A stretch of DNA of 64,000 nt from Candidatus Gastranaerophilales bacterium (GTDB lineage: Bacteria; Cyanobacteriota; Vampirovibrionia; Gastranaerophilales; Gastranaerophilaceae), in assembly GCA_944323875.1 (NCBI GenBank), contig CALUUH010000004.1, forward strand, positions 46,705 to 110,704, written 5' to 3'. The position numbers and the translations under genes were made by a program. Below are positions 1 through 64,000 of this stretch, one piece after another; within the stretch, counting starts at the first letter, position 1; each line of letters starts with the position of its first letter. The notes beneath the pieces were generated by a model. The model made no database searches and was not told the DNA's origin. It worked only from the letters and a program-made list of their open reading frames with translations.

Positions 1-46
1 CCGAAATTTTCGGAGTTTAAAAATATTATTATGTATGCATCAAAAT

Positions 47-250
47 TTAATTATTGCTTAATACAAGTCTGAAAGTGGCAAGATTTTTGATAGAAAGCAT
101 AGTGTGTTTGTTATGCTGTTCTTTTGATATATTGAAGATACGGATAATACGTTGTATTTCTTCCAGATCTTTGCGTGAATTGATTTTGTACACGTTATTG
201 ATCGGGTCTGAAACTACTGACATTAATGTATTTAATTCCTGTTCTTTCAT
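47..250 (-). CDS. Small hypothetical protein, 67 aa
   Basis: A short charged protein starting MKEQELNTLM with no family I recognise. The frame stays open further upstream, but the ATG at 250 is preceded at normal spacing by a strong SD (GGAAAGAGG), so I place the start there. The C-terminal half is basic and could be helical; there is no signal peptide or membrane segment. It is transcribed away from the neighbouring mazG region. Function unknown. Confidence 0.6.
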   Translation of the reverse strand: MKEQELNTLMSVVSDPINNVYKINSRKDLEEIQRIIRIFNISKEQHNKHTMLSIKNLATFRLVLSNN

Positions 251-360
251 AATCTTAAATCCTCTTTCCTGTATATTTATATAAAGGATTTTTTGATTTG
301 AAAATTGCTTTTTTGAATTTGTCATACTTTACATATCTTTACATAAATGGGTAAACACTA

Positions 361-1125
361 TTATACGGCTGCTTTAGCCTGCTGCCACAAGGCATCGTAT
401 TCCTCAAAAGAATACTGTTCAAGGGGTTTTACGGCTAATTCTTCCATTTTGCGGAATCGCGCCATAAATTTTTTGTTGGCTTTCAGAAGCGCCTGTTCAG
501 CATCTATTTTGTTCCAGCGGGCAAGATTTACCACAGCGAACAAAATATCACCAAATTCTTCTTCCATGTGTTCTTTATCATGTTCCTGTTCTGCCTGTTT
601 AAATTCTTCAAATTCAGAATAGATACAGTCATATAAAGAAGCTTCATCGGGCCATTCAAAACCTGTTTTTACAGCTTTTTTGCTTATTTTTTGTGCGCTC
701 ATCAAGGCAGATTGGGATTTGGAAATGCCATCCATAGCTGATTTGCGGTGCTGCTTTTCTTCTTGTTTAAGCTTATCCCAATTGTCAAGAATTTCTTGGG
801 TTGAATGTACTTTTACATCACCAAAAACATGTGGATGTCTATGGATAAGTTTATCCGTGAGTCCTTTCGCAACATCTTCTATCGTGAATTCATTTTCATC
901 TGCTGCAATTTGGGCATGTAGAACAACCTGCAAAAGCACATCTCCCAATTCTTCTTTCAGATGTTTCATATCGCCGCTATCCATCGCATCGACAGCTTCA
1001 TAAGCTTCCTCAAGCATGTTCGGTTTTAAGGATTTATGTGTTTGCGCTCTGTCCCATTCACACCCCTCTGGAGAACGCAATACTCTCACTATGTCAATTA
1101 ATTTTTCTAAGTTTTCATATCCCAT
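361..1125 (-). CDS. mazG: Nucleoside triphosphate pyrophosphohydrolase MazG
   Basis: MazG hydrolyses (d)NTPs to NMP and pyrophosphate, a housekeeping role in the cytoplasm. The 254-aa protein has the two tandem MazG domains of the full-length family. The first carries RSPEGCEWDRAQTH, then LEEAYE and LKEELGDVL metal-binding acidic motifs (about residues 38-63). The second repeats this as SEFEEFKQ and MEEEFGDILF. An ATG at 1131 is also in frame, but a TATAAT box lies 1 nt upstream of it and 7 nt upstream of the ATG at 1125. I therefore favour 1125 and a leaderless transcript. The family assignment is secure; the start is inferred. Confidence 0.93.
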   Translation of the reverse strand: MGYENLEKLIDIVRVLRSPEGCEWDRAQTHKSLKPNMLEEAYEAVDAMDSGDMKHLKEELGDVLLQVVLHAQIAADENEFTIEDVAKGLTDKLIHRHPHVFGDVKVHSTQEILDNWDKLKQEEKQHRKSAMDGISKSQSALMSAQKISKKAVKTGFEWPDEASLYDCIYSEFEEFKQAEQEHDKEHMEEEFGDILFAVVNLARWNKIDAEQALLKANKKFMARFRKMEELAVKPLEQYSFEEYDALWQQAKAAV

Positions 1126-1132
1126 ATTCATG

Positions 1133-1138
1133 ATTATA
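1133..1138 (-). promoter_or_regulatory. -10 box of a likely leaderless mazG promoter
   Basis: TATAAT on the minus strand, 7 nt before the mazG ATG at 1125, with no SD between them. The same TATAAT-N6/7-ATG arrangement recurs at 23231, 41149 and 53954. Confidence 0.5.
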
Positions 1139-1257
1139 GCATAAACATTTTACAACAAAAGTATAATATTTTGTTCAAATAATCATTCAAAAGGTTGAGC
1201 AAAAACTAAAATGAAATGATATTCTAGATATGTAAAAAATAGTAGTGAGGATTAATT

Positions 1258-1785
1258 ATGGCAAATTTATCAATTTCAAACATTCGCGAACGCATCTTCA
1301 ATACTTCAAAACATGAAGCAAGCGTAGCAAGACCTGCAAACAGCGTTTCTAATCCGTTTGCAGCAAACACTTTTAAAGGTAATGTATTAACAGCTGATGT
1401 TTTTGAAACATCAAAACCGAAAGAACCTGCATTTACAGGTGCAACCAAGTTAAAAGCAAGCGCACTTGTCGGCTCTTTGACTAACTTAGGATCAAAAATT
1501 CAGGCAGGTATCGAATCAATTGCTGCATTCGGTAGAAGAATGAAAGAAGGCGTTACTAACACATGGCAAAAAATGAGAGAAACAGAAATTTCTTTTGCTC
1601 CGATGAAAGATGCATTTAAAGGTGCTGTTTCTAACGCTAAAAACAATGTCGTAAACAAATGGAATTCAATGTTCGAAAAAGGTATTACAGCTAAGCAAAT
1701 TGAAAGCATGCCAATCGCAGAAATCAGACCGATGCTGGCAGGCGAAGTTGCTCTTGCAGAAGATTCAGCAAAATTGGTAGCATAA
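1258..1785 (+). CDS. Hypothetical helical protein, 175 aa
   Basis: I do not recognise a named family. The first 70 residues are low in hydrophobics and contain NPFAANTFKGNV; a similar NTFAGNV occurs in the small protein at 40591. The middle (about residues 75-150) is predicted helical with regularly spaced hydrophobics, a little like phasins or other amphipathic-helix proteins. There is no signal peptide. It is 14 nt upstream of a HEAT-like protein and probably shares its transcript. Start is the ATG after TGAGGATTA (weak SD GAGG). Confidence 0.75.
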   Translation: MANLSISNIRERIFNTSKHEASVARPANSVSNPFAANTFKGNVLTADVFETSKPKEPAFTGATKLKASALVGSLTNLGSKIQAGIESIAAFGRRMKEGVTNTWQKMRETEISFAPMKDAFKGAVSNAKNNVVNKWNSMFEKGITAKQIESMPIAEIRPMLAGEVALAEDSAKLVA

Positions 1786-1799
1786 CGGGGAGGTAGAAG

Positions 1800-2186
1800 A
1801 TGACAGCATTAATGAGTAAAAACAATAAACATTTGAAAAATGTAAGTAATATAATTGAAGGTTTAGGAAACCACAAAGATCCTGAATCTATCCAGCTTTT
1901 AGAAGAAATCGGAACAAATTCATCATTAGATGTAATCCGTGAAATGACTTCCCGTGCATTAATCAAGAAAAACGACCATGATGCACTTGCGGTTGTTATA
2001 ACAAACAAAGGTAAAGGTATAAATGATCTTTCCACAATGGTTGCAATGAGCACTATAAATGAATTGCTTGGCTTGAAAGATAAAACAGAAGCGTTAAAAA
2101 TTCTGACTGATACAATAGAAATGCATTCAGATGAAGAAGTTAGAGATAATGCACGTTCTGTAAAAGCTCTTATGGCACTAAGTTAA
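1800..2186 (+). CDS. Small HEAT-like repeat protein, 128 aa
   Basis: An all-helical cytoplasmic protein with short repeats such as GNHKDPESIQLLEEIG and HSDEEVRDNARSVKAL. These resemble HEAT/armadillo units, so a scaffold or protein-binding role is likely. A good SD (GGGGAGG) precedes the ATG. It follows the 175-aa gene by 14 nt, suggesting a two-gene operon ending at the long hairpin 2217-2264. A larger HEAT protein is encoded at 54075. Partner unknown. Confidence 0.75.
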   Translation: MTALMSKNNKHLKNVSNIIEGLGNHKDPESIQLLEEIGTNSSLDVIREMTSRALIKKNDHDALAVVITNKGKGINDLSTMVAMSTINELLGLKDKTEALKILTDTIEMHSDEEVRDNARSVKALMALS

Positions 2187-2216
2187 TTAATTGAAATGTG
2201 ATAATTTGCTAATTTC

Positions 2217-2264
2217 ATATATAAAATCAGGCCGCTTCATAAGAAGCGGTCAGATTTTATATAT
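2217..2264. terminator. Long imperfect hairpin after the HEAT-like gene
   Basis: A 12-bp AT-rich outer stem (2217-2228 with 2253-2264), one A/A mismatch, then a 9-bp GC-rich inner stem closing on loop ATAA. It sits 30 nt after a stop codon. There is no long T tract, so termination or 3'-end stabilisation is inferred from position and stem. Confidence 0.6.
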
Positions 2265-2285
2265 TTGGTTTAAAGGGGATGCGTT

Positions 2286-2387
2286 GTGCCTAGGAGATAT
2301 ACTTCATCAAATAGAAGATTAAGTCTTATGTGTGCATACAAATATTGCGGCGATATTAGATTGATAACAAAACAAGGCGAGAGCTAA
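2286..2387 (+). CDS. Possible 33-aa small protein
   Basis: A GTG start with AAAGGGGA about 7 nt upstream opens a 33-codon basic frame (MPRRYTSSNRR...) containing YKYCGDIRL. It ends inside the adhE terminator hairpin. Only the SD and the open frame support it, so it may be chance. Confidence 0.2.
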   Translation: MPRRYTSSNRRLSLMCAYKYCGDIRLITKQGES

Positions 2388-2406
2388 AAAATCCCCGCCT
2401 TGTTTT
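2369..2406 (-). terminator. Intrinsic terminator of adhE
   Basis: An 11-bp perfect stem (AAAACAAGGCG with CGCCTTGTTTT) just downstream of the adhE stop on the minus strand, with T-rich sequence in the 3' arm. Confidence 0.6.
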
Positions 2407-2421
2407 AAATTGATTTTGTTA

Positions 2422-5094
2422 TTATTTTACAGGGTAGTAATCTCTTACAACACCGTTGAATGCATCGATATATATAGCTTTTATATCTTCCATCAACGGA
2501 TATGCAGGGTTTGCACCTGTACATTGATCGTCAAATGCTAATTCAACCATTTCATCAAGTTTAGCGTTGAAGTCTGCTTCTGTTACGCCAAAGTCTTTGA
2601 TTGAATTTGGAAGGTTAACAGCTTTCATCAATTTGTCTATTGCTTCAATTAACAATGCGACTTTTTCGTCATCATTCTTTCCGCCTAAGTTAAGTTCATC
2701 TGCAATTTGTGCATATTTAGATTTTGCATTAGGGAACTTGTATTGCGGGAAGATACATTGTTTTTTCGGACAATCAACAGCATTGTATTTGATTACCTGT
2801 CTGATTAACAATGCGTTAGCTACACCGTGAGGTATGTTGAACATAGCACCCAATTTGTGAGCCATAGAGTGGCATAATCCTAAGAATGCGTTTGCAAATG
2901 CCATACCTGCAATTGTTGCAGCATAGTGCATTTTTTCTCTTGCGATAGGATCGTTTGCGCCTTCATTGTAGGATCTTTCTAAGTATCTGAATACAAGTTT
3001 TGTTGCTTCTAACGCATTAGAATTTGTGAAGTTTGTAGCCATTGCAGATACATAAGCTTCAATTGAGTGAACTAATGCATCAATACCAGATGCTGCTGTT
3101 AAGCCTTTTGGCATACCGTCAACAAAGTTAGGGTCAATAATTGCCATATTAGGTGTCAAAGCGTAATCCGCAATTGCATATTTTACGTGAGTTTCGTCAT
3201 CTGTAATGATAGCAAACGGAGTTACTTCTGACCCTGTACCTGATGTTGTAGGTATTGCAACCATTGTCGCTTTTTTACCTAATTCAGGAATACGGCAGAT
3301 TCTCTTTCTGATATCCATAAATCTCATAGAGATATCTTCAAATACTGTATCAGGTTGTTCATACATTAACCACATAATTTTTGCGGCATCCATAGGTGAC
3401 CCGCCGCCGAGTGAAATGATTACATCCGGTTCATAAGGTCTGATGATATCCATTGCCTGATTGATTGTTGACAGTGTCGGATCCGGTTTTACATCAAAGA
3501 AGATTTGATAATCAATACCGATTTCATCCAATACATTTGTGATGTTATAAACTGCACCTGAATTGAACAAGAATCTGTCAGTTACAATAAAGGCACGTTT
3601 TTTGCCTTGGAGTTCACGAAGAGCTAAGTCAATAGCACCTCTTTTAAAGTAAACTTTAGGTGGAACTTTGAACCAGAGCATGTTTTCTCTCCTTTCTGCA
3701 ACTGTTTTGTAGTTCAATAAATTTTCAACGCCGATGTTGCCTGATACAGCGTTTTTACCCCATGAACCGCAGCCGAGAGATAATGACGGTTCTAATTTGA
3801 AGTTGTATAAATCACCGATACCGCCCTGTGCAGAAGGTGAGTTGATTAATACACGGCAAGCAGGCATTTTTTCTGCAAATTTGTCAACTCTTTCCTGATG
3901 ACGTGTGTCTGTATAAAGGTCAGCAGAGTGGCCGGCACCGCCTTTAGAAACAAGTTCATAAGTCATTTCTGTTGCTTCATTAAAATCTTTTGCCTTGTAC
4001 ATAGTTAAGATTGGAGATAATTTTTCTCTTGAGAATGGATCTTCCCAATCTACAGACGGTCTTTCCGCAAGCAGGATTTTTGAAGTTTCAGGAATCTCAA
4101 ATCCAGCCAATTCAGCTATTTTAGAAGCTTTTTGACCAACAATTGCAGGATGTGCAGTACCGCGTTTAGGGTCGATGAAAGGAAGTGCAATAAGTTTCTT
4201 TTCATCAGCTGCACTCAAAAGATAAGCGCCTCTATAGATAAATTCTTTTTTTACTTCTTCATAAACTTTGTCAACAACGATAACAGATTGTTCTGATGCA
4301 CAAATCATACCATTATCAAATGTTTTAGACATAAGTATTGAAGAAACAGCCATTTTAATATCCGCAGTTTCATCAATAACTGCAGCAGCATTACCAGGGC
4401 CTACACCTAAGGCAGGGTTGCCTGATGAATATGCAGCTGTAACCATACCAGGACCGCCTGTTGCAAGGATACAAGCTATATCGTGGTGTTTCATCAACTG
4501 GTTAGATAATTCAATTGACGGAACATCAATCCATCCGATAATATCAGCCGGAGCACCAGCCTTAACTGCAGCTTCCAACACAACTTTTGCGGCTTCAATT
4601 GTACATTTTGTTGCTCTCGGGTGCGGAGAGAAGATGATACCGTTTCTTGTTTTTAAAGCAATTAATGATTTGAAAATTGCAGTTGAAGTCGGGTTAGTAG
4701 TCGGAATGATACCTGCAATAACGCCGAGCGGGTCAGCTACGATTTTGATACCATTGGTTTTGTCTTCTTTGATAATACCGCAGGTTTTTGCATTTTTGTG
4801 TTTGTTGTAGATGTATTCTGAAGCAAAGTGGTTTTTAATAATTTTGTCTTCAAGAACACCCATTCCTGTTTCTTCAACAGCCATTCTTGCAAGCGGGATA
4901 CGTGCTTTGTCAGCAGCAGTAGCAGCAGCTTTAAAAATGGCATCTACTTGTTCCTGAGTAAATGTCGCGAAAATTTTCTGAGCTTTTTTTACTCTTTCGA
5001 TTAAAAGTTCTAATTGTTCGGCAGTTTCAACTGTAGATGTGCTGTTGAGCACTTTTTCCAGTTTTTCTACTGTCTTTTTGCTTTTTGTTGTCAT
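2422..5094 (-). CDS. adhE: Bifunctional acetaldehyde-CoA/alcohol dehydrogenase AdhE
   Basis: AdhE reduces acetyl-CoA to acetaldehyde and then ethanol, recycling NADH in fermentation. At 890 aa it matches the family length. The N-terminal aldehyde dehydrogenase half (about residues 20-450) has the catalytic cysteine in MICASEQS (C265). The C-terminal iron-dependent alcohol dehydrogenase half has GGGSPMDAAK, TTSGTGSEVTPF and the histidine-rich metal site GLCHSMAHKLG...PHG. Homologues assemble into spirosomes. A strong SD (AAAGGAG) precedes the ATG. An inverted repeat at 5156-5171 may be the operator. Confidence 0.98.
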   Translation of the reverse strand: MTTKSKKTVEKLEKVLNSTSTVETAEQLELLIERVKKAQKIFATFTQEQVDAIFKAAATAADKARIPLARMAVEETGMGVLEDKIIKNHFASEYIYNKHKNAKTCGIIKEDKTNGIKIVADPLGVIAGIIPTTNPTSTAIFKSLIALKTRNGIIFSPHPRATKCTIEAAKVVLEAAVKAGAPADIIGWIDVPSIELSNQLMKHHDIACILATGGPGMVTAAYSSGNPALGVGPGNAAAVIDETADIKMAVSSILMSKTFDNGMICASEQSVIVVDKVYEEVKKEFIYRGAYLLSAADEKKLIALPFIDPKRGTAHPAIVGQKASKIAELAGFEIPETSKILLAERPSVDWEDPFSREKLSPILTMYKAKDFNEATEMTYELVSKGGAGHSADLYTDTRHQERVDKFAEKMPACRVLINSPSAQGGIGDLYNFKLEPSLSLGCGSWGKNAVSGNIGVENLLNYKTVAERRENMLWFKVPPKVYFKRGAIDLALRELQGKKRAFIVTDRFLFNSGAVYNITNVLDEIGIDYQIFFDVKPDPTLSTINQAMDIIRPYEPDVIISLGGGSPMDAAKIMWLMYEQPDTVFEDISMRFMDIRKRICRIPELGKKATMVAIPTTSGTGSEVTPFAIITDDETHVKYAIADYALTPNMAIIDPNFVDGMPKGLTAASGIDALVHSIEAYVSAMATNFTNSNALEATKLVFRYLERSYNEGANDPIAREKMHYAATIAGMAFANAFLGLCHSMAHKLGAMFNIPHGVANALLIRQVIKYNAVDCPKKQCIFPQYKFPNAKSKYAQIADELNLGGKNDDEKVALLIEAIDKLMKAVNLPNSIKDFGVTEADFNAKLDEMVELAFDDQCTGANPAYPLMEDIKAIYIDAFNGVVRDYYPVK

Positions 5095-5155
5095 AAGTTT
5101 CTCCTTTTATAACTTATAAATTGTTTCAACACTGCACAATAAAGATTTTATTATT

Positions 5156-5171
5156 CGTGATTTATTTCACA
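5156..5171. promoter_or_regulatory. Candidate Crp/Fnr- or Rex-type operator upstream of adhE
   Basis: CGTGA-N6-TCACA, one base from the Crp-type TGTGA-N6-TCACA. On the minus strand the left half reads TTGTGAA, which is also a perfect Rex half-site (the other half has two mismatches). It lies 61-77 nt upstream of the adhE start, in promoter territory. Which regulator family binds it cannot be decided from sequence. Confidence 0.4.
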
Positions 5172-5302
5172 ATTACATTTTAAAACAAATATTCCAAAAA
5201 AGCAAGTGTATTTTTTACAATCTTTATAGAAACTTAATATACAGTGGTAAAATACAATAAATTTGAGTAATAATATATAATTTTAATTCAAAGTAAAAAA
5301 CT

Positions 5303-6386
5303 TTAGGAATTCTTTCTCAAAAAAGTATCGATAAATATATCAATATCGCCATCCATCACTGCATCAACATTTCCTACTTCGCAATTTGTGCGGTGATCTT
5401 TCACCATTTTATACGGGTGAAATACATAGGAGCGGATTTGAGAGCCGAAATTTATATCGGCGTTTTCGCCTTTGATGTCTGCAAGTTTTTTTTCGTGTTC
5501 GGCCTGTCTTATTGCAAGTAATTTTGAGGCAAGCATTAACATTGCAGTATGTTTATTTTGAAGCTGCGTTCTGTGAATTTGGCATTTGACAACAATACCT
5601 GTTGGTTTGTGTAAAATTCTTACGGCTGTTTCTACCTTATTGACCTTTTGACCGCCTGCACCGCCTGAACGCATTGTTTCAACTTCTAAATCCTCAGGTG
5701 GTATTTCAATAGTTTTTTCATAATCTTCAATGAGCGGAGCGACTTCGACAGACGCAAAACTTGTCTGGCGTTTGCCGTTTGCATTGAAAGGGGATATTCT
5801 GACAAGTCTGTGAACACCTTTTTCGGCCTTGGCATATCCGAATGCAAATTTACCTGTAATCTGAATTGAAGCAGATTTTATACCGGCTTCCTCACCGTCA
5901 AGTTTATCCAGTAATTCAACTTTCCATCCGCGTCTTTCAGCCCAGCGCATATACATTCTTAAAAGCATGCTTGCCCAATCCTGTGCATCAGTACCGCCGG
6001 CGCCTGAATTTATCGTCAAAATTGCATCAGCCTCGTCATATTCTCCGCTCAACATCTTACAGATTTCAAACTTATCTAATTCTTTTTCCATTGTATCAAG
6101 TCTGCGCACCGCTTCATTTATCAAATCTTCGTCGTCAATTTCCACTGCAACCTGTGCATCCTCAAGAACAGACTGCCAGTTGTTCTGGCGCTGTAGGGTC
6201 TCTTTTATGTCCTTAATTTCCTGTCCGATTTTGGAACTTTTATCTTTATCAGTCCAAACATCAGGCGACTGCATTTCACCTTCAAGCCGCTTCAAATCCT
6301 GTTCCAGTTTTTCAGGGACACTCCTTTATTTTTTCAAATCTGTTGGTTAATGTATTTATTTGTTGTTTTAATTCTGTTATATCCAT
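5303..6386 (-). CDS. prfB: Peptide chain release factor 2, with programmed +1 frameshift
   Basis: RF2 releases peptides at UGA and UAA. The main frame (from 6313 down to 5303) has the SPF stop-codon recognition tripeptide in [10 protein letters not shown] and the catalytic GGQ in [11 protein letters not shown]. The true start is the ATG at 6386: 24 codons in frame 0 end with CCC then an in-frame UGA at 6312-6314. Skipping one base continues as [13 protein letters not shown]. This gives about 360 aa, the normal RF2 length. An internal SD (AAGGAG) lies just upstream of the shift, as expected for autoregulated RF2. Annotators may record only the downstream frame, from the TTG at 6295. Confidence 0.96.
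6312..6324 (-). promoter_or_regulatory. prfB programmed +1 frameshift site
   Basis: On the minus strand AAGGAG, TGT, CCC, TGA, A. The slip codon is CCC rather than the common CTT, followed by UGA and then A. Re-reading CCC as CCU in the +1 frame restores the RF2 frame. Confidence 0.85.
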
Positions 6387-6414
6387 AAATTTATTGTAAC
6401 CTAAAATAATTTAC

Positions 6415-6442
6415 TTGCAAACAGAAAAAAAGATGCTATAAT
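6415..6442 (+). promoter_or_regulatory. Sigma-70 type promoter
   Basis: TTGCAA (6415-6420), 16-nt spacer, TATAAT (6437-6442), followed 25 nt later by the membrane-protein start at 6468 with SD GGGGG. Confidence 0.6.
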
Positions 6443-6467
6443 TATCATTAAGAATTAGGGGGCTGAG

Positions 6468-7253
6468 ATGGATGTTCTTAATGATATAAAATCTATTTAT
6501 CAGGGTGAAAATGCAATAAGAAATCACCAGATTTTTGCAGTAGTATTAATCATATATTTAATCTTGAATAACGTATTTGAACATCGGGACATGTTCTGGC
6601 TTGCGTTGATATTAGAATTTGTTTTTGAAACAATTATCGGCGGTTATTTGTTTAGCTATCTGTCAAACGTATTACATAAAAACCAAACAGGTATGCCGTG
6701 TATAAAAGAATTAAATATTCAAAAAGCTCTTGTAACAGTTGGTTTATCAATATTATGGGGAATTTATATTCTGATACCGCTGTTATTTATTGCGGGTATA
6801 ATTTATGCTTTGACAACTAGGGTATTGGCCCAATTTTCGTCATTGGTAATTGTGTTTTTTGCAATGTTAGGTTTACTTCTTTGTATTCCTGCAATATTTA
6901 TGAAACACTTAATTATTATTGCGTATTCGGACAATGTTCCGGCTAAAACTTTACTCTCACCGCTTTTAATGAGAAAACTTTTTGCGTCATACGTTCCTGT
7001 ACTGTATATTTATACAAAATACTTTTTCTTTGCATTGTTGGCCTGCATGATGCTTGTGGGAATACTTGTTACATTAATATTTTTAAAGGTAAATTATACA
7101 GTTGTGGCCTGCATTTCATTATGTGTTGGAATACCGTTTGCTTATGTATTATTTATCATATACACATTTTCTTTTCCCAAATCACTCACCGAGGTATATG
7201 TAAATGAAGTCAGACCATGGCTTGCGCCTGTAAAAACAGAATGTGACTCTTAA
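6468..7253 (+). CDS. Multi-pass membrane protein, DUF4013-like
   Basis: A 261-aa integral membrane protein with roughly six hydrophobic segments (about residues 22-40, 45-62, 85-112, 120-145, 175-205, 210-235). The motif GGYLFSYLSNVLHKNQTGMP after the second segment resembles DUF4013 proteins, which have no established function. SD AGGGGG precedes the ATG. It converges with and overlaps the end of the nucleotidase gene by 4 nt. No enzymatic motif is visible. Confidence 0.75.
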   Translation: MDVLNDIKSIYQGENAIRNHQIFAVVLIIYLILNNVFEHRDMFWLALILEFVFETIIGGYLFSYLSNVLHKNQTGMPCIKELNIQKALVTVGLSILWGIYILIPLLFIAGIIYALTTRVLAQFSSLVIVFFAMLGLLLCIPAIFMKHLIIIAYSDNVPAKTLLSPLLMRKLFASYVPVLYIYTKYFFFALLACMMLVGILVTLIFLKVNYTVVACISLCVGIPFAYVLFIIYTFSFPKSLTEVYVNEVRPWLAPVKTECDS

Positions 7254-8800
7254 TCCACAACCTTAATCCGTCCGTCATCTGCTATATCAACGGGGCCGGA
7301 TGTTTTCATACAATCTATGACACATTTATTCAGGTCAAAATCAAAGACTTTTTCAGCTTTATCAATTTTTTTCAGGACGGTCATGTCGTCATTACCCTGC
7401 GCATAGTAGTCATTTATTGCTGTTCTGTAGATTTTATCTTCACGAGGGTGGTTGATGTCTATTTTGGTTTCTTTGCCGTTTTTGTCAATATAGTATAAGT
7501 CTTTAAGTTCTCCCGTACTTCGAGAAACCGTATATCGAAGTCCTGACGGATGAATAATCCCCGGCTTGTTGTTCGGGTTGACAAAAGATTTGCAGGTTTG
7601 TTTCAGAGCTTCAACAATTTCTTTTTCTGTATAAGGTATAATACACAGGTTGTTGTGGAACGGTGAAATATCTTCCAGATAGCGCGTATCGAGATTACCG
7701 GATTCTATATATCCGCGGACATTTGCTGCGCTCAATAGCGCGATATCCGTATCCAAATCTTTTCTTATACAATCAACAAGGAATTGAGCATGGCCGCTCG
7801 GCTGTATCAAATCCTCGGTTAACGGCGGCGGTGAAGTTCTTACATAACCTATAACCTGAGGTTTGCCAAAAAGTTTGTCAAAAATATATCTTACAGGAGC
7901 ATTGCGTTTAAATCCGCGTGTCGGAGTCACATTGTTTTGTGCTTTAACTATCCGGCCGCTTTCATCAAATTCCACATTTAATACTCCGAAATGTTTTCCG
8001 TCGCGGCCGGCCTGCGTGATTACAACAGGTTCACCTGATTGTGACGCAACAAGATTTTCACCGGATTTGATATCTTGAATAAGATTATGAGAGTGGCCGC
8101 CCAGAATTATATCTATTCCGTCAGTATTTTGTGCTATTTTTCTGTCATAACCGTACCCCGAATGCGACAGCAGAATTATTTTGTTAATCCCTTGTTGTTT
8201 TAATTTATCAACTTCAGTCTGCACATCTTTTATTGTGTCATCTATATTATCCACATCAAGTTCTGTAAATATATGGCCGTATTTCAGCCTTGAAAACAGA
8301 TCCGTCGGGGTAGTTGCAACTATTCCGTATTTGTGTCCGTTGTGTTCTTCTATGTATGATTTTTCAACCTTTTTAGAAAACGGATTGTCCGGATTAATTT
8401 TTACGTTGGCCGCCAGAAGCTTATACTTCATTTTCGGGATTAAGCCTCCTATTTTGTCCGGCATGTCATATTCGTGATTTCCCATAGCTGATGCGGTTAT
8501 ACCTATGATGTTCTGGAAAGTCATGGCAACGTCGTTTACTTTTTCCACCTCACCCAGCATAATATCGCCCGAGGATAGTTTTAGCACATCAACTTCCCCG
8601 TTATCTTTTTGCTGTTTTACAAAGCTGTCATAAGCACGTGAGGCCGTAACAGTGCGCTCCATGTTTATTGATTTGCCGTGGTAATCATTTATATAGAAAA
8701 TACTTGTTTTAACTCTGTTGTTTTTGTTTGCCGAAAGTTCTGCGTTCTTTGACGCCTTAAACCTGTCTATTAAGTTTGTTGAACTAATCGGTGTTATCAT
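7250..8800 (-). CDS. 5'-nucleotidase/2',3'-cyclic phosphodiesterase-like metallophosphatase
   Basis: A 516-aa two-domain protein of the UshA/5'-nucleotidase family. The N-terminal metallophosphoesterase domain has YINDYHG (near residue 36), MGNHEYD, LLSHSGYG and ILGGHSHN. These supply the usual two-metal ligands, with YIND replacing the common HTND. The C-terminal substrate domain has SAANVRGYIESG and DISPFHNNL. Relatives dephosphorylate nucleotides in the periplasm or on the cell surface. Here the N-terminus (MITPISSTNLIDRFKASKNA) has no visible signal peptide, so cytoplasmic location or non-classical export is possible. Substrate is inferred from family only. Confidence 0.88.
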   Translation of the reverse strand: MITPISSTNLIDRFKASKNAELSANKNNRVKTSIFYINDYHGKSINMERTVTASRAYDSFVKQQKDNGEVDVLKLSSGDIMLGEVEKVNDVAMTFQNIIGITASAMGNHEYDMPDKIGGLIPKMKYKLLAANVKINPDNPFSKKVEKSYIEEHNGHKYGIVATTPTDLFSRLKYGHIFTELDVDNIDDTIKDVQTEVDKLKQQGINKIILLSHSGYGYDRKIAQNTDGIDIILGGHSHNLIQDIKSGENLVASQSGEPVVITQAGRDGKHFGVLNVEFDESGRIVKAQNNVTPTRGFKRNAPVRYIFDKLFGKPQVIGYVRTSPPPLTEDLIQPSGHAQFLVDCIRKDLDTDIALLSAANVRGYIESGNLDTRYLEDISPFHNNLCIIPYTEKEIVEALKQTCKSFVNPNNKPGIIHPSGLRYTVSRSTGELKDLYYIDKNGKETKIDINHPREDKIYRTAINDYYAQGNDDMTVLKKIDKAEKVFDFDLNKCVIDCMKTSGPVDIADDGRIKVVD

Positions 8801-8888
8801 CTCTCAGATTTCCCCTTAGTGAGAAAATCCATAAAGATTTTTTTTTGCTAGCGTCTATGTCGAAAGTTTACAAATATTAATCTTATAC

Positions 8889-9122
8889 TTAATTAAACTC
8901 CATAGTCTGTATTTCCCAGCGTTTGCAAAGTTCAGACTTTAACGCATCAATTTCACCTACAACTTCAAGTAATATAATACCGCGGTTCAGGCAAACTTCT
9001 CCTTTTGACTGATGCAGACCTATTCTCGTTTTAATGCCGCAGCCGTATTCACTTACTATTCGCTGAAACTCAAGTGATGTTTCAAGTCTGTTTTCAAGGC
9101 TCACACCAATTATTGTAGTCAT
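8889..9122 (-). CDS. TM1266-like (iron-only hydrogenase system) ACT-fold regulator
   Basis: A 77-aa protein resembling the TM1266 family: IIGVSLENR start, SEYGCGIKTRIGLHQ, then ILLEVVGEIDAL. The family has an ACT-like/NikR C-terminal fold and often lies near [FeFe]-hydrogenase genes. A hydrogenase maturase (hydE) is at 23243, which fits, though the two are not adjacent. SD AGGAGGATAT precedes the ATG. A terminator (9177-9212) separates it from the upstream gene, so it probably has its own promoter. Ligand unknown. Confidence 0.65.
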   Translation of the reverse strand: MTTIIGVSLENRLETSLEFQRIVSEYGCGIKTRIGLHQSKGEVCLNRGIILLEVVGEIDALKSELCKRWEIQTMEFN

Positions 9123-9176
9123 ATATCCTCCTGTTTAAGTAAAAACATATTACACAAACACAATAAAATTACGCAT

Positions 9177-9212
9177 AAAAAAATAACACCCCCGAAGGAG
9201 TATTATTTTTTA
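9177..9212 (-). terminator. UUCG-loop intrinsic terminator
   Basis: On the minus strand a stem closing ACTCC-UUCG-GGGGT, extended by AATA/TATT-type pairs and followed by a run of seven T. It ends the glyS-9245 transcript. Confidence 0.85.
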
Positions 9213-9244
9213 TAAATCAGGATTATTTCCTTTCCTGCGGCGAT

Positions 9245-9556
9245 TTATTCATCAATATCGCCCATGGCTTGAAGCTGTTTTTTCTTTAAATTATGCATCA
9301 CTGCATCTACTAATAACTCATAGGATTTCATTTTCTCTATATTTGGAAATTCTTCCTTAAGTTGTTCTCTGACCATTGCTTCCAGCCTGCGTTCGTCAGA
9401 ACTTGATTTTAGTTCGTCAACTCCGCTTATCATGCTGATGTAATCCGCAGATGTTTTATCTTCGTTTTTGTTCGCAAACATCAACCAGCGCAGACGCGGG
9501 CTTATTGTTTTATTCAACTGTTTAACTATCTTTAGATTTTTCAATCTGTTTAGCAT
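9245..9556 (-). CDS. Hypothetical charged helical protein, 103 aa
   Basis: A lysine/glutamate-rich, probably all-helical cytoplasmic protein of no family I recognise. The first 30 residues are basic (MLNRLKNLKIVKQL...) and could contact nucleic acid or membrane lipid. It is 113 nt downstream of glyS on the same strand and is followed by a clear terminator. Not a four-helix Avd-type protein as far as I can tell. SD AGGAG lies before the ATG. Confidence 0.65.
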   Translation of the reverse strand: MLNRLKNLKIVKQLNKTISPRLRWLMFANKNEDKTSADYISMISGVDELKSSSDERRLEAMVREQLKEEFPNIEKMKSYELLVDAVMHNLKKKQLQAMGDIDE

Positions 9557-9669
9557 GAGATGACTCCTACTACTTTTACCTGTTGGTATTATTTTAAAAT
9601 ATCCTGAAAAAAATTATTTACTCTTTTTATATGATTTTTTACAAATCTTTATAAAAATTACTATAATTT

Positions 9670-11661
9670 TTACAATTTACTAAAGTCAGTAAGATGTTCG
9701 TAACGTTTTTTGAGCATTGTTAACAGTGCAAGCCTGTTTTCCTTGACTTTTTCATCTTTATCCATTACGAGAACATCTTCAAAGAATTTTTCAACTGCCG
9801 GATTTATAGAAACTATTTCTTCCAGATATGTTTTATAATCAACATTATCTTTCAGAGTGCTTATTTTTTCAAAAAGATTTTTTTCAGCAGGTTCTTTAAA
9901 GAGATTTGGATTAACAGGATTGCTGTTTTTCTTTTTCAATATACGTATAACCCTGTTGGCACTCTCAAGCAGTGCTTCATTATCAAGAGTTGAAACAACT
10001 TTTACGCGTTCAACATAGTCGTTTAAGTCAGTCAGCGGATCAGATGATGCTGCACAGCTCTCCAGAACATTTTTCTTATAATTGTCATTCAGGAAAATAA
10101 TTAAACGCTGTACAATGAATTCTTTAATCTCATCTGCACAATCTTTTTGAACAGGTAAAAGTTCAAGCGTCTTTTTGATTAGTTTTGATAAATCAATTTT
10201 CAAATTGTAATCAAGGATTGTTCTGATAATACCGAGTGCGGCGCGGCGTACACCCAACGGATCAGATGAGCCGGTAGGCTTTTTACCTTCAACAAAAACC
10301 GCTGCAATAGTATCAATTTTATCAGAAATACCAACGATTTGCCCTTCAATGGATTTAGCTGTTTCGCTTTCGGCATTGAGCGGGAAGTAATGTTCTTTTA
10401 TACCTTCGCAAACTTCTTTTGCTTCACCTGAAACACGAGCATAATCAGCCCCGATAAATCCTTGCAGTTCGGTAAACTCAAAGACAAGACTTGTTGTCAA
10501 ATCAGCTTTTGCAAGCAATGCTGTACGCTCAATTGTCGGAGAATTTTTTCCGAGTTCTGCGGCAATGTGCTGAGAAAGTTTAACAAGTCTTTGAGTCTTG
10601 TCATACATTGAGCCCATGCCTTTTTGGAAGGTGATGCCCTTCAAGTCTTCAACATAATCAGCCAGCGGCTTTTTGGTATCTTCGTTAAAGAAGAATACTG
10701 CGTCATCCAAACGTGCTTTGATTACGCGGACATTACCGGCTTTGATGTTTTCAAATTCATCACCGATGTAATTTGTCATAGTTATGAATTTGTTGATTAA
10801 TTTTCCGTCTTTGTATAGCGCGAAATATCTCTGGTGAACGGCCATAACAGTAACTGTTACTTCTTCCGGAATATCAAGGTATTTCGGGTCAAAGTCACAA
10901 ACCGCCGGAACAGGATATTCCGTGATAAAGGTTACTTCTTCTAACAAATCATCAGTATAATACGGCACAGCGCCTAATTTATCTGCTTCGGCTTTTGCCA
11001 TATCAATAATACGCTGGCGGCGTTCGTTTTGATCAACAATAACGCAGCAGTTGCGCATAATTTCCACATAATCATCAGGATGTCCGATAATAACGTTTTG
11101 TTGTGCAAATCTGTGGCCGCGGGAAACATTGCCGGATTCTTTATCAATAATTTTTATTTTAACTTCGTCTTTATCCAGCAAAGAAACAATCCAGCGGATA
11201 GGGCGGGAAAATTTTTCTTCGTTGTATCCCCAGCGCATAAAGTGAGAGCCTTGAAGTTTCAGGACAATTGCCGGAACATTTTCCTGCAAAAGTTCTACAA
11301 TAGACTTACCTTTAATAACGATTTTTGCGTGCAAGTAATCATCTTCTATATACAAATCAGCAGGGGTGAGGTTATTTTTTTTGCAAAAACCTTCACCGGC
11401 CTTTGTTAAATTGCCGTTTTCATCATAAGCGACTTTTTTAATCGGGCCTTTAACGATTTTTATTTCGTCTTTGCTCTGCGATTCAAGCCCGCCGACGATT
11501 ACTGCAAGCCTGCGCGGGGTTGCATAGACTTCAACGCTTTTGAATTCAACTTTGTTAGTGTTTAAAAAGTTTTCAAACCCTGATTTTAATTGATTAATCG
11601 CGCTCGGTATAAATTTGTAAGGTAATTCTTCTGTTCCAATTTCCAATAAATATTTGCTCAT
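9670..11661 (-). CDS. glyS: Glycine-tRNA ligase beta subunit
   Basis: Beta subunit of the heterotetrameric bacterial glycyl-tRNA synthetase, needed with the alpha subunit (GlyQ) for charging tRNA-Gly. The start MSKYLLEIGTEELPYKFIP, the segment SRPIRWIVSLLD and GSSDPLGVRRAALGI are typical of the family. The C-terminal region (about residues 560-660) corresponds to the anticodon-binding part. At 663 aa it is slightly shorter than the usual ~690. No glyQ is next to it: upstream on the same strand is the repeat island. SD AAGGG lies about 8 nt before the ATG. Confidence 0.96.
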   Translation of the reverse strand: MSKYLLEIGTEELPYKFIPSAINQLKSGFENFLNTNKVEFKSVEVYATPRRLAVIVGGLESQSKDEIKIVKGPIKKVAYDENGNLTKAGEGFCKKNNLTPADLYIEDDYLHAKIVIKGKSIVELLQENVPAIVLKLQGSHFMRWGYNEEKFSRPIRWIVSLLDKDEVKIKIIDKESGNVSRGHRFAQQNVIIGHPDDYVEIMRNCCVIVDQNERRQRIIDMAKAEADKLGAVPYYTDDLLEEVTFITEYPVPAVCDFDPKYLDIPEEVTVTVMAVHQRYFALYKDGKLINKFITMTNYIGDEFENIKAGNVRVIKARLDDAVFFFNEDTKKPLADYVEDLKGITFQKGMGSMYDKTQRLVKLSQHIAAELGKNSPTIERTALLAKADLTTSLVFEFTELQGFIGADYARVSGEAKEVCEGIKEHYFPLNAESETAKSIEGQIVGISDKIDTIAAVFVEGKKPTGSSDPLGVRRAALGIIRTILDYNLKIDLSKLIKKTLELLPVQKDCADEIKEFIVQRLIIFLNDNYKKNVLESCAASSDPLTDLNDYVERVKVVSTLDNEALLESANRVIRILKKKNSNPVNPNLFKEPAEKNLFEKISTLKDNVDYKTYLEEIVSINPAVEKFFEDVLVMDKDEKVKENRLALLTMLKKRYEHLTDFSKL

Positions 11662-11930
11662 ATTCTGCCCTTAAACTTCTTTCAACTGATTAAATTATAC
11701 GGGCTGAAAGCGAGTTGTAAAGAGGGGCGGACAAGTCCACTTTTACACTTAAGAGTCCACTAAAGAGCCCGTCCTCTCCGAGGGGGAGGACAAGAATTTG
11801 TTGGCGAATGTAATGAGCTTACAAATTCTAGGTGGGGGTCAATTGTATGCGCTACGCGTTCAACCCCCACCCGAAATTCCTGTTTCGCTGCGCTCACGGA
11901 ATTTCGACCTCCCCCTTGGAGAGGTTAAAA

Positions 11931-11960
11931 AAGGCAACGTGAGAATTCTCACATTGCCTT
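11931..11960 (-). terminator. Intrinsic terminator downstream of pilin 1
   Basis: AAGGCAA-C-GTGAGAATTCTCAC-A-TTGCCTT, nearly perfect dyad, with TTTTTT after it on the minus strand. Related hairpins follow pilin 2 (50014-50049) and lie at 63810-63834. Confidence 0.8.
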
Positions 11961-11971
11961 ATTCTTGTAAC

Positions 11972-12000
11972 CACTTATTCACTTAGTCACTTAGTCACTT
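11972..12000. repeat. Degenerate period-8 tandem repeat (CACTTAGT)
   Basis: About 3.5 units of CACTTAGT/CACTTATT. The same unit in reverse complement follows pilin 2 at 49971-50005. Confidence 0.75.
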
Positions 12001-12214
12001 GTCTTGGATTTGCTTCACGCTCGCAGAGTTTCGCCTATAGTGCTAGCGCACAAGTCGGCTCAATCTGCTCGCTACCCGGATTTGCTCACTTCGCTGTCTT
12101 GCTCGCCGGCGTTAAACGGGTCTGCAACGCCGCCGCCTTCGCGTCGCCGTTTCGCCCTCTGCCGGCTCGCGCTTCGCGTCATCCGTCCGCAAATCCGCTA
12201 ATCACTTAGTCACG

Positions 12215-12243
12215 TCCAACTAAGGGCTTTGCCCTTAGTTGGA
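12215..12243. promoter_or_regulatory. Post-VR hairpin containing the pilin 1 stop codon
   Basis: A perfect 13-bp stem (TCCAACTAAGGGC with GCCCTTAGTTGGA) with loop TTT. The gene's last codons and TAA are in one arm. The equivalent hairpin ends pilin 2. Hairpins or cruciforms directly after the variable repeat are known to promote DGR retrohoming; that role here is inferred. Confidence 0.8.
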
Positions 12244-13605
12244 GATGCAAACAGCGCAGATGCCGTTGCCGTCCTTGAGGTACACGTTATTGCCACTACC
12301 GTCCGTGGTGGTAGTGCCGAAGGACCGGACGTACGCGCCAGCCGCAGTGTACTCCTCACTGGACCAGTAGCGGTAGCCATTGTATTTGATTGGCGGATTT
12401 TGGGTGTATTCGTCCTTTACTTTTAGTCCGCTTTTATTCTCGTTTGCTCCTATCGTTACTTCATCTCCGTTGCTATCTACGTATAAATTGCTTGCTAATT
12501 GTGCAAGTTGAGCCATCGTTGGTAGTTCCATGTTCTTTTGATCGCATGCTTTTTTAGCTCCTGCCCAATAATTGTTTGCGCAATATGAATTTGCTGAGCC
12601 ATTGCTGTCGTATGTTGTGTCATCACAAGTGTTTATTGCTGTATTTGCAATAAAATCAGTTGACCAGCACATGTCACCAATCGGGTTATCACAGGTTGAG
12701 AACGCTACGCCTGAGCTTAGTTGAATATCTTTTCCTACTCTATTCGGCCCTTTCTTTCCGTTTACATCTACCATATACCCCATGCAGCTTACTTGGCTAC
12801 CAGTATCTTCTATCGGGTCAGCATAAGGGCATTCAGGCTGATATGCCATAATTACTGTTGTTCCGTCTGCAACTACAAAGCTCATTGTATTGGTATTAGT
12901 TTGCCAGTCGCTCAAGCCCATGCTGGACGCACTTGTAAGGCTGTCAGTTTCGACTTCTATCGGTTCTTCGTTACTTCCTGTTGTAACGACTTTAGGTGAA
13001 TAACATTTGTTAATGTCTGTATTGTCACAGGTTTTAATGACTTTCATATATTGCTTGAAAGTGTCCATAAAGTCCTCTGTAGAGTCGTGACCCGTCATAA
13101 CGCCATCAGTGTTCATACGGCGGACAGTCTCAGTGAGTTTCTTTTCCCATAGGTCTTTAGCCGTAGACCATGCCTTCTCGTTATGATTTTGAATGAGCCC
13201 CGGAAGTGTCAGTGCGGCCACTATTCCAATAACCGCGAGGGTGATTAATACTTCAGCCAAAGTGAAAGCAGCCTTCTTTGAAGTTACTAAGGCACTAGGG
13301 CACTGAGGCACTAAGGATTTACATGAGGCCGGCTCTGTAGCTTCGTGACGGGGTACGTCATGCTGAACTTGTTTCAGCATCTCATTACCGTTGCATTGCA
13401 TTTTCTCCCCGTATGTAAGAGCAGACTTGTCTGCCCCCCTCCTCGAAATCAAAGATTTCGGTCCTCCCTCAAGGGGAGGACATTGAGATTGTGTCTCTTT
13501 AGTCCTTCTCTTTAAACCCTCATCCGGCCTGCGGCCACCTTCTCCCAGAGGGCGAAGGGAATGTAGCGACTGTTGTTGCTCTTTTTTAACATTTGCTTCA
13601 ATCAT
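12235..13605 (-). CDS. Type IV pilin-like protein with hypervariable C-terminus (pilin 1)
   Basis: A 456-aa pilin-like protein, probably displayed on the cell surface. The prepilin motif is KKAA/FTLAEVLITL: cleavage would follow A113, with the conserved Glu at mature position 5, then a ~20-residue hydrophobic helix. A cysteine-rich domain follows (CDNTDINKC, CPYADP, CDNPIGDMCW) and a C-terminal region with NGYRYWSSEEY like C-type-lectin/DUF1566 folds. The start is fixed by SD AAGGAG 9 nt before the ATG, so the unusual 113-aa leader is translated. Parts of that leader are translated repeats (residues 13-31, 75-84, 97-109). The last 45 codons form VR1. The paralogue is at 48714. Confidence 0.85.
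   Translation of the reverse strand: MIEANVKKEQQQSLHSLRPLGEGGRRPDEGLKRRTKETQSQCPPLEGGPKSLISRRGADKSALTYGEKMQCNGNEMLKQVQHDVPRHEATEPASCKSLVPQCPSALVTSKKAAFTLAEVLITLAVIGIVAALTLPGLIQNHNEKAWSTAKDLWEKKLTETVRRMNTDGVMTGHDSTEDFMDTFKQYMKVIKTCDNTDINKCYSPKVVTTGSNEEPIEVETDSLTSASSMGLSDWQTNTNTMSFVVADGTTVIMAYQPECPYADPIEDTGSQVSCMGYMVDVNGKKGPNRVGKDIQLSSGVAFSTCDNPIGDMCWSTDFIANTAINTCDDTTYDSNGSANSYCANNYWAGAKKACDQKNMELPTMAQLAQLASNLYVDSNGDEVTIGANENKSGLKVKDEYTQNPPIKYNGYRYWSSEEYTAAGAYVRSFGTTTTDGSGNNVYLKDGNGICAVCISN
12247..12381 (-). repeat. Variable repeat VR1, candidate DGR target
   Basis: A 135-nt segment encoding the last 45 residues before the CISN tail. Aligned without gaps to VR2 (49803-49937) it differs at 36 sites within the first 42 codons, 33 of them at codon positions 1 or 2 and mostly in NNC codons. 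All can derive from adenines (mainly AAC codons) in one template. The 3' end GCGCTGTTTG is identical in both copies (candidate initiation-of-mutagenic-homing site, 12248-12257). Confidence 0.8.
13286..13317. repeat. Period-8 repeat (ACTAAGGC) translated in the pilin 1 leader
   Basis: Four degenerate ACTAAGGC units. Read on the minus strand they encode leader residues around SLVPQCPSALVTS, just before the prepilin site. Similar units occur at 63983-64000. Confidence 0.7.
13357..13384. repeat. Palindromic repeat, translated as EMLKQVQHD
   Basis: ATGCTGAA-CTTGT-TTCAGCAT palindrome inside the pilin 1 leader. LKQVQHD-type peptides are a familiar signature of translated dispersed palindromes in many genomes. 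Confidence 0.7.
13514..13569. repeat. Dispersed repeat R1, copy 1 (translated PLGEGGRRPDEG)
   Basis: Reads on the minus strand as TCGCTACATTCCCTT...GAGGGTTT and encodes leader residues SLHSLRPLGEGGRRPDEGL. Copy 2 is in the pilin 2 leader (48801-48856). A related palindrome is at 63845-63880. Confidence 0.8.
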
Positions 13606-14135
13606 AGTGTGTTCTCCTTTCTATTTTCATGTTTTATTCCTTCATCATACTTTTTATTTTTCATGCAATTCTCCTTATTGGTTTATATTGTGCAATAATT
13701 CTGTTTATTAAACCACCTTTGTTTGGTTTATATGCTTTGTCACAAGTATTCAACTTGTGTTTTGAGATCCCGCAAGGCAACAACTGCGGCAAGACGCCAC
13801 GAAACCGCTGCGGGATGACGGGGAACGAGCCTGCGTCGTGGTGCAACAATAGAAATATTGCGAAAAGTTTACAATTAGCGGATTTGAGCCCCCCCCCCAA
13901 CGTCTGAAAGCCTTGCGGCACAATGGTTTGTGGCCTTGTCAAGTTTTAGGTTAAACCCCGCTAAATCCTCAATATCCATAACTATACTCATTCCTGATAA
14001 TTTATTCATACAAATATTATACCGTATCTCTCGTAAAATTGCAACCCCTTTTTGAAAAATCTAACATATCCCTGCGGGATCGCCGACAGGAAACTTAATA
14101 TTGTGTCTTTTTTTCTTGACTCGCTCCTGTTTTTA
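13606..14135. other. Gene-free region upstream of pilin 1
   Basis: Contains the pilin 1 promoter/leader region, dispersed repeat R2 (13761-13821) and a run of nine C near 13891. Two overlapping frames of about 90 codons cross R2 on opposite strands, but neither has an SD or a plausible product, so I call no gene. Confidence 0.6.
13761..13821. repeat. Dispersed repeat R2, copy 1
   Basis: Ends TTTGAGATCCCGCAAGGCAA and CTGCGGGATGACGG form imperfect terminal inverted repeats (GGATC CCGC / GCGGGAT). Copies with different interiors lie at 50135-50297 and 63916-63977, in the opposite orientation. Confidence 0.75.
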
Positions 14136-14259
14136 TCATAGGCTTAAACCAGAGGAAATGAAGTGAAGATCTTCAACTGTAGCCGCAGCCGTAATAGTCG
14201 GAACACTCGAAGAAAAGCTTTGGTCACGTGCTTTTTGACCTAACGCAAGAACTTTTTTT
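14136..14259 (+). promoter_or_regulatory. Probable cobalamin riboswitch aptamer
   Basis: The core AGAGGAAATGAAGTGAAGAT, CTTCAACTGT, AGCCGCAGCCGTAA, TAGTCGGAACAC follows the order of the B12-box family: GGAA, GGUGaAAaUCC, aCuGU, CCGC-aCCGUAA, GGAAC. The downstream P7-P12 arms of the large class are not obvious, so a short AdoCbl-type variant is likely. It is followed by an SD-masking hairpin and the gene at 14291. Boundaries are approximate. Confidence 0.68.
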
Positions 14260-14264
14260 CAGTG

Positions 14265-14289
14265 TCCTCTAAAGAATAGAGGATTTTTT
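14265..14289 (+). promoter_or_regulatory. SD-sequestering hairpin / terminator before 14291
   Basis: TCCTCTA pairs perfectly with TAGAGGA across loop AAGAA, followed by TTTTTT. The 3' arm is the SD (GAGGA, 8 nt before ATG 14291). It could switch off translation, transcription or both, as an expression platform for the riboswitch. Confidence 0.75.
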
Positions 14290-14290
14290 A

Positions 14291-15004
14291 ATGCCATTCG
14301 CAGCAATACAGACAAATAGTGCAAGAGTTGGAACTTGCCCGCACGGTTTACCGCTCGGGGCTTGCCCGATTTGTAACGGTATGGGCGGCGGAGGCGGCAT
14401 GAAAAAAGCCGATTTCTCGGCAAAACCTGGAGAAATGAGTTGGAATGAATGTGCAGCCATAGGGGCATTCTTAAAGGCTCAACAAAATGCAAAACTCGCA
14501 CGCGAACAGGATGCGCTGAATTTTGCGCAAAATGTTCAGGCTTTTCAGCAGACAATGGCGAATGCGCATCAGCGTTTGACTTCTCTCGCTCAATTTTTTA
14601 CAGCCAATACTCCGGCTATTATTGCCAAACCGGTAAATTTCGTCCTCAACACAGTTCTTGCAAATACTGTTAACATGTTGAAAAACATGCCGGCCGCACT
14701 TGCAGGTACAATACAAAATCTCTCGCAAAAATTGGCGGATATATCCGATAAACTAACCGCTGTGTATGGTGAATTAAAGGCCGCTGTCCAGAAAAAAGTA
14801 TCGGAAACTCTTAACGAAATAAAGAAAAAAGTTAAATCGTTATTTGCTATATTCAGTCCGCTGGACGCTGATAATGACGACAAACAAATTGATGAAACTA
14901 AAAAAGCCTTTGAATTAAGAACTTTTATACACCAGTTGTATAGAAAGTTAAAGGGCGACGATGAAAAGGATTTACCTAATGAACATAACACCGTTTCGGG
15001 ATAA
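14291..15004 (+). CDS. Uncharacterised protein with CPHG...CPIC motif, B12-riboswitch controlled
   Basis: A 237-aa protein I cannot assign. Near the N-terminus it has C16-P-H18-G, then C25-P-I-C28, followed by a glycine run and MSWNEC (another Cys near residue 54): a likely small metal- or cofactor-binding knuckle. The rest is helical, with amphipathic stretches around residues 100-185 and a charged C-terminus. There is no signal peptide. It directly follows a cobalamin-type riboswitch and its expression hairpin, which suggests a role tied to B12 or cobalt, but no known B12 enzyme motif is visible. The next gene overlaps its end. Confidence 0.75.
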   Translation: MPFAAIQTNSARVGTCPHGLPLGACPICNGMGGGGGMKKADFSAKPGEMSWNECAAIGAFLKAQQNAKLAREQDALNFAQNVQAFQQTMANAHQRLTSLAQFFTANTPAIIAKPVNFVLNTVLANTVNMLKNMPAALAGTIQNLSQKLADISDKLTAVYGELKAAVQKKVSETLNEIKKKVKSLFAIFSPLDADNDDKQIDETKKAFELRTFIHQLYRKLKGDDEKDLPNEHNTVSG

Positions 15005-16502
15005 CGAAACTGCCAGACAGCAAAGAAATTTGACCACAACGCAGAAACGTACAAATTCCAGTACAAAAGAAGGCGTTCTGGTAAATAACTTTATAAAAGA
15101 TAACAGCGCAGATACCTGTGTTAATCTTGATAATACCGTTGATACGCTTATTATCTCAGACAGAGTAAAACTGCCGCAAAAGCTTGATGAAGATAAAATT
15201 GTAAAAGATAAAAGTCTGTTTCCGATTAGTGCGGCGGCACTGGGCGTAATGGGGGTTTTTGCAGGTGTTACGGCGTTTATAAGTCACAATACTAAAATAG
15301 CAACCAATATGGCTAAAAATATGATTAAAGAAAAGTGGCTGCCGACACTTACCCGTAATATATCTATAAATGACGAAACCTCGCAGGCAATATTCCAGAT
15401 GGTTACAAATCCTAACCGTAAAACGATTATTGCGGGCGTCGGGGTATTTTCACTGACAGCAACTGCTTTTATGGGAAAAACGTTCTTTGACGGATTCAAA
15501 GATATATGGGTCAAAAAACGGGAAGCAGATATCCAGAAAAATCTTCAAGAAAAGCTTATTGAGGTAGAAACCCAGTCTTTTTCCGGCAAAATTCAGATTA
15601 TAAGAAATACATTGTCAGATAAAGCAAAGGAATTAAATAAATATATAACAGAAGAAGATGAGGCTATATTGCCGAACTTTGGCAAATCCACTCAGATAGC
15701 CTTTATGAGCGGGAAACACGGCAAAGAAGTTGGCCGAAACACCGATAACCGTAACAATCCGCTCGCCTTTTTTGCGCTCGGAGCCGCGACTGTTGCCGGT
15801 ATAATAGGGCTTTCGTATCTATCTTTGCGGAATTTAAGCAAAAGCAAGTCGCATTTACGTGATTACATATCTTATACAGAGGACATCATTGGTAAAGTAG
15901 TCAAAAATTCGACAGAACAGACAAGAAAGCAGGACAGTGAAAATCTCGCATTTTTATTCCAGTCAATAGACGCTTCACCAGAAACGATTAAACGTCTTAT
16001 GGAAGGGATTAAGTGGGAAAAACCTGAATCTGTGACGGAATTTATAAAAAATACGGTTTCCAAAATACAGACTTCTGCTGTAAAAGTAAATTCGCACATT
16101 GGTGGTGACGGAACGCCAAAACCGGCATTCTCATCATTTGTTGACGATTACAGGGCATTTCTATACAACTGGCTTTTGGATACGGATAATGCGCAGTTCA
16201 GGCAGTTATTCTTCGGTATGACAGGAGCGGCGGCTGTTTCTTACGGCGGAAAGCTCGTCGGAGATGCAATAAAAGAAGTTCAGGTCAAGAAAATCAATGC
16301 ACAAACAGAGCTTAATTTACAAAAACGGCTTGTATCAACGGAGTTACGTAACTTCAAATCCAAAAAAGACGCGGCAATACAGCCGTTAATGGAGGAATTT
16401 TACAAGCAGGTGCAGAATGGAAAGCCTAAAGAGCAGCTTAAAACCATGGCTGATAATATATTATTTGAAGTCAAAAACGGCCCGCCGTTTGTATATTCTT
16501 AG
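14979..16502 (+). CDS. Uncharacterised membrane protein, 507 aa
   Basis: No family recognised. About four hydrophobic segments are visible (LFPISAAALGVMGVFAGVTAFI near residue 80, TIIAGVGVFSLTATAFMG near 145, LAFFALGAATVAGIIGLSYL near 260, GMTGAAAVSYGG near 410), each followed by long charged, probably coiled, stretches such as DIWVKKREADIQKNLQEK. An upstream in-frame ATG (14961) exists, but AAGGA lies 8 nt before the ATG at 14979. The start overlaps the CPHG-motif gene by 26 nt, so the two are translationally coupled and share the riboswitch. Function unknown. Confidence 0.75.
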   Translation: MNITPFRDNETARQQRNLTTTQKRTNSSTKEGVLVNNFIKDNSADTCVNLDNTVDTLIISDRVKLPQKLDEDKIVKDKSLFPISAAALGVMGVFAGVTAFISHNTKIATNMAKNMIKEKWLPTLTRNISINDETSQAIFQMVTNPNRKTIIAGVGVFSLTATAFMGKTFFDGFKDIWVKKREADIQKNLQEKLIEVETQSFSGKIQIIRNTLSDKAKELNKYITEEDEAILPNFGKSTQIAFMSGKHGKEVGRNTDNRNNPLAFFALGAATVAGIIGLSYLSLRNLSKSKSHLRDYISYTEDIIGKVVKNSTEQTRKQDSENLAFLFQSIDASPETIKRLMEGIKWEKPESVTEFIKNTVSKIQTSAVKVNSHIGGDGTPKPAFSSFVDDYRAFLYNWLLDTDNAQFRQLFFGMTGAAAVSYGGKLVGDAIKEVQVKKINAQTELNLQKRLVSTELRNFKSKKDAAIQPLMEEFYKQVQNGKPKEQLKTMADNILFEVKNGPPFVYS

Positions 16503-16539
16503 TAAGACGTTAGGACGTTAAGACGTTAAGACGTTAAGT
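16502..16539. repeat. Period-8 tandem repeat (GACGTTAA)
   Basis: Four to five units of GTTAAGAC directly after a stop codon. Related units are at 16680-16715, 29523-29551 and 50059-50096. Confidence 0.8.
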
Positions 16540-16581
16540 TCATATCTTTAATATATAAAGTAAAGTGAGTAATTTAATAAA

Positions 16582-17112
16582 ATGAGTGTTCAACCAGTAA
16601 ATATACCTGTTAATAAAATTTCGGTTTCTCCATATATGGAGTACAATACAAATATGCCACATATATATTCATTAACGAACTTATCGTCTTATCGTCCTAA
16701 CGTCTTAGCGTCTTCTACAACAAACTACTGTTCCTTTAATCAGCCGAAGGTGGATTACTTTGTAAAGCAAAAGGAACAGGCTTTGTCTTATTTAACTGAC
16801 ATTTTGCAGCACTCCAATAATGAGGCACAGATAACAGAAACATTATATATAGTAGACAGAATGATAGAAAACGGCACAAAAGGCGTTGATAAGATGTATC
16901 CGGTGCTTTCACGCTTTAATAATACTAATTCACCGTTTATTCAGACATTTTTAGCCGGAATATACAGAAAAATACAGGTTCCTGACGCGTTCGGGCCGCT
17001 TGTCGCCATGTTAATTCGTAATTCTGTTAACCCGCCGCAAACAAATTTTGATCCGAATGAAGAAGTCGGAGGAGCAATACTGGCGTACCTTTCAGACCGT
17101 TTTAGACATTGA
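16582..17112 (+). CDS. Hypothetical protein, HEAT-like, 176 aa
   Basis: A soluble protein with helical hairpin-like stretches (AQITETLYIVDRMIENGTKG, FIQTFLAGIYRKIQVPDAFG) reminiscent of the small HEAT-like protein at 1800; no named family. Residues about 33-45 (SSYRPNVLASS) are encoded by a period-8 tandem repeat. The first 50 residues are therefore probably a disordered, non-conserved tail. The SD is weak. It stands alone between the riboswitch operon and the sigma-28-type promoter at 17161. Confidence 0.65.
   Translation: MSVQPVNIPVNKISVSPYMEYNTNMPHIYSLTNLSSYRPNVLASSTTNYCSFNQPKVDYFVKQKEQALSYLTDILQHSNNEAQITETLYIVDRMIENGTKGVDKMYPVLSRFNNTNSPFIQTFLAGIYRKIQVPDAFGPLVAMLIRNSVNPPQTNFDPNEEVGGAILAYLSDRFRH
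16680..16715. repeat. Period-8 repeat inside a coding region
   Basis: TTATCGTC TTATCGTC CTAACGTC TTAGCGTC: four units translated in the 16582 gene. They are the reverse complement of the repeat at 16502-16539, 140 nt upstream. Confidence 0.75.
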
Positions 17113-17160
17113 TGAAAAAAGTCAATTGTAACAATTTCGTAACATGATTAAAGACATGTT

Positions 17161-17188
17161 TAAAGTTTTCAAAAACATGTGCCGACAT
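17161..17188 (+). promoter_or_regulatory. Sigma-28 (FliA-type) promoter
   Basis: TAAAGTTT (17161-17168) and GCCGACAT (17181-17188) with a 12-nt gap. The enterobacterial sigma-28 consensus is TAAAGTTT-N11-GCCGATAA. It lies 42 nt upstream of the start at 17231, and a FliA-type sigma factor is encoded at 35696. Confidence 0.75.
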
Positions 17189-17230
17189 GAAAAATACGAG
17201 TTACAAAACAAATGAAAGGAAGACAGAATT

Positions 17231-18268
17231 ATGGGAATGGCAGCATCACAAGCAAGATTTTTAGGCTTGACAGCAAGGAAGACCAATCTTGAATATGAAG
17301 GCCAACAGATTAACCAACAAAGAACATCTTTGTCTAACCAATCAGCAAACTACTACAATGATTTGTTAGGTATGTCTGTTCCGACCCCTCCTTCTGTCGA
17401 CAACTATACAAAAACAGTTTACTCATTCGAGGACGGTGCATTAACCAACACAATCACAAGTATGATAGCAAAAAATGATGGTTCTTATACCGTAAGTTAC
17501 TTGAGACAATGGGTGGATGATTTCTCCGCAGTATCAGCTGCAACAAGTATCATTACAAGAACAGGAGGTAATTACTTTATCGGCTCTAATCAATTAAGAG
17601 TTATGACCGGTAATACTCCGACTGATGCTGAAATTAAGGCAGATCCTTATTTGACAGAATTAGAGCAAGATGGACAACTTGCAGGTCTGGTTGCAGAAGA
17701 AAAAGAATTTATTACACTGTTAAATAACAAGTATAACGGTGGTGATCAAGATGGCGAATGGTATGTTCGTTACGTACAAGATACCACAACCGGTGAATGG
17801 ACTCCATACTTCTATAAAGAAGAAGATGTAGCCGGAGCAACATATAGTAACACCGGAGCATCATTGTCTAACATCCCTTGTTATACAATCGGCAGTGAAC
17901 AAAAACAGGAAGAAGTTAAAGCTGTTGACAACTGTAAAGTTGAAAAAGATTCTACAGGACGTTACATAAGCATATCAATTCCGGATGCTAACGGTCAACT
18001 GATTACTTATTCACTGACAACAAATACAACTACTGATCAGGCCGCTTATGAAGATGCTATGAACCAGTACGAATATGAAAAATATCAATATGATCAGGCA
18101 ATTGACGAAATCAACGCTAAAATTGAAATCGTTCAGGCTGAAGACAAAAACTTAGAATTGAGATTGAAACAACTCGATACTGAACAAGATGCAATCCAAA
18201 CAGAAATGGATTCTGTATCAAAAGTTATCGAAAAGAACGTTGAATCTACATTCAAAACCTTCGGTTAA
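17231..18268 (+). CDS. MGMAASQARFL-family protein, likely flagellum-associated or exported
   Basis: A 345-aa protein opening MGMAASQARFLGLTARKTN, an N-terminus I have seen in uncharacterised Gastranaerophilales proteins. No signal peptide. The ends are helical: residues 1-45, and a C-terminal coiled coil of about 70 residues (KYQYDQAIDEINAKIEIVQA...). The centre is polar and Thr/Gly/Tyr-rich. Helical ends around a variable centre, plus a near-consensus sigma-28 promoter, are features of flagellar axial or secreted proteins; that role is inferred. SD GAAAGGAAG precedes the ATG. Confidence 0.78.
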   Translation: MGMAASQARFLGLTARKTNLEYEGQQINQQRTSLSNQSANYYNDLLGMSVPTPPSVDNYTKTVYSFEDGALTNTITSMIAKNDGSYTVSYLRQWVDDFSAVSAATSIITRTGGNYFIGSNQLRVMTGNTPTDAEIKADPYLTELEQDGQLAGLVAEEKEFITLLNNKYNGGDQDGEWYVRYVQDTTTGEWTPYFYKEEDVAGATYSNTGASLSNIPCYTIGSEQKQEEVKAVDNCKVEKDSTGRYISISIPDANGQLITYSLTTNTTTDQAAYEDAMNQYEYEKYQYDQAIDEINAKIEIVQAEDKNLELRLKQLDTEQDAIQTEMDSVSKVIEKNVESTFKTFG

Positions 18269-18345
18269 TACACAAAAGCTGCTCTGATACATAGGAATGA
18301 TATATTCTGACGATTGTGTCAGAGAGGCAATCGGGGGTGAAATGA

Positions 18346-18365
18346 AACGGTAAAATTTTACCGTT
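18346..18365. repeat. Perfect 20-bp palindrome
   Basis: AACGGTAAAATTTTACCGTT, 78 nt after the 17231 gene. It could be a weak terminator or an operator; no T tract follows. Confidence 0.5.
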
Positions 18366-18461
18366 ATCAAAAAGTTAAACACTGAATTACACGAGTACAT
18401 AAATGTACAAATGTAAGACAACAATTTCCTTTCCCTTTTTCCTTTTTCCTATTGATTTTCC

Positions 18462-18490
18462 AACGACCAGCTTACGCTAGTCGTTTTTTT
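18462..18490 (+). terminator. Intrinsic terminator
   Basis: AACGAC-C-AGC-TTAC-GCT-A-GTCGTT stem-loop followed by TTTTTTT; it ends plus-strand transcription from the 17231 gene. Confidence 0.75.
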
Positions 18491-18503
18491 TAAGCAAAGA
18501 AAA

Positions 18504-18528
18504 GCGGTAATACATCTTGTATTACCGC
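18504..18528 (-). terminator. Intrinsic terminator of pckA
   Basis: Perfect 11-bp stem GCGGTAATACA/TGTATTACCGC with loop TCT, 22 nt after the pckA stop, with TTTTCTTT beyond it on the minus strand. Confidence 0.8.
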
Positions 18529-18550
18529 GTTGGATATTAAAGTATTTATT

Positions 18551-20212
18551 TTATACACCTGCTAAAGCTGTTGCTTCTTTTACTACAGCTTGCAAAGCTT
18601 CTATTGCATCCGCAGGTAATTTGTCAATACCAGCTTTTTCAACTTCTCTTGATTTAACAAATTCAATTCTGTCGTTCATACGTGCAACGAATTGTTTTGC
18701 ATAATCTTTGTTAGAGAAGGATGCGTCAAAGCCGTCGATATCCATAATTTCAATATCTGAGAAGTTTTCCCATTTATGGAATTTAGCTGTACCTTCAACA
18801 ATAGCTTCAATAATACCTAATGTATGAGCCGGTTTTACTTTTGTACCCATAAATTCACCGGTATTGAGAATATAGCAGTCAACACCGTCAGCGATTAATT
18901 GTTTAAATCTTGTGTAATCCACTTCAAGAGGATAAACTCTGAACGGGTTAGCATAAGGTTCAACAACGAGGGCATTCGGGTCAACACCGGCTGCAAGCCT
19001 TTCTGCAGAAGTACGTTTTGTTGCAAGAGTTGCGCCCATTGCAGCACCTAATGCAGCTCCTGAAAGTTTTAATACAGGAGGAATTGTAGGGTCTTTCATC
19101 AACCAGAATATAGCGTTAATCGGCTGGTCAATTCTGTCAACTCTGTTTGGAGACCAGAGTTTTGATTTAACAGCACGGCCGTTTCCGTTTCTGATATCTT
19201 CAGTAACGGAAACAACTTTACCGTCAGCCAATTGAATAGCACCGGCGTTTTGTTGAGTTAAAATGTATTTATTGTCTTCACATCCAATCGGATAGTCTGC
19301 TGTTTTGTCAAAGTAAGCAGGTTCAAGAGCGATTGTATATTTGTCATGAACATTGATAACAAATGCATCGTCGTGAAGAACAGTGATATTATATTTATTG
19401 TTGTGTTTTGCGTGTGTAATTGTTGATTTACCGGAGCCTGACAAACCAAATACCGCAACCTGGAATGATTTACCGTTATCAAGATTGTAACGTTTCATAC
19501 CGCCGTGGCATGATGCATATCCGTTACGTGCTGCACAACCCCATGCAAGGGTTAATGTTCCTTTTTTGTGTTCACCAAAGTATCTCATACCTAAAATTGC
19601 AGCACAGTTGTGTTCCGGATCAAAGAATGTTAAACCGTATGGGAAATCCGGGTGTGACCAGTCAGGATCTGAAAATACATAGATATCTCCGTCCGGTAAT
19701 TCTCTTGAATTTGCGTACATATTTGCGTAAGTTTCATTTATGTACTGGAAGTTCAACATCCATGAATACATGATGTTTTCAAAGCCTTCCGGAATCATCA
19801 GGTGAGCTTTTACCATAAAATCTTCTTCAAGACCTACAACAACTTCGGTTTTGTACATCAATTTGTCACGTGTCTGATAAATTGCTTCACGGATAATCGG
19901 TAACAGGTATTTCAAATCGCAGTTAGGTTCGCCGACGATTTTTCTTGCGGCAGCACAACGGCCGACAACTGTTCCGTCATTGAATAACAATTGATTTGCG
20001 CCCTGAGGCAGACCGATTTTTTCAGGTTTATAAACAGGCATTCCTGTTAATTCAATTGTTCCCGGGCTGTTTTTAGCGAGTTTGTAAGCTTCTGATACGG
20101 ATTTTACTTCCTCGACATTGTTTCCGAAGAAAGGTGCTGTAATTGTTGCACGTGCTGCTGACATCAGCTTTTTCAATTCTTCGGAGTTCGTAAAAAATTC
20201 TTTTGTTGCCAT
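18551..20212 (-). CDS. pckA: Phosphoenolpyruvate carboxykinase (ATP)
   Basis: Interconverts oxaloacetate + ATP and PEP + CO2 + ADP, in gluconeogenesis or, in fermenters, in the carboxylating direction. The 553-aa protein has the ATP-type P-loop GLSGSGKST (residues 256-264) and the metal-binding kinase-2 motif VLHDDAFVI. GCAARNGYASCHGG precedes the P-loop. SD AAGGAG lies before the ATG. It is a single-gene unit with its own terminator, and a TTAGTATA inverted repeat upstream (20269-20288) is a candidate operator. With ppdK at 45658 it makes up a PEP-pyruvate-oxaloacetate node. Confidence 0.95.
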   Translation of the reverse strand: MATKEFFTNSEELKKLMSAARATITAPFFGNNVEEVKSVSEAYKLAKNSPGTIELTGMPVYKPEKIGLPQGANQLLFNDGTVVGRCAAARKIVGEPNCDLKYLLPIIREAIYQTRDKLMYKTEVVVGLEEDFMVKAHLMIPEGFENIMYSWMLNFQYINETYANMYANSRELPDGDIYVFSDPDWSHPDFPYGLTFFDPEHNCAAILGMRYFGEHKKGTLTLAWGCAARNGYASCHGGMKRYNLDNGKSFQVAVFGLSGSGKSTITHAKHNNKYNITVLHDDAFVINVHDKYTIALEPAYFDKTADYPIGCEDNKYILTQQNAGAIQLADGKVVSVTEDIRNGNGRAVKSKLWSPNRVDRIDQPINAIFWLMKDPTIPPVLKLSGAALGAAMGATLATKRTSAERLAAGVDPNALVVEPYANPFRVYPLEVDYTRFKQLIADGVDCYILNTGEFMGTKVKPAHTLGIIEAIVEGTAKFHKWENFSDIEIMDIDGFDASFSNKDYAKQFVARMNDRIEFVKSREVEKAGIDKLPADAIEALQAVVKEATALAGV

Positions 20213-20268
20213 AACTTTTCTCCTTATCTAATGACAAATAAAAATTGTCTACACTAAATAAACTTATA

Positions 20269-20288
20269 TTAGTATACGCATATACTAA
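20269..20288. promoter_or_regulatory. Inverted repeat upstream of pckA
   Basis: TTAGTATA-CGCA-TATACTAA, perfect 8-bp arms, 57 nt upstream of the pckA start. Operator role is inferred from position and symmetry. Confidence 0.45.
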
Positions 20289-20332
20289 CATAAATAAACA
20301 AAGTCTACAAGTAATAAAAAAGTTAAATAGAA

Positions 20333-20938
20333 TTAAGCCTGTTTATCAAGTTTCTTTTCTGCAGGTTTTTCTAAGCCTAAAAATTTTAAGGCCGGATGAA
20401 TTGTGGCATGACTTATTTGCGGCGCCAGTATTGCGAGTCCCAATATTGAACCTGTAAAGCTGCCTGTTTCAATTGCACCTTTTATCCAGTCATAAGTTTG
20501 CGGATGTTCTGTCGTTTTCAGATGCTCTCTCAACTCTGGCGTAAATTTGTTCTCGGAATGGTCTTTGCTGAGTGAAGCAAGCCTGTTTTGCATTTTTTTA
20601 TGCGCAAGTTTGTAATAATCAAGGTATTCGTTTGCGTTTTTAAACTGGTTAATTTCCGGTCTTACAGTGCCGAGATATTTTTTAGCCATTTTGAAAGTAC
20701 CGTGCTTAAATACAGGTACGATTATTGTCGCAAAGACAAGAAGGCAGGTTGCCTGATACAAAAATTCTTTTGCTGCTGCATATTTTTTTGTGTCATCAGA
20801 AATTTTATTGTCAACGAGAATAGCGCCCGGACGTCCTATGGCTTTCAGGGTGGTTTCTGATATCATCTGGCTGCTTGTATTTGTTGCCATGGCTGTTAAG
20901 GCATTTGAGGTTAGTGCTTTTGTTATTGCTGTAATCAT
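20333..20938 (-). CDS. Hypothetical membrane protein, 201 aa (paralogue of next gene)
   Basis: No named family. It contains TTLKAIGRPGAILVDNK, then DDTKKYAAAKEFLYQATCLLVFATIIV, a helix running into a membrane segment (about residues 58-78). A second hydrophobic stretch (GSILGLAILAPQI) lies near residue 165. The order 'K-x-I-x-RP ... D ... KKY-A-x-RE/KEF ... membrane segment' is shared with the neighbouring 20935 gene, so the two arose by duplication. Their ATGA-type 4-nt overlap implies translational coupling, with this gene second. Function unknown. Confidence 0.72.
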   Translation of the reverse strand: MITAITKALTSNALTAMATNTSSQMISETTLKAIGRPGAILVDNKISDDTKKYAAAKEFLYQATCLLVFATIIVPVFKHGTFKMAKKYLGTVRPEINQFKNANEYLDYYKLAHKKMQNRLASLSKDHSENKFTPELREHLKTTEHPQTYDWIKGAIETGSFTGSILGLAILAPQISHATIHPALKFLGLEKPAEKKLDKQA

Positions 20939-21522
20939 ACGCCGCCTACTTTCATGCCATGAGACCCTAAGAATGAATTTATACTGGGCCTTTGAATCGG
21001 TTTTATTTGCTGTACGGGATTAGCCGGAGGAATTTTAGGTAAATCAGGATTTTTTGGAGGTTTGATAATTTCATCTACTATAGGTTTTATTGCAACAGAA
21101 CAAACAGAAGGAATTACCAGAAGTGCTGCTGTACAAACACCCAAAAATCTTAAATTGTTGGCAATTTTTTTAGTGACTTCCGGTGACTGCTTTATTTTTT
21201 CCAGATCAATTATATCGCCTGTTTTTTCCGCAAGCTTTTTGGCTTTTTTAATATTTACGGAATCCTGTACATTTCTTAGAATTTTAGCCCCAAATCCGGC
21301 AAGTTCACCGCAGATAAAATAAACAGGAATTGCAACAGCTTCCGTGATGCCTTCTCTTAATGCCGTATATTTTTTTGTTTCCGGTTTTTCTGTCTTATCC
21401 ATCATGGTGAATGTAGGACGACAAATTCCCTTAACCGTCGCAATAGCCATTACGGTATGCGTAGCTTTAAGGTTTTTTGCTATATATTCAAAAGTTTTAA
21501 CTAATCGTTCCTGATAAGCCAT
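20935..21522 (-). CDS. Hypothetical membrane protein, 195 aa (paralogue)
   Basis: First gene of a two-gene unit. It contains VKGICRPTFTMMDKTEKPET and KKYTALREGITEAVAIPVYF, aligning with the downstream paralogue. Hydrophobic segments are AVAIPVYFICGELAGFG (about residues 78-95) and LGVCTAALLVIPSVCSVAI (about 127-147), followed by a proline-rich tail (PPKNPDLPKIPPANP). No signal peptide or catalytic motif is visible. The proline tail suggests an extended or protein-binding end. Confidence 0.72.
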   Translation of the reverse strand: MAYQERLVKTFEYIAKNLKATHTVMAIATVKGICRPTFTMMDKTEKPETKKYTALREGITEAVAIPVYFICGELAGFGAKILRNVQDSVNIKKAKKLAEKTGDIIDLEKIKQSPEVTKKIANNLRFLGVCTAALLVIPSVCSVAIKPIVDEIIKPPKNPDLPKIPPANPVQQIKPIQRPSINSFLGSHGMKVGGV

Positions 21523-21712
21523 GATTTTTACCTAGCCTTATAAAAGATGAACAAAAAAAAATTTGCCATTTATCAGAATAAAACGAAAGTTTTTTAAATT
21601 CAATAATTTGTGGTACTATTTATCTATACAGCAGGAAGTTTGTTTAAAATGAAAAATAAAAAATGAACTTTTTATAAAGGAGTTTCGTTGTATATGTACA
21701 AGAGGTTAAACT

Positions 21713-22057
21713 ATGAACAAGAAATGTACTAAATATGAAGGCTTATTCATTTTTGCAGACGAAAAGACATTTGAAAAACATTTGAGCGAATGTCCGGATT
21801 GTCAGGCAGAACATGAAAAAATGCAAAACATTTCTAAACTGTTGCAAGAAGTTAAACCTGTGTTTGTACAAAGACGTAAACGAACCGCGCAGTTAAAAAT
21901 TGCCTGTGCAATATGCGCAATGTTGTTAAGCGGTACGGTTATGGGTCTTGTGAATTTTAACACTGACATCTCTGATACGATAAAATACGGTAGTGTATTG
22001 TGTGCTGAGGATCTGGGACTGCCGGTTGATTCATACGGACTTATATTGGTGGAATAA
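21713..22057 (+). CDS. Zinc-finger anti-sigma factor with one membrane segment
   Basis: A 114-aa protein with the anti-sigma zinc-finger core FEKHLSECPDC (His-x3-Cys-x2-Cys, about residues 22-32), a membrane segment near residues 62-82 (IACAICAMLLSGTVMGL) and a short outer tail. Such proteins hold an ECF sigma factor at the membrane until a signal releases it. It overlaps the sigma gene by one base (TAATG), an unusual order with the anti-sigma gene first. The CpxP-like gene after the sigma suggests an envelope or metal stress signal. Confidence 0.85.
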   Translation: MNKKCTKYEGLFIFADEKTFEKHLSECPDCQAEHEKMQNISKLLQEVKPVFVQRRKRTAQLKIACAICAMLLSGTVMGLVNFNTDISDTIKYGSVLCAEDLGLPVDSYGLILVE

Positions 22058-22554
22058 TGGATTTTAACAAACTTGTAAAACAGAATAGAGCAAATGTGAG
22101 AGGTATTATCCGGCTTATTACAAAAGAGGATAATGAAGATCTTGAACAAGAAGTGTATTTGAAGGTCTGGAAAAATTCCGACAAATACAAAGAGCAAGGT
22201 TCTTTTAAAAGCTGGATTAATACAGTCGCAAAAAATATCTCCAAAGATTATCTTAAATCCGCATACCGTAAACGACAGGATTTGTCTGACAGTGATGAGA
22301 ACACACTCGTTACAATAAAAGACAAGAAAGATAATCCGGAAATAAAACTCTTGAAAAATGAAAGACAAAAAACAATACTTGCCGCAGTGAATGCCCTGAG
22401 ACCAAAATTCAGAGAAGTTGTCTTGATGTGTGAAATATACGGTTACTCATACGAAAGCTGTGCAAGTAAACTAAAATGTCCGGTTGGAACAGTGAAATCA
22501 AGACTATATAACGCCAAAAAAGAATTGGCTGAAACCTTAAAAGATTTGTTGTAA
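22057..22554 (+). CDS. ECF-type RNA polymerase sigma factor
   Basis: A 165-aa sigma-70 family protein with the ECF two-domain layout. Region 2 contains EDLEQEVYLKVWKNSDKYKE and FKSWINTVAKNISKDYLKS. Region 4 contains LRPKFREVVLMCEIYGYSYE then CPVGTVKSRLYNAKKEL. It is translationally coupled to the anti-sigma gene and followed 27 nt later by a CpxP/Spy-like periplasmic gene. It probably directs its own operon in response to envelope stress; the target promoter is not identified here. Confidence 0.93.
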   Translation: MDFNKLVKQNRANVRGIIRLITKEDNEDLEQEVYLKVWKNSDKYKEQGSFKSWINTVAKNISKDYLKSAYRKRQDLSDSDENTLVTIKDKKDNPEIKLLKNERQKTILAAVNALRPKFREVVLMCEIYGYSYESCASKLKCPVGTVKSRLYNAKKELAETLKDLL

Positions 22555-22580
22555 CTTTTGAAAATGAAAGGAAAAACTTT

Positions 22581-23186
22581 ATGATGAAAAAGACTCTTAT
22601 TTTAGCAAGTTTACTGGCATTAACAATGTCAACTTCAGCAGTATTGGCTCAAGATGCGGTAAATACTACCAAAGCAGAACCTGCCGTAAAACAAGAATGT
22701 CCTCAAAAACCTGAGTGTGACAAACAAAAAAGACCTGAAAGCGAATTTGAAAAACGCTTGAAACTGACTGATGAACAAAAACAGCAGGCAAAAGAAAATC
22801 GCATGAAAGCACGTAAAGAAATGGAACCGCTAAAACGACAAATCAGATTAAAACATGAAGAAATTGAAGCAGTTAAACGTTCCAGAATGTCTGTTGAAGC
22901 TCAAGCAGAAAAAATAACTGCTTTGAAATCAGAAATACGTGATTTGAAAAAACAAATCCATGATATACAATTGAAAAATATGAAAGATTTTGAAGCACTT
23001 CTGACAGAAAAACAATTGAAAGAGCTTAACAAAATCAAAAAAGAAGGACGTAAAAAATTTGAAAAAGAGTTTAAAAAACAACACAAAAATAAACCGTGTG
23101 ATTTTAAACCGGGTTACGGCCCGAAACATCCTGTAGGCCCTGGCCCGCAAGTACCTCCTCCTCCTCAACCTCCGGTTGAAGAATAA
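22581..23186 (+). CDS. CpxP/Spy-like periplasmic protein
   Basis: A 201-aa exported protein: signal peptide about residues 1-23 (cleavage near VLAQ), then a Cys/Pro-rich linker (QECPQKPECDKQ). A long charged helical region starts with FEKRLKLTDEQKQQAKENR, the LTxxQ-type motif of CpxP/Spy/ZraP proteins, and a Pro-rich tail follows. Relatives act as periplasmic chaperones or metal sensors. It is third in the anti-sigma/sigma operon and is ended by a strong terminator. SD GAAAGGAAAA precedes the ATG. A role as stress sensor or effector of the ECF pair is inferred. Confidence 0.82.
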   Translation: MMKKTLILASLLALTMSTSAVLAQDAVNTTKAEPAVKQECPQKPECDKQKRPESEFEKRLKLTDEQKQQAKENRMKARKEMEPLKRQIRLKHEEIEAVKRSRMSVEAQAEKITALKSEIRDLKKQIHDIQLKNMKDFEALLTEKQLKELNKIKKEGRKKFEKEFKKQHKNKPCDFKPGYGPKHPVGPGPQVPPPPQPPVEE

Positions 23187-23197
23187 TTACTTTCGCA

Positions 23198-23226
23198 AAG
23201 CGCCGATAAATCATCGGCGCTTTTTT
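23198..23226 (+). terminator. Intrinsic terminator of the ECF operon
   Basis: Perfect 10-bp stem AAGCGCCGAT/ATCGGCGCTT followed by TTTTTT. Confidence 0.92.
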
Positions 23227-23230
23227 ATTG

Positions 23231-23236
23231 TATAAT
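23231..23236 (+). promoter_or_regulatory. -10 box of a likely leaderless hydE promoter
   Basis: TATAAT exactly 6 nt before the hydE ATG, immediately after the terminator T tract; there is no SD. The transcript would start at or next to the ATG. Confidence 0.55.
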
Positions 23237-23242
23237 TCCGGT

Positions 23243-24271
23243 ATGAAAAAAATAATTTTAAAAGCGGAAAATACTCATTCATTAAATAAAGAAGAAATTG
23301 TCGATTTACTGGCAAATGGTGAAATAAATGAGGATTTGTTCCAGACTGCTGACAGAGTTCGAAAAAAATATGTGGGAGATGAAGTTCATCTGCGTGCACT
23401 TATTGAATTTTCCAATATTTGTAAAAGAAATTGTTTTTATTGCGGACTCCGTGCAGGTAATAAAAATGTCGAGCGCTACCGCCTTACACCTGAGCAGATT
23501 GTAGAAACCGCCCAAATGGCCGCTGCACAAGGGTACAAGACAGTTGTACTCCAAAGCGGCGAGGACGCCTATTTTACAGCAGAAAAACTTGCTGAAATAA
23601 TAAAACAAATTAAAAAAACTGATGTTGCTGTGACTTTAGGTGTTGGTGAAGTGACTTATGAGGAATATAAGATTTTAAAAGAGGCAGGAGCAGACCGATT
23701 TTTACTCAGAATAGAAACGACAGATACAAATTTATACAAAAAACTGCACCCCGGTATGAGTTTGGAAAATCGAAAAAGTTGTTTGTATAATTTAAAAAAA
23801 CTCGGTTTTGAAACCGGCACAGGATGTCTTGTCGGGCTTCCTGAACAGACTTTTGAGTCGCTGGCCGATGATATTTTGTTTTTTAAAGAATTGAATGCCG
23901 ATATGATAGGCATAGGCCCCTTCATACCGCATAAAGATACACCGTTAGGCAAAGACAAAGCAGGTGATTTTATACTTGCGCTAAAAGTCATGGCTATTAC
24001 AAGACTTCTTTTGCCTTATATAAATATTCCGGCAACAACTGCAATGGAAACGCTTGTTAAAAACGGCCGCAATATTGCCTTGCAAAGCGGGGCTAATGTT
24101 GTTATGCCGAATGTAACCGCGTTTGACTTTCGCAAAAAATACGAGATTTATCCTGATAAAGTTTCGGTAGATTATTCCACTCTATTGGATAATCTGAACT
24201 CTATCGGAAGAACAGTAAGCAAAAGCAGAGGGGACAGTAAAAACAGGAGGGAAAGATATGATAGCCAATAA
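23243..24271 (+). CDS. hydE: [FeFe]-hydrogenase maturase HydE (radical SAM)
   Basis: HydE is a radical SAM enzyme that helps build the dithiomethylamine-bridged H-cluster of [FeFe]-hydrogenase. The cluster motif is CKRNCFYC (CxxxCxxC) after LRALIEFSN. The family signature [15 protein letters not shown] is present, as are [12 protein letters not shown] and TATTAMETL. Length 342 aa is normal. It has no SD and a TATAAT 6 nt upstream. cysK overlaps its 3' end, so they form an operon, plausibly linking cysteine and sulfur supply to cluster assembly. hydF, hydG and the hydrogenase are not in the window. PylB is a related alternative, but the FIPHKDTPL motif favours HydE. Confidence 0.9.
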
Positions 24272-25175
24272 TATGTTGGGATTGATCGGCAACACGCCAA
24301 TGGTCAGAATAAATAAAATAAATGAAGGCAGGGCAAATATTTTTGCAAAACTTGAATATTTTAATCCGGCGGGCTCAGTAAAAGACCGTCCGGCGTTGTA
24401 TATGCTTGAGCAGGCCGAAAAAAGAGGGCTGATAAATAAAGACACTGTTATTATTGAACCCACAAGCGGAAATACCGGCATCGGCCTTGCTTTTGCCTGT
24501 GCTATAAAAGGCTACAGAATGATTTTAACAATGCCTGAAAGCATGAGTCTTGAAAGACGCTTACTTTTAAAAGGTTATGGCGCTGAACTTATTTTGACAG
24601 AGGCTGCAAAGGGTATGCAAGGCGCTGTTGAAAAAGCCGAAGAATTGCATAACGAAATAAAAAATTCCTTTATACCGCAGCAGTTCAGCAATCCGGATAA
24701 TCCAGAAAGCCACTATTTTTCAACAGCAGAAGAAATATGGCAGGATATGGAAGAAAAAGTTGATATTCTGGTCGCCGGCGTCGGAACAGGCGGAACACTT
24801 TGCGGATGTGCAAAAAGATTAAAAGAATTAAATCCACAATTAAAAGCAATTGCGATTGAACCGGCATCAAGTCAGGTTTTAGCGGGAAAACAGGCCGGCA
24901 TGCACAAAATTCAAGGCATTGGAGCAAATTTTATACCTGAAAACTTTGATAAAAATCTGGCAGACGAAATTTTTCCTGTAAAAGATGAAGATGCTATTTC
25001 AACAGCCCGTAATCTTGCTTTCAAAGAAGGTATACTTGCAGGAATTTCCGGCGGTGCTGCGATGTTTGCAGCTCTGAAAATTTCAAAACGCTCAGAAAAC
25101 ACCGGTAAAAATATTGTTGTAATTCTGCCGGATAATGGTGAACGTTACCTTTCCAGCGAATTATTTAACAATTAA
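24258..25175 (+). CDS. cysK: Cysteine synthase (O-acetylserine sulfhydrylase)
   Basis: PLP-dependent enzyme making cysteine from O-acetylserine and sulfide. The 305-aa protein has [10 protein letters not shown] at the start, the PLP lysine in [11 protein letters not shown] (K near residue 44), [21 protein letters not shown] for phosphate binding, and GISGGAA near the C-terminus. SD GGAGGG lies inside the end of hydE, which it overlaps by 14 nt. CysK and CysM are hard to separate by eye. Confidence 0.93.
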
Positions 25176-25259
25176 AATTTGTAACAAAAACGTATTTCCC
25201 TGAAATTGTGCTTTTTTGTACGCGTTTATTAATATAAGAAGTAAAAGTCAGGAGAGCTT

Positions 25260-27278
25260 ATGTCAGTTAATATTACAGTCGGTAACGGACAAGGTGTTAC
25301 ACAGGCGATTAAAGCACACTTGGAAAAGCAGGGTGTGAAACTTACGAATGTCAAACTGTCTGACTGGCAAAAAGTAATGACTCTTGTTAATCAAAACCAG
25401 CAGGCAAATGCAACGGCCGGAAAAGACAGTATTTTCTCCGGCGGTAATGATGTTTCACGCATAGGTAAAAATAACGGCGACAACAACTGGAAAACAGATT
25501 TTCAGGTTCAAGCCGGTCAGGTAATGCAGTTTGATGCAGGTATTTTTAACAAAATTGTTGCGGTCTTGACCGGTAAAGCTCAAGAAACTCCTGCACCTGA
25601 CGAAACTCCTGATAATCAACCACAGACACCGCCTCCTCTTGATGCGAAACCTCAAGGTTTAAGTCAGGAACCGGATATTCCCGATAAAATAGAAGTTCCT
25701 GCTGATGTTCAAAGACAAAGCACAGAAAGTATGATTGATCAGCTTGGCGGTAAAATTATTCAGCGCGAAGTTAATGGCGAAATGCAGGATATAGCAGTCG
25801 TAACTGTAGACGGTCAAAAAGTCAGCCGTGCAATTAACGAGGACGGCACACTTGGCGATACACTTGCCGCAACAAAAACACTGGGCAAAAATGAATATAT
25901 TACTGGTGATTTTCCGGCCGGTACAAAGGTCTTAGAACGTGAAGTTAACGGTCAAAAGCAACAGATAGCAGTCTATAAAGATAAAGACGGCAATACCCAA
26001 AGAGCACTTGTTGTAACTGATCCTGAAACAGGCGCTTCAAAACTTGGCGATAGTTTGGTTGCTATATCTACTTTCGGTAAAAATAAATATATTACGCAAA
26101 CTGAAATGGACAATCAGATGCGCGCTAAATTAGGTTTGCCGGAAGATGCTAAGCTGCCTGATGATATCAAAGGCGCTTTTGTTAACATCGGAGGAGAACC
26201 GACACTTATTCTGAAAAAAGACGGAAAGACACTTGATGAAGCAGGCATAAAAGAATACGTAAACAATCTAAAGGCCGATACACCGCAACAACCGCAAGAC
26301 AATGGCGGCATTGATATAAGTGATGATAGTGAGGCAAAGAAACAATTTGATGATATAAATAACAATTACGGCGATAAACAAGGGAATATAAATTTTGAAG
26401 AATTTCTTAACTACGAAATGCAAACGCTTGACCCGGCCGTAAAAGAACGTCTTAGTGAAGATCAAATTCGACAGATTGCAATGCAGACATTTAATGCAAT
26501 TGATTCGATAAATAAAGATGGCGAAATTACGCTGGATGAACTAAAAGCAGCCCTGCAAGCCGCTGATACAAGTAACGATCAGAATGTCAGTGATGCAGAG
26601 TTCGCAGAACATGTCGGTGCGGCAGATGACGCGGAACAAGAAGTTATTGTTGATGAAAATGTTGAAAAATTGCGTCAAGAAGGCTATGAATTGATGCCAC
26701 GTGGAGATGGATCTGCCGTGTATCAAAAAGACGGCAAAACTTATGCTGTAAATCTTGACGGAACATTAGGCGCTGAAATAAAAACAAATGCTTCACAAAA
26801 TACAGGAAATGCCGCTCCTGTTAATACAAGAACAGGGGCACGTAAGACGGAAGCAGAGCTTAATGCATATTTATCAAACGATGCTGCTTACCAGACTTAT
26901 GAATCAATTATTCAAAAATGGGAAGCGGAACTCGCAGCTATAGATAAACAGTATGGTACTGATAGAAACAACCCGCTTGACTTAAAAATTACTGATTTAC
27001 CGCAAGATGTTCAAAGCCGTTATATTGAATACCAGCAAAGATGCGAGTTATATAAACCTATGCTTGAGGAATATACACAAGAAATGACAAACTGGCAGGA
27101 TGGCTCATTAGGTGAAAATTCATTTGTTCGCAGAGGAACAACAACGTATACTAATTTGGAAAGAATTACGCTACTTAGCGGTGAACATGCTTGGAAGTCT
27201 AATGAAGGGGTATTTTATCCGTATTTTGACGGCGGTATAGGTGGGCCTAAAGTGCCGGAAGAATTAATTCCGCAATAA
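25260..27278 (+). CDS. Large EF-hand-like repeat protein, 672 aa
   Basis: No named family. Layout: a helical N-terminal region (residues 1-60), a Pro-rich linker (about 105-140, TPPPLDAKPQG), then two to three beta-type repeats with REVNG and LG(D/K) patterns (KIIQREVNGEMQDIAVVTVD; VLEREVNGQKQQIAVYKDKD). Degenerate EF-hand/dockerin-like loops follow near residues 370-465 (SINKDGEITLDE; DTSNDQNVSDAE), then a charged C-terminal domain. First ligand positions are imperfect, so calcium binding is uncertain. No classical signal peptide. SD AGGAGAG precedes the ATG and a strong terminator follows. An exported or structural role is a guess. Confidence 0.72.
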   Translation: MSVNITVGNGQGVTQAIKAHLEKQGVKLTNVKLSDWQKVMTLVNQNQQANATAGKDSIFSGGNDVSRIGKNNGDNNWKTDFQVQAGQVMQFDAGIFNKIVAVLTGKAQETPAPDETPDNQPQTPPPLDAKPQGLSQEPDIPDKIEVPADVQRQSTESMIDQLGGKIIQREVNGEMQDIAVVTVDGQKVSRAINEDGTLGDTLAATKTLGKNEYITGDFPAGTKVLEREVNGQKQQIAVYKDKDGNTQRALVVTDPETGASKLGDSLVAISTFGKNKYITQTEMDNQMRAKLGLPEDAKLPDDIKGAFVNIGGEPTLILKKDGKTLDEAGIKEYVNNLKADTPQQPQDNGGIDISDDSEAKKQFDDINNNYGDKQGNINFEEFLNYEMQTLDPAVKERLSEDQIRQIAMQTFNAIDSINKDGEITLDELKAALQAADTSNDQNVSDAEFAEHVGAADDAEQEVIVDENVEKLRQEGYELMPRGDGSAVYQKDGKTYAVNLDGTLGAEIKTNASQNTGNAAPVNTRTGARKTEAELNAYLSNDAAYQTYESIIQKWEAELAAIDKQYGTDRNNPLDLKITDLPQDVQSRYIEYQQRCELYKPMLEEYTQEMTNWQDGSLGENSFVRRGTTTYTNLERITLLSGEHAWKSNEGVFYPYFDGGIGGPKVPEELIPQ

Positions 27279-27290
27279 AAATTATAGTTG

Positions 27291-27326
27291 AAAAGGCTTG
27301 TATTTATAAATACAAGCCTTTTTTAT
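27291..27326. terminator. Intrinsic terminator, long perfect palindrome
   Basis: AAAAGGCTTGTATTTA/TAAATACAAGCCTTTT, 16-bp arms and TTTTTT; ends the 25260 gene. Confidence 0.92.
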
Positions 27327-27405
27327 AAAAAAATGAACAAAAATTTGACAGAAATCGTTATATAGATGTACACTAAGTACGGTAGTTTAAATAGGAGATT
27401 TTATT

Positions 27406-27735
27406 ATGTCAGAAAACGAAGAAATTAAAACAGAAACAAAAGGATGTAATTGTGAAAAAAAAGAATTATGCAGATTTTTGCTTGTGATTCTCGGGTCTTT
27501 CTTAGGATGTTTAGTTGCATTATGCTTGTTTAGCGCTGTAAAGAAACCGCAGCCGCCAATGCCTATTATGCCAATGATGCCGCCGCAGATCACTGCTCCA
27601 TATCATCACCACATGGATTGTGATTGTCCTTGTCATCGTCATCACGGAGAGTTCAGACCGGATAGAAAACATCATCCGGATATGCACCGTCAAGCAAGAC
27701 CTGACAGACCGGTTAAAAAAGACATTAAAAAATAG
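27406..27735 (+). CDS. His/Cys/Pro-rich single-pass membrane protein
   Basis: A 109-aa protein. Cytoplasmic N-terminus with CNCEKKELC, one membrane helix (about residues 23-45, LLVILGSFLGCLVALCLF), a Pro/Met-rich stretch (PPMPIMPMMPPQ), then HHHMDCDCPCHRHH and a basic His-containing tail (DRKHHPDMH). The His/Cys/Met content strongly suggests transition-metal binding. No family recognised. It is a single-gene unit with SD AGGAG and a terminator after it. Orientation and metal are inferred. Confidence 0.75.
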   Translation: MSENEEIKTETKGCNCEKKELCRFLLVILGSFLGCLVALCLFSAVKKPQPPMPIMPMMPPQITAPYHHHMDCDCPCHRHHGEFRPDRKHHPDMHRQARPDRPVKKDIKK

Positions 27736-27745
27736 TAATAAAAAG

Positions 27746-27776
27746 CGGGTAAATTATTTACCCGATTTTTATTTTT
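27746..27776 (+). terminator. Intrinsic terminator
   Basis: CGGGTAAA/TTTACCCG stem followed by ATTTTTATTTTT, directly after the His/Cys-rich gene. Confidence 0.85.
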
Positions 27777-27787
27777 GTGTATAAGCG

Positions 27788-27820
27788 AGAGGGGCGGACT
27801 TTGAAAAAGTCCGCCCCTCT
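27788..27820. repeat. Palindrome downstream of groEL
   Basis: AGAGGGGCGGACTT/AAGTCCGCCCCTCT, perfect 14-bp arms. It lies 24 nt after the groEL stop but lacks a T tract. GAGGGGCGGAC also occurs at 11723, so it is probably a dispersed palindrome that may act as terminator. Confidence 0.7.
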
Positions 27821-27843
27821 GATAATCTATTCTGACGAAAGAA

Positions 27844-29511
<1,668 letters not shown>

Positions 29512-29522
29512 TTATAAATGTA

Positions 29523-29551
29523 CTTAACGTCTTATCGTCTTAACGTCTAGT
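29523..29551. repeat. Period-8 tandem repeat in the groES-groEL spacer
   Basis: CTTAACGT CTTATCGT CTTAACGT CTAGTC, about 3.7 units sitting between the two chaperonin genes. Confidence 0.8.
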
Positions 29552-29554
29552 CAA

Positions 29555-29839
29555 TTACTCAAGTATTCCTAAAGCATCTTTAACAGACAGGATTTTGTAT
29601 TCAACGCCGTCCATTTTGATGTCAGTACCTGAATATTTAGCATAAAGGATAATGTCGCCTACTTTAACATCCATAGGTTCTCTTTCACCCTTGTCATTGA
29701 TTTTACCCAAACCAACTGCTACAACTTCACCTTTTTGAGGTTTTTCTTTGGCACTGTCAGGGATAAATATACCGCCTGAAGTCTGTTCATTGTCTTCAAT
29801 AATTCTGATAACAATTCTGTCACCTAATGGTTTAATCAT
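29555..29839 (-). CDS. groES: Co-chaperonin GroES
   Basis: The 10-kDa lid of the GroEL ring. The 94-aa protein starts MIKPLGDRIVIRIIEDNEQT, has the mobile-loop segment TSGGIFIPDSAKEKPQ and the conserved GDIILYAKYSGTDIK. SD AAGGAGAG lies before the ATG. It is the first gene of the groES-groEL operon; only ordinary AT-rich sequence is seen upstream, with no heat-shock operator I can identify. Confidence 0.98.
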   Translation of the reverse strand: MIKPLGDRIVIRIIEDNEQTSGGIFIPDSAKEKPQKGEVVAVGLGKINDKGEREPMDVKVGDIILYAKYSGTDIKMDGVEYKILSVKDALGILE

Positions 29840-29928
29840 AATATTCTCTCCTTTTCAAATAATAAATCTTATACACAATTATATTTATACAACTGTTTTA
29901 TGAAAAAAGAGAAAACCTTAAGGAAAAA

Positions 29929-30213
29929 TTAATTATTGCGTACTACTTCTAAAATTTTGTATACGAGATCTAATTCTTTCGTGGAAAATGTGCGGATCAA
30001 AAGCATAAGCCGGCTTTCTTCAACAGAGGTTTTAGATGTTTCGCCGGAATAAAATTCGTTGATATCAATGTTTAAGGCTTTTATTATTTTAAGAAATGTC
30101 GGAACACTCGGATAATGCGCTCCGCGTTCGATTTTGTCTAACTGCTTTTTATCGATTTCTATTAATTTAAATAATTCAAATTGTATATATCCGGCCTGTT
30201 TTCTGTGATTTTT
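29929..30213 (-). pseudogene. 5'-truncated XRE-family regulator
   Basis: An open frame with no start codon encodes NHRKQAGYIQFELFKLIEID, then KKQLDKIERGAHYPSVPTFL: a nearly whole helix-turn-helix of the XRE/Cro type, plus about 45 C-terminal residues ending RNN. In-frame TAA precedes it by two codons (KN...), and the rubrerythrin terminator abuts that stop. The first 8-10 residues and promoter are gone, and no ATG, GTG or TTG is in frame before the middle of the domain. I read it as a recently truncated gene; a non-canonical ATA start is the alternative. Confidence 0.65.
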
Positions 30214-30221
30214 TTATAAAC

Positions 30222-30260
30222 AAAAAAGTATTCACACTGGCGGAGTGTGAATGCTTTTTT
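30222..30260 (-). terminator. Intrinsic terminator of rubrerythrin
   Basis: AAAAAAGTATTCACACT/AGTGTGAATGCTTTTTT stem with loop GGCGG, 10 nt after the rbr stop. Symmetric enough to work both ways. Confidence 0.85.
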
Positions 30261-30270
30261 CAAAATAAAT

Positions 30271-30849
30271 CTAATAATTTTCGCATAGGACTTCAAAATA
30301 AGCTTGAGAATGATGGCAGTTCGGGCACTCTTTTGGCGCTTCTTTTCCGTGATGTACATAACCGCATTCCCGGCACATCCAATTCGTTTCTGCATCTTTT
30401 TTGAATACAGTGTTGTTTTTGACATTTTCAAGTAGTTTCAGATATCTTTGATAGTGATGTTTTTCTGCATGTATAACGTGGTGAAAAATTGCCGCTATTT
30501 TATCAAATCCTTCTTCACGCGCAACCTTTTCGCCTTCTGCATATAAAACATCCCATTCGTCTAATTCGCCGGCCGCTGCACTTGCCAGATTTTCTTCTGT
30601 TGTTCCAAGTTCAAAAGGATATTCGGCATTAACGTGTCCTGTGATATTGCCAAGCGGTTCGTAAAACAATTTTGCATGTTCTTTTTCGTTTTCTGCTGTT
30701 TCCAGAAAAATTGCTGCAATTTGTTCGTAACCTTCTTCCTTCGCTACTTTTGCAAAGAATGAATACCGGTTTCTCGCCTGTGATTCACCGGCAAACGCGT
30801 TTATAAGATTTTGTTCTGTTCTTGTACCTTTCAAACTTTTATTCTGCAT
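30271..30849 (-). CDS. rbr: Rubrerythrin
   Basis: A non-haem di-iron peroxidase that detoxifies hydrogen peroxide in anaerobes. The 192-aa protein has the ferritin-like domain (INAFAGESQARNRY, ETAENEKEHAK, IAAIFHHVIHAEKHH) supplying the di-iron ligands. A C-terminal rubredoxin domain has CRECGYV and CPNCHH. Length and order match classical rubrerythrin. SD AGGAGG lies before the ATG. Single-gene unit with its own terminator. Confidence 0.97.
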   Translation of the reverse strand: MQNKSLKGTRTEQNLINAFAGESQARNRYSFFAKVAKEEGYEQIAAIFLETAENEKEHAKLFYEPLGNITGHVNAEYPFELGTTEENLASAAAGELDEWDVLYAEGEKVAREEGFDKIAAIFHHVIHAEKHHYQRYLKLLENVKNNTVFKKDAETNWMCRECGYVHHGKEAPKECPNCHHSQAYFEVLCENY

Positions 30850-31021
30850 AACTTTTATCCTCCTTTTTTATTTTTATTATTTTAAAACTTGTATTATTTG
30901 TAATCAGCATACAAGATTAGCCGCCCTTACTATTTTAAAGAAGAGAATACAGTACTTTAAGGGGATTATTATTGGCTGAAAAAATTTCATAATAAAAATA
31001 AAGAAAAAGATGGAGGCGGTT

Positions 31022-31186
31022 ATGAATTTACTTTCTTATACACAAAAAATCGCTGAAAAAATTAATTTTTACGATGAAATAGCGAAAAGTGCACTGTCAA
31101 ATTTTAATTTAACAAACCCGTTTGCCCACAGCAACGATCCTGTGAATATTACAATTATATGGATAGAAGGTGATAGATACGACTAA
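31022..31186 (+). CDS. Small protein, 54 aa
   Basis: MNLLSYTQKIAEKINFYDEI..., ending IIWIEGDRYD. A strong SD (GGAGG) lies about 5 nt before the ATG, which is the main support. It contains an NPF triplet (LTNPFAHS) like other small proteins here. The stop is 9 nt from the end of the convergent gene at 31196. No family recognised. Confidence 0.5.
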   Translation: MNLLSYTQKIAEKINFYDEIAKSALSNFNLTNPFAHSNDPVNITIIWIEGDRYD

Positions 31187-31195
31187 GTTCCGCGG

Positions 31196-31759
31196 TTACA
31201 ATTTTATTGTGCGGAGTATCAGGTAATACTTGTAATTCCCCCAGTAAATAACCATAGAAACAAAATTGTTTTCTAAATCTGTCATCTCAAGATAGGTTTG
31301 CGGTGCGGGTTCACGTTTTGAGGTAGGAAATACCTTACCTACAAAATCCAGAGTTTTGATGTGAAATTTCTGTGTGAAAGTCAGTTTAGGCTTTGGAATA
31401 TTTTCATCATAAAAATTTTCAGGAGTAAGCTGTCTGTCGTATGCCGGAACTATATATTTAACTTTTCCCGCTTCTTTAAACAAAATATACCAGTTGCCGT
31501 CCTGCTGACGCGGGGTTAAAAGATAATACCCCGGGGCAATACTTATCGTTTTGAAGTACAGAGGGGCTGTAAGCCTTAACAAAGGATAAGGCGACCATGT
31601 GGAGCGTTCGGTATCGTAATATTCTCCGGGGTCAACATCATGTACATAACTAAAATCAGGTACAGGCATGTCGCGATAGATTTGCTCGTAATCCGTTGGT
31701 TCTGCCTGCACTGCTAACCCCAGTATTAAAATAGAAAGTATTATTACTAATTTTTTCAT
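31196..31759 (-). CDS. Exported hypothetical protein, 187 aa
   Basis: Signal peptide about residues 1-19 (KKLVIILSILILGLAVQA), then an acidic, aromatic-rich mature protein (YEQIYRDMPVPDFSYVHDVD, APLYFKTISIAPGYYLLTPR) that looks all-beta. No catalytic motif or named family. It is a monocistronic unit facing the flagellar operon. A periplasmic or envelope-attached location is inferred from the signal peptide only. A similarly sized exported protein is at 39289, without clear sequence identity. Confidence 0.75.
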   Translation of the reverse strand: MKKLVIILSILILGLAVQAEPTDYEQIYRDMPVPDFSYVHDVDPGEYYDTERSTWSPYPLLRLTAPLYFKTISIAPGYYLLTPRQQDGNWYILFKEAGKVKYIVPAYDRQLTPENFYDENIPKPKLTFTQKFHIKTLDFVGKVFPTSKREPAPQTYLEMTDLENNFVSMVIYWGNYKYYLILRTIKL

Positions 31760-31907
31760 ATTACTATTTTTAATTATCCACTTAAAAAAATCAATGCTTT
31801 TCCCTTGATTTTTGGAAAATATCCATTAAATGATTGATGTTAAGTTGCAGGTATTAGTCTATTGTATTAGTGGGAAACCAGACTTAAAAAGGGATAATTA
31901 GCTAATA

Positions 31908-33086
31908 ATGGAAAACCTTAATCCGGGTGCAGAATTATATGCACAATACAGTTGGTATAAAAAAACATTTCCGTCGGTAATTCAAGATGCCGCCGATGAA
32001 TTTTTTCTGCCCGGATTGCAGCTCGGTCTTATGGGAATAAGCAAAAACATTAACCCGCTTATGGATAAGGATTCGTATTTTGTAACCAAGGTACGGATTG
32101 ATAAGCAGCATGATTTATTTTTCCGCAGTTCGCAAAATGCTGTTGCGTTGATTTTGGACAGAGCGCTCGGAAAAGCCCCGAAAAGATTTGATCTTAACAG
32201 AATGACGGATTTGGAAGCAAAAGTTATTACTGCATTTAATGATTTTCTGTTTTCCCACGTAGTAAAATTTTTGTCACCGCCTCCGCCAACATTAAAACGT
32301 ACAAATTTTGACGTTATTCACCTGACATTTTTTATAAAAGATATTGAAGAAAACAGAGTGTCAAGGTTTATTGTTTCTCTTCCTGATGTGCTTGTAAAAC
32401 CTGATACTGTAGTACCTACAGGAAAGCATTTCAGCTATGACAATTTTGAAAACAGCACTCTTGAAGTAGACATAAAAATAGGTACAACCAAATTTTCCGT
32501 ACTTGATTTGAAAGAGCTTGAAGTCGACGATATCGTCGTATTTGATGACAGTAATCTTAAAAAAATGCTTTTGCAGGTGAAGGATTATGAAAAAGAAATT
32601 AAACTAAACCCGAATCTCGGGATAGTAATGCCGGTAGAAAACGATGGAGAAGAACAAATGGCAGACAACAACAAAGGTAATGTAAATTTGTGGGATACTA
32701 TTGCGGTCGAAATGACAGCTCATTTTGATGCGGTAAAGATAACGCTCGGCGAATTGAAAAAGATTGAAAACGGTATGGTCGTAGACCTGACATCAATTTA
32801 TGAAAACAAAGTTACCCTGACCGTAGAGGATAAACCTATAGCACGCGGGGAACTTGTTATTGTAAATGACAGATACGGGGTGAAAGTTGATGAAGTTCTG
32901 GCTAATGCGCCTAAGAAACCTGCTAAAGCAGCTTCTCCTCAAGAAGGCGGTGAAGAAGAAGTTCCTGAAATGCCGGCCGCACCTGGTGAAGAAGCCGAAG
33001 AAACGCCGGTACCTGCTCAAGGCGGCGGAGGCAGCGAAGATGATGAATTCGACTACAGCGACTTTGAATTGGAAGATGATATTTAA
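31908..33086 (+). CDS. fliY: Flagellar motor switch protein, FliN/FliY type
   Basis: A 392-aa C-ring component that carries the switch output to the export gate and rotor. Residues 1-230 have FliM/CheC-like spacing (QDAADEFFLPGLQLGLMGIS, MTDLEAKVITAFNDFLFSHV). Residues about 265-340 form the FliN surface-presentation domain (LWDTIAVEMTAHFDAVKITL, IARGELVIVNDRYGVKVDEV). The C-terminal 60 residues are a Pro/Glu/Gly-rich acidic tail ending DDI, not usual for FliN. It heads the fliO-P-Q-R series with short spacers. fliN versus fliY naming is uncertain. Confidence 0.85.
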   Translation: MENLNPGAELYAQYSWYKKTFPSVIQDAADEFFLPGLQLGLMGISKNINPLMDKDSYFVTKVRIDKQHDLFFRSSQNAVALILDRALGKAPKRFDLNRMTDLEAKVITAFNDFLFSHVVKFLSPPPPTLKRTNFDVIHLTFFIKDIEENRVSRFIVSLPDVLVKPDTVVPTGKHFSYDNFENSTLEVDIKIGTTKFSVLDLKELEVDDIVVFDDSNLKKMLLQVKDYEKEIKLNPNLGIVMPVENDGEEQMADNNKGNVNLWDTIAVEMTAHFDAVKITLGELKKIENGMVVDLTSIYENKVTLTVEDKPIARGELVIVNDRYGVKVDEVLANAPKKPAKAASPQEGGEEEVPEMPAAPGEEAEETPVPAQGGGGSEDDEFDYSDFELEDDI

Positions 33087-33103
33087 TTGAAAGGGGATTA
33101 GGA

Positions 33104-33511
33104 ATGGCAGCTTATTTCGGACAATTTATTGTGTATACAATCGCAATGTTAGGGCTGATTTTTGCGGCATTATTTGTTTATAAAAAAGTTACTGACGGTA
33201 CAGGATTTGGCGGAAGATCAGATTTTTTAAATATTGAGGATTCAATAAGCCTTTCTCCGCGTAAAAGTTTGTATGTAATCAGAGCCGGCCACGAAAGATT
33301 TCTTGTTGCGGCCGATCTGGACAGAACTGCTTTGATATCAAAACTTGACGATAAAAAAGAACAACCGGTATTTGAGCAGCAGGTTGAAAGACAGCCAAGT
33401 GTTGATGATTTGCCGACAATTGTTAATTTTCAAAGACATGATAAAAAGCAGTCAATAATCAGGAAAATGGTTTCAGGTATCAAGACAAACGAAATTGATA
33501 TAGTCGAATAA
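33104..33511 (+). CDS. fliO: Flagellar biosynthesis protein FliO
   Basis: Small inner-membrane protein that assists assembly of the FliP pore. The 135-aa protein has one N-terminal membrane helix (about residues 5-25) followed by ISLSPRKSLYVIRAGHERFL, the usual FliO core, and a charged tail. It lies 17 nt after the fliN/fliY stop and 17 nt before fliP. The assignment rests on size, core motif and position. Confidence 0.85.
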   Translation: MAAYFGQFIVYTIAMLGLIFAALFVYKKVTDGTGFGGRSDFLNIEDSISLSPRKSLYVIRAGHERFLVAADLDRTALISKLDDKKEQPVFEQQVERQPSVDDLPTIVNFQRHDKKQSIIRKMVSGIKTNEIDIVE

Positions 33512-33528
33512 AAACAGGGAAATAAAAT

Positions 33529-34170
33529 ATGGATAATGTAATTAACAACTTAAATCCGGTATTACAAATGTTGATAGTAATGACAGTATTTTCATTACTT
33601 CCGTTTGTATTCTGTTGTATGACAAGTTTTTTGAGATTTGTAATAGTCTTTTCAATGTTGAAAACCGCAATGGGTACACAACAGGTTCCGCCTGCAATTG
33701 TAATTATCGGGCTTGCAATGATTTTGACCTTCTATACAATGGGGTCTACATTCCAAAAAATGTACGAAATGGGGTCTGTTCCATATAATAAGAGTCAAAA
33801 TATTGTGCTAGCAATAGAAGAAGGCTCAAAACCGCTTAAAGAATTTATGATGAAACAGACAAGGCAGTCAGATCTGGCATTCTTTGTTGAACTTCAAAAG
33901 AAAGAACCGCCTAAAACTCCGGAAGAAATTACAATCTGGCAGGTTGCACCGGCTTATATTATGAGCGAATTAAAAACGGCATTTGAGATAGGTTTTATAA
34001 TCTTTGTCCCGTTTATTGTTCTGGACCTTGTTGTTGCAAACATTTTGCTGGCATTAGGTATGTTTATGTTATCTCCGACAATTATTTCTTTGCCGTTTAA
34101 ACTCCTGATATTTATTGCCGTAGACGGCTGGGCGCTGATTGTTCAGGGATTGGTTACAAGTTATAACTAA
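33529..34170 (+). CDS. fliP: Flagellar export gate protein FliP
   Basis: Five copies of FliP form the core of the flagellar type III export channel. The 213-aa protein carries SFLRFVIVFSMLKTAMGTQQ followed by PPAIVIIGLAMILTF, then IWQVAPAYIMSELKTAFEIG and FIPFIV-type helices, ending with VDGWALIVQGLV. It lacks the long N-terminal signal peptide of enterobacterial FliP. SD GGGAAA is upstream. Middle of the fliO-P-Q-R block. Confidence 0.96.
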   Translation: MDNVINNLNPVLQMLIVMTVFSLLPFVFCCMTSFLRFVIVFSMLKTAMGTQQVPPAIVIIGLAMILTFYTMGSTFQKMYEMGSVPYNKSQNIVLAIEEGSKPLKEFMMKQTRQSDLAFFVELQKKEPPKTPEEITIWQVAPAYIMSELKTAFEIGFIIFVPFIVLDLVVANILLALGMFMLSPTIISLPFKLLIFIAVDGWALIVQGLVTSYN

Positions 34171-34182
34171 GAGGATTGAGAT

Positions 34183-34671
34183 ATGGAAGCTTTAGTTGAA
34201 TATCTGGCAAGAGGTTTTTTGATAATGTTAACAATATCAATGCCATGCGTACTCGTTGCAGCCGCAATAGGTCTTGTTGTCGGTATCTTACAGGCCGTAA
34301 CTCAGGTACAGGAACAAACAATTGCTGCCGCACCTAAAATTCTCGGCGTTTTCCTTGTAATTATTATCGGCGGCATGGGATTTATAAACCTATTAAAAGG
34401 ATTTTTTACCGAGGGAATGGCAATTGCTTTTAATTATATCCCGCGCAGCGACAATTATGTTTTGGCGTCTGATTATTACAAATATACATCACCGTTTGAA
34501 GGAGAGATGAAAGATAAATTCAAAAATCAGCCTACAATAAATGAGATTATGAAAAATCCGGGTAAAGTGCCTTTTATAGATCATTCACAGAAAATGAAAT
34601 ATCTGCCGGCGCCGCAAACACCTATGCCCAAACCTGATTTCGTAGAAACCAATACAATACTCGGAAGGTAG
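34183..34671 (+). CDS. fliQ: Flagellar export gate protein FliQ with C-terminal extension
   Basis: FliQ wraps the FliP/FliR pore. The first ~85 residues are typical: two membrane helices with MPCVLVAAAIGLVVGILQAV and TQVQEQTIAAAPKILGVF. At 162 aa it is nearly twice the usual ~89. About 75 extra, mostly polar, Pro/Lys-rich residues follow the second helix (YIPRSDNYVLASDYYKYTSP...), ending at TNTILGR. No frameshift is needed to read it. The extension's function is unknown. Confidence 0.93.
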   Translation: MEALVEYLARGFLIMLTISMPCVLVAAAIGLVVGILQAVTQVQEQTIAAAPKILGVFLVIIIGGMGFINLLKGFFTEGMAIAFNYIPRSDNYVLASDYYKYTSPFEGEMKDKFKNQPTINEIMKNPGKVPFIDHSQKMKYLPAPQTPMPKPDFVETNTILGR

Positions 34672-34680
34672 GGTGAGAGA

Positions 34681-35460
34681 ATGGATTGGCTTTTCAATGA
34701 CTTAATGAAAATGTTTCCGATGCTGAATGCATATTTAGCAGCGGGCATTTTTGTCTTTGCGAGGCTTATCGGATTTGTGAGATTGGCTCCTGTTTTTAAC
34801 AGACGGGAAATACCGACACTTGTAAAATTGGGGCTTATTTTACTTTTAACATTTGTTTTGACACCACTGTTAAAACCAGACATTCATGTTATACAAGAGT
34901 CCTTTTTGCTATCGATTGTCTTAAACATAGTTGTCGGAGCATTAATAGGCTATACGGCACAGTTGATTTTGCTTGCAGTAGATGCAGGCGCTGATATGAT
35001 AAACATGCAAATGGGTTTATCTTCAGCAATGGTGCTTGATCCAACGACCTCAGCGCAGGTTTCGCTGGTCGGTAAAATATTTTCATTAATGGGGGTGTTG
35101 ATATTTATTCAGCTGGGCGGAGTTTACTGGCTTATACGTGCACTGGTTAGAAGTTTTGAAATTTTTCCTATAGCAGCAACAAGCATCCCTCTTGATCAGA
35201 TAGTTAATATGGATTATATTATAAAATTGTCGTCAAATGTACTGTTTATGGGGCTTCAAATAGCCTCTCCCGTGTTACTGGCGACTTTAGGGCAGGATAT
35301 TATTCTTGGTGTTATCTCTAAAACAGCCCCGCAGGTAAACGTATTCCAATTAAGTTTCTTATTCAAACCGGTCGTAGGCGCCGCAATATTAATATGGATT
35401 ATGCCAATGCTCGTGAATGTCATTACAGATTACTTTTTGTCATTCGCCAATATATTTTAG
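34681..35460 (+). CDS. fliR: Flagellar export gate protein FliR
   Basis: Single-copy export gate subunit that completes the FliP5Q4R1 pore. The 259-aa protein has six hydrophobic segments and the family motifs AGIFVFARLIGFVRLAPVFN, GADMINMQMGLSSAMVLDPT and SKTAPQVNVFQLSF. It follows fliQ by 9 nt, with SD GGGTGAGAG. It ends the operon as visible here; flhB and flhA are not downstream. Confidence 0.95.
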   Translation: MDWLFNDLMKMFPMLNAYLAAGIFVFARLIGFVRLAPVFNRREIPTLVKLGLILLLTFVLTPLLKPDIHVIQESFLLSIVLNIVVGALIGYTAQLILLAVDAGADMINMQMGLSSAMVLDPTTSAQVSLVGKIFSLMGVLIFIQLGGVYWLIRALVRSFEIFPIAATSIPLDQIVNMDYIIKLSSNVLFMGLQIASPVLLATLGQDIILGVISKTAPQVNVFQLSFLFKPVVGAAILIWIMPMLVNVITDYFLSFANIF

Positions 35461-35695
35461 AATTATATAAAAATTTTAAAATAAACCGGATATTATTTTC
35501 TGGTTAAGTCTATCAATAAAATAACATGTTGACAGGCATGATGCGATAAAACTGAAGTGCAGCCGATAAATAGAAATATGATAATAGTTTATATTTTTCT
35601 GTTAAATTACACAAAATAATGATATAAATCCAAACACGTTAATTATTTTTTAAAATAATGGTTGCATTGTCATTAATATCCTTATTAAAAGTTAT

Positions 35696-36523
35696 TTATA
35701 GCACAATACGTTGGCGCAGGCGAGAAGAGTGATTTTCGTTTAAAATATTTTTCAGTTTCATAATAGCTTGCGCATGTAACTGGCAAATTCTGGACTCTGA
35801 CATCCCTATGGTTTCCCCGATTTCTTTAAGAGTCATATTTTCTTGATAGTAAAGAACCATTATTGTACGTTCACGTTCAGGAAGCCGTTTAAGTGCTTTT
35901 TCAAGTTCTTGCTTGACATTTTTTTCTTCCATCTGTTCATGAGGTGTCAGTTTGTGAGTATCTTCTATTGTATCAATAATCTCAAGACTTTCTTCAGAAT
36001 TTCCTTTTTTATCGTAAAGCGAAGTCATAGTCATATCTTCGGAGAGGATTTGTGTTACTTTATCCGGATCCACTTCCATAGCTTCAGCCACCTCATTTGT
36101 AGTTGGCATACGACCGAGTCTTTGTTTTAATTCTTCTTGAACTTCTTTTATTTCTTTGATTTTTTTTCTTACACTTCGCGGCAAAAAATCCAGAGATCTG
36201 ATTCTGTCAAGAATTGCACCGCGAATTCTTATAAGAGCATAAGTTTCAAATCTCGTATTTTTTTGTGGGGAATATCGTTCTATTGCATTTATAAGTCCTT
36301 CTACGCCATAACCGGCAATGTCTTCAATAGCGATTGTTGAAGGTAAGCTAACTCTTACACGTCCAACCACATATCTTATTAAATATATATATTGGACGAT
36401 TAATGTATCTCTGACCTGTTTATTTGTCTTGTCATTGAAATAATTTTGCCACAGATTTGTCAACTCGTCTTCTGAAAGCCTTTTTATATTATTGTAAGAT
36501 GTAAAATCAAAACTTTGGCTCAT
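35696..36523 (-). CDS. fliA: Flagellar-type RNA polymerase sigma factor (FliA/sigma-28)
   Basis: A 275-aa alternative sigma factor of the FliA/WhiG group. Region 2 is VQYIYLIRYVVGRVRVSLPS, EDIAGYGVEGLINAIERY, TRFETYALIRIRGAILD. Region 3 is LGRMPTTNEVAEAMEVDPDK. Region 4 is RLPERERTIMVLYYQENMTL and MSESRICQLHAQAIMKL, close to FliA's SRVCQLH signature. I start at the ATG at 36523 with SD GGGAAGG rather than the TTG four codons upstream. It lies beside fliR on the opposite strand. Its likely target promoter is at 17161. No FlgM anti-sigma gene is visible in the window. Confidence 0.9.
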   Translation of the reverse strand: MSQSFDFTSYNNIKRLSEDELTNLWQNYFNDKTNKQVRDTLIVQYIYLIRYVVGRVRVSLPSTIAIEDIAGYGVEGLINAIERYSPQKNTRFETYALIRIRGAILDRIRSLDFLPRSVRKKIKEIKEVQEELKQRLGRMPTTNEVAEAMEVDPDKVTQILSEDMTMTSLYDKKGNSEESLEIIDTIEDTHKLTPHEQMEEKNVKQELEKALKRLPERERTIMVLYYQENMTLKEIGETIGMSESRICQLHAQAIMKLKNILNENHSSRLRQRIVL

Positions 36524-36803
36524 TAACCTTCCCAATTCATTTTATGTGACATATTTATATTCTATACAATATAATTTAGACTACATCATTTAAAAAGAGG
36601 AAAAAAGAGTTGTATTTGAACTGAATGTATTAGTTGTAATGTATTTTATATGGTTTGACCTGTTTTAAATATATGTTCTAAATATGCATTAATCTTATCA
36701 ATTTTTAAAGTTTGTCTATTGAGTATGCTTCTTTACTTTGAAAATAGTTTGTTTTATATTATTGGCATAGATTATATAAATTTATGAGAGGGAATTATAG
36801 AAC

Positions 36804-39284
36804 ATGCAAGTATCATTAAACTGGTTAAATGAATTTGTCGACCTGTCAGACATAGATGTTGAACAAATAGCCCACGAACTGACAATGAGCGGTCTGGAAG
36901 TTGAAGATGTCGAAGAAGTTAAACCGAAATTCACAAATATAAAAACTGTTAAAATCGAAAAGATTGATAATCACCCGAATTCCGATCATCTTCACCTCGT
37001 AACCGTGAATACAGGGAACGGAGTAAAAACAGTTGTCTGCGGCGCACAAAATATAAAAGAAGGACAAATTGTTCCTTATGCATCTGTCGGCAGTCAGGTT
37101 CTGGACAGAAAAACCGGTGAAATGTTTACTCTTACTCCTGCTGTTATCCGCGGGGTGGAATCTCAGGGAATGCTTTGTTCTGATGATGAGTTAGGCGTTG
37201 CAGAACGCAATTATCAAGAAGAGGACGGCATTCTTATTTTAAACAGAATTTTCCCTGATGTAAAAGTCGGCGAAAATGTTGAAGATATACTCGGATTTGA
37301 AAAAGATTATGTTCTGAATGTCGCACCGACAGCAAACCGCGGGGATCAAATGTCTGTTATCGGGGTTGCACGGGAACTTAGTGCAATTTTTGATAAACCG
37401 TTAAAATTTTCTCCGCTGCAATCAACAAGAGATTTGTCTACAAATGAATTTAAAGTTGAAATCATTGACAAAGATGTGTGCAAATATTATTCAATCGGTG
37501 TATTAAAAGATATCAAAATCAAACCGTCACCGGATTGGATGCAAAAAAGACTCATCGCGTCAGGTGTGCGTGCAATAAACAATGTTGTCGACATCACAAA
37601 CTATGTAATGCTTGAATACGGAACACCGTTCCACGCATTTGATCTGGATAAACTTAACGGATATCTTTGTGTAAGACGCGCAAAAGAAGGCGAAAAAATA
37701 GTTACTCTTGACAGTGTTGAAAGAGAGTTAACCAATGACAGTGTTCTAATCGCAGACCAAACCAAAGGCGTTTGTATTGCCGGAGTTTTTGGCGGTGAAA
37801 ACTCTGAAATTGACGACAATACAAAAAATATCGCGCTTGAAGCAGCTTATTTCACACCGGCAACAAACAGAAAATCTTCACGCAGTGTCGGCTACCGCAG
37901 CGAAGCATGTGCAAGATTTGAACGCGGAGTTGATATTGAAGCAATAAAACCGGCTCTGTTACGTGCAATGCAATTAATGGTTGAATTGGCTGATGCAAAA
38001 ATAACAGGGGTTGTAGAAGCAGGTGAAAACAAGCTTGAACCTACGGAAATAACTCTCAGATACGCACAGATTAAAAGAATTTTAGGCTGTGAAATAGCAC
38101 CTGAAAGATGTATTGCAATCTTAGAAAAATTAGGTTTTGAAAAACTTGGCGGCAACGAAATGGCGGCAAAATTCCTCGTCCCTTCATACCGCGCGTATGA
38201 CGTAACCCGTGAAATTGACCTTATAGAAGAAATTGCGCGTATCAACGGTTATGACAAAATTTCTCCGACCCTGCCGTCTAAAAATCAGATGCCGGAAATT
38301 TCACTCGCAGAAAAAATTGTTAAAAAAGTCCATGAACACATGCTTTCTGCAGGTTTGAACGAAATCCAGACAAGTTCACTGATTGGAAAATCTTTGCTTG
38401 ACAGATATATGATAACCTTTGAGCCGGACAAAGCTGTTTATGTAAAAAATCCTGCAAGTGAAGAGTATTCAATGCTGCGTCAAACTCTTGCAGCAAGTGT
38501 TTTAAACTGTATGAAATACAACTTTGACAACGGCCAGAAAAATTTCTGGGCATACGAAATAGGCAAAACTTATTTCAAAGTTGCAGAAGCTGACGAAAAA
38601 TCAACCGGTGTTAAAGAAACAAGCGTACTTGCAGGCATTTTAACCGGTGAAGTTGAAAATTCAAAATGGGAAAAAACTGCACAACTTGATTTTTATACAG
38701 TGAAAGGTATTTTAGACAGCCTGTTTGAAGAATTAGGCGTAGAGAGAAGATTGAAACTTGTTCCGCTGGACAAATCTCCGCTTGCTGATTCTCATGGCAT
38801 TTTGCACCCGTATAAAACAGCGGTTATAATGCTTCTCGGCAAAACACCGCAGCCTATCGGATATTATGGACAAATTCACCCTATATTAAAAGATAAGTTG
38901 AAATTAAATCAGGATGCATATATTTTCAAAGTAGATCTTACAGAAATTATATCAATAGTTAAAGAAACAGTGACACGCTACAAAAAACTGCCGCAGTTCC
39001 CGGAAGTTCGCCGCGATCTGGCATTTGTAATCAAAGATGACGTTTCTTATGACGATATTCAAAAAGTCATAAAAGGCGCTGTTCAACAGAATATCTTCAA
39101 AGGCAGCGAAGTTTTTGACGTTTATCAGGGTGAAAATATAGAAAAAGGATACAAGAGCCTTGCATTCCGCATAAAAATGCAGGATGAAAACGCAACTTTG
39201 ACTGATGAAGTTATCGACAAACAAATGAGTGCGGTTAGGGCTAAGCTGCAAAAAACTTATGCTGATATTTCATTCAGGGAGTAA
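36804..39284 (+). CDS. pheT: Phenylalanine-tRNA ligase beta subunit
   Basis: Beta subunit of the (alpha-beta)2 synthetase; it holds editing and tRNA-binding domains. The 826-aa protein begins MQVSLNWLNEFVDLSDIDVE, with the EMAP/tRNA-bind domain at about residues 40-150 (KIEKIDNHPNSDHLHLVTV). The B3/B4 editing domain follows (ASGVRAINNVVDITNYVMLE). The B5 domain is at about 405-470, and the C-terminal anticodon-binding domain begins at LPQFPEVRRDLAFVIKDDVS. Full length. pheS is not adjacent. The next gene follows 4 nt after the stop. Confidence 0.98.
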   Translation: MQVSLNWLNEFVDLSDIDVEQIAHELTMSGLEVEDVEEVKPKFTNIKTVKIEKIDNHPNSDHLHLVTVNTGNGVKTVVCGAQNIKEGQIVPYASVGSQVLDRKTGEMFTLTPAVIRGVESQGMLCSDDELGVAERNYQEEDGILILNRIFPDVKVGENVEDILGFEKDYVLNVAPTANRGDQMSVIGVARELSAIFDKPLKFSPLQSTRDLSTNEFKVEIIDKDVCKYYSIGVLKDIKIKPSPDWMQKRLIASGVRAINNVVDITNYVMLEYGTPFHAFDLDKLNGYLCVRRAKEGEKIVTLDSVERELTNDSVLIADQTKGVCIAGVFGGENSEIDDNTKNIALEAAYFTPATNRKSSRSVGYRSEACARFERGVDIEAIKPALLRAMQLMVELADAKITGVVEAGENKLEPTEITLRYAQIKRILGCEIAPERCIAILEKLGFEKLGGNEMAAKFLVPSYRAYDVTREIDLIEEIARINGYDKISPTLPSKNQMPEISLAEKIVKKVHEHMLSAGLNEIQTSSLIGKSLLDRYMITFEPDKAVYVKNPASEEYSMLRQTLAASVLNCMKYNFDNGQKNFWAYEIGKTYFKVAEADEKSTGVKETSVLAGILTGEVENSKWEKTAQLDFYTVKGILDSLFEELGVERRLKLVPLDKSPLADSHGILHPYKTAVIMLLGKTPQPIGYYGQIHPILKDKLKLNQDAYIFKVDLTEIISIVKETVTRYKKLPQFPEVRRDLAFVIKDDVSYDDIQKVIKGAVQQNIFKGSEVFDVYQGENIEKGYKSLAFRIKMQDENATLTDEVIDKQMSAVRAKLQKTYADISFRE

Positions 39285-39288
39285 TTTT

Positions 39289-39954
39289 ATGAAGAAAATA
39301 CTGATAATTTTGAGTGTATTTTTAGGCTTGATATTACCTGCATTTGCGAAAGATGTCATGCCGACGCACATAAGCAGTGTCAATACAAATACACTCGGAG
39401 TTTATCAGGCCGGCAAAGAAATTACACTGTATGATGAACCGCGTGAAGGCGCAAATATTGTCACTCACATTAGCTGGGAAGGGGACAATATATTCCCTGA
39501 CAATAAAAAATTTGAAGATGTTTTTATTGTATATTTGCCGAAAAAAGATTTGGCGCTGCTTGCCGTAATCGACGAAACCGAAGATTGGGTACGCGTGATT
39601 TACGACAACACAAACGGCTTGAGCGGCTGGATGAAGAAAGATGACCCGTATAAATTCATGAGCTGGATAAGTTTTTTTAACATATACGGGAGAAAATACG
39701 GTCTGTATATGCTAAAAGATACCCCTAAAGAGATAAAAGACTTACACAGTTCACCGGAAGATGATTCGCAGGTGGTAAGCTACTTAAACCTTCCGCCTAC
39801 CAATGCATCTTTGCCTCACCAGATAAAGCTGAATGTAATGCGCGGCAACTGGGCACTGGTAAGCGTTTTGGACATGGACAGATCTCCTAAAACAGGATAC
39901 ATTCGCTGGCGCAGCAATGAAGGTGTAAAATATCTTTTCCCGGCAATAAAGTAA
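39289..39954 (+). CDS. Exported SH3-like hypothetical protein
   Basis: A 221-aa protein with signal peptide (KKILIILSVFLGLILPAFA/K, about residues 1-20). Two SH3b-like stretches follow: KEITLYDEPREGANIVTHIS...DWVRVIYDNTNGLSGWMKK, and a weaker one near the end (NWALVSVLDMDRSPKTGYIR). Bacterial SH3 domains usually bind cell wall or ligands, but no enzyme domain is attached. The true start is the ATG at 39289, with SD GGGAG overlapping the pheT end; an upstream in-frame start lies inside pheT. Probably co-transcribed with pheT. Confidence 0.75.
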   Translation: MKKILIILSVFLGLILPAFAKDVMPTHISSVNTNTLGVYQAGKEITLYDEPREGANIVTHISWEGDNIFPDNKKFEDVFIVYLPKKDLALLAVIDETEDWVRVIYDNTNGLSGWMKKDDPYKFMSWISFFNIYGRKYGLYMLKDTPKEIKDLHSSPEDDSQVVSYLNLPPTNASLPHQIKLNVMRGNWALVSVLDMDRSPKTGYIRWRSNEGVKYLFPAIK

Positions 39955-40013
39955 AATAAAAATGTAATGAATTTGAGCAGGTAAGAATTTTTAACCAAAA
40001 AGTAAACCAATAC

Positions 40014-40043
40014 AAAAGCGGCGAAACTCAATTCGCCGCTTTT
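40014..40043. terminator. Bidirectional intrinsic terminator
   Basis: AAAAGCGGCGAA/TTCGCCGCTTTT, perfect 12-bp arms between the convergent genes 39289 (+) and 40065 (-). Confidence 0.92.
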
Positions 40044-40064
40044 AATAATGTCATATAAAAATAA

Positions 40065-40268
40065 TTATTCTTCGCCAATCAATGCATTGATATCATCAAC
40101 CATTGCATCCGGATCAAAACCGTGAACTCTTGCACCGGCTTCCAGATTTTCAAAGCGGGCTGCAGCGCAGCCAATACAGCCTAAACCGTATTTTTGAAAT
40201 ACTTCAATGCTTTGCGGGCATGTTTGAACGATATCCATAATGTTCATGTCTTTAGTAATTTTTGTCAT
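40065..40268 (-). CDS. DUF1858 / hybrid-cluster-protein-associated redox disulfide protein
   Basis: A 67-aa protein: TKITKDMNIMDIVQTCPQSI, then EVFQKYGLGCIGCAAARFEN with the conserved CxxC (residues about 31-34), then the AGARVHGFD segment. This fits the DUF1858 family (hybrid-cluster-associated disulfide domain), thought to handle electrons or sulfur in anaerobes. SD AGGAGG lies upstream. Monocistronic. The precise partner is unknown, and no hybrid cluster protein is in the window. Confidence 0.85.
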   Translation of the reverse strand: MTKITKDMNIMDIVQTCPQSIEVFQKYGLGCIGCAAARFENLEAGARVHGFDPDAMVDDINALIGEE

Positions 40269-40344
40269 AATTTCCTCCTTTTGTGTGTTGATTTTTTTCT
40301 TTCTATCGTTAAGAATATTATAACATCAAAAGAAGGATTTGAGC

Positions 40345-40503
40345 ATGGAATTACTAAAAAGATTATTCAGAGACGACGACAAAGTGATTGGACTGTGCGC
40401 TTTCAAGAAAAAAGAAAGAAAACAACTCTCTTTTACTCCGCAATTTTCCGCCACTAAACTTGTGTACGGTACTAAGTATAATAACAACTTTTTTGTTAAT
40501 TAA
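40345..40503 (+). CDS. Small basic protein, 52 aa
   Basis: MELLKRLFRDDDKVIGLCAF..., ending FFVN. The SD AGAAGGA stands 9 nt before the ATG, after a possible TATTATAAC promoter element. It is rich in Lys/Arg with one cysteine; no family recognised. Supported by SD and composition only. Confidence 0.4.
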   Translation: MELLKRLFRDDDKVIGLCAFKKKERKQLSFTPQFSATKLVYGTKYNNNFFVN

Positions 40504-40590
40504 TATTTCTTAATATTTTACGCAAATTTAGCAATTTATTTTCAATAAATTACTTTATATAAATATAAGGGAAATATTGGGGATAAAAAA

Positions 40591-40803
40591 ATGAGCGTAA
40601 ATGCAATTAGTTTTTTAAATACTTTAACACCGTCAAGGGTCGCATATAAAGCTCCTGAAGTCAGATATGTACAACAAGGCGGTTTGAAAAACACATTTGC
40701 AGGCAATGTTAATCTTAATGCACCTTCACATGCTGATGTTTGCAATGCACGTGAACTTCTCGGAGATGCTGTTCCCGGAAGCAGACTCTGCTATTGTGCA
40801 TAA
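40591..40803 (+). CDS. Small hypothetical protein, 70 aa
   Basis: Begins MSVNAISFLNTLTPSRVAYK and contains LKNTFAGNVNLNAP, resembling ANTFKGNV of the 175-aa protein at 1258. The C-terminus is Cys-containing (DVCNARELL, RLCYCA). SD GGGGA precedes the ATG. It converges with the next gene, with a one-base gap. A long AT-rich leader (about 90 nt) lies upstream. Function unknown. Confidence 0.55.
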   Translation: MSVNAISFLNTLTPSRVAYKAPEVRYVQQGGLKNTFAGNVNLNAPSHADVCNARELLGDAVPGSRLCYCA

Positions 40804-40804
40804 T

Positions 40805-41017
40805 CTAAGCTAACAAATCAAGGTGTCTGGCCTGTGTTTCACTGCCTCTCACCATCGGGTGATTAGGATTATAGGTATCGTTAGTTTGCTGGGCAAACAG
40901 ACCCGAATTAAACCGGTTTGTTCGCTGTGCAGCACCTGACGGGCTGTTTTCAAACAGATTGACAGCATTTACTCTGTAAATATTTTGTTGTTGTATTGCA
41001 TCAATACCGTTAATCAT
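40805..41017 (-). CDS. Small hypothetical protein, 70 aa
   Basis: Begins MINGIDAIQQQNIYRVNAVN; polar, Asn/Gln-rich, with an RFNSGLFAQQ segment. Start at the ATG 41017, 7 nt after GAGG; an in-frame TTG four codons upstream is less likely. Single gene, convergent with 40591. No family recognised. Confidence 0.55.
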   Translation of the reverse strand: MINGIDAIQQQNIYRVNAVNLFENSPSGAAQRTNRFNSGLFAQQTNDTYNPNHPMVRGSETQARHLDLLA

Positions 41018-41113
41018 TTTAGACCTCAATTATATTAAAAATTATTTTATGCGATAAATTCAAAATCTCAAAAAAAATTTACAAATGTAATATTTACAGC
41101 TTTATTTGCTTTT

Positions 41114-41136
41114 GCTGTGATAGGTTAAATCACAGC
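41114..41136. promoter_or_regulatory. Inverted repeat over a probable -35 region
   Basis: GCTGTGAT-AGGTTAA-ATCACAGC, perfect 8-bp arms, ending 12 nt before the TATAAT at 41149. Position suggests an operator; CGTTTTTC just after it would also allow a terminator reading. Confidence 0.5.
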
Positions 41137-41148
41137 CGTTTTTCGTGT

Positions 41149-41154
41149 TATAAT
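41149..41154 (+). promoter_or_regulatory. Extended -10 box, likely leaderless start
   Basis: TGTTATAAT (extended -10 TGnTATAAT) exactly 6 nt before the ATG at 41161; no SD present. Confidence 0.55.
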
Positions 41155-41160
41155 TTTATT

Positions 41161-41835
41161 ATGAAAGACTTAAATACAGTATTGGAAAGCACAAAGAAAA
41201 AATACAGAGAAATTTTTGTTCAATCGCTGGAAGTTATCCAAAACAGAATTGATGCAATAAAACCTCAAGGGATTGTTACCGATGTTTTTGAAACCTATCC
41301 GGAAAATTCTGACGGAGATAAATGGCAAAAAGCTGTTCTTGATATGCTTTTGAATGATATTTCAAAAGAAATTTTAGAAAAATGGACAAAAGTTCTTGCA
41401 TACAGAAAAGAATTTCATTGCAAAGGCTGTGCAACCTGCTGCAATCTTGCATGCAGCGAATTTTCACCGGAAGAATTGCAGGAAAAAGCCCGAAACGGAG
41501 ATAATTTTGCGACCCAGTTTACAAGTATTTTTGTGCCTTACAATACTCGTGAGGAAGCCGAAAAAATTTATCCTGAATATCTGGCAATGCTTGAGGGTAA
41601 AGGAGAGGTATATTTTTATCATTGCCCGAAACTGAACGAGTGCAAACGGTGTTCAGATTACGAAAACCGACCGCAGATATGCAGGACTTTCCCTGACAAT
41701 CCGCTGGATATCTTACCGGAATCCTGCGGGTACTATCCATGGAAACAGGAGGTCGAACCGGTCGTTCTTATGCTTCATTCCATGGTGGAAATTATTGAGT
41801 ATTACAAAGAAAAAATACCGCAAAAAAAGGATTAA
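41161..41835 (+). CDS. YkgJ-family cysteine-cluster protein
   Basis: A 224-aa protein with the YkgJ/UPF0153 metal-cluster signature: CKGCATCCNLAC (about residues 85-96), then CPKLNECKRCSDYENRPQIC (about 155-174) with RTFPDNPL after it. The eight or so cysteines probably bind Zn or an Fe-S cluster; the molecular role of the family is not settled. It lies one base upstream of rlmN (stop 41835, ATG 41837), so the two form an operon. The mRNA is probably leaderless. Confidence 0.85.
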   Translation: MKDLNTVLESTKKKYREIFVQSLEVIQNRIDAIKPQGIVTDVFETYPENSDGDKWQKAVLDMLLNDISKEILEKWTKVLAYRKEFHCKGCATCCNLACSEFSPEELQEKARNGDNFATQFTSIFVPYNTREEAEKIYPEYLAMLEGKGEVYFYHCPKLNECKRCSDYENRPQICRTFPDNPLDILPESCGYYPWKQEVEPVVLMLHSMVEIIEYYKEKIPQKKD

Positions 41836-41836
41836 T

Positions 41837-42856
41837 ATGCAAATACTTTCAGGTTTAACACTAGAAGAAATAGAAAAAATTACGGATGAATTGCATGCAT
41901 CAAAATTCCGTGCAAGACAAATTCACAACTGGATTTATCTGAAATCCGTAAGTTCAATTGATGAAATGACTGACCTTTCTGTAAAGTTCAGAGAGGAATT
42001 GAAAAAAATTGCAACAGTTACAGATACAAAAATAAAAGTTAAACAAACGAGTTCTGACGGTACATTAAAATACTTATTGGAATTTCCGGACGGTGAGTGC
42101 GTAGAAACTGTTTTAATGAGGTTTGACAATCGTGCGAATTTAACAGCCTGTGTGAGTTCACAGGTCGGCTGCGCCGTAAATTGTTCATTCTGCGCAACCG
42201 GAAAACGCGGTTTTATAAGAAATCTTTCGTATAAAGAAATTATAGAGCAGGTATTGACAATCCAGCGTGATACCGGATTAAAGGTCACAAATGTTGTATT
42301 TATGGGACAGGGTGAACCGCTTTTGAACCTTGAAAATGTCTTAAAAGCAATGGAGATATTTAACGAAAATCTTCAAATCGGCGCAAGGCGTCTGACTGTT
42401 TCAACAGCCGGCATTATACCGAAAATAAATGAGCTTGCTAATCTTGATATGCAGTCTACTCTGGCTATTTCGCTGCATGCGCCAAATCATGAAATAAGAA
42501 AACAAATTATGCAGATAGAAAACAAATACCCGATGCCTGAACTAAAAAAAGCTTTGAAAAATTATATTGAAAAAACAGGCCGGCGTATCACCATAGAATA
42601 TCTGTTAATTAAAGATTTGAACGACACTCTTGAAAGTGCCAAACAACTCGTACAGTATTTACATGATTTGAAGTGCAATATCAATTTGATACCATACAAC
42701 CCGACAGCAGAGAATGATTACAAACGGCCTTCAAATAATTCCGTTATGCGTTTTAAATCACTTTTGGAACAATCAGGGAAAAAAGTTACCGTAAGACTGG
42801 AGCGCGGTGCAGATATAGATGCGGCATGCGGACAATTGAGCGGCAAGGTGAGATAA
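41837..42856 (+). CDS. rlmN: Dual-specificity rRNA/tRNA methyltransferase RlmN (radical SAM)
   Basis: Methylates C2 of A2503 in 23S rRNA and A37 in some tRNAs. The 340-aa protein has the radical SAM motif CAVNCSFCATGKRGFIRNLS (CxxxCxxC), FMGQGEPLLNLENVLKA, and LAISLHAPNHEIRKQIM. The two methyl-transfer cysteines are expected at SSQVGC (near residue 110) and DAACGQL (near 335). SD is weak (AAAGGA inside the preceding gene). Coupled to the YkgJ-like gene. Confidence 0.96.
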   Translation: MQILSGLTLEEIEKITDELHASKFRARQIHNWIYLKSVSSIDEMTDLSVKFREELKKIATVTDTKIKVKQTSSDGTLKYLLEFPDGECVETVLMRFDNRANLTACVSSQVGCAVNCSFCATGKRGFIRNLSYKEIIEQVLTIQRDTGLKVTNVVFMGQGEPLLNLENVLKAMEIFNENLQIGARRLTVSTAGIIPKINELANLDMQSTLAISLHAPNHEIRKQIMQIENKYPMPELKKALKNYIEKTGRRITIEYLLIKDLNDTLESAKQLVQYLHDLKCNINLIPYNPTAENDYKRPSNNSVMRFKSLLEQSGKKVTVRLERGADIDAACGQLSGKVR

Positions 42857-42864
42857 AAAGCCCT

Positions 42865-42890
42865 AAAAAAACCCTCGGGGGGGCCGAGGG
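42865..42890 (-). terminator. Intrinsic terminator of rqcP
   Basis: On the minus strand CCCTCGG-CCCCC-CCGAGGG followed by TTTTTTT; it also folds downstream of rlmN on the plus strand but has no T tract there. Confidence 0.8.
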
Positions 42891-42947
42891 ATAGAATATA
42901 CTTATATATTACACAAAAATAAAAATTAATCAAGTGGCTAATTGATT

Positions 42948-43193
42948 TTATTCTATTATTTCATATAATGTCGAAGCTTCCTGAACGCTGACATTGTTTT
43001 GCGGAATTTTTACAACGCGTACTTTTACTGTTTTATTAGCGTATTCAATACTTATTTCATCGCCGATTTTAAGCTGTTTGGCAGCCTTTGCAGGCAGACC
43101 GTTTACACAAACACGCCCCATGTCAGAAACCTCATTTGCCACGGTGCGGCGTTTTATTAAGCGTGATACTTTTAAATATTTGTCTAATCTCAT
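42948..43193 (-). CDS. rqcP: S4-domain RNA-binding protein, RqcP/YabO type
   Basis: An 81-aa protein: MRLDKYLKVSRLIKRRTVAN, DMGRVCVNGLPAKAAKQLKI, GDEISIEYANKTVKV, the complete S4 RNA-binding fold. RqcP works with RqcH in ribosome-associated quality control, stabilising the P-site tRNA on split 50S subunits. The related Hsp15/HslR is the alternative, but size and organism type favour RqcP. SD GGAG lies upstream; monocistronic with a terminator. Divergent from the phosphoesterase at 43281. Confidence 0.88.
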   Translation of the reverse strand: MRLDKYLKVSRLIKRRTVANEVSDMGRVCVNGLPAKAAKQLKIGDEISIEYANKTVKVRVVKIPQNNVSVQEASTLYEIIE

Positions 43194-43280
43194 CTGCTGT
43201 TCTCCTCTTTGTTACATTTTAGCACAGATTACGAATTTATGATATAATTCAACTGTCAAAATACTAACGGGATATTTTAA

Positions 43281-44105
43281 ATGAAAAAACGACTGATAAC
43301 TTTTTTATTCACTTTAATAGCTCTAATGGCTTTTCAAACAACAGTATCGGCAAATGATATAAAATTTGTGCAGGTAACTGATTCACACTATTCTTCCGGT
43401 AACGAATTTAAAAGAAATGTACTGGAAAGCACAATAAAAGATATTAACACTCTTAAAGGCGTCTCTTTTGTTGTGTTCACAGGTGATAACATAGACAAGG
43501 CCAATCCAGAATATTTAAAGGAATTTGTAAAAATAGTCAATAAACTAGATGTTCCGTACTATATGGTTATAGGTAATCATGAGGTATTTAAAAGCGGCGA
43601 TCTTTCTAAACTCCGCTATATGGAAATAATAAAAGAAAATAATATCTTCTACCGCCCGTCAAAACCGAATTACAAATTTACCAAAAACGGTTTCCTGTTC
43701 CTGATTGTTGACGGTGCAAAAGAAGTTATTCCGGGAGCAAACGGATATTACAGAGAAGATACTCTCGAATGGGTTGATAAAGAATTAACAAAGCATTCTA
43801 AGATGCCGGCAATAATTTTACAGCACTTCCCACTTGTTCCGCCTAAAGAAATGGTAACTCATAAAACTTATCAGGCTGAAAAATATCTCGAAATGCTGGA
43901 TAAGCATAACAACGTTATTGCTGTTGTTTCCGGCCATTATCACATAAATGGTGAACAGATGAAAAACGGAATTTATCATATCAGCACACCAACGTTATTA
44001 AATGAACCTTATCAGTATAAAATTATTGATATAGTTACAACAAAAGGTTTTTCGCCAATGATTTACACCCAGCTCAGGGATGTTAATATTCAGCCGGCAG
44101 AATAA
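43281..44105 (+). CDS. Exported calcineurin-like metallophosphoesterase
   Basis: A 274-aa protein with signal peptide (about residues 1-24, LITFLFTLIALMAFQTTVSA). The phosphoesterase motifs are FVQVTDSH (DxH), VVFTGDNID (GD), MVIGNHEV (GNH), ILQHFP and VVSGHYHING (GHxH), so the di-metal site is complete. Substrate unknown. A TATAAT at 43243 and weak SD (GGGAT) are upstream. A paralogue with the same opening (KFVQVSDVHFS) is encoded at 52072. Confidence 0.9.
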   Translation: MKKRLITFLFTLIALMAFQTTVSANDIKFVQVTDSHYSSGNEFKRNVLESTIKDINTLKGVSFVVFTGDNIDKANPEYLKEFVKIVNKLDVPYYMVIGNHEVFKSGDLSKLRYMEIIKENNIFYRPSKPNYKFTKNGFLFLIVDGAKEVIPGANGYYREDTLEWVDKELTKHSKMPAIILQHFPLVPPKEMVTHKTYQAEKYLEMLDKHNNVIAVVSGHYHINGEQMKNGIYHISTPTLLNEPYQYKIIDIVTTKGFSPMIYTQLRDVNIQPAE

Positions 44106-44171
44106 AGCAGTTGCATTTTTTTACAAATAATATTATAATCATCAATAATAAGAGAAGGATAAAAATAATAT

Positions 44172-45521
44172 ATGTATGAGTCGGGTAGTATTTTTATTAA
44201 CTTATTTATAATCGCATTTTTGCTGTTTGCAAACGGATTTTTTGTTGCATCTGAATTTGCAATGGTAAAGGTTAGAAAAACCCGTATAGAACAACTTGTA
44301 AAAGAGGGTAACGGCGTTGCAAAAATCGCACTGGAGGCAATTAAAGATTTAGATAAATTCATTGCTGCAGTTCAACTCGGTATAACAATCTCAAGTATCG
44401 GTTTAGGTTGGGTTGGCGAAAGTACTCTTGCGCGTATAATTGAACCTATATTTGAATTTATTCCCGGAGCCGGTCAAACAATTGCGGCACATACGGTTTC
44501 TGTGCCGATAGCATTTGCTTTGATTACTTTTATGCATGTTGTAATCGGTGAACTGTTACCAAAATCCATTGCGCTTGAATATACTGAAAAAACAGCGCTG
44601 ATTGTTGCAAAACCTATGCAGATGATTACATTTGTATTTAATCCGTTTATCTGGGTGTTGAACGGATTTGGGAACTGGCTGTTGAATTTGTTCAAAATAC
44701 CTCACTCACATAAAGCATCTCTTGTTCATTCAACAGAAGAACTTGATATGCTGGTTAACGCAAGTTACAACGGCGGAGTTCTGAACGAAACAGAAAAAGA
44801 CATGCTTCATAATGTGTTTAAATTTTCTGACCTAAACGCAAAACAGGTAATGATACCGAGAACAGACATGGTTTGTATTTCAAAAGACACACCGATAGAA
44901 GAATTAAATGCGCTTGCTGCGGAAAATCAATACACACGCTACCCTGTCTACGAAGAAGATATAGATCATATAATCGGTTTAGTGCATGTAAAAGATTTAT
45001 TCCAGCTTTCTATAAAAGACGAGATTTGCCCTATAGAAAAAATTCTGCGTCCGGTACTTCTTGTACCTGAAACAATAACCATGGACAATCTTGTTCTGGA
45101 ATTTAAAAAACGCAAAGGTCAAATGGCTATAGTAGTTGATGAATTTGGCGGGACTTCCGGACTTATCACTCTTGAAGACGTGCTTGAAGAAATATTTGGT
45201 GAAGTACAGGATGAGTTTGATGAAGAAGAAGAAACAGACATCAGAGAAGTCGCTCCGAATACCTATCTCACAAACGCAATGATGCGCGTCGATGAATTTG
45301 CAGAATTTTTCAACATGAATGAAGAAGAAATTGACGACGAAGATGTAGACACAATCGGCGGGCTGGTAATAAAAGCTCTTGGCCGTCTTGCGCAGGTAAA
45401 AGACGAAGTTATAATTCATAATCTTAAATTTATCGTTAAAGAAATCGACGGAGCAAGAATTACAAAACTTTTGATTATTCGTGAAAAAGAACCCGAAAAT
45501 TTAGAAGAAGAAACAGATTAA
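44172..45521 (+). CDS. CNNM/CorC-type membrane protein (DUF21-CBS-HlyC)
   Basis: A 449-aa protein of the hemolysin-C/CNNM group. An N-terminal DUF21 domain has four membrane helices (about residues 5-180; NGFFVASEFAMVKVRKTRI, VQLGITISSIGLGWVGEST). A CBS pair follows at about 205-340 (MIPRTDMVCISKDTPIEELN, MAIVVDEFGGTSGLITLEDV). The C-terminal CorC_HlyC domain is at about 360-435 (MRVDEFAEFFNMNEEEIDDE, DTIGGLV). Family members are linked to magnesium or sodium efflux; the old name haemolysin is misleading. SD GAAGGA lies upstream. Confidence 0.93.
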   Translation: MYESGSIFINLFIIAFLLFANGFFVASEFAMVKVRKTRIEQLVKEGNGVAKIALEAIKDLDKFIAAVQLGITISSIGLGWVGESTLARIIEPIFEFIPGAGQTIAAHTVSVPIAFALITFMHVVIGELLPKSIALEYTEKTALIVAKPMQMITFVFNPFIWVLNGFGNWLLNLFKIPHSHKASLVHSTEELDMLVNASYNGGVLNETEKDMLHNVFKFSDLNAKQVMIPRTDMVCISKDTPIEELNALAAENQYTRYPVYEEDIDHIIGLVHVKDLFQLSIKDEICPIEKILRPVLLVPETITMDNLVLEFKKRKGQMAIVVDEFGGTSGLITLEDVLEEIFGEVQDEFDEEEETDIREVAPNTYLTNAMMRVDEFAEFFNMNEEEIDDEDVDTIGGLVIKALGRLAQVKDEVIIHNLKFIVKEIDGARITKLLIIREKEPENLEEETD

Positions 45522-45657
45522 GGCATTTTGCATTTTATACAAAAAATATTAGTATTAATATATAAAAAAATAATTTTTGTTTTTTTTATTTTTGTGCTAT
45601 ATTCTGGTTAACAGTGTTTTATTTATTATTTATTTAAAAAGAAGGAGAATTAACACT

Positions 45658-48318
45658 ATGACAGAAAAACGTGTTTGGCTTTTCAGAGAAGGCAACGCAA
45701 ATATGCGTAATCTTCTCGGCGGAAAAGGCGCAAATTTGGCAGAGATGACCAATTTAGGCCTGCCTGTGCCACCGGGGTTAACTATTACTACAGAAACTTG
45801 TATGGATTACATCAATCATGGCAACAAAATGCCTGATGGTCTTATGGATGAAGTAAAGGCTGCATTGAAAGATGTTGAACAACAAGCCGGTAAAAAATTC
45901 GGTGATACTCAAAATCCGTTACTTGTATCTGTTCGTTCAGGCGCAAGACTTTCTATGCCTGGTATGATGGAAACAATCCTTAACTTAGGGTTGAATGACG
46001 ATACTGTAGAAGCTATGGTTAGACTTACTAACAACCCTAGATTCTGCTATGACAGCTACCGTCGTTTCTTAACCATGTTCGGTTCTGTTGCATGGGAAAT
46101 GGACAGACAAAAATACTTCGAATCAGAAGTTGAAAAACTTAAAGAACGCGAAGGTGTTAAAGAAGATACTGAAATTTCAGCAGAAGGCTGGAAATCTTTA
46201 ATCCCTGTCTACAAAAATGTTATTAAAGAAGTTACAGGTAAAGAATTCCCGCAAGATCCATACGTTCAATTGGAAGAAGCTATTGAAGCCGTATTCAGAT
46301 CATGGAATATTCCGCGTGCAGTTGCTTACAGAAACATGAACAAAATCGACCACAGCTACGGTACTGCTGTTAACGTTCAAACAATGGTATTCGGTAACAT
46401 GGGCGACGATTGCGCAACAGGTGTTTCATTCACCCGTAACCCTGCAACCGGTGAAAATAAATTCTACGGTGAATACTTAACCAATGCTCAAGGTGAAGAC
46501 GTTGTTGCAGGTATCAGAACTCCAAAACCTATTGCGGAATTGGAAAACGAAATGCCTGATTTATACAAGCAATACGTTGATATCGCTAAAAAACTTGAAC
46601 TTGGCTACAAAGATGTTCAAGATATGGAATTCACAATTGAAAAAGGTAAATTGTGGATCTTGCAAACCCGTAACGGTAAAAGAACTGCAGCTGCTGCTGT
46701 AAAAATCGCTGTTGATCTGCACGAAGAAGGTATTATTACAAAAGAACGTGCTATTCAGCTTGTTGATCCTTATACAGTTAACCAGATCTTATTACCTTGC
46801 TTTGATGCAAAAGCACTGGCTGACGCTCACAAAATTTGCTCAGGTGTAAACGCATCTCCTGGTGCTGCTGTAGGTAAAATCGTATTTGATACAGAAGAAG
46901 CAGCAGAACGAGGCGCAGCAGGTGAAAAAGTTATCCTTGTACGTGTAGAAACATGTCCGGATGATATTCACGGTATGGCTGTTTCTCAAGGTGTATTGAC
47001 ACTCAGAGGCGGCGCAACTTCTCACGCAGCAGTTGTTGCTAAAGGTATGGGTAAACCTTGCGTTTCAGGTTGCGAAGATTTAAAAATTGACCTTAACAAC
47101 GAAACATTAACAGGTGCAGACGGTACTGTTTACCACAAAAACGATGTAATTTCTCTTGACGGCGGCAAGGGACTTGTTATGGAAGGCGCTGTTAAACTCG
47201 TTGAAGCTCAAATTGACGACAACTGGAACAAATTCTTTAGCTGGGTTGACGAAATTAAACAAATGAAAGTTGAAGCTAACGCAGATACTCCTAAAGATAT
47301 TGAAAACGCTAAGAAATTCGGTGCAGAAGGTGTCGGTCTTTGCCGTACAGAACACATGTTCATGGATCCTGACAGACTGCCTTGGGTACAAAAAATGATT
47401 ATTGCAGGTACTCCGGAAGCAAGAAAAGAAGCTCTGGAACACTTATTGCCTATGCAATATTCAGATTTCTACGCAATGTTCAAAGCTTTAGGCGACAAAC
47501 CTTTGACTGTAAGACTTTTAGACCCGCCGCTTCATGAATTCTTACCGGATAAAGAATCTTTAATCGCGGAAGTAGCTACTTTAAAAGCTCTCGGCAAAGA
47601 CGCATCAGAAAAAGAAGAACTTTTACATGTTGTAGAAAGTCTTTCAGAATCTAACCCGATGATGGGCTTGCGCGGATGCCGTCTGGGCTTAACTTATCCG
47701 GAAATCAATGAAATGCAAGTTAGAGCAATCTTTGAAGCTTGCTGTGATTTGAAAAAAGAAGGATTAAATGTTAAACCTTGGGTAATGGTACCGTTAATCG
47801 GCCACGTAAACGAACTTAAAGTCGCTAAAGAAACACTTGTTCGTGTAGCAAGAGAAGTTATGATTAAGAAGGGCGTAGAAGTTGAATACAAATTCGGTAC
47901 TATGATTGAAATTCCGCGTGCTGCATTAACTTCTGACGAAATTGCAGAATACGCTGAATTCTTCTCATTCGGTACAAACGACCTTACACAAATGACATTC
48001 GGCTACTCACGTGACGATGCAGAAGGTAAGTTCTTGAACAGATATGTTGAACAAAAAATCTTACCTGCTAACCCGTTTGAAACATTAGATCAAAAAGGTG
48101 TTGGCCAGTTAATTGAAATGTCAATGGAAAAAGGTAAGAAAATAAATCCTTCACTTGTCGGCGGTATTTGCGGTGAACACGGCGGTGATCCTGATTCTGT
48201 TAAATTTGCACACAAAATCGGATTGGATTACGTATCTTGTTCTCCATTCAGAATTCCGCAAGCAAGACTTGCTGCAGCACAGGCTGTTGTTGAATCACGT
48301 CAACTTGCACTTGTGTAA
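45658..48318 (+). CDS. ppdK: Pyruvate, phosphate dikinase
   Basis: Interconverts pyruvate + ATP + Pi and PEP + AMP + PPi; in anaerobes it often replaces pyruvate kinase or supports gluconeogenesis. The 886-aa protein has MLLGGKGANLAEM-type N-terminal ATP-grasp (LLGGKGANLAEMTNLGLPVP, SVRSGARLSMPGMMETILNL). The phosphohistidine is in GGATSHAAVVAKGMGKPCVS, and the C-terminal barrel has GLCRTEHMF, GTNDLTQMTFGYSRDDAEGK and GGICGEHGGDP. The frame is open further up, but AAGGAG before the ATG at 45658 and the family's usual N-terminus fix the start. Strong terminator after it. Confidence 0.98.
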   Translation: MTEKRVWLFREGNANMRNLLGGKGANLAEMTNLGLPVPPGLTITTETCMDYINHGNKMPDGLMDEVKAALKDVEQQAGKKFGDTQNPLLVSVRSGARLSMPGMMETILNLGLNDDTVEAMVRLTNNPRFCYDSYRRFLTMFGSVAWEMDRQKYFESEVEKLKEREGVKEDTEISAEGWKSLIPVYKNVIKEVTGKEFPQDPYVQLEEAIEAVFRSWNIPRAVAYRNMNKIDHSYGTAVNVQTMVFGNMGDDCATGVSFTRNPATGENKFYGEYLTNAQGEDVVAGIRTPKPIAELENEMPDLYKQYVDIAKKLELGYKDVQDMEFTIEKGKLWILQTRNGKRTAAAAVKIAVDLHEEGIITKERAIQLVDPYTVNQILLPCFDAKALADAHKICSGVNASPGAAVGKIVFDTEEAAERGAAGEKVILVRVETCPDDIHGMAVSQGVLTLRGGATSHAAVVAKGMGKPCVSGCEDLKIDLNNETLTGADGTVYHKNDVISLDGGKGLVMEGAVKLVEAQIDDNWNKFFSWVDEIKQMKVEANADTPKDIENAKKFGAEGVGLCRTEHMFMDPDRLPWVQKMIIAGTPEARKEALEHLLPMQYSDFYAMFKALGDKPLTVRLLDPPLHEFLPDKESLIAEVATLKALGKDASEKEELLHVVESLSESNPMMGLRGCRLGLTYPEINEMQVRAIFEACCDLKKEGLNVKPWVMVPLIGHVNELKVAKETLVRVAREVMIKKGVEVEYKFGTMIEIPRAALTSDEIAEYAEFFSFGTNDLTQMTFGYSRDDAEGKFLNRYVEQKILPANPFETLDQKGVGQLIEMSMEKGKKINPSLVGGICGEHGGDPDSVKFAHKIGLDYVSCSPFRIPQARLAAAQAVVESRQLALV

Positions 48319-48331
48319 TCTGAAAAATTAT

Positions 48332-48370
48332 AAAATCCACGGAGGGCGTAATGCTCCCCGTGGATTTTTT
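48332..48370 (+). terminator. Intrinsic terminator of ppdK
   Basis: AAAATCCACGG/CCGTGGATTTT stem with further GGGC/GCTC pairing inside and TTTTTT at the end. Confidence 0.9.
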
Positions 48371-48390
48371 ATTGTGTTAAAATAACAAAA

Positions 48391-48612
48391 TTATCTAAGT
48401 TTTAAAAGTTCATCCAGTTCAATATTCAAATAATTAGCAATATCAATGAGTTTGCCGATAGAAAAATTTTGCATGCCGATTTCGAGTTTAGCAATATAAC
48501 TCCACGACTTATCCATGAGTTCGGCAAATTCTTCCTGTGTCAACCCTTTGGCTTTGCGCGCGTTTTGTATGTTTTTCCCTATTATTTTATAAATTTCTTT
48601 TTTATCTTGCAT
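48391..48612 (-). CDS. XRE-family helix-turn-helix regulator, 73 aa
   Basis: A compact Cro/C1-type DNA-binding protein: IGKNIQNARKAKGLTQEEFA, ELMDKSWSYIAKLEIGMQNF, SIGKLIDIANYLNIELDELL. This is a full five-helix HTH domain and nothing else. It is intact, unlike the truncated relative at 29929. It lies 101 nt from the divergent pilin 2 gene, so it may regulate that gene or itself; this is inferred from position only. Confidence 0.88.
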   Translation of the reverse strand: MQDKKEIYKIIGKNIQNARKAKGLTQEEFAELMDKSWSYIAKLEIGMQNFSIGKLIDIANYLNIELDELLKLR

Positions 48613-48713
48613 TACTTAAATTATAAATGCATATTGACATATAAATGTATTGACTTATAATGATATACATAAATATATGAATAAAATGATTTAAACTATA
48701 GAAAGGGGGCAGT

Positions 48714-49949
48714 ATGGGAAAAAAGAGTAGAGTAAGTAAAGTGAGTGAAGTGAGTACAGTGAGTGAGGTGAGTAAGATGTCGGAACAAGGCGAACAGCAA
48801 TCGCTACATTCCCTTCTACCTTTGGGAGAAGGTGGCCGGAGGCCGGATGAGGGTTTAACGAAAATCGGCAGGCTAGCCTGCACCAACACTCAGGTGGCCG
48901 CTAAAGCTGCTTTCACTTTGGCTGAAGTATTAATCACCCTCGCGGTTATTGGAGTGGTGGCCGCTCTGACCTTGCCGGGGCTCATTCAAAATCATAACGA
49001 GAAGGCATGGTCTACGGCCAAAGATCTCTGGGAAAAGAAACTCACTGAAACTGTCCGCCGCATGAACACTGACGGCGTCATGACAGGACACGACTCTACA
49101 GAGGACTTCATGGATACTTTCAAGCAATATATGAAAGTAATAAAGACCTGTGATAATACAGATATTAACAAATGCTACTCTCCTAAAGTCGTAACTACAG
49201 GAAGCAACGAAGAACCTATGGAAGTTGAAACTGACTCTTTAACCTCTGCCTCAAGCATGGGACTAAGCGACTGGCAAACTAATACAAATACCATGAGCTT
49301 TGTCGTTGCAGACGGAACAACAGTTATTATGGCGTATCAGCCGGAATGTCCTTATGCTGACCCTATAGAAGATACAGGATCTCAAGTATCTTGCATGGGA
49401 TATATGGTAGATGTAAACGGAAAGAAAGGACCGAATAGAGTTGGAAAAGATATTCAATTATCTTCAGGCGTAGCGTTCTCAACCTGCGATAACCCAATAG
49501 GCGACATGTGCTGGTCAACAGAGTTTCTGGCGAATAGAGCTATCAACACATGTGCAGGCAGTGAATACGAAGATATGGAAGAGCAACACGGAAGTGGTTG
49601 TTCTACTAACTATTGGGCAGGAGCAAAACTAACTTGCCAAGAGAAAAACATGAGCTTACCAACGAGAGCACAACTTGCACAGTTAGCTAGTGAATTATAT
49701 GTAAACTCAAGCGATGGAAGCGCAGTAACAATAGGAGCGAACGAGGGTAAAAGTGGCCTCAAAGTAAAGGACGAATACCAACAAAATCCTCCAATCAACT
49801 ACAATGGCTACTACTACTGGTCCAGTGAGGAGTACAATGCTGGCAACGCGTACTACCGGGGCTTCTACACTGCCTACACGCGCGGCAGTGACAATTACTG
49901 GTACGGCAAGCTCTACAGCAACGCCAGCGCTGTTTGTATATCCAACTAA
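48714..49949 (+). CDS. Type IV pilin-like protein with hypervariable C-terminus (pilin 2)
   Basis: A 411-aa paralogue of the 12235-13605 gene. A 66-aa leader precedes the prepilin site KAA/FTLAEVLITL (cleavage after A66, Glu at mature position 5). SD AAAGGGGG before the ATG shows that the leader is translated. Leader residues 6-24 (SRVSKVSEVSTVSEV...) come from a period-9 DNA repeat and residues 30-48 from dispersed repeat R1. The next ~190 residues are almost identical to pilin 1 despite many synonymous changes. The segment after AINTC diverges moderately. The last 45 codons form VR2, ending with the same CISN tail. Likely surface pilus or pseudopilus tip/adhesin. Confidence 0.86.
   Translation: MGKKSRVSKVSEVSTVSEVSKMSEQGEQQSLHSLLPLGEGGRRPDEGLTKIGRLACTNTQVAAKAAFTLAEVLITLAVIGVVAALTLPGLIQNHNEKAWSTAKDLWEKKLTETVRRMNTDGVMTGHDSTEDFMDTFKQYMKVIKTCDNTDINKCYSPKVVTTGSNEEPMEVETDSLTSASSMGLSDWQTNTNTMSFVVADGTTVIMAYQPECPYADPIEDTGSQVSCMGYMVDVNGKKGPNRVGKDIQLSSGVAFSTCDNPIGDMCWSTEFLANRAINTCAGSEYEDMEEQHGSGCSTNYWAGAKLTCQEKNMSLPTRAQLAQLASELYVNSSDGSAVTIGANEGKSGLKVKDEYQQNPPINYNGYYYWSSEEYNAGNAYYRGFYTAYTRGSDNYWYGKLYSNASAVCISN
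48734..48776. repeat. Period-9 tandem repeat translated in the pilin 2 leader
   Basis: AAGTGAGTG / AAGTGAGTA / CAGTGAGTG / AGGTGAGTA units. The 9-nt period keeps frame and gives the VSE/VST/VSK peptide pattern. Confidence 0.85.
48801..48856. repeat. Dispersed repeat R1, copy 2
   Basis: TCGCTACATTCCCTT...GAGGGTTT with CCTTCT...AGAAGG and GGCCGG-AGGCCGG palindromic cores; encodes SLHSLLPLGEGGRRPDEGL. Confidence 0.8.
49803..49937 (+). repeat. Variable repeat VR2, candidate DGR target
   Basis: Gap-free homologue of VR1 (12247-12381). Invariant sites include TACTGGTCC, AGTGAGGAGTAC, GCGTAC, the CGG-NNC-TTC-NNC-ACT spacing and GCGCTGTTTG (candidate IMH, 49927-49936). Variable sites sit almost wholly at the first two bases of NNC codons. 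Local GC is well above that of the chromosome. Confidence 0.8.
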
Positions 49950-49969
49950 GGACTTTGGCCTTAGTTGGA
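49941..49969. promoter_or_regulatory. Post-VR hairpin containing the pilin 2 stop codon
   Basis: TCCAACTAAGG/CCTTAGTTGGA, perfect 11-bp arms; the TAA stop is in the left arm. Same design as 12215-12243. Confidence 0.8.
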
Positions 49970-49970
49970 C

Positions 49971-50005
49971 GTGAATAAGTGATTAGGTGATTAAGTGACT
50001 AAGTT
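49971..50005. repeat. Period-8 tandem repeat
   Basis: AAGTGATT-type units, the reverse complement of the CACTTAGT repeat downstream of pilin 1. Confidence 0.7.
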
Positions 50006-50013
50006 GTTACAAG

Positions 50014-50054
50014 AATAAGGCAATGTGGGATTCCCCTAATTGCCTTATTTTATT
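50014..50054 (+). terminator. Intrinsic terminator of pilin 2
   Basis: AATAAGGCAAT/ATTGCCTTATT with GGGA/TCCC inside, followed by TTATT. Homologous to 11931-11960. Confidence 0.75.
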
Positions 50055-50058
50055 AACG

Positions 50059-50096
50059 AACTTAACGTCCTAACGTCTTAGCGTCTTAACGTCTTT
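50059..50096. repeat. Period-8 tandem repeat (CTTAACGT)
   Basis: CTTAACGT CCTAACGT CTTAGCGT CTTAACGT, then T5; the same family as 16502, 16680 and 29523. Confidence 0.8.
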
Positions 50097-50557
50097 TTAG
50101 GTAATGAGATTATTTTCTCGTTGCCTTTTTTGTCCCGTCATCCCGCAGCGAATTGCGAGCAGAGGCACGAGCGCACAGCGCGAGAGGTGACGCCGAAACG
50201 GAAACGGTCAGTTTTCGTTGGAGGCGGAACGGTGCCGTTTATCGCGAGTAATTTTTAAAAGCAATACGCCATAGTTGTTGCCTTGCGGGATCTCAAATTT
50301 TTTTGTTGGGCAAGAATGCCCCAACCTACATCAATCCGACCGTTAGCCGGAAGCGCCGGAGGATGTTAATGAAACAACAGCAAAGCGCGCGTTGTTTGAG
50401 CGTAGCGAGTTCGCGCGCTCAAGTTGAATTTACATCCTCTGTGCGCTGTAGGTGAAGGTCGGGAGCTTCTTTGCTTACTTTCTTGTCGGCACAAGAAAGT
50501 AAAATTATACGTCAGCTTAGTAAAGCTGACCTACTGTTTTTTCTCACTCAAAACGGC
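50097..50557. other. Gene-free repeat island downstream of pilin 2
   Basis: Holds dispersed repeat R2 (50135-50297), GC-rich filler, a GGGCA/TGCCC hairpin near 50308-50323, CTTTCTTGT/ACAAGAAAG near 50479-50500 and GTCAGCTT/AAGCTGAC near 50513-50532. The last two are probably terminator-like palindromes for the minus-strand gene at 50558. No convincing coding frame. Confidence 0.65.
50135..50297. repeat. Dispersed repeat R2, copy 2 (long form)
   Basis: Ends CCGTCATCCCGCAGCG and GTTGTTGCCTTGCGGGATCT match the other copies; the 120-nt interior is unrelated to theirs. Confidence 0.75.
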
Positions 50558-51127
50558 CTACAAGTTTTGTGTGCTGTTTATCTGGGCTACCATTTCTTTA
50601 ATATAAGCTTTGACCGCAACTGTAATTATTAAATCAGGCTCTGACATTGCAAATTCATCCAGTATAATAATGCCGCGGCGAAGATCGCCTTTTTCAACAT
50701 ACAAAAGTCCCAGCATTATTTTGTTTAGCGGAGAACCGTCCTGACTGTATTCCTTAATCTTCATATCAACAAGACCGCGCGCCTTAAAGCACTTTGCCAG
50801 ATTTTGATAGTATTTAAAATTAAGGCTGTATTGGGTAATCGCACGTTCAAAACAATCCTGCGCCCAGTCAGGATAACCGATTATCATATAGGTTTCGCCT
50901 AAATTATTGTAATATGTTGACGTTGCTTGTGTATCAGGGTTTAGACTTATGGCTATTTTAAACTCCTGTATGGCTGCATAGTAACATTTTTCATTCAGAT
51001 ACCTTAAACCCCAATCATTATGCAGAGCTCCGTTTTTGGAAGCATCAATTTCATACTCATAGGGTTTCCGGTAGCCGGATGTTACCATACACGTCAATAT
51101 TAATGCTGAAATTAAAATCTTTTTCAT
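50558..51127 (-). CDS. Exported TPR-like protein, 189 aa
   Basis: Signal peptide about residues 1-18 (KKILISALILTCMVTSG; a lipobox is not clear), then TPR units: NDWGLRYLNEKCYYAAIQEF, YYNNLGETYMIIGYPDWAQD, YYQNLAKCFKARGLVDMKIK. TPR proteins mediate protein contacts; no partner is evident. It is last in a minus-strand series with the MBL hydrolase (51131, 3-nt gap), phosphoesterase (52072) and TPR protein (53039). Confidence 0.8.
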   Translation of the reverse strand: MKKILISALILTCMVTSGYRKPYEYEIDASKNGALHNDWGLRYLNEKCYYAAIQEFKIAISLNPDTQATSTYYNNLGETYMIIGYPDWAQDCFERAITQYSLNFKYYQNLAKCFKARGLVDMKIKEYSQDGSPLNKIMLGLLYVEKGDLRRGIIILDEFAMSEPDLIITVAVKAYIKEMVAQINSTQNL

Positions 51128-51130
51128 ACT

Positions 51131-52057
51131 TTATAATTCTATTTCAAGCCCTTCATACGCAAGCTGAACATTTTCAAGCTCTTTATAATGTTCTTTAATG
51201 ATATTTAACTTGTTGTCATTATATGTCGGGTCAAAATGGAAGAATACAAGTTTTTTAGCGCCAACCTGTTTTTGACATTCTATAGCCATGTCAAATGTAG
51301 AGTGGCCGTACCCCTGTTTCGGTACGAAGGTATTCAGATAATCTTCTGTTGTATATTGCGCATCATGGATTATAAGGTCGCATCCGCGGGCAAAGTTTGC
51401 CAGTTTTTTGTCGCCGCCAAGGTAGCTTTCTTTGTCCGTTGCGTAAACAAGAGTTTTATCTTTGTATGCTATTTTGTAAATTATAACCCCTTCTTGCGGA
51501 TGTGCGTATGAGCGGTAACACGTAATTAAAACGTCATCCCCCTGCGGAATTTTATCTTCATCACGTTCAATTCTTTTAATTATAGGTTCAGAATCATGCC
51601 TTAAAACTATGCCGTCAGTATCGGTGATGTCATGAATATTCAGGTTCCCGGCAATATCACCTAAATCCAGCGGGAAGGATTTGCCAAAAAGCAAATGTGC
51701 AAGTTCATCAGATAAAGTTTCTTCATAACTTACATTCCCGTAGACATTAATTTTGCTGGTCGGGATATGCAAAGGTCTGAAAAACGTAAAGCCCTGAATA
51801 TGATCCTGATGTATATGAGATATTAAAACAGTTGCTTTAATCGGGGTACGTTCCTGTGGTGTCAGACCTGAGGCAATATATTTTTCCATCAAGTCATTGC
51901 CGACATCAATAAGCCCTGTTCCTGCATCCAGTATAATTAAATGGCCGTTTACGTTTACTTCTACACATGATGTGTTACCGCCGTATTGCAGGTAATTTCC
52001 GTTTGCTATCGGGTAGCTTCCTCTGACACCTCTGAATTTAATCTTGAACTCGCTCAT
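51131..52057 (-). CDS. Metallo-beta-lactamase-fold hydrolase (phosphodiesterase/RNase Z-like)
   Basis: A 308-aa MBL-fold enzyme. GVRGSYPIANGNYLQYGGNT at the N-terminus is typical of the cyclic-nucleotide phosphodiesterase/PhnP-like branch. The zinc ligands are in ISHIHQDHIQG (HxHxDH), LRHDSEP and LIIHDAQYT, with GHSTFDMA and FFHFDP further on. It has no signal peptide, so it acts in the cytoplasm. Substrate (cyclic nucleotide, RNA or phosphonate) cannot be told. SD GAGGT lies upstream; clustered with the phosphoesterase at 52072. Confidence 0.87.
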   Translation of the reverse strand: MSEFKIKFRGVRGSYPIANGNYLQYGGNTSCVEVNVNGHLIILDAGTGLIDVGNDLMEKYIASGLTPQERTPIKATVLISHIHQDHIQGFTFFRPLHIPTSKINVYGNVSYEETLSDELAHLLFGKSFPLDLGDIAGNLNIHDITDTDGIVLRHDSEPIIKRIERDEDKIPQGDDVLITCYRSYAHPQEGVIIYKIAYKDKTLVYATDKESYLGGDKKLANFARGCDLIIHDAQYTTEDYLNTFVPKQGYGHSTFDMAIECQKQVGAKKLVFFHFDPTYNDNKLNIIKEHYKELENVQLAYEGLEIEL

Positions 52058-52071
52058 ACTTTTAACCTCTG

Positions 52072-53046
52072 TTATTTCTTAATTATATAAATACCGTTTT
52101 GATCTTTAGGCTCACCTGAATAAATAGTTGTTCCAAATACCATGATTTTGGCAAGTTTTTGTAAGTTTTGCAGGCGTGTTTCATTTGTTTTTATATCAAA
52201 AACAACCCTTCTTCTGTGATTAGTAACATTCACGACTCTAAACACATTCGGATAACTTACAAGTGCGGCAGAGCTGACATATAAAATGTTACCTTTTTGA
52301 GTGATTTTTGCGCCGTGGTAATGCCCTTGAAATACACCGATAGGATTTTTATATTTAGCTAAAACAGCTTCAACTTCCTCTGCGTTTAAGAGTTTGTGCC
52401 CCGGACTGCTGTAAGGCTCTATTATCGGCACATGCATAAATATAAGAATAGTATCTTTCGGAGAACTGCTTATCTGATTATCCAGCCATTGCAGCTGTTC
52501 CTGACTAATCTCGCCATTAGCCGTAATTCTGTCGCGGATTATGGTATCAAGTACAATAACTTTGTATCCTTTTTGCGGAACAAATGAATAGTAAGGCGTT
52601 GTGAAAGTAAAATTCTTATTGTATTTGTTTACAAGACTTAAATATACACCAGGGGTTAAATATCCACCGACACAGGTGTCATGGTTTCCGAAAGCAATAT
52701 ACCACGGATAAACCAGTTTTTGGGCATGCGGCAAAAATGCAGATAATTCTTTTTCAAAAGATTTATCTATCTGGTCGCCCGTAAACATTACGAAATTAAC
52801 ATTCGGAATTTCATTAATCTGTTCTATTGCGTCATCAAGGAGTTTTGGAGATTCTCCGGTTAGTTTGTAAGTAGTATTTGTCTGACGTGTAGAAAAGTGA
52901 ACATCACTTACCTGTACAAATTTAAGACTTGAGGCGCTGTAACTTTGCAGACCGCAAAACATTATAATCGCAAGAATTATAGATATGCTCCAGTTTTTTA
53001 TTCTTGTTGCGGTACTCTCTTTTCTGTGTCGTTCTCTTCTAGCCAT
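52072..53046 (-). CDS. Membrane-anchored or exported metallophosphoesterase
   Basis: A 324-aa calcineurin-like phosphoesterase. A basic N-terminus (ARRERHRKE...) is followed by one hydrophobic segment (about residues 20-38, ISIILAIIMFCGLQSYSA), acting as signal or anchor. Motifs: FVQVSDVHFS, VMFTGDQID, IAFGNHDTC, FMHVPIIEP and GVFQGHYHGAK, a complete set. It is paralogous to the 43281 protein but longer at both ends. It overlaps the TPR gene upstream by 8 nt, hence translational coupling. Confidence 0.88.
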   Translation of the reverse strand: MARRERHRKESTATRIKNWSISIILAIIMFCGLQSYSASSLKFVQVSDVHFSTRQTNTTYKLTGESPKLLDDAIEQINEIPNVNFVMFTGDQIDKSFEKELSAFLPHAQKLVYPWYIAFGNHDTCVGGYLTPGVYLSLVNKYNKNFTFTTPYYSFVPQKGYKVIVLDTIIRDRITANGEISQEQLQWLDNQISSSPKDTILIFMHVPIIEPYSSPGHKLLNAEEVEAVLAKYKNPIGVFQGHYHGAKITQKGNILYVSSAALVSYPNVFRVVNVTNHRRRVVFDIKTNETRLQNLQKLAKIMVFGTTIYSGEPKDQNGIYIIKK

Positions 53047-53947
53047 TTGTATTTCCGTTTGTTAGCTTATTCTTGACTTCATTATACTTGTTTTTTACGT
53101 CAATGTCGTCATCAGATAGGATGATTGAATTATTTAGATTTAACAACGCGTTGTTATAATCCTTGAGCGCATAGTCACAAAGCCCGAGATATTTGTAGAG
53201 TTCTGCTGTTTTAAAGTTTTCGGAGAGCGCAGTAAGCTTTTCTTTAGCTGATTTGTAGTTGCCGCGATAATAGAGAATTTCCGCTTCAAGAAGTTTGTAT
53301 TCAATATCCTCGGAGATTGATAATGCTGTAATTATATCGGCTTCTGCATCTACATAATTTTTCAGATACATATTTATTTCTGCACGCATTGCATATCCCA
53401 GATCAGATTTCGGACACCTGTCGATGTAGTATCTGATTGCGTTTAATGCGGCTTCATAATTACGCATTTCCATTAATGTCAGAGTAATCCCGAGATAGCA
53501 TTGTGCAAACCCTGCTTTTAGAGCAAGTGTTTTGTCATAGTAATTAAGCGCCGTGTTGTATTGCTTAACCGAACGGTAATATTCCGCCATATAGTAGGTT
53601 GCCCACGGATTTTGGGCATTAACTCCTGCTGTAAGCGCTTCTATTTCTTTCGTTTTGTTGCCGGATTTTTTGTATTCTTCTGCTGTTTTAATCTCAGGGT
53701 TGTTAATTGTCAGATAAGATTTTGCATTGCGGTTTTGAATACGATAAATCCCTTCTTTTATTGCAGTTAAATTAGGGTTGTTAGGTTCATGCGCAATAGC
53801 TTTATTAACATAATTAACGGCTTCCGTGTAATTTCCCTGAATGCAGTAATCTGCTGCGATATCAAGAAAATCCTCGGTTATATCATCAGCGAGCGCCGGC
53901 ATGAACGGAATAAATAATAATAAACTTGTTAATAATAATTTTTTCAT
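53039..53947 (-). CDS. Exported TPR repeat protein, 302 aa
   Basis: Signal peptide about residues 1-20 (KKLLLTSLLLFIPFMPALA), then at least six TPR units (DYCIQGNYTEAVNYVNKAIA; YYMAEYYRSVKQYNTALNYY; YRGNYKSAKEKLTAL; LGLCDYALKDYNNALLNLNN). Start is the ATG at 53947, six codons inside the open frame, because TATAAT lies 6 nt before it. A leaderless first gene of the 53947-50558 operon is likely. A periplasmic scaffold role is inferred from signal and repeats. Confidence 0.84.
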   Translation of the reverse strand: MKKLLLTSLLLFIPFMPALADDITEDFLDIAADYCIQGNYTEAVNYVNKAIAHEPNNPNLTAIKEGIYRIQNRNAKSYLTINNPEIKTAEEYKKSGNKTKEIEALTAGVNAQNPWATYYMAEYYRSVKQYNTALNYYDKTLALKAGFAQCYLGITLTLMEMRNYEAALNAIRYYIDRCPKSDLGYAMRAEINMYLKNYVDAEADIITALSISEDIEYKLLEAEILYYRGNYKSAKEKLTALSENFKTAELYKYLGLCDYALKDYNNALLNLNNSIILSDDDIDVKNKYNEVKNKLTNGNTNG

Positions 53948-53953
53948 ACTTAA

Positions 53954-53959
53954 ATTATA
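53954..53959 (-). promoter_or_regulatory. -10 box of a likely leaderless promoter
   Basis: TATAAT, 6 nt before ATG 53947 on the minus strand, just after the terminator of the upstream HEAT gene. Confidence 0.5.
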
Positions 53960-53987
53960 GCACAATCAGGATTTTTATGTATTAAAA

Positions 53988-54015
53988 TAAAAAACCGTTG
54001 AGCGATCTCAACGGT
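53988..54015 (-). terminator. Intrinsic terminator of the HEAT gene
   Basis: ACCGTTGAG/CTCAACGGT, loop of 4, followed by TTTTTTATTTT on the minus strand. Confidence 0.9.
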
Positions 54016-54074
54016 ATGAATATTTTGAATATTAAGAATAGTAAATTAATAAGTATAATATATTATAAGAAAAT

Positions 54075-54932
54075 TTAGAATGTTGTTGCCGGCTTTTTCT
54101 GTGCGGTAGCACCAGGAATAGACTGCCAGTTTGCTGCCATTATTTTCTTGAATGATTTCAAAGCAGTGTCTTCTAATTCACCGAGTTCTTCTGCTTCCAT
54201 AATCAATTCTCTGAGCGGAAGTAATGCTCTCTGGTCACGAAGGACACCGAGTGCGGCAGCGGCGCCCGCTCTCACCAATTCATTTTCTGAACGGTTTTTC
54301 ATAACGTCGATAAGTGCCGGAACAGCTTTGGTATCATTTAATTTACCTAAAGATGTTACCGCATAAATTCTAACGTTTACCCATTCATCATACAACATAT
54401 TTATAACTTTTTCAACAGCTTTTTTGTTACCGATTTCGCCGAGTGCTCTTGTTGCATCACAACGTACGTTTACCTTTTCGTGATCTAAAGATTCAATTAA
54501 AGCATCTGTTGCTACATCACCGATTTCGATTAATGCATCTGTTGCAGTGATACAAACCTGCGGATTTTCGTCATTAAGTGCTTCAACAAGCGGTTCAACT
54601 ACGATTTCACCGCCCAAACGTCCGAGCGCACGTGCTGCACGTACTCTAACGTCAACATTTCTGTCCTCACGAAGTGATTCAATTAAGTGAACAGTTGCTT
54701 TTGAATCGCCAAGTTCACCAAGAGCTCTTGCTGCGTACAATCTTACTGATCCGTTTTTGTCATGTTTTAAAACGTCAATTAACGGCTCAACGGCTTTTGG
54801 ATCACCCATTTCACCTAATACACGAGCTGCATTGTATCTTACTTTTTCTGAATTGCTTGTTTTTAAATCCATAAGTAATTCATCAAATGATTTTTTAACC
54901 TGTTTCTTTTTGCTGTTTACACTAATTGTCAT
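54075..54932 (-). CDS. HEAT-repeat (PBS-lyase-like) protein, 285 aa
   Basis: Built of about seven HEAT units of ~31 residues: VRYNAARVLGEMGDPKAVEP, VRLYAARALGELGDSKATVH, VRVRAARALGRLGGEIVVEP, and so on to about residue 240, with a polar C-terminal tail. Cyanobacterial relatives include bilin lyases, but many HEAT_2 proteins are plain scaffolds; a lyase role is not supported here. SD GGAGG lies upstream. Monocistronic with a terminator. Confidence 0.9.
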   Translation of the reverse strand: MTISVNSKKKQVKKSFDELLMDLKTSNSEKVRYNAARVLGEMGDPKAVEPLIDVLKHDKNGSVRLYAARALGELGDSKATVHLIESLREDRNVDVRVRAARALGRLGGEIVVEPLVEALNDENPQVCITATDALIEIGDVATDALIESLDHEKVNVRCDATRALGEIGNKKAVEKVINMLYDEWVNVRIYAVTSLGKLNDTKAVPALIDVMKNRSENELVRAGAAAALGVLRDQRALLPLRELIMEAEELGELEDTALKSFKKIMAANWQSIPGATAQKKPATTF

Positions 54933-55254
54933 TATTTTCCTCCGACACTAACAATAAAATATTCTATCTACACACTTATGTATTTAATAAAAATATTTTG
55001 AATAAATTATTGTCTTTTTTACTGCATATATGAATTTTTGTTACATTATATTCTTCTACTGACGTTTTTACTAAAGTGTTATGTCTTAAATTTTTAAAGG
55101 GTAATTCAAACACTTTATACTATAACTATAGCATATTTTTCCCCCAGTGTCTTGCTTTAACGTGATTATTCATACAAATAGACTATTTGTTTTTTGAAAT
55201 ATAGGGTTGTTTCAATAATAGCAACAAGCGTTCTGTAACAAAACTTAATAAATA
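54933..55254. other. AT-rich intergenic region
   Basis: 322 nt without an open frame worth calling. It should contain the HEAT-gene promoter (minus strand) and the 3' end of the histidine-kinase transcript. I see no strong hairpin, and only a CCCCC run near 55141. Confidence 0.6.
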
Positions 55255-56916
55255 TTACTTACTATGGATAGTAATAATAAACTCGCTTCCGACCCCAACT
55301 TCACTATTTACAGTAATTTCACCCTCATGCTTCTCGATAATCTTGCTGCATATCGCAAGCCCGAGACCTGTTCCCACGCCGACTCCCTTTGTGGTATATC
55401 CGGCTGTAAATATCTTATCAAGCTGGTTTGCAGGTATTCCGCGTCCGCTATCTTTTATCTTTACAATGAGGCTGCCCTCTGTATATTCTGTCGTAATCGT
55501 AATAGTTCCCTCGCTCTCAATAGCCTGGCATGCATTTACCAGAATATTCATAAACACCTGATTAAGCATGTTCGGAAAGCATTTAACCGCGGGGATTTCG
55601 CCGTAATTCTTTACTATTTTAATCCTGTTTTTTGTTTCGTGTCTTATCAGATCCAGAGTCAAATCCAGTTCTTTATTTATATCCGCTTCTTGCAATTCAG
55701 CCTCATCCAGACGGACAAATTTTTTCAAAGAAGTTACAATATTGCTTATTCTTTCAATGGCTTCTTTATCAATCTTGTTGAGTTCGGAAAGCATTTCGGC
55801 CAGTTCTGGATTTTCTATACCGGTCAAAAGCTTTGAAACTATGTTGTTGTTTGACTTTATGGAGGCGACAGGTGTATTTATTTCGTGTGCAACTCCTGCT
55901 ATTAATTGACCGAGGGAAGCCATTTTTTCCGAATTAATTAACTGCACCTGAGTTTCTTTTAACTCTTTCAGAGCATGCTTCAATTCTTTCACCGTCTGCA
56001 GATTTTTATTATAGAGTTCTGCTCTTGTAACAGCGTTTGAAAGCTGCGCGGATATTGCTTCCAGAATCTCCAGTTCTTCATTCAGTTCCCGTTTCTGATA
56101 ACTTAGTAAGACAACTATTCCCATCAGTTTTTGTATGTGATAAACTGGTACGATTATTCGTTGGACAGGCTGCTTGAACGGTATTGCGTTTACATATTCT
56201 TTCAGGCAATTAGAAACGGATATTTCCCTTTTTGATATTGTGGCAAATGATGTGTCATCAAGTTCAAAAGTATTATCAGGCGGGAGTGTATCTGCTTCAC
56301 CATAGACCTCTGATATAATAAATTTTTTATCCCTGTAAGCTGCGTAATAAGCGCGATATGCCCCGAACATAATAGACAATTCTTTTAGTGCGGATTGCAA
56401 AATTGTCGAGATATCCATGGATTCTCTGATTGTATTTGAGACTTTATTTATGAGGGCAATTCTTATGGCCTGAGATTGAGCTTTTTGTTTTATTTTCAAA
56501 AGATCTTCATTTTCTTCGGCAAGATTTTCATACTGTTTTTGTAATTCAAGGTTATGGCGCTGAAAGCTTTGCCGCTCAAAGGTTGCAGTCACATCCGTAA
56601 GAAATATTATTGTATATTTGGATTTTTTTACAGCTGTCAAATCATAGAAATTTGTCCGATTGTTTTCAAAGGTAAATGAAATGCATGCAAAAAAGTTTTG
56701 CGGGGAGGTTATGGCATGATACAGCGGAGAATATGTTTCAATATTTTCACTATTCAGCGGACAAATATCGAAATTCATTCCATGGGAGAGTTTTTTTATT
56801 TTTTTATAGTTTTTGAATATTTTGTCAAAAGTATTATTGCTGTAAACAATCTCAAAATGATTATTTACAACAAACACAGCATCCCTGAATTGATTTAAAA
56901 AATCAAACTTTTTCAT
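55255..56916 (-). CDS. Sensor histidine kinase (PAS-GAF-HisKA-HATPase)
   Basis: A 553-aa cytoplasmic kinase. PAS-like sensor at residues 1-115 (FRDAVFVVNNHFEIVYSNNT), short coiled coil, GAF domain about 165-310, and HisKA with the phospho-His in LIAGVAHEINTPVASIKSNN (near residue 350). HATPase_c is at about 440-550 with N box NQVFMNILVNACQAIE, G1 DSGRGIPANQL and G2 GVGTGLGLAI. No membrane segment. A terminator separates it from the pentapeptide gene upstream, but the response regulators at 57562 and 58193 are natural partners. The signal is unknown. Confidence 0.95.
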   Translation of the reverse strand: MKKFDFLNQFRDAVFVVNNHFEIVYSNNTFDKIFKNYKKIKKLSHGMNFDICPLNSENIETYSPLYHAITSPQNFFACISFTFENNRTNFYDLTAVKKSKYTIIFLTDVTATFERQSFQRHNLELQKQYENLAEENEDLLKIKQKAQSQAIRIALINKVSNTIRESMDISTILQSALKELSIMFGAYRAYYAAYRDKKFIISEVYGEADTLPPDNTFELDDTSFATISKREISVSNCLKEYVNAIPFKQPVQRIIVPVYHIQKLMGIVVLLSYQKRELNEELEILEAISAQLSNAVTRAELYNKNLQTVKELKHALKELKETQVQLINSEKMASLGQLIAGVAHEINTPVASIKSNNNIVSKLLTGIENPELAEMLSELNKIDKEAIERISNIVTSLKKFVRLDEAELQEADINKELDLTLDLIRHETKNRIKIVKNYGEIPAVKCFPNMLNQVFMNILVNACQAIESEGTITITTEYTEGSLIVKIKDSGRGIPANQLDKIFTAGYTTKGVGVGTGLGLAICSKIIEKHEGEITVNSEVGVGSEFIITIHSK

Positions 56917-56982
56917 AGTTTCATATTATCATAAATTTTGAATTAAGGCGAGAAAAACATATCTGCTTTTGTGCGTTTAAAA

Positions 56983-57005
56983 AAAGCTCCCTTGTCGGGA
57001 GCTTT
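56983..57005 (-). terminator. Intrinsic terminator of the signalling operon
   Basis: AAAGCTCCC/GGGAGCTTT with loop GACAA, and TTTTTTT after it on the minus strand, 10 nt after the pentapeptide-gene stop. Confidence 0.92.
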
Positions 57006-57014
57006 GGATTAAAA

Positions 57015-57545
57015 TTAGTAATCACCTGCTGAGGATTCTTCTTCATCTCTCAAGGAAGAGAGGTCATCACGACAGGTAACATCAAATCCGTCAGGAAGCA
57101 GGTCATCATCAGGCCAAACCGTATCATTATCAAAGCGGCTGGCATCAAGATTGTATGCGGCCGTAAAATCAGAATTACTTAAATTAGCTTCTGAAAGAAT
57201 ACAGCCTGCTAAATCTGCATCCGTAAAGTTGCAGTAAGTCATGTCAGCATAGCTGCAATCAGCGCCTGTGAGCAAGCTCTCGGTAAAATCACATTCCAAT
57301 ATTCTTGCTCTGGTAAAATCTGCTGATGTTAAATCCGCTCCTGTGAAATTTGAAAGTGATATGCTGCTGTCAGCAAAAGAACTGGAGTTTAAATCAACAT
57401 TGCTGAAATCTATTTCTGTTAATACAATACCTGAAAAATCGACTTCGCTTAAATCAATTTCTTCCTGATCTATTTTCCATTCATTAAATCTTTCGGGGGT
57501 CTTTCTCAATAATTCGATTAATTCTTCTTTCGTGTAATCAATCAT
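57015..57545 (-). CDS. Pentapeptide-repeat protein, 176 aa
   Basis: Residues about 28-130 are A(D/N)Lxx-type pentapeptides: DFSNVDLNSSSFADSSISLS, NFTGADLTSADFTRARILEC, DFTESLLTGADCSYADMTYC. They predict a right-handed quadrilateral beta-helix. A short helical N-terminus (DYTKEELIELLRKTPERFNE) and an acidic C-terminal tail flank it. Function is unknown; relatives include DNA-mimic gyrase protectors, but most are uncharacterised. SD GGAG lies upstream. It is 16 nt after the response regulator, so part of the signalling operon. Confidence 0.9.
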   Translation of the reverse strand: MIDYTKEELIELLRKTPERFNEWKIDQEEIDLSEVDFSGIVLTEIDFSNVDLNSSSFADSSISLSNFTGADLTSADFTRARILECDFTESLLTGADCSYADMTYCNFTDADLAGCILSEANLSNSDFTAAYNLDASRFDNDTVWPDDDLLPDGFDVTCRDDLSSLRDEEESSAGDY

Positions 57546-57561
57546 AATATCTCCTTAATTA

Positions 57562-58173
57562 TTATTTTATCAAATCCATTTGCATGGCAAGTAAAGTTGC
57601 CTGCGTTCTGCTTGTCACTTTTAGTTTTTTAAAAATATTGTTTAAGTGTGTTTTTACAGTTACTTCTTTAACAAATAATTTGTCTGCAATATCTTTGTTA
57701 TTTGAACCTTTTGCCACCATTGCAAGAACTTCCAGTTCTCTTTCTGTTAAAGGCATTGTTTCATTTTTTGTATCAAAGTTCAAATCTTTAATTCTGGATG
57801 TATTCCACTTGCTTCGTCTTAAAACGGCTTCCATACGGGCAAGCAGGTTAGGAAGTGCAAACGGTTTGGATACATAATCATCCGCGCCGGCCTTTAGTCC
57901 TGTTACGACTTTTTGTTCATCATTTACTGCAGTAAGCATTATTACGGGTAAATATTTTGTCTTTTCATTACTGCGAATTGCCTGAAGCGTTTCCCAGCCG
58001 TTCATATTAGGCATCATAACATCAAGCAGCACAATGTCAAATTTGTTAACTGATTTTGACAGTATGTTGAGAGCCTGAACGCCGTCCAATGCTGTTTCTA
58101 CTTTATATCCGTAGAAAGGCAGGGCGTCTTTCAGATATTTAGAATTGTCATCTACTAACAAAACATTTGACAT
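57562..58173 (-). CDS. LuxR-type response regulator (receiver + HTH)
   Basis: A 203-aa two-domain regulator. Receiver at residues 1-120: VLLVDDNSKYLK, the phospho-Asp in VLLDVMMPNMNG (near residue 50), and the switch Thr/Lys in VIMLTAVNDE and DDYVSKPFALPNL. LuxR-type HTH at about 135-200: LTERELEVLAMVAKGSNNKD, EVTVKTHLNNIFKKLKV. The frame extends to a TTG nine codons upstream, but the ATG at 58173 fits the family. It is 19 nt after the neighbouring regulator. Confidence 0.93.
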   Translation of the reverse strand: MSNVLLVDDNSKYLKDALPFYGYKVETALDGVQALNILSKSVNKFDIVLLDVMMPNMNGWETLQAIRSNEKTKYLPVIMLTAVNDEQKVVTGLKAGADDYVSKPFALPNLLARMEAVLRRSKWNTSRIKDLNFDTKNETMPLTERELEVLAMVAKGSNNKDIADKLFVKEVTVKTHLNNIFKKLKVTSRTQATLLAMQMDLIK

Positions 58174-58192
58174 ACTTACTTTGAATTCCTTT

Positions 58193-58840
58193 TTATACAA
58201 TTTTATTTTTCAAGGCTTTAAGAGCTGCTTGCAGCCTGTCATCTACTTCCAATTTTTGTAAAATATTTGCGACATGCGCTTTAGTTGTGTTAATGCTTAT
58301 CACAAGAATTTGCGCAATTTCCATGTTGCTGTAGCCTTCTGTCATAAGTTTCAGGATTTGCGCTTCTCTTGTAGTCAGATCGTAATCTTTTTTACCGGTT
58401 TCCGCATCAATTGTCGGCACATTGGTTGTTGCCTTCAGAACTATATGCGCCACACTCGGGTCAAACCATGCCGCACCGTCTGCTACGGATTGTACAACAT
58501 GAACAAGACGTTTAGGATTAATTTCTTTTGAGCAATAAGCGTTTGCTCCGGCTTTAAGGCTGTTCAGAACTTCTTTTTCATCATTATGTGAAGTCAGAAT
58601 AATTACTTTTACATCTTTATTGGAGGAACGTATTTGTTTAGTTGCTTCAATACCGTTCATTTTAGGAAGTCCAAGATCCATTATTACGACATCAATATGA
58701 TTGTTGTTGAATATATCCAGTGCAGCTTCAGCAGAATCTGCTTCATAGATAGTATCTACGTAATCCACACCTTCAAAGGTTGTTTTAAGTCCAAATCTTG
58801 TTAATTCATGGTCTTCAACTATTAAAATATTAATTTTCAT
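58193..58840 (-). CDS. NarL/LuxR-type response regulator
   Basis: A 215-aa regulator. Receiver: ILIVEDHELTRFG, phospho-Asp in VVIMDLGLPKMNGIEATKQI, VIILTSHNDEKE, YCSKEINPKRL. HTH: LTTREAQILKLMTEGYSNME, SINTTKAHVANILQKLEVDD. The start overlaps the TPR gene stop by 4 nt (ATGA). Two LuxR regulators in tandem with one kinase suggest a branched or sequential output. Confidence 0.93.
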   Translation of the reverse strand: MKINILIVEDHELTRFGLKTTFEGVDYVDTIYEADSAEAALDIFNNNHIDVVIMDLGLPKMNGIEATKQIRSSNKDVKVIILTSHNDEKEVLNSLKAGANAYCSKEINPKRLVHVVQSVADGAAWFDPSVAHIVLKATTNVPTIDAETGKKDYDLTTREAQILKLMTEGYSNMEIAQILVISINTTKAHVANILQKLEVDDRLQAALKALKNKIV

Positions 58841-60381
58841 ATATTAAGTTCCTCTTTTGCAGGAGTGAAATCTGGATTTAATATCAAACTTTTTTTGAAG
58901 TTAAAAATTGCATCATCCTGCAATCCCTGATTTTTGCTAATGAGCCCTTGATAATAATAATATCTAAAATCATTTTCGTCAATATGTTTTGCCGTGGCAA
59001 GATAAGTTTTTGCTTCATCAAAATTCTGACGCTCAATTTCTACACGTGCAAGATCGAGCCAGCCGTCTTTATAATTGTTATTCAACGCCACACATTTTTT
59101 TAAGTATGCAAGTTCTTTAGATTTGTCGTTAATAGCTATATAATAATATGCCGCATAAGAATTGTTGTAAGCTTTAAGAACTTTTGTAAAGATATCTATG
59201 GCTTTTTCTTTTTTGCCCAGCAAATCATAAGTTTTGGCAAGTTTTATTGTATTTGCAGGAGTAGATTTGTCTTTAGCCGCTTTTTCATAAAATTCTCTTG
59301 CCTGCTTATAATCTTTGTTTCTGAAAGCGAGATCTCCAAATACAGATAAAGCGTATATTTGACCATTGTCAATTTTTAATGCTTTTGATGCTGCATCCTG
59401 TGCTTTATCATAATCATTCATATCAAAATACACACGGGATAAAAGCGAATATACATCTGCATTTATTTTCTTTTTGGTACTCAATGCGCCAAGCAGAGTT
59501 CTGACGGCTTTGGTATCTTCATTTTCATAGTAATAATAGTACCCAAGATGATAATTCTTTTGTATTTCATTTTTCTGAGTTTTGTACAATATAAATTGTT
59601 CAAGAGAGTTGACTTTTCTGACGAATTCAGAAGAATAAAGCGGCTGCTGCTTTATAAAAGCAACTATTTTCAATGCGTCTTTCGGCTTCTTTCCTTGAGA
59701 AAGTATTTCGGCCTGCAATTTTTTGTAATTAAGATTTTTGCTGTTCATTGAAATTGCTTTGTCTATATAGATATTTGCATTCTCAATATCGCCGGATTTA
59801 AGATAACCGAGTGCTGCAATATAATTTGCATAATCAGATGTTTGCAAAAGCGCTGTATTTTTTAACAACTCGGTTGTGGCTTCTCTGCTCTGGGCATTAT
59901 AAATTATGTTAGAATACATTTCACCAAGATAAATTTCGTCATCAGGCTGTAGTTTTTGAGACGGGAAGTAAAATCTTTTAACATCTTCTGTCACAATATC
60001 AGTAATGTCTTTATCCTGCATTTTTGAAACAGACAATTCAGAGAGGGAAAAGAAGCCTAAATCAGCCATTCTCTCAGCCATTTGCATATAGGCATAATCA
60101 TTAACCGGAGTTGTTTCGATAAGGATTTTAAAATCAGCATATGAAGATTTGACATTACTCTGTATAAACCTGTCCAGTGCAATGGCATACTGGTTTTTAA
60201 TATCGTTTCTTGAAAGCGTTGCGCGTTTTGTCGGAACGCCGATAAGATTTTGCGGAGTCAGATCAAGCTGATTAACAGGGTTGACCGGTTGAATTTGCAT
60301 AGGCAGTTCAAATGCCGCAACAGGTATGTTTGCGGCTGCAATTAGTGATATTGCGATTATTGTTGCCAGTTTTTTTACCAA
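58837..60381 (-). CDS. Exported TPR protein of the signalling operon, 514 aa
   Basis: Signal peptide about residues 1-22 (VKKLATIIAISLIAAANIPVAA), then an array of TPR units from about residue 60 to the end (YIAALGYLKSGDIENANIYI; YSLLSRVYFDMNDYDKAQDA; FGDLAFRNKDYKQAREFYEK; YYQGLISKNQGLQDDAIFNF). Probably periplasmic. It lies 3 nt after the GAF/HD-GYP stop and overlaps the first response regulator by 4 nt, so the signalling operon runs HD-GYP, TPR, RR, RR, pentapeptide. It may be the input platform; this is inferred. Confidence 0.86.
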   Translation of the reverse strand: MVKKLATIIAISLIAAANIPVAAFELPMQIQPVNPVNQLDLTPQNLIGVPTKRATLSRNDIKNQYAIALDRFIQSNVKSSYADFKILIETTPVNDYAYMQMAERMADLGFFSLSELSVSKMQDKDITDIVTEDVKRFYFPSQKLQPDDEIYLGEMYSNIIYNAQSREATTELLKNTALLQTSDYANYIAALGYLKSGDIENANIYIDKAISMNSKNLNYKKLQAEILSQGKKPKDALKIVAFIKQQPLYSSEFVRKVNSLEQFILYKTQKNEIQKNYHLGYYYYYENEDTKAVRTLLGALSTKKKINADVYSLLSRVYFDMNDYDKAQDAASKALKIDNGQIYALSVFGDLAFRNKDYKQAREFYEKAAKDKSTPANTIKLAKTYDLLGKKEKAIDIFTKVLKAYNNSYAAYYYIAINDKSKELAYLKKCVALNNNYKDGWLDLARVEIERQNFDEAKTYLATAKHIDENDFRYYYYQGLISKNQGLQDDAIFNFKKSLILNPDFTPAKEELNI

Positions 60382-60384
60382 ATT

Positions 60385-62124
60385 CTAACCCTCATTATTT
60401 ATACCATTCCCGGAATAATAAAAATTAAACAGGTCAAGTATATGTTTTTGCTCATCTGTTACATTTTCATCATTTATATAAGAGTAAATATCTCTTAAAT
60501 TATAATGACTCAATATTTCTCTGTCTTCCTCTTTGAAACTGTGATGGTTTTCTGTCAGAAATACTTTTATTATTTTATCAAGAGAAATTTTCAGAAATAC
60601 ATCTACGATACTTTTGTCGAAATGAGTTCCGCTGTCTTTAATCAGGATATTAATTACATTTCCTATAGGCATTTTATCACGATAATGTCTGCGGGAAGTT
60701 ATTGCATCAAAGACATCGGAAACAGCCAGTATACGTCCGCCGTACGGTATTTCTTCCCCCTTTAAATGTCTGTAATACCCTGAACCGTCATATTTTTCAT
60801 GGTGCGAGCAGGCTATTTCAGTTATCATTTTAAAATCTTCAGACATATTAATCTTTTCTAATATGTTGTGTGTGATTTGTACGTGTTCCTGAATATGGCT
60901 GTATTCTTCAGGAGTCAATTTGCCTTCTTTTTGCAGAACTGAATCTCTGATGCCGATTTTGCCGATATCGTGAAGAATAGCGGCTTTTTCAATAATTTCT
61001 TTACTTTTTGTATCCAGTCCCAGTTCATCAACAATAAGCATTGAATACAATTTTACCCTTGTAGAATGACCGGCCGTAATCTTGTCACGTGCATCTATAG
61101 AAGTAGCAAGAGTATCAATAAAGCTTTCAAACAGCTGCTTTTGTTCTTTATAAAGTTCTTTTTGCTGTTCGAATAACTGTGCATTTTCTAATGCAATACT
61201 TGCACTGCCGCCTATTGCAACGAGTAAATCCTCATCATTTTTTGTAAAAACTCCGTTTACCTTGTTCAGAACCTGAAAAGCCCCGATTATTTCCTGATTA
61301 TTATTTTTAATCGGCATACAAAGAATTGTTTTTGTTCTGTAACCTGTTTCTTTGTCAACCTCAGGGTTGAAGCGCGGATCATTATAGGCATCTGCAATAT
61401 TAAGTGATTCTCCTGTTTTTACAACATAACCTGCAAGTCCCTTGTCCGCAGGAAAACGTATTTCTGTATCATCCATGCCTAACGCAACCTTTGACCAGAG
61501 TTCATCTTTTTCTTTGTCCCACATAAATACAGTACATCTGTCCGCTTGTATTGCATTTTTTGTTTCTTCCGCAATGACTTTTAACAAAACATTGATGTCC
61601 GTAAGTGCAGTGATTGAACGGCCGATTTTAACCAGTGAAACCAGCGGATCGTTTTTCATAGGCATTGAATAATCCAGTCCGCTTTTCAACTGGCGGCGTC
61701 TGAGATAAATTTCATCACTAAATTCAAATTCATCATTGCCGGTGATAACTTCCAATGCGTTGTTATAATGTATTAGAGCAACGTCGGTATTACCTTCCAC
61801 AAAATTTATTGTTCCCAGTGCATACTGATAAAACATTAAAGCCGTTCTGCTTTTAGAAAATTCGGCCATATATCCGCCGTCATTTATAAGAGTTAAAGAC
61901 TCTTTGTAAGAATTTTTATCAATCAAATAATCGCACATGCCTCCAAGGCTCAAGCATATAGAAATATATTCGCTCAACCCTGAATTTTTAAGCATATTTT
62001 GTGCTGCTGTCAGCGACTCTTTTGCAGCTTTGTAATCTTTTTCTCGTATTGAGTTTATACCGGATGTTATAATCTCTTTTGCCTGTTTGCTTAATTCCCG
62101 TTTTTCTTCAGATAACTGTTCCAT
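60385..62124 (-). CDS. GAF and HD-GYP domain signalling protein
   Basis: A 579-aa cytoplasmic protein. Helical TPR-like N-terminus (residues 1-150), GAF domain about 165-325 (ADRCTVFMWDKEKDELWSKV, GAFQVLNKVNG), coiled linker, then an HD-GYP domain about 345-520. That domain has STRVKLYSM, the catalytic HDIGKIGI and HHEKYDGSGYYRHLKGEEIP. HD-GYP enzymes usually hydrolyse cyclic di-GMP. Here the third GYP residue is Tyr (GYY), though HD and the other His ligands remain. Start is the ATG at 62124 with AAAGG upstream. First gene of the signalling operon. Confidence 0.92.
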   Translation of the reverse strand: MEQLSEEKRELSKQAKEIITSGINSIREKDYKAAKESLTAAQNMLKNSGLSEYISICLSLGGMCDYLIDKNSYKESLTLINDGGYMAEFSKSRTALMFYQYALGTINFVEGNTDVALIHYNNALEVITGNDEFEFSDEIYLRRRQLKSGLDYSMPMKNDPLVSLVKIGRSITALTDINVLLKVIAEETKNAIQADRCTVFMWDKEKDELWSKVALGMDDTEIRFPADKGLAGYVVKTGESLNIADAYNDPRFNPEVDKETGYRTKTILCMPIKNNNQEIIGAFQVLNKVNGVFTKNDEDLLVAIGGSASIALENAQLFEQQKELYKEQKQLFESFIDTLATSIDARDKITAGHSTRVKLYSMLIVDELGLDTKSKEIIEKAAILHDIGKIGIRDSVLQKEGKLTPEEYSHIQEHVQITHNILEKINMSEDFKMITEIACSHHEKYDGSGYYRHLKGEEIPYGGRILAVSDVFDAITSRRHYRDKMPIGNVINILIKDSGTHFDKSIVDVFLKISLDKIIKVFLTENHHSFKEEDREILSHYNLRDIYSYINDENVTDEQKHILDLFNFYYSGNGINNEG

Positions 62125-62240
62125 TGTAATACCTTTTTTCAAGTTTTATTTACTCTTATTTTTATTGTATTATATTACATAGAATAAAACAAAGTCTATA
62201 TGATGTAGATTATATATAAAATTATTATTTAAGGGAAGTT

Positions 62241-62927
62241 ATGAACAAAATCACAATTTTAATGCCGGTATACAATGAAGTAAACACACTGCAGGAAATG
62301 GTAAAAAAAGTGGAAGAAACCGATTTTTGCAATCTGGAAAAAGAAATTATACTCATTGACGACTGTTCTGATGACGGGACAAAAGAATTATACAAAGATA
62401 TTCCGCATAAAGTCTTGTACCATAATTACAATCAGGGCAAAGGCGCAGCACTTAGAACAGGTCTGACAGAAGCGACCGGAGATATAATTATAATACAGGA
62501 TGCGGATTTGGAATATGATCCGGTTGATTACATCCCGCTTATAAAATTAATTTTGGACGGACATGCGGACGTTTGTTACGGCTCACGTCTGACCGGCGGC
62601 AAACCATCACGTTCATTTATGTTTACCCACCTTTTGGGCAACAAATTTCTTTCCCTGCTGACAAATATCTTGTACGGGTCTACCCTGACAGATATGGAAA
62701 CATGCTATAAAGCATTCAAGGCAGATTTTATCAAAGATATAACAATACGTTCTGACAGGTTTGATTTTGAACCGGAAATTACGGCTAAAATTTTAAAAAA
62801 ACATGCGCGTCTTTATGAACTGCCTATTTCCTATTACGGCCGTGAGTTTTCAGAAGGTAAAAAAATCACCTGGCGCGACGGAATTTTTGCAATTATTGCA
62901 TTGATTAAATACAGGTTTACGGATTAA
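62241..62927 (+). CDS. Family 2 glycosyltransferase (dolichol-phosphate mannosyltransferase-like)
   Basis: A 228-aa GT-A fold enzyme: KITILMPVYNEVNTL, IILIDDCSDDGTKELY, NQGKGAALRTGLTEATGDII, the DxD-type site IQDADLEYDP, and DMETCYKAFKADF. It is soluble, lacking the C-terminal membrane helices of some relatives. It probably transfers a sugar from a nucleotide to a polyprenyl phosphate. SD AAGGGAAG lies upstream. It is followed 16 nt later by an exported M48-like gene. Confidence 0.93.
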   Translation: MNKITILMPVYNEVNTLQEMVKKVEETDFCNLEKEIILIDDCSDDGTKELYKDIPHKVLYHNYNQGKGAALRTGLTEATGDIIIIQDADLEYDPVDYIPLIKLILDGHADVCYGSRLTGGKPSRSFMFTHLLGNKFLSLLTNILYGSTLTDMETCYKAFKADFIKDITIRSDRFDFEPEITAKILKKHARLYELPISYYGREFSEGKKITWRDGIFAIIALIKYRFTD

Positions 62928-62943
62928 AATACAGGAGGTTATT

Positions 62944-63768
62944 ATGAAGAAATTAGTCCTAACACTATTTATGTCATTTTTAATTATTTCAGGAGCAAGT
63001 GCTGCAACCTGGAATGCAGAAGATCGTGTTCCGGTTGTCGGAAAACAGATTTTGACTAAAAACAATTTACCGTCAGCAACAGTATTTGAAGTTGTTGATA
63101 CTGAACAGATAAGCGGATACGTTGGCGATAATCTGGTTGTTTATATTCCGCGAACAGAACTTTCAACATCAGGCAATGATAATGAGGTAGCGGCCGTTGT
63201 TGCACATGAACTCGGTTTGATAATCAATGCAACAGCATCAAAAAAACAGGTTCTGGGATCAGTTGCATCAGCCATCGCAGGCAGCAGCAGTTCAAATTCA
63301 GCATTAATGCTGCAGCAATTGTCAATGAACAAACTTTCTGAAAAAGAACAAATGACAGCCGATATCACCGGTGTTGACCTTATGATAATTGCAGGATACA
63401 ATCCGCTTGCAAGAATAGTAACATTAACCAAAATGCAGGCAAGTACAATGGAGCTTTTGACAGGCAAAATTCCTAACGCAAAACGCGCAATGTATGTATA
63501 TGACTATCTTGACTACAATTATCCGTCAAAGGTTAAAGCAGGTTACAACTGTCAGGAATACAAAAACTTCCTCGCGTATGCTCAGCCAACCATTGATGAA
63601 AGAAATTCAGACCCTAAAAAACTTGCTAAGTTTAAAAAAGAACAGGCAAAACTCAAAAAAGAACGCGCTAAACAAATTGCAAAATACAAAACCACAGGCG
63701 GTCTTTCCGGCTGGGACGCTTCCTACACCATCCTGAAAAATCTGTCTGAATCCGGCGAAACAAATTAG
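62944..63768 (+). CDS. Exported M48-like protein lacking zinc ligands
   Basis: A 274-aa protein with signal peptide (about residues 1-20, ending GASA/A). The M48 peptidase framework is recognisable: EVAAVVAHELGLIINAT (residues 81-97) and EKEQMTADITGVDLMIIAGY. But the catalytic HExxH reads HELGL: the second His is Leu92. The E of the distal ExEAD motif reads QMTAD. Two of three zinc ligands are thus missing, so it is probably an inactive pseudopeptidase. The C-terminal 60 residues are very basic (KKLAKFKKEQAKLKKERAKQ). SD AGGAGG lies upstream. Likely co-transcribed with the glycosyltransferase. Confidence 0.82.
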   Translation: MKKLVLTLFMSFLIISGASAATWNAEDRVPVVGKQILTKNNLPSATVFEVVDTEQISGYVGDNLVVYIPRTELSTSGNDNEVAAVVAHELGLIINATASKKQVLGSVASAIAGSSSSNSALMLQQLSMNKLSEKEQMTADITGVDLMIIAGYNPLARIVTLTKMQASTMELLTGKIPNAKRAMYVYDYLDYNYPSKVKAGYNCQEYKNFLAYAQPTIDERNSDPKKLAKFKKEQAKLKKERAKQIAKYKTTGGLSGWDASYTILKNLSESGETN

Positions 63769-64000
63769 ACTGATAAAGTTTACAGGAATAATGAACGATT
63801 ATTACAAAAGGCAACGTGAAATATTCACATTGCCGATAAGAGATCCCTCTCCCCTTGCGGGAGAGGGTTGGGGTGAGGGGTCAAAAGAAACCGTTAAAGA
63901 CGCACATGACTCTTTCCGTCATCCCCGCAACAGTTTGAGTGCAGTATGCCAGAATTGTTGCCTTGCGGGATCTCAAAAAAAGCACTAAGGCAGTAAGGCA
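63769..64000. other. Repeat cluster at the window end
   Basis: Contains GGCAACGTGAA/TTCACATTGCC (63810-63834), an R1-type palindrome CCCTCTCCC-CTTGC-GGGAGAGGG (63845-63867 and flank), R2 copy 3 (63916-63977) and ACTAAGGC period-8 units (63983-64000). A 65-codon frame from 63791 reads through them (PSPLAGEGWGEG); it is probably only translated repeat. The mixture equals that around the pilins, so another such locus may lie just beyond. Confidence 0.65.
63916..63977. repeat. Dispersed repeat R2, copy 3 (short form)
   Basis: CCGTCATCCCCGCAA ... ATTGTTGCCTTGCGGGATCT CAAA; terminal sequences match copies 1 and 2, the interior differs. Confidence 0.75.

Follow-up and report, generated by a model that had tools for sequence, protein, structure and literature searches.

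The Two Pilin Genes of the Window

The window, by which we mean the whole stretch of 64,000 nucleotides that was analysed, occupies positions 46705-110704 of contig C4 in an assembly (G000) of 1.94 Mb, which is 97.11% complete and distributed over 49 contigs. It contains two genes for prepilin-like proteins whose 3' ends are formed by blocks that align without gaps, both with each other and with a template repeat (TR1) from a congener of G000, the sister species G003, which was used as the template reference. The features of this locus are as follows:

12235..13605, minus strand: pilin ORF 1, 456 aa, with a prepilin N-methylation motif and the variable repeat at its 3' end
12247..12381, minus strand: variable repeat 1 (VR1), 135 nt, ungapped to VR2 and to TR1 of G003
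12215..12243, minus strand: inverted repeat at the end of VR1, 13 bp stem and 3 nt loop, overlapping the stop codon
48714..49949, plus strand: pilin ORF 2, 411 aa, with the variable repeat at its 3' end
48912..48980, plus strand: mature pilin start (FTLAEVLITL...), a hydrophobic N-terminal helix based upon the sequence, TIGR02532 and an AlphaFold2 model
49473..49946, plus strand: predicted C-type-lectin-like domain enclosing VR2 (AlphaFold2 model; VIA-align matches, model residues 188-345)
49803..49937, plus strand: variable repeat 2 (VR2), 135 nt, ungapped to VR1 and to TR1 of G003
49941..49969, plus strand: inverted repeat at the end of VR2, 11 bp stem and 7 nt loop, overlapping the stop codon

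In profile searches, ORF 1 scored above the cut-off for N_methyl (PF07963, E=3.3e-5) as well as for TIGR02532, and ORF 2 was above the cut-off for TIGR02532 (the prepilin N-terminal motif) and below that for PF07963. The location of the variable repeat at the 3' end of the gene, within a C-type-lectin fold, is what is expected of a DGR target; the fold is a prediction for the one paralogue that was modelled. A 72-nt repeat, 89% identical between its two copies, lies within the 5' parts of both ORFs (13506-13577, minus strand; 48793-48864, plus strand), and hence the unusually long leaders that precede FTLAEV seem to be in part translated interspersed repeats. Leaders are also common to otherwise different paralogues. 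Downstream of the hairpins, short tandem-like runs of GTGATTAA-type units were noticed by eye at many loci of G000 and G003, including positions 12192-12225 and 49959-49992 of the window.

An earlier note on this DNA, based upon its letters alone, reported that the two blocks differ at 36 nt, 33 of which are at codon positions 1 or 2. In the ungapped alignment of VR1 and VR2 we find 37 differences in 135 nt, with 16 and 17 at the first and second codon positions, respectively, and four at the third; the total was thus one short and the figure of 33 was right.

Pilin Genes Elsewhere in the Genome

A BLAST search with VR2 against its own genome gave 43 matches. The stretches around them contain 40 pilin genes with a terminal block of the VR type, some of which are degenerate; one of the 41 rows obtained (C37:6407) was dropped, as it is not a pilin, and one further pilin gene (L310) was found later, beyond these 40. 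The pair in the window represents two among about 40 such genes of G000, a scale which the first reading of the window had missed.

The bodies of these genes and their terminal blocks differ in opposite manners. Among 16 paralogues (six of 22 genes, which lack an ungapped body of 201 codons, were left out), residues of the body differ by 2.4% and the third positions of identical residues by 35%, as compared to 45% and 4.8%, respectively, for the VR. The third-position difference was lower in the VR than in the body in all 120 pairs. The reversal of pattern outside the block, to which the earlier note had drawn attention, is therefore borne out. The four genes of G003 that were compared gave third-position differences of 31% for the body and 3.7% for the VR, with the VR below the body in 6/6 pairs. 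Judging from these sequences, the pilin genes are old duplicates under strong constraint, whose tips, by the same comparison, were copied from a shared source much later than the duplication of the genes.

In Neisseria, the antigenic variation of pilins is brought about by gene conversion, with silent cassettes as donors, and this explanation was considered here as well. The presence of many paralogues with near-identical bodies would suit such a process, and identical VRs occur under different leaders (P0128 and P0142), which indicates that recombination between copies probably takes place. However, silent truncated donors were not met with: a prepilin start is present in 39 of the 40 copies that were read (out of 67 pilin matches) and the remaining copy runs off its contig. 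Further, conversion shuffles blocks that already exist, whereas the VRs considered here differ pairwise at 45% of their residues and in an adenine-specific manner (see below). Gene conversion of the Neisseria type is thus a very unlikely explanation.

Template Repeats and Adenine Specificity

An AAC-rich stretch of 147 nt, which matches the VR family and lies outside any pilin gene, is present in G003 (C12:10061-10207, minus strand). The 14 ungapped VRs among the 21 G003 loci examined match this template at 98.4% of the non-A and 58% of the A positions; in a core of 120 nt, they differ from it at 293 of 700 A cells (42%) and at 16 of 980 non-A cells (1.6%). When 22 VRs of G000 were compared with the same template (18 of the 40, not ungapped at 60%, were left out), differences were found at 501 of 1100 A cells (46%) and 114 of 1540 non-A cells (7.4%), while 79 of the 1540 non-A cells differ from the consensus of the G000 VRs themselves. 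The non-A excess in G000 has two parts, viz. sites with a majority G000 state (template positions 39, 42, and 70) and scatter. At these three positions, 11 or 12 of the 14 G003 VRs share the state of the G003 template, which is what one would expect if the VRs of each lineage were copied from a template of that lineage. The adenine-specific difference between template and VR that is expected of a DGR is thus observed using the template of a congener, and it was also found in the template-VR pairs of TR2, G002, and G042.

Within the 147-nt block, VR1 and VR2 differ from each other at 38 positions, 28 of which fall on the 56 A positions of the G003 template (Fisher p = 4e-7). The statement of the earlier note that every mismatch is on an A, with C, G, and T unchanged, fails for the other 10 differences, which include alterations, in the pilin at 12235-13605, of a Trp codon that is otherwise conserved and of an Arg codon. 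Some of these 10 would fit a lineage-specific template (positions 39, 42, and 70) and others look like ordinary mutation.

These results also bear upon ordinary diversifying selection on the pilin tips, without the involvement of any retroelement. The confinement of change mainly to one block speaks for selection, and the surface tips of pili often vary. However, selection would not hold the C, G, and T positions of a template constant, third positions included, while the A positions vary to all bases; and third positions are about sevenfold less divergent in the VR than in the body. In view of this, and of the matching template in G003, we regard selection of this kind as extremely improbable.

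The analysis was extended to other assemblies. Nine VRs from G001 and G004 fit the G002 template, from which they differ at 159 of 351 A and 49 of 531 non-A cells (17 stretches were fetched and 12 counted, of which three were dropped, two as poor fits and one without the block). In G005, the best 20 of 49 pilin matches (L290-L309) were read and they have a VR-like C-terminus of another class, in which the variable columns number 207 for A, 182 for G, 142 for T, and 59 for C, these counts standing apart from any template. Three of the 20 (L303, L304, and L306) look degenerate, and the ends of L299 and L301 are identical. The collapse of mixed strains into chimeric 3' ends during assembly might be suspected, as G000 is a MAG with near-identical paralogues, several of which are situated at contig ends. 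However, the same pattern in relation to a template is seen in the assemblies of G001, G002, G003, G004, and G042, with a like pattern in G005, and there are database entries with identical VRs and differing bodies. The probability of such an artefact is negligible.

Inverted Repeats at the Ends of the Blocks

A perfect stem of at least 10 bp, which overlaps the stop codon, is present at the block end for 28 of the 40 G000 VRs, where its length is 10-13 bp, and at 19 of the 21 loci that were examined in G003, out of 32 matches of the VR type. By comparison, when the ends of 45 other ORFs of the window were considered, such a stem was found at 2, and among random 60-mers its frequency was 0.55%. 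The stem sequences vary from one species to another while the pairing is retained, being mostly TCCAACTAAG in G000 and mostly TCGAACTAAG in G003. At the equivalent place in TR1 of G003 the longest stem is 3 bp, and another stem, comprising about 7 Watson-Crick pairs, is located some 30 nt further on. Most of these VRs possess the hairpin or cruciform that is expected beside the VR of a DGR. A hairpin just 3' of the VR is likewise present in the DGR of Bordetella phage BPP-1, where it is required for homing (PMC3240598, in part). The stems here (10-15 bp) and their loops are unlike those of phage DGRs, for which the same source describes, in part, stems of 7-10 bp with a GRNA tetraloop (PMC3240598).

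Distribution of Reverse Transcriptase, Avd and Template

No RT was detected in G000 using PF00078, a search that was positive in 3 of 14 control genomes, and no DGR-type RT was found with the RT protein of G003 as the query. Searches of G000 for a template also revealed none, as all hits of at least 40 nt sit at the 3' ends of pilin genes; the queries were the VR, a template inferred to be A-rich, and a short pattern. Further, no credible avd was identified in G000; an ORF of 118 aa, whose nature is unproven, gave a weak hit (E=0.006) and was not counted. The earlier note had proposed a genome search for an A-bearing template together with an RT, of which neither was thus found in G000, and it had taken their absence from a complete genome as evidence against its reading. 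The absence observed here does not carry that weight, since the assembly is 97% complete and in 49 contigs, but neither has the reading passed this check.

All of these components are present in relatives of G000. In G003, an avd gene adjoins the template (bAvd PF22296, E=8.8e-13; PHROG "Avd protein of DGR", E=1.5e-22; below the NCBIfam Avd cut-off, with 56 of 80 bits), and a second avd-template module on contig C19 adjoins its own pilin target, with 21 of 24 base mismatches on A. The RT of G003 (377 aa, with YVDD and the LPIGNLTSQ motif, which we take to mark DGR RTs) lies on contig C9, apart from both avd-template modules and with no Avd within 8 kb. Avd was found in the same stretch at 36 of the 43 RT loci scanned (L181-L223, of 80 returned), and of the seven loci without it that of G003 is the only one with a complete 8 kb of flanking sequence to either side. 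In G002 and G042, avd, template, and RT form compact cassettes together with local pilin targets, and G042 also contains another RT-avd pair that is accompanied by a template-like stretch. Thus, a template repeat and a DGR-type RT occur in G003, G002, and G042, with Avd counts of two, one, and two, respectively. The G002 RT shows 76% identity to an RT of another genus as against 55% to that of G003. Two other RTs were rejected as DGR-type, viz. one on contig C49 of G003 that lacks the LPIGNLTSQ motif, and one of G004 that reads LPTGAPTST and was not matched in the search with the DGR RT. In L127 (717-4036), the former, an ORF of 475 aa, directly adjoins an ORF of 619 aa that by eye is transposase-like.

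The site which the RT occupies in G003 is empty in G000, where the aligned flanks are 58 bases apart on one contig, as compared to about 1.26 kb in G003; in G002 these flanks are 12 bases apart. The two neighbours of the G003 template are on different contigs in G000. In G001, G004, and G005, searches covering RT and avd revealed no DGR-type RT and no credible avd. Pilins of the VR type are therefore present in all six genomes of the genus that were searched and a DGR-type RT in two of them, and the four in which no such RT was found (G000, G001, G004, and G005) are 96-99% complete. Four independent assembly gaps at this level of completeness are unlikely, which leaves repeated loss or a carrier that was missed by binning. 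Among viral contigs, there was no pilin relative, a single RT relative (29%), and no match to the VR/template pattern; RT relatives among the matches listed reached about 34% at best in plasmids, where all were under 60%, and up to 48% in phages. In view of these low identities and the lack of a pattern match, no cognate mobile carrier was found in these three collections.

Based upon these results, it is very likely that the two blocks are DGR variable repeats within a genome-wide array of about 40 pilins, which was probably rewritten in trans by an RT-Avd-template machinery that is absent from the assembly. The central claim of the earlier note, according to which DGR repeats are situated here in pilin tips of the C-type-lectin-like kind, finds support in the congener's template, avd and DGR-type RT, and also by the adenine-specific differences, the hairpin at most VR ends, and the predicted fold. 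By analogy with the DGR literature (PMC3240598, in part), the template RNA would be reverse transcribed by RT and Avd with errors at A, and the cDNA would replace the hairpin-marked VR. The lectin-like tips would in this manner vary while the body stays fixed, and the product may be a pilus, or else a pseudopilus, whose lectin-like tips are variable. The further suggestion of "one trans-acting DGR" stands in part, as G003 has two avd-template modules and one DGR-type RT, at least two VR length classes can be discerned by eye in G000, and RT, template, and credible avd were not found in the G000 assembly.

The least certain step concerns the present state of this machinery. We infer, as on balance somewhat probable, that it is now lost from the G000 lineage or only intermittently present in it. 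The alternative is a complete and active DGR, with its RT, avd, and template in the unassembled 3% of the genome or in unbinned mobile DNA; this we regard as a serious possibility, though hardly a probable one. It is favoured by the state of the assembly and the several pilin copies at contig ends, by the third positions of the G000 VRs, which are nearly as uniform as in the machinery-bearing G003 (4.8% vs. 3.7%), and by the comparison of P0178 with the G000 copy at C2:107868, whose VRs differ in four residues, all at template Asn codons. However, a DGR-type RT is likewise missing from the three other assemblies named above, no mobile carrier was recovered, the cassettes of G002, G003, and G042 are on contigs with housekeeping genes, and RT relatives with a nearby avd are found in many other Gastranaerophilales MAG records.

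Likely Alleles and the Pace of Rewriting

The comparison of likely alleles also argues against an active DGR in G000. Pairs with bodies at least 96% identical were considered as such, based upon 163 listed database proteins (taken from 1271 and 1464 hits) and the genomic copies. For seven G000 loci with near-identical database entries, the body differences range from 0 to 17, and the VR is the same in six cases and one residue apart in the seventh. In G003, the VR is identical at four of five loci with at least one body difference and rewritten at the fifth (P0194 vs. L285), where the bodies are 98% identical, the beginning of the VR is retained, and mainly its 3' part is altered. Such a pattern would be expected of copying that proceeds from the 3' end, and work on BPP-1 indicates that DGR copying begins there.

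Among database-only pairs of 96-98% body identity, three have VRs that are 60-81% identical, and identical VRs are found in P0125/P0126 and in the group P0260/P0265/P0266; three pairs of 95.5-96% body identity have VRs that are 51-65% identical. The VRs also differ at three G000/G003 loci with more than 600 nt of common flank. As allelic VRs are mostly unchanged, it seems that they are rewritten slowly in relation to the rate at which strains diverge. A contrast between a frozen G000 and an active G003 was dropped, as 6/7 and 4/5 unchanged loci do not differ, and so was the leader peptide as a marker of allelic loci, since leaders are common to several paralogues.

Relationship to Known Systems

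The DGR of phage BPP-1 (mtd, avd, TR, brt) resembles the system described here in its adenine mutagenesis from a template, its Avd and RT, and its C-type-lectin target. It forms one compact cassette with one target, in contrast to the about 40 targets considered here, for which the RT and avd-template modules are on different contigs (G003) or were not found (G000). A tentative and rather doubtful extension of our reading is that arrays of tens of hairpin-marked, lectin-tipped pilins are resident in these genomes, whereas the small RT, avd, and template modules are transient; after entering a genome they would rewrite its array in trans, and their later loss would leave behind a frozen repertoire. 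This is suggested by the presence of VR pilins in 6/6 genomes of the genus as against a DGR-type RT in two, by the VR of L336 (G004:C13), which agrees with the G002 template at 59/59 non-A sites even though the searches of G004 yielded no DGR-type RT, by the separation of RT and avd-template modules in G003, by the empty RT site in G000 and G002, and by the closer similarity of the G002 RT to that of another genus than to that of G003.

If the trans-acting reading is correct, a gut bacterium of 1.9 Mb, from a non-photosynthetic lineage related to cyanobacteria, would have subjected the genes of about 40 pilus tips to targeted hypermutation, by a writer that is not obliged to reside with its targets. 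It would then be possible to test if the cores of DGRs work in trans upon scattered arrays, if they are exchanged in the manner of mobile elements, and what benefit a gut bacterium derives from maintaining a stock of lectin-like pilins. The number of targets would exceed the 15 target genes that part of PMC10907252 reports for Thiohalocapsa PB-PSB1, with 9 DGR loci and 21 VRs in a genome of 7.95 Mb. In that organism the targets are putative conflict-system sensors and trans activity was proposed from perfect TR-VR matches at non-A sites (PMC10907252, in part). The two cases are alike, as far as this source goes, in their cellular DGRs, remote targets, and degenerate loci, and they differ in the number and kind of targets and in genome size, these being about 40 pilins and 1.94 Mb for G000, as well as in the lack of an RT from the G000 assembly. 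In cyanobacteria, 121 genes in 21 genomes were judged to be diversified, 76 of them remote (PMC7517822, in part); this related lineage likewise has dispersed C-type-lectin targets, but these are linked to signalling and transcriptional control, and the word "pili" is absent from the main text of that paper.

In the literature that was searched, which left out most subscription journals and bioRxiv, neither DGR and Gastranaerophilales nor DGR, type IV pili, and variable repeat were found together, and the main text of PMC8144416 contains neither "pilin" nor "Gastranaerophilales". Pilin-like DGR targets as such are not new, as a passage in PMC6642488 links putative pilin structures to DUF1566 targets in earlier work. 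High VR counts were also known before in another form, since the same source mentions, in part, that the VR copies of a single TR may number a dozen or even run into the hundreds, one example being 21 merged VRs in one gene (PMC6642488). The tip proteins of Bacteroides type V pili are DGR targets as well (Macadangdang et al., 2024, as summarized in part of the review PMC12632263); there too a pilus tip protein of a gut bacterium is the target, but the pilins are type V lipoproteins, whereas those described here are type IV-like prepilins. At a Gastranaerophilales RT locus (L203, CALUYZ010000002.1), five pilin ORFs of a different VR class lie within 17 kb; they end in VRC[LI][RK][RK], and two of them are identical over their last 70 residues.
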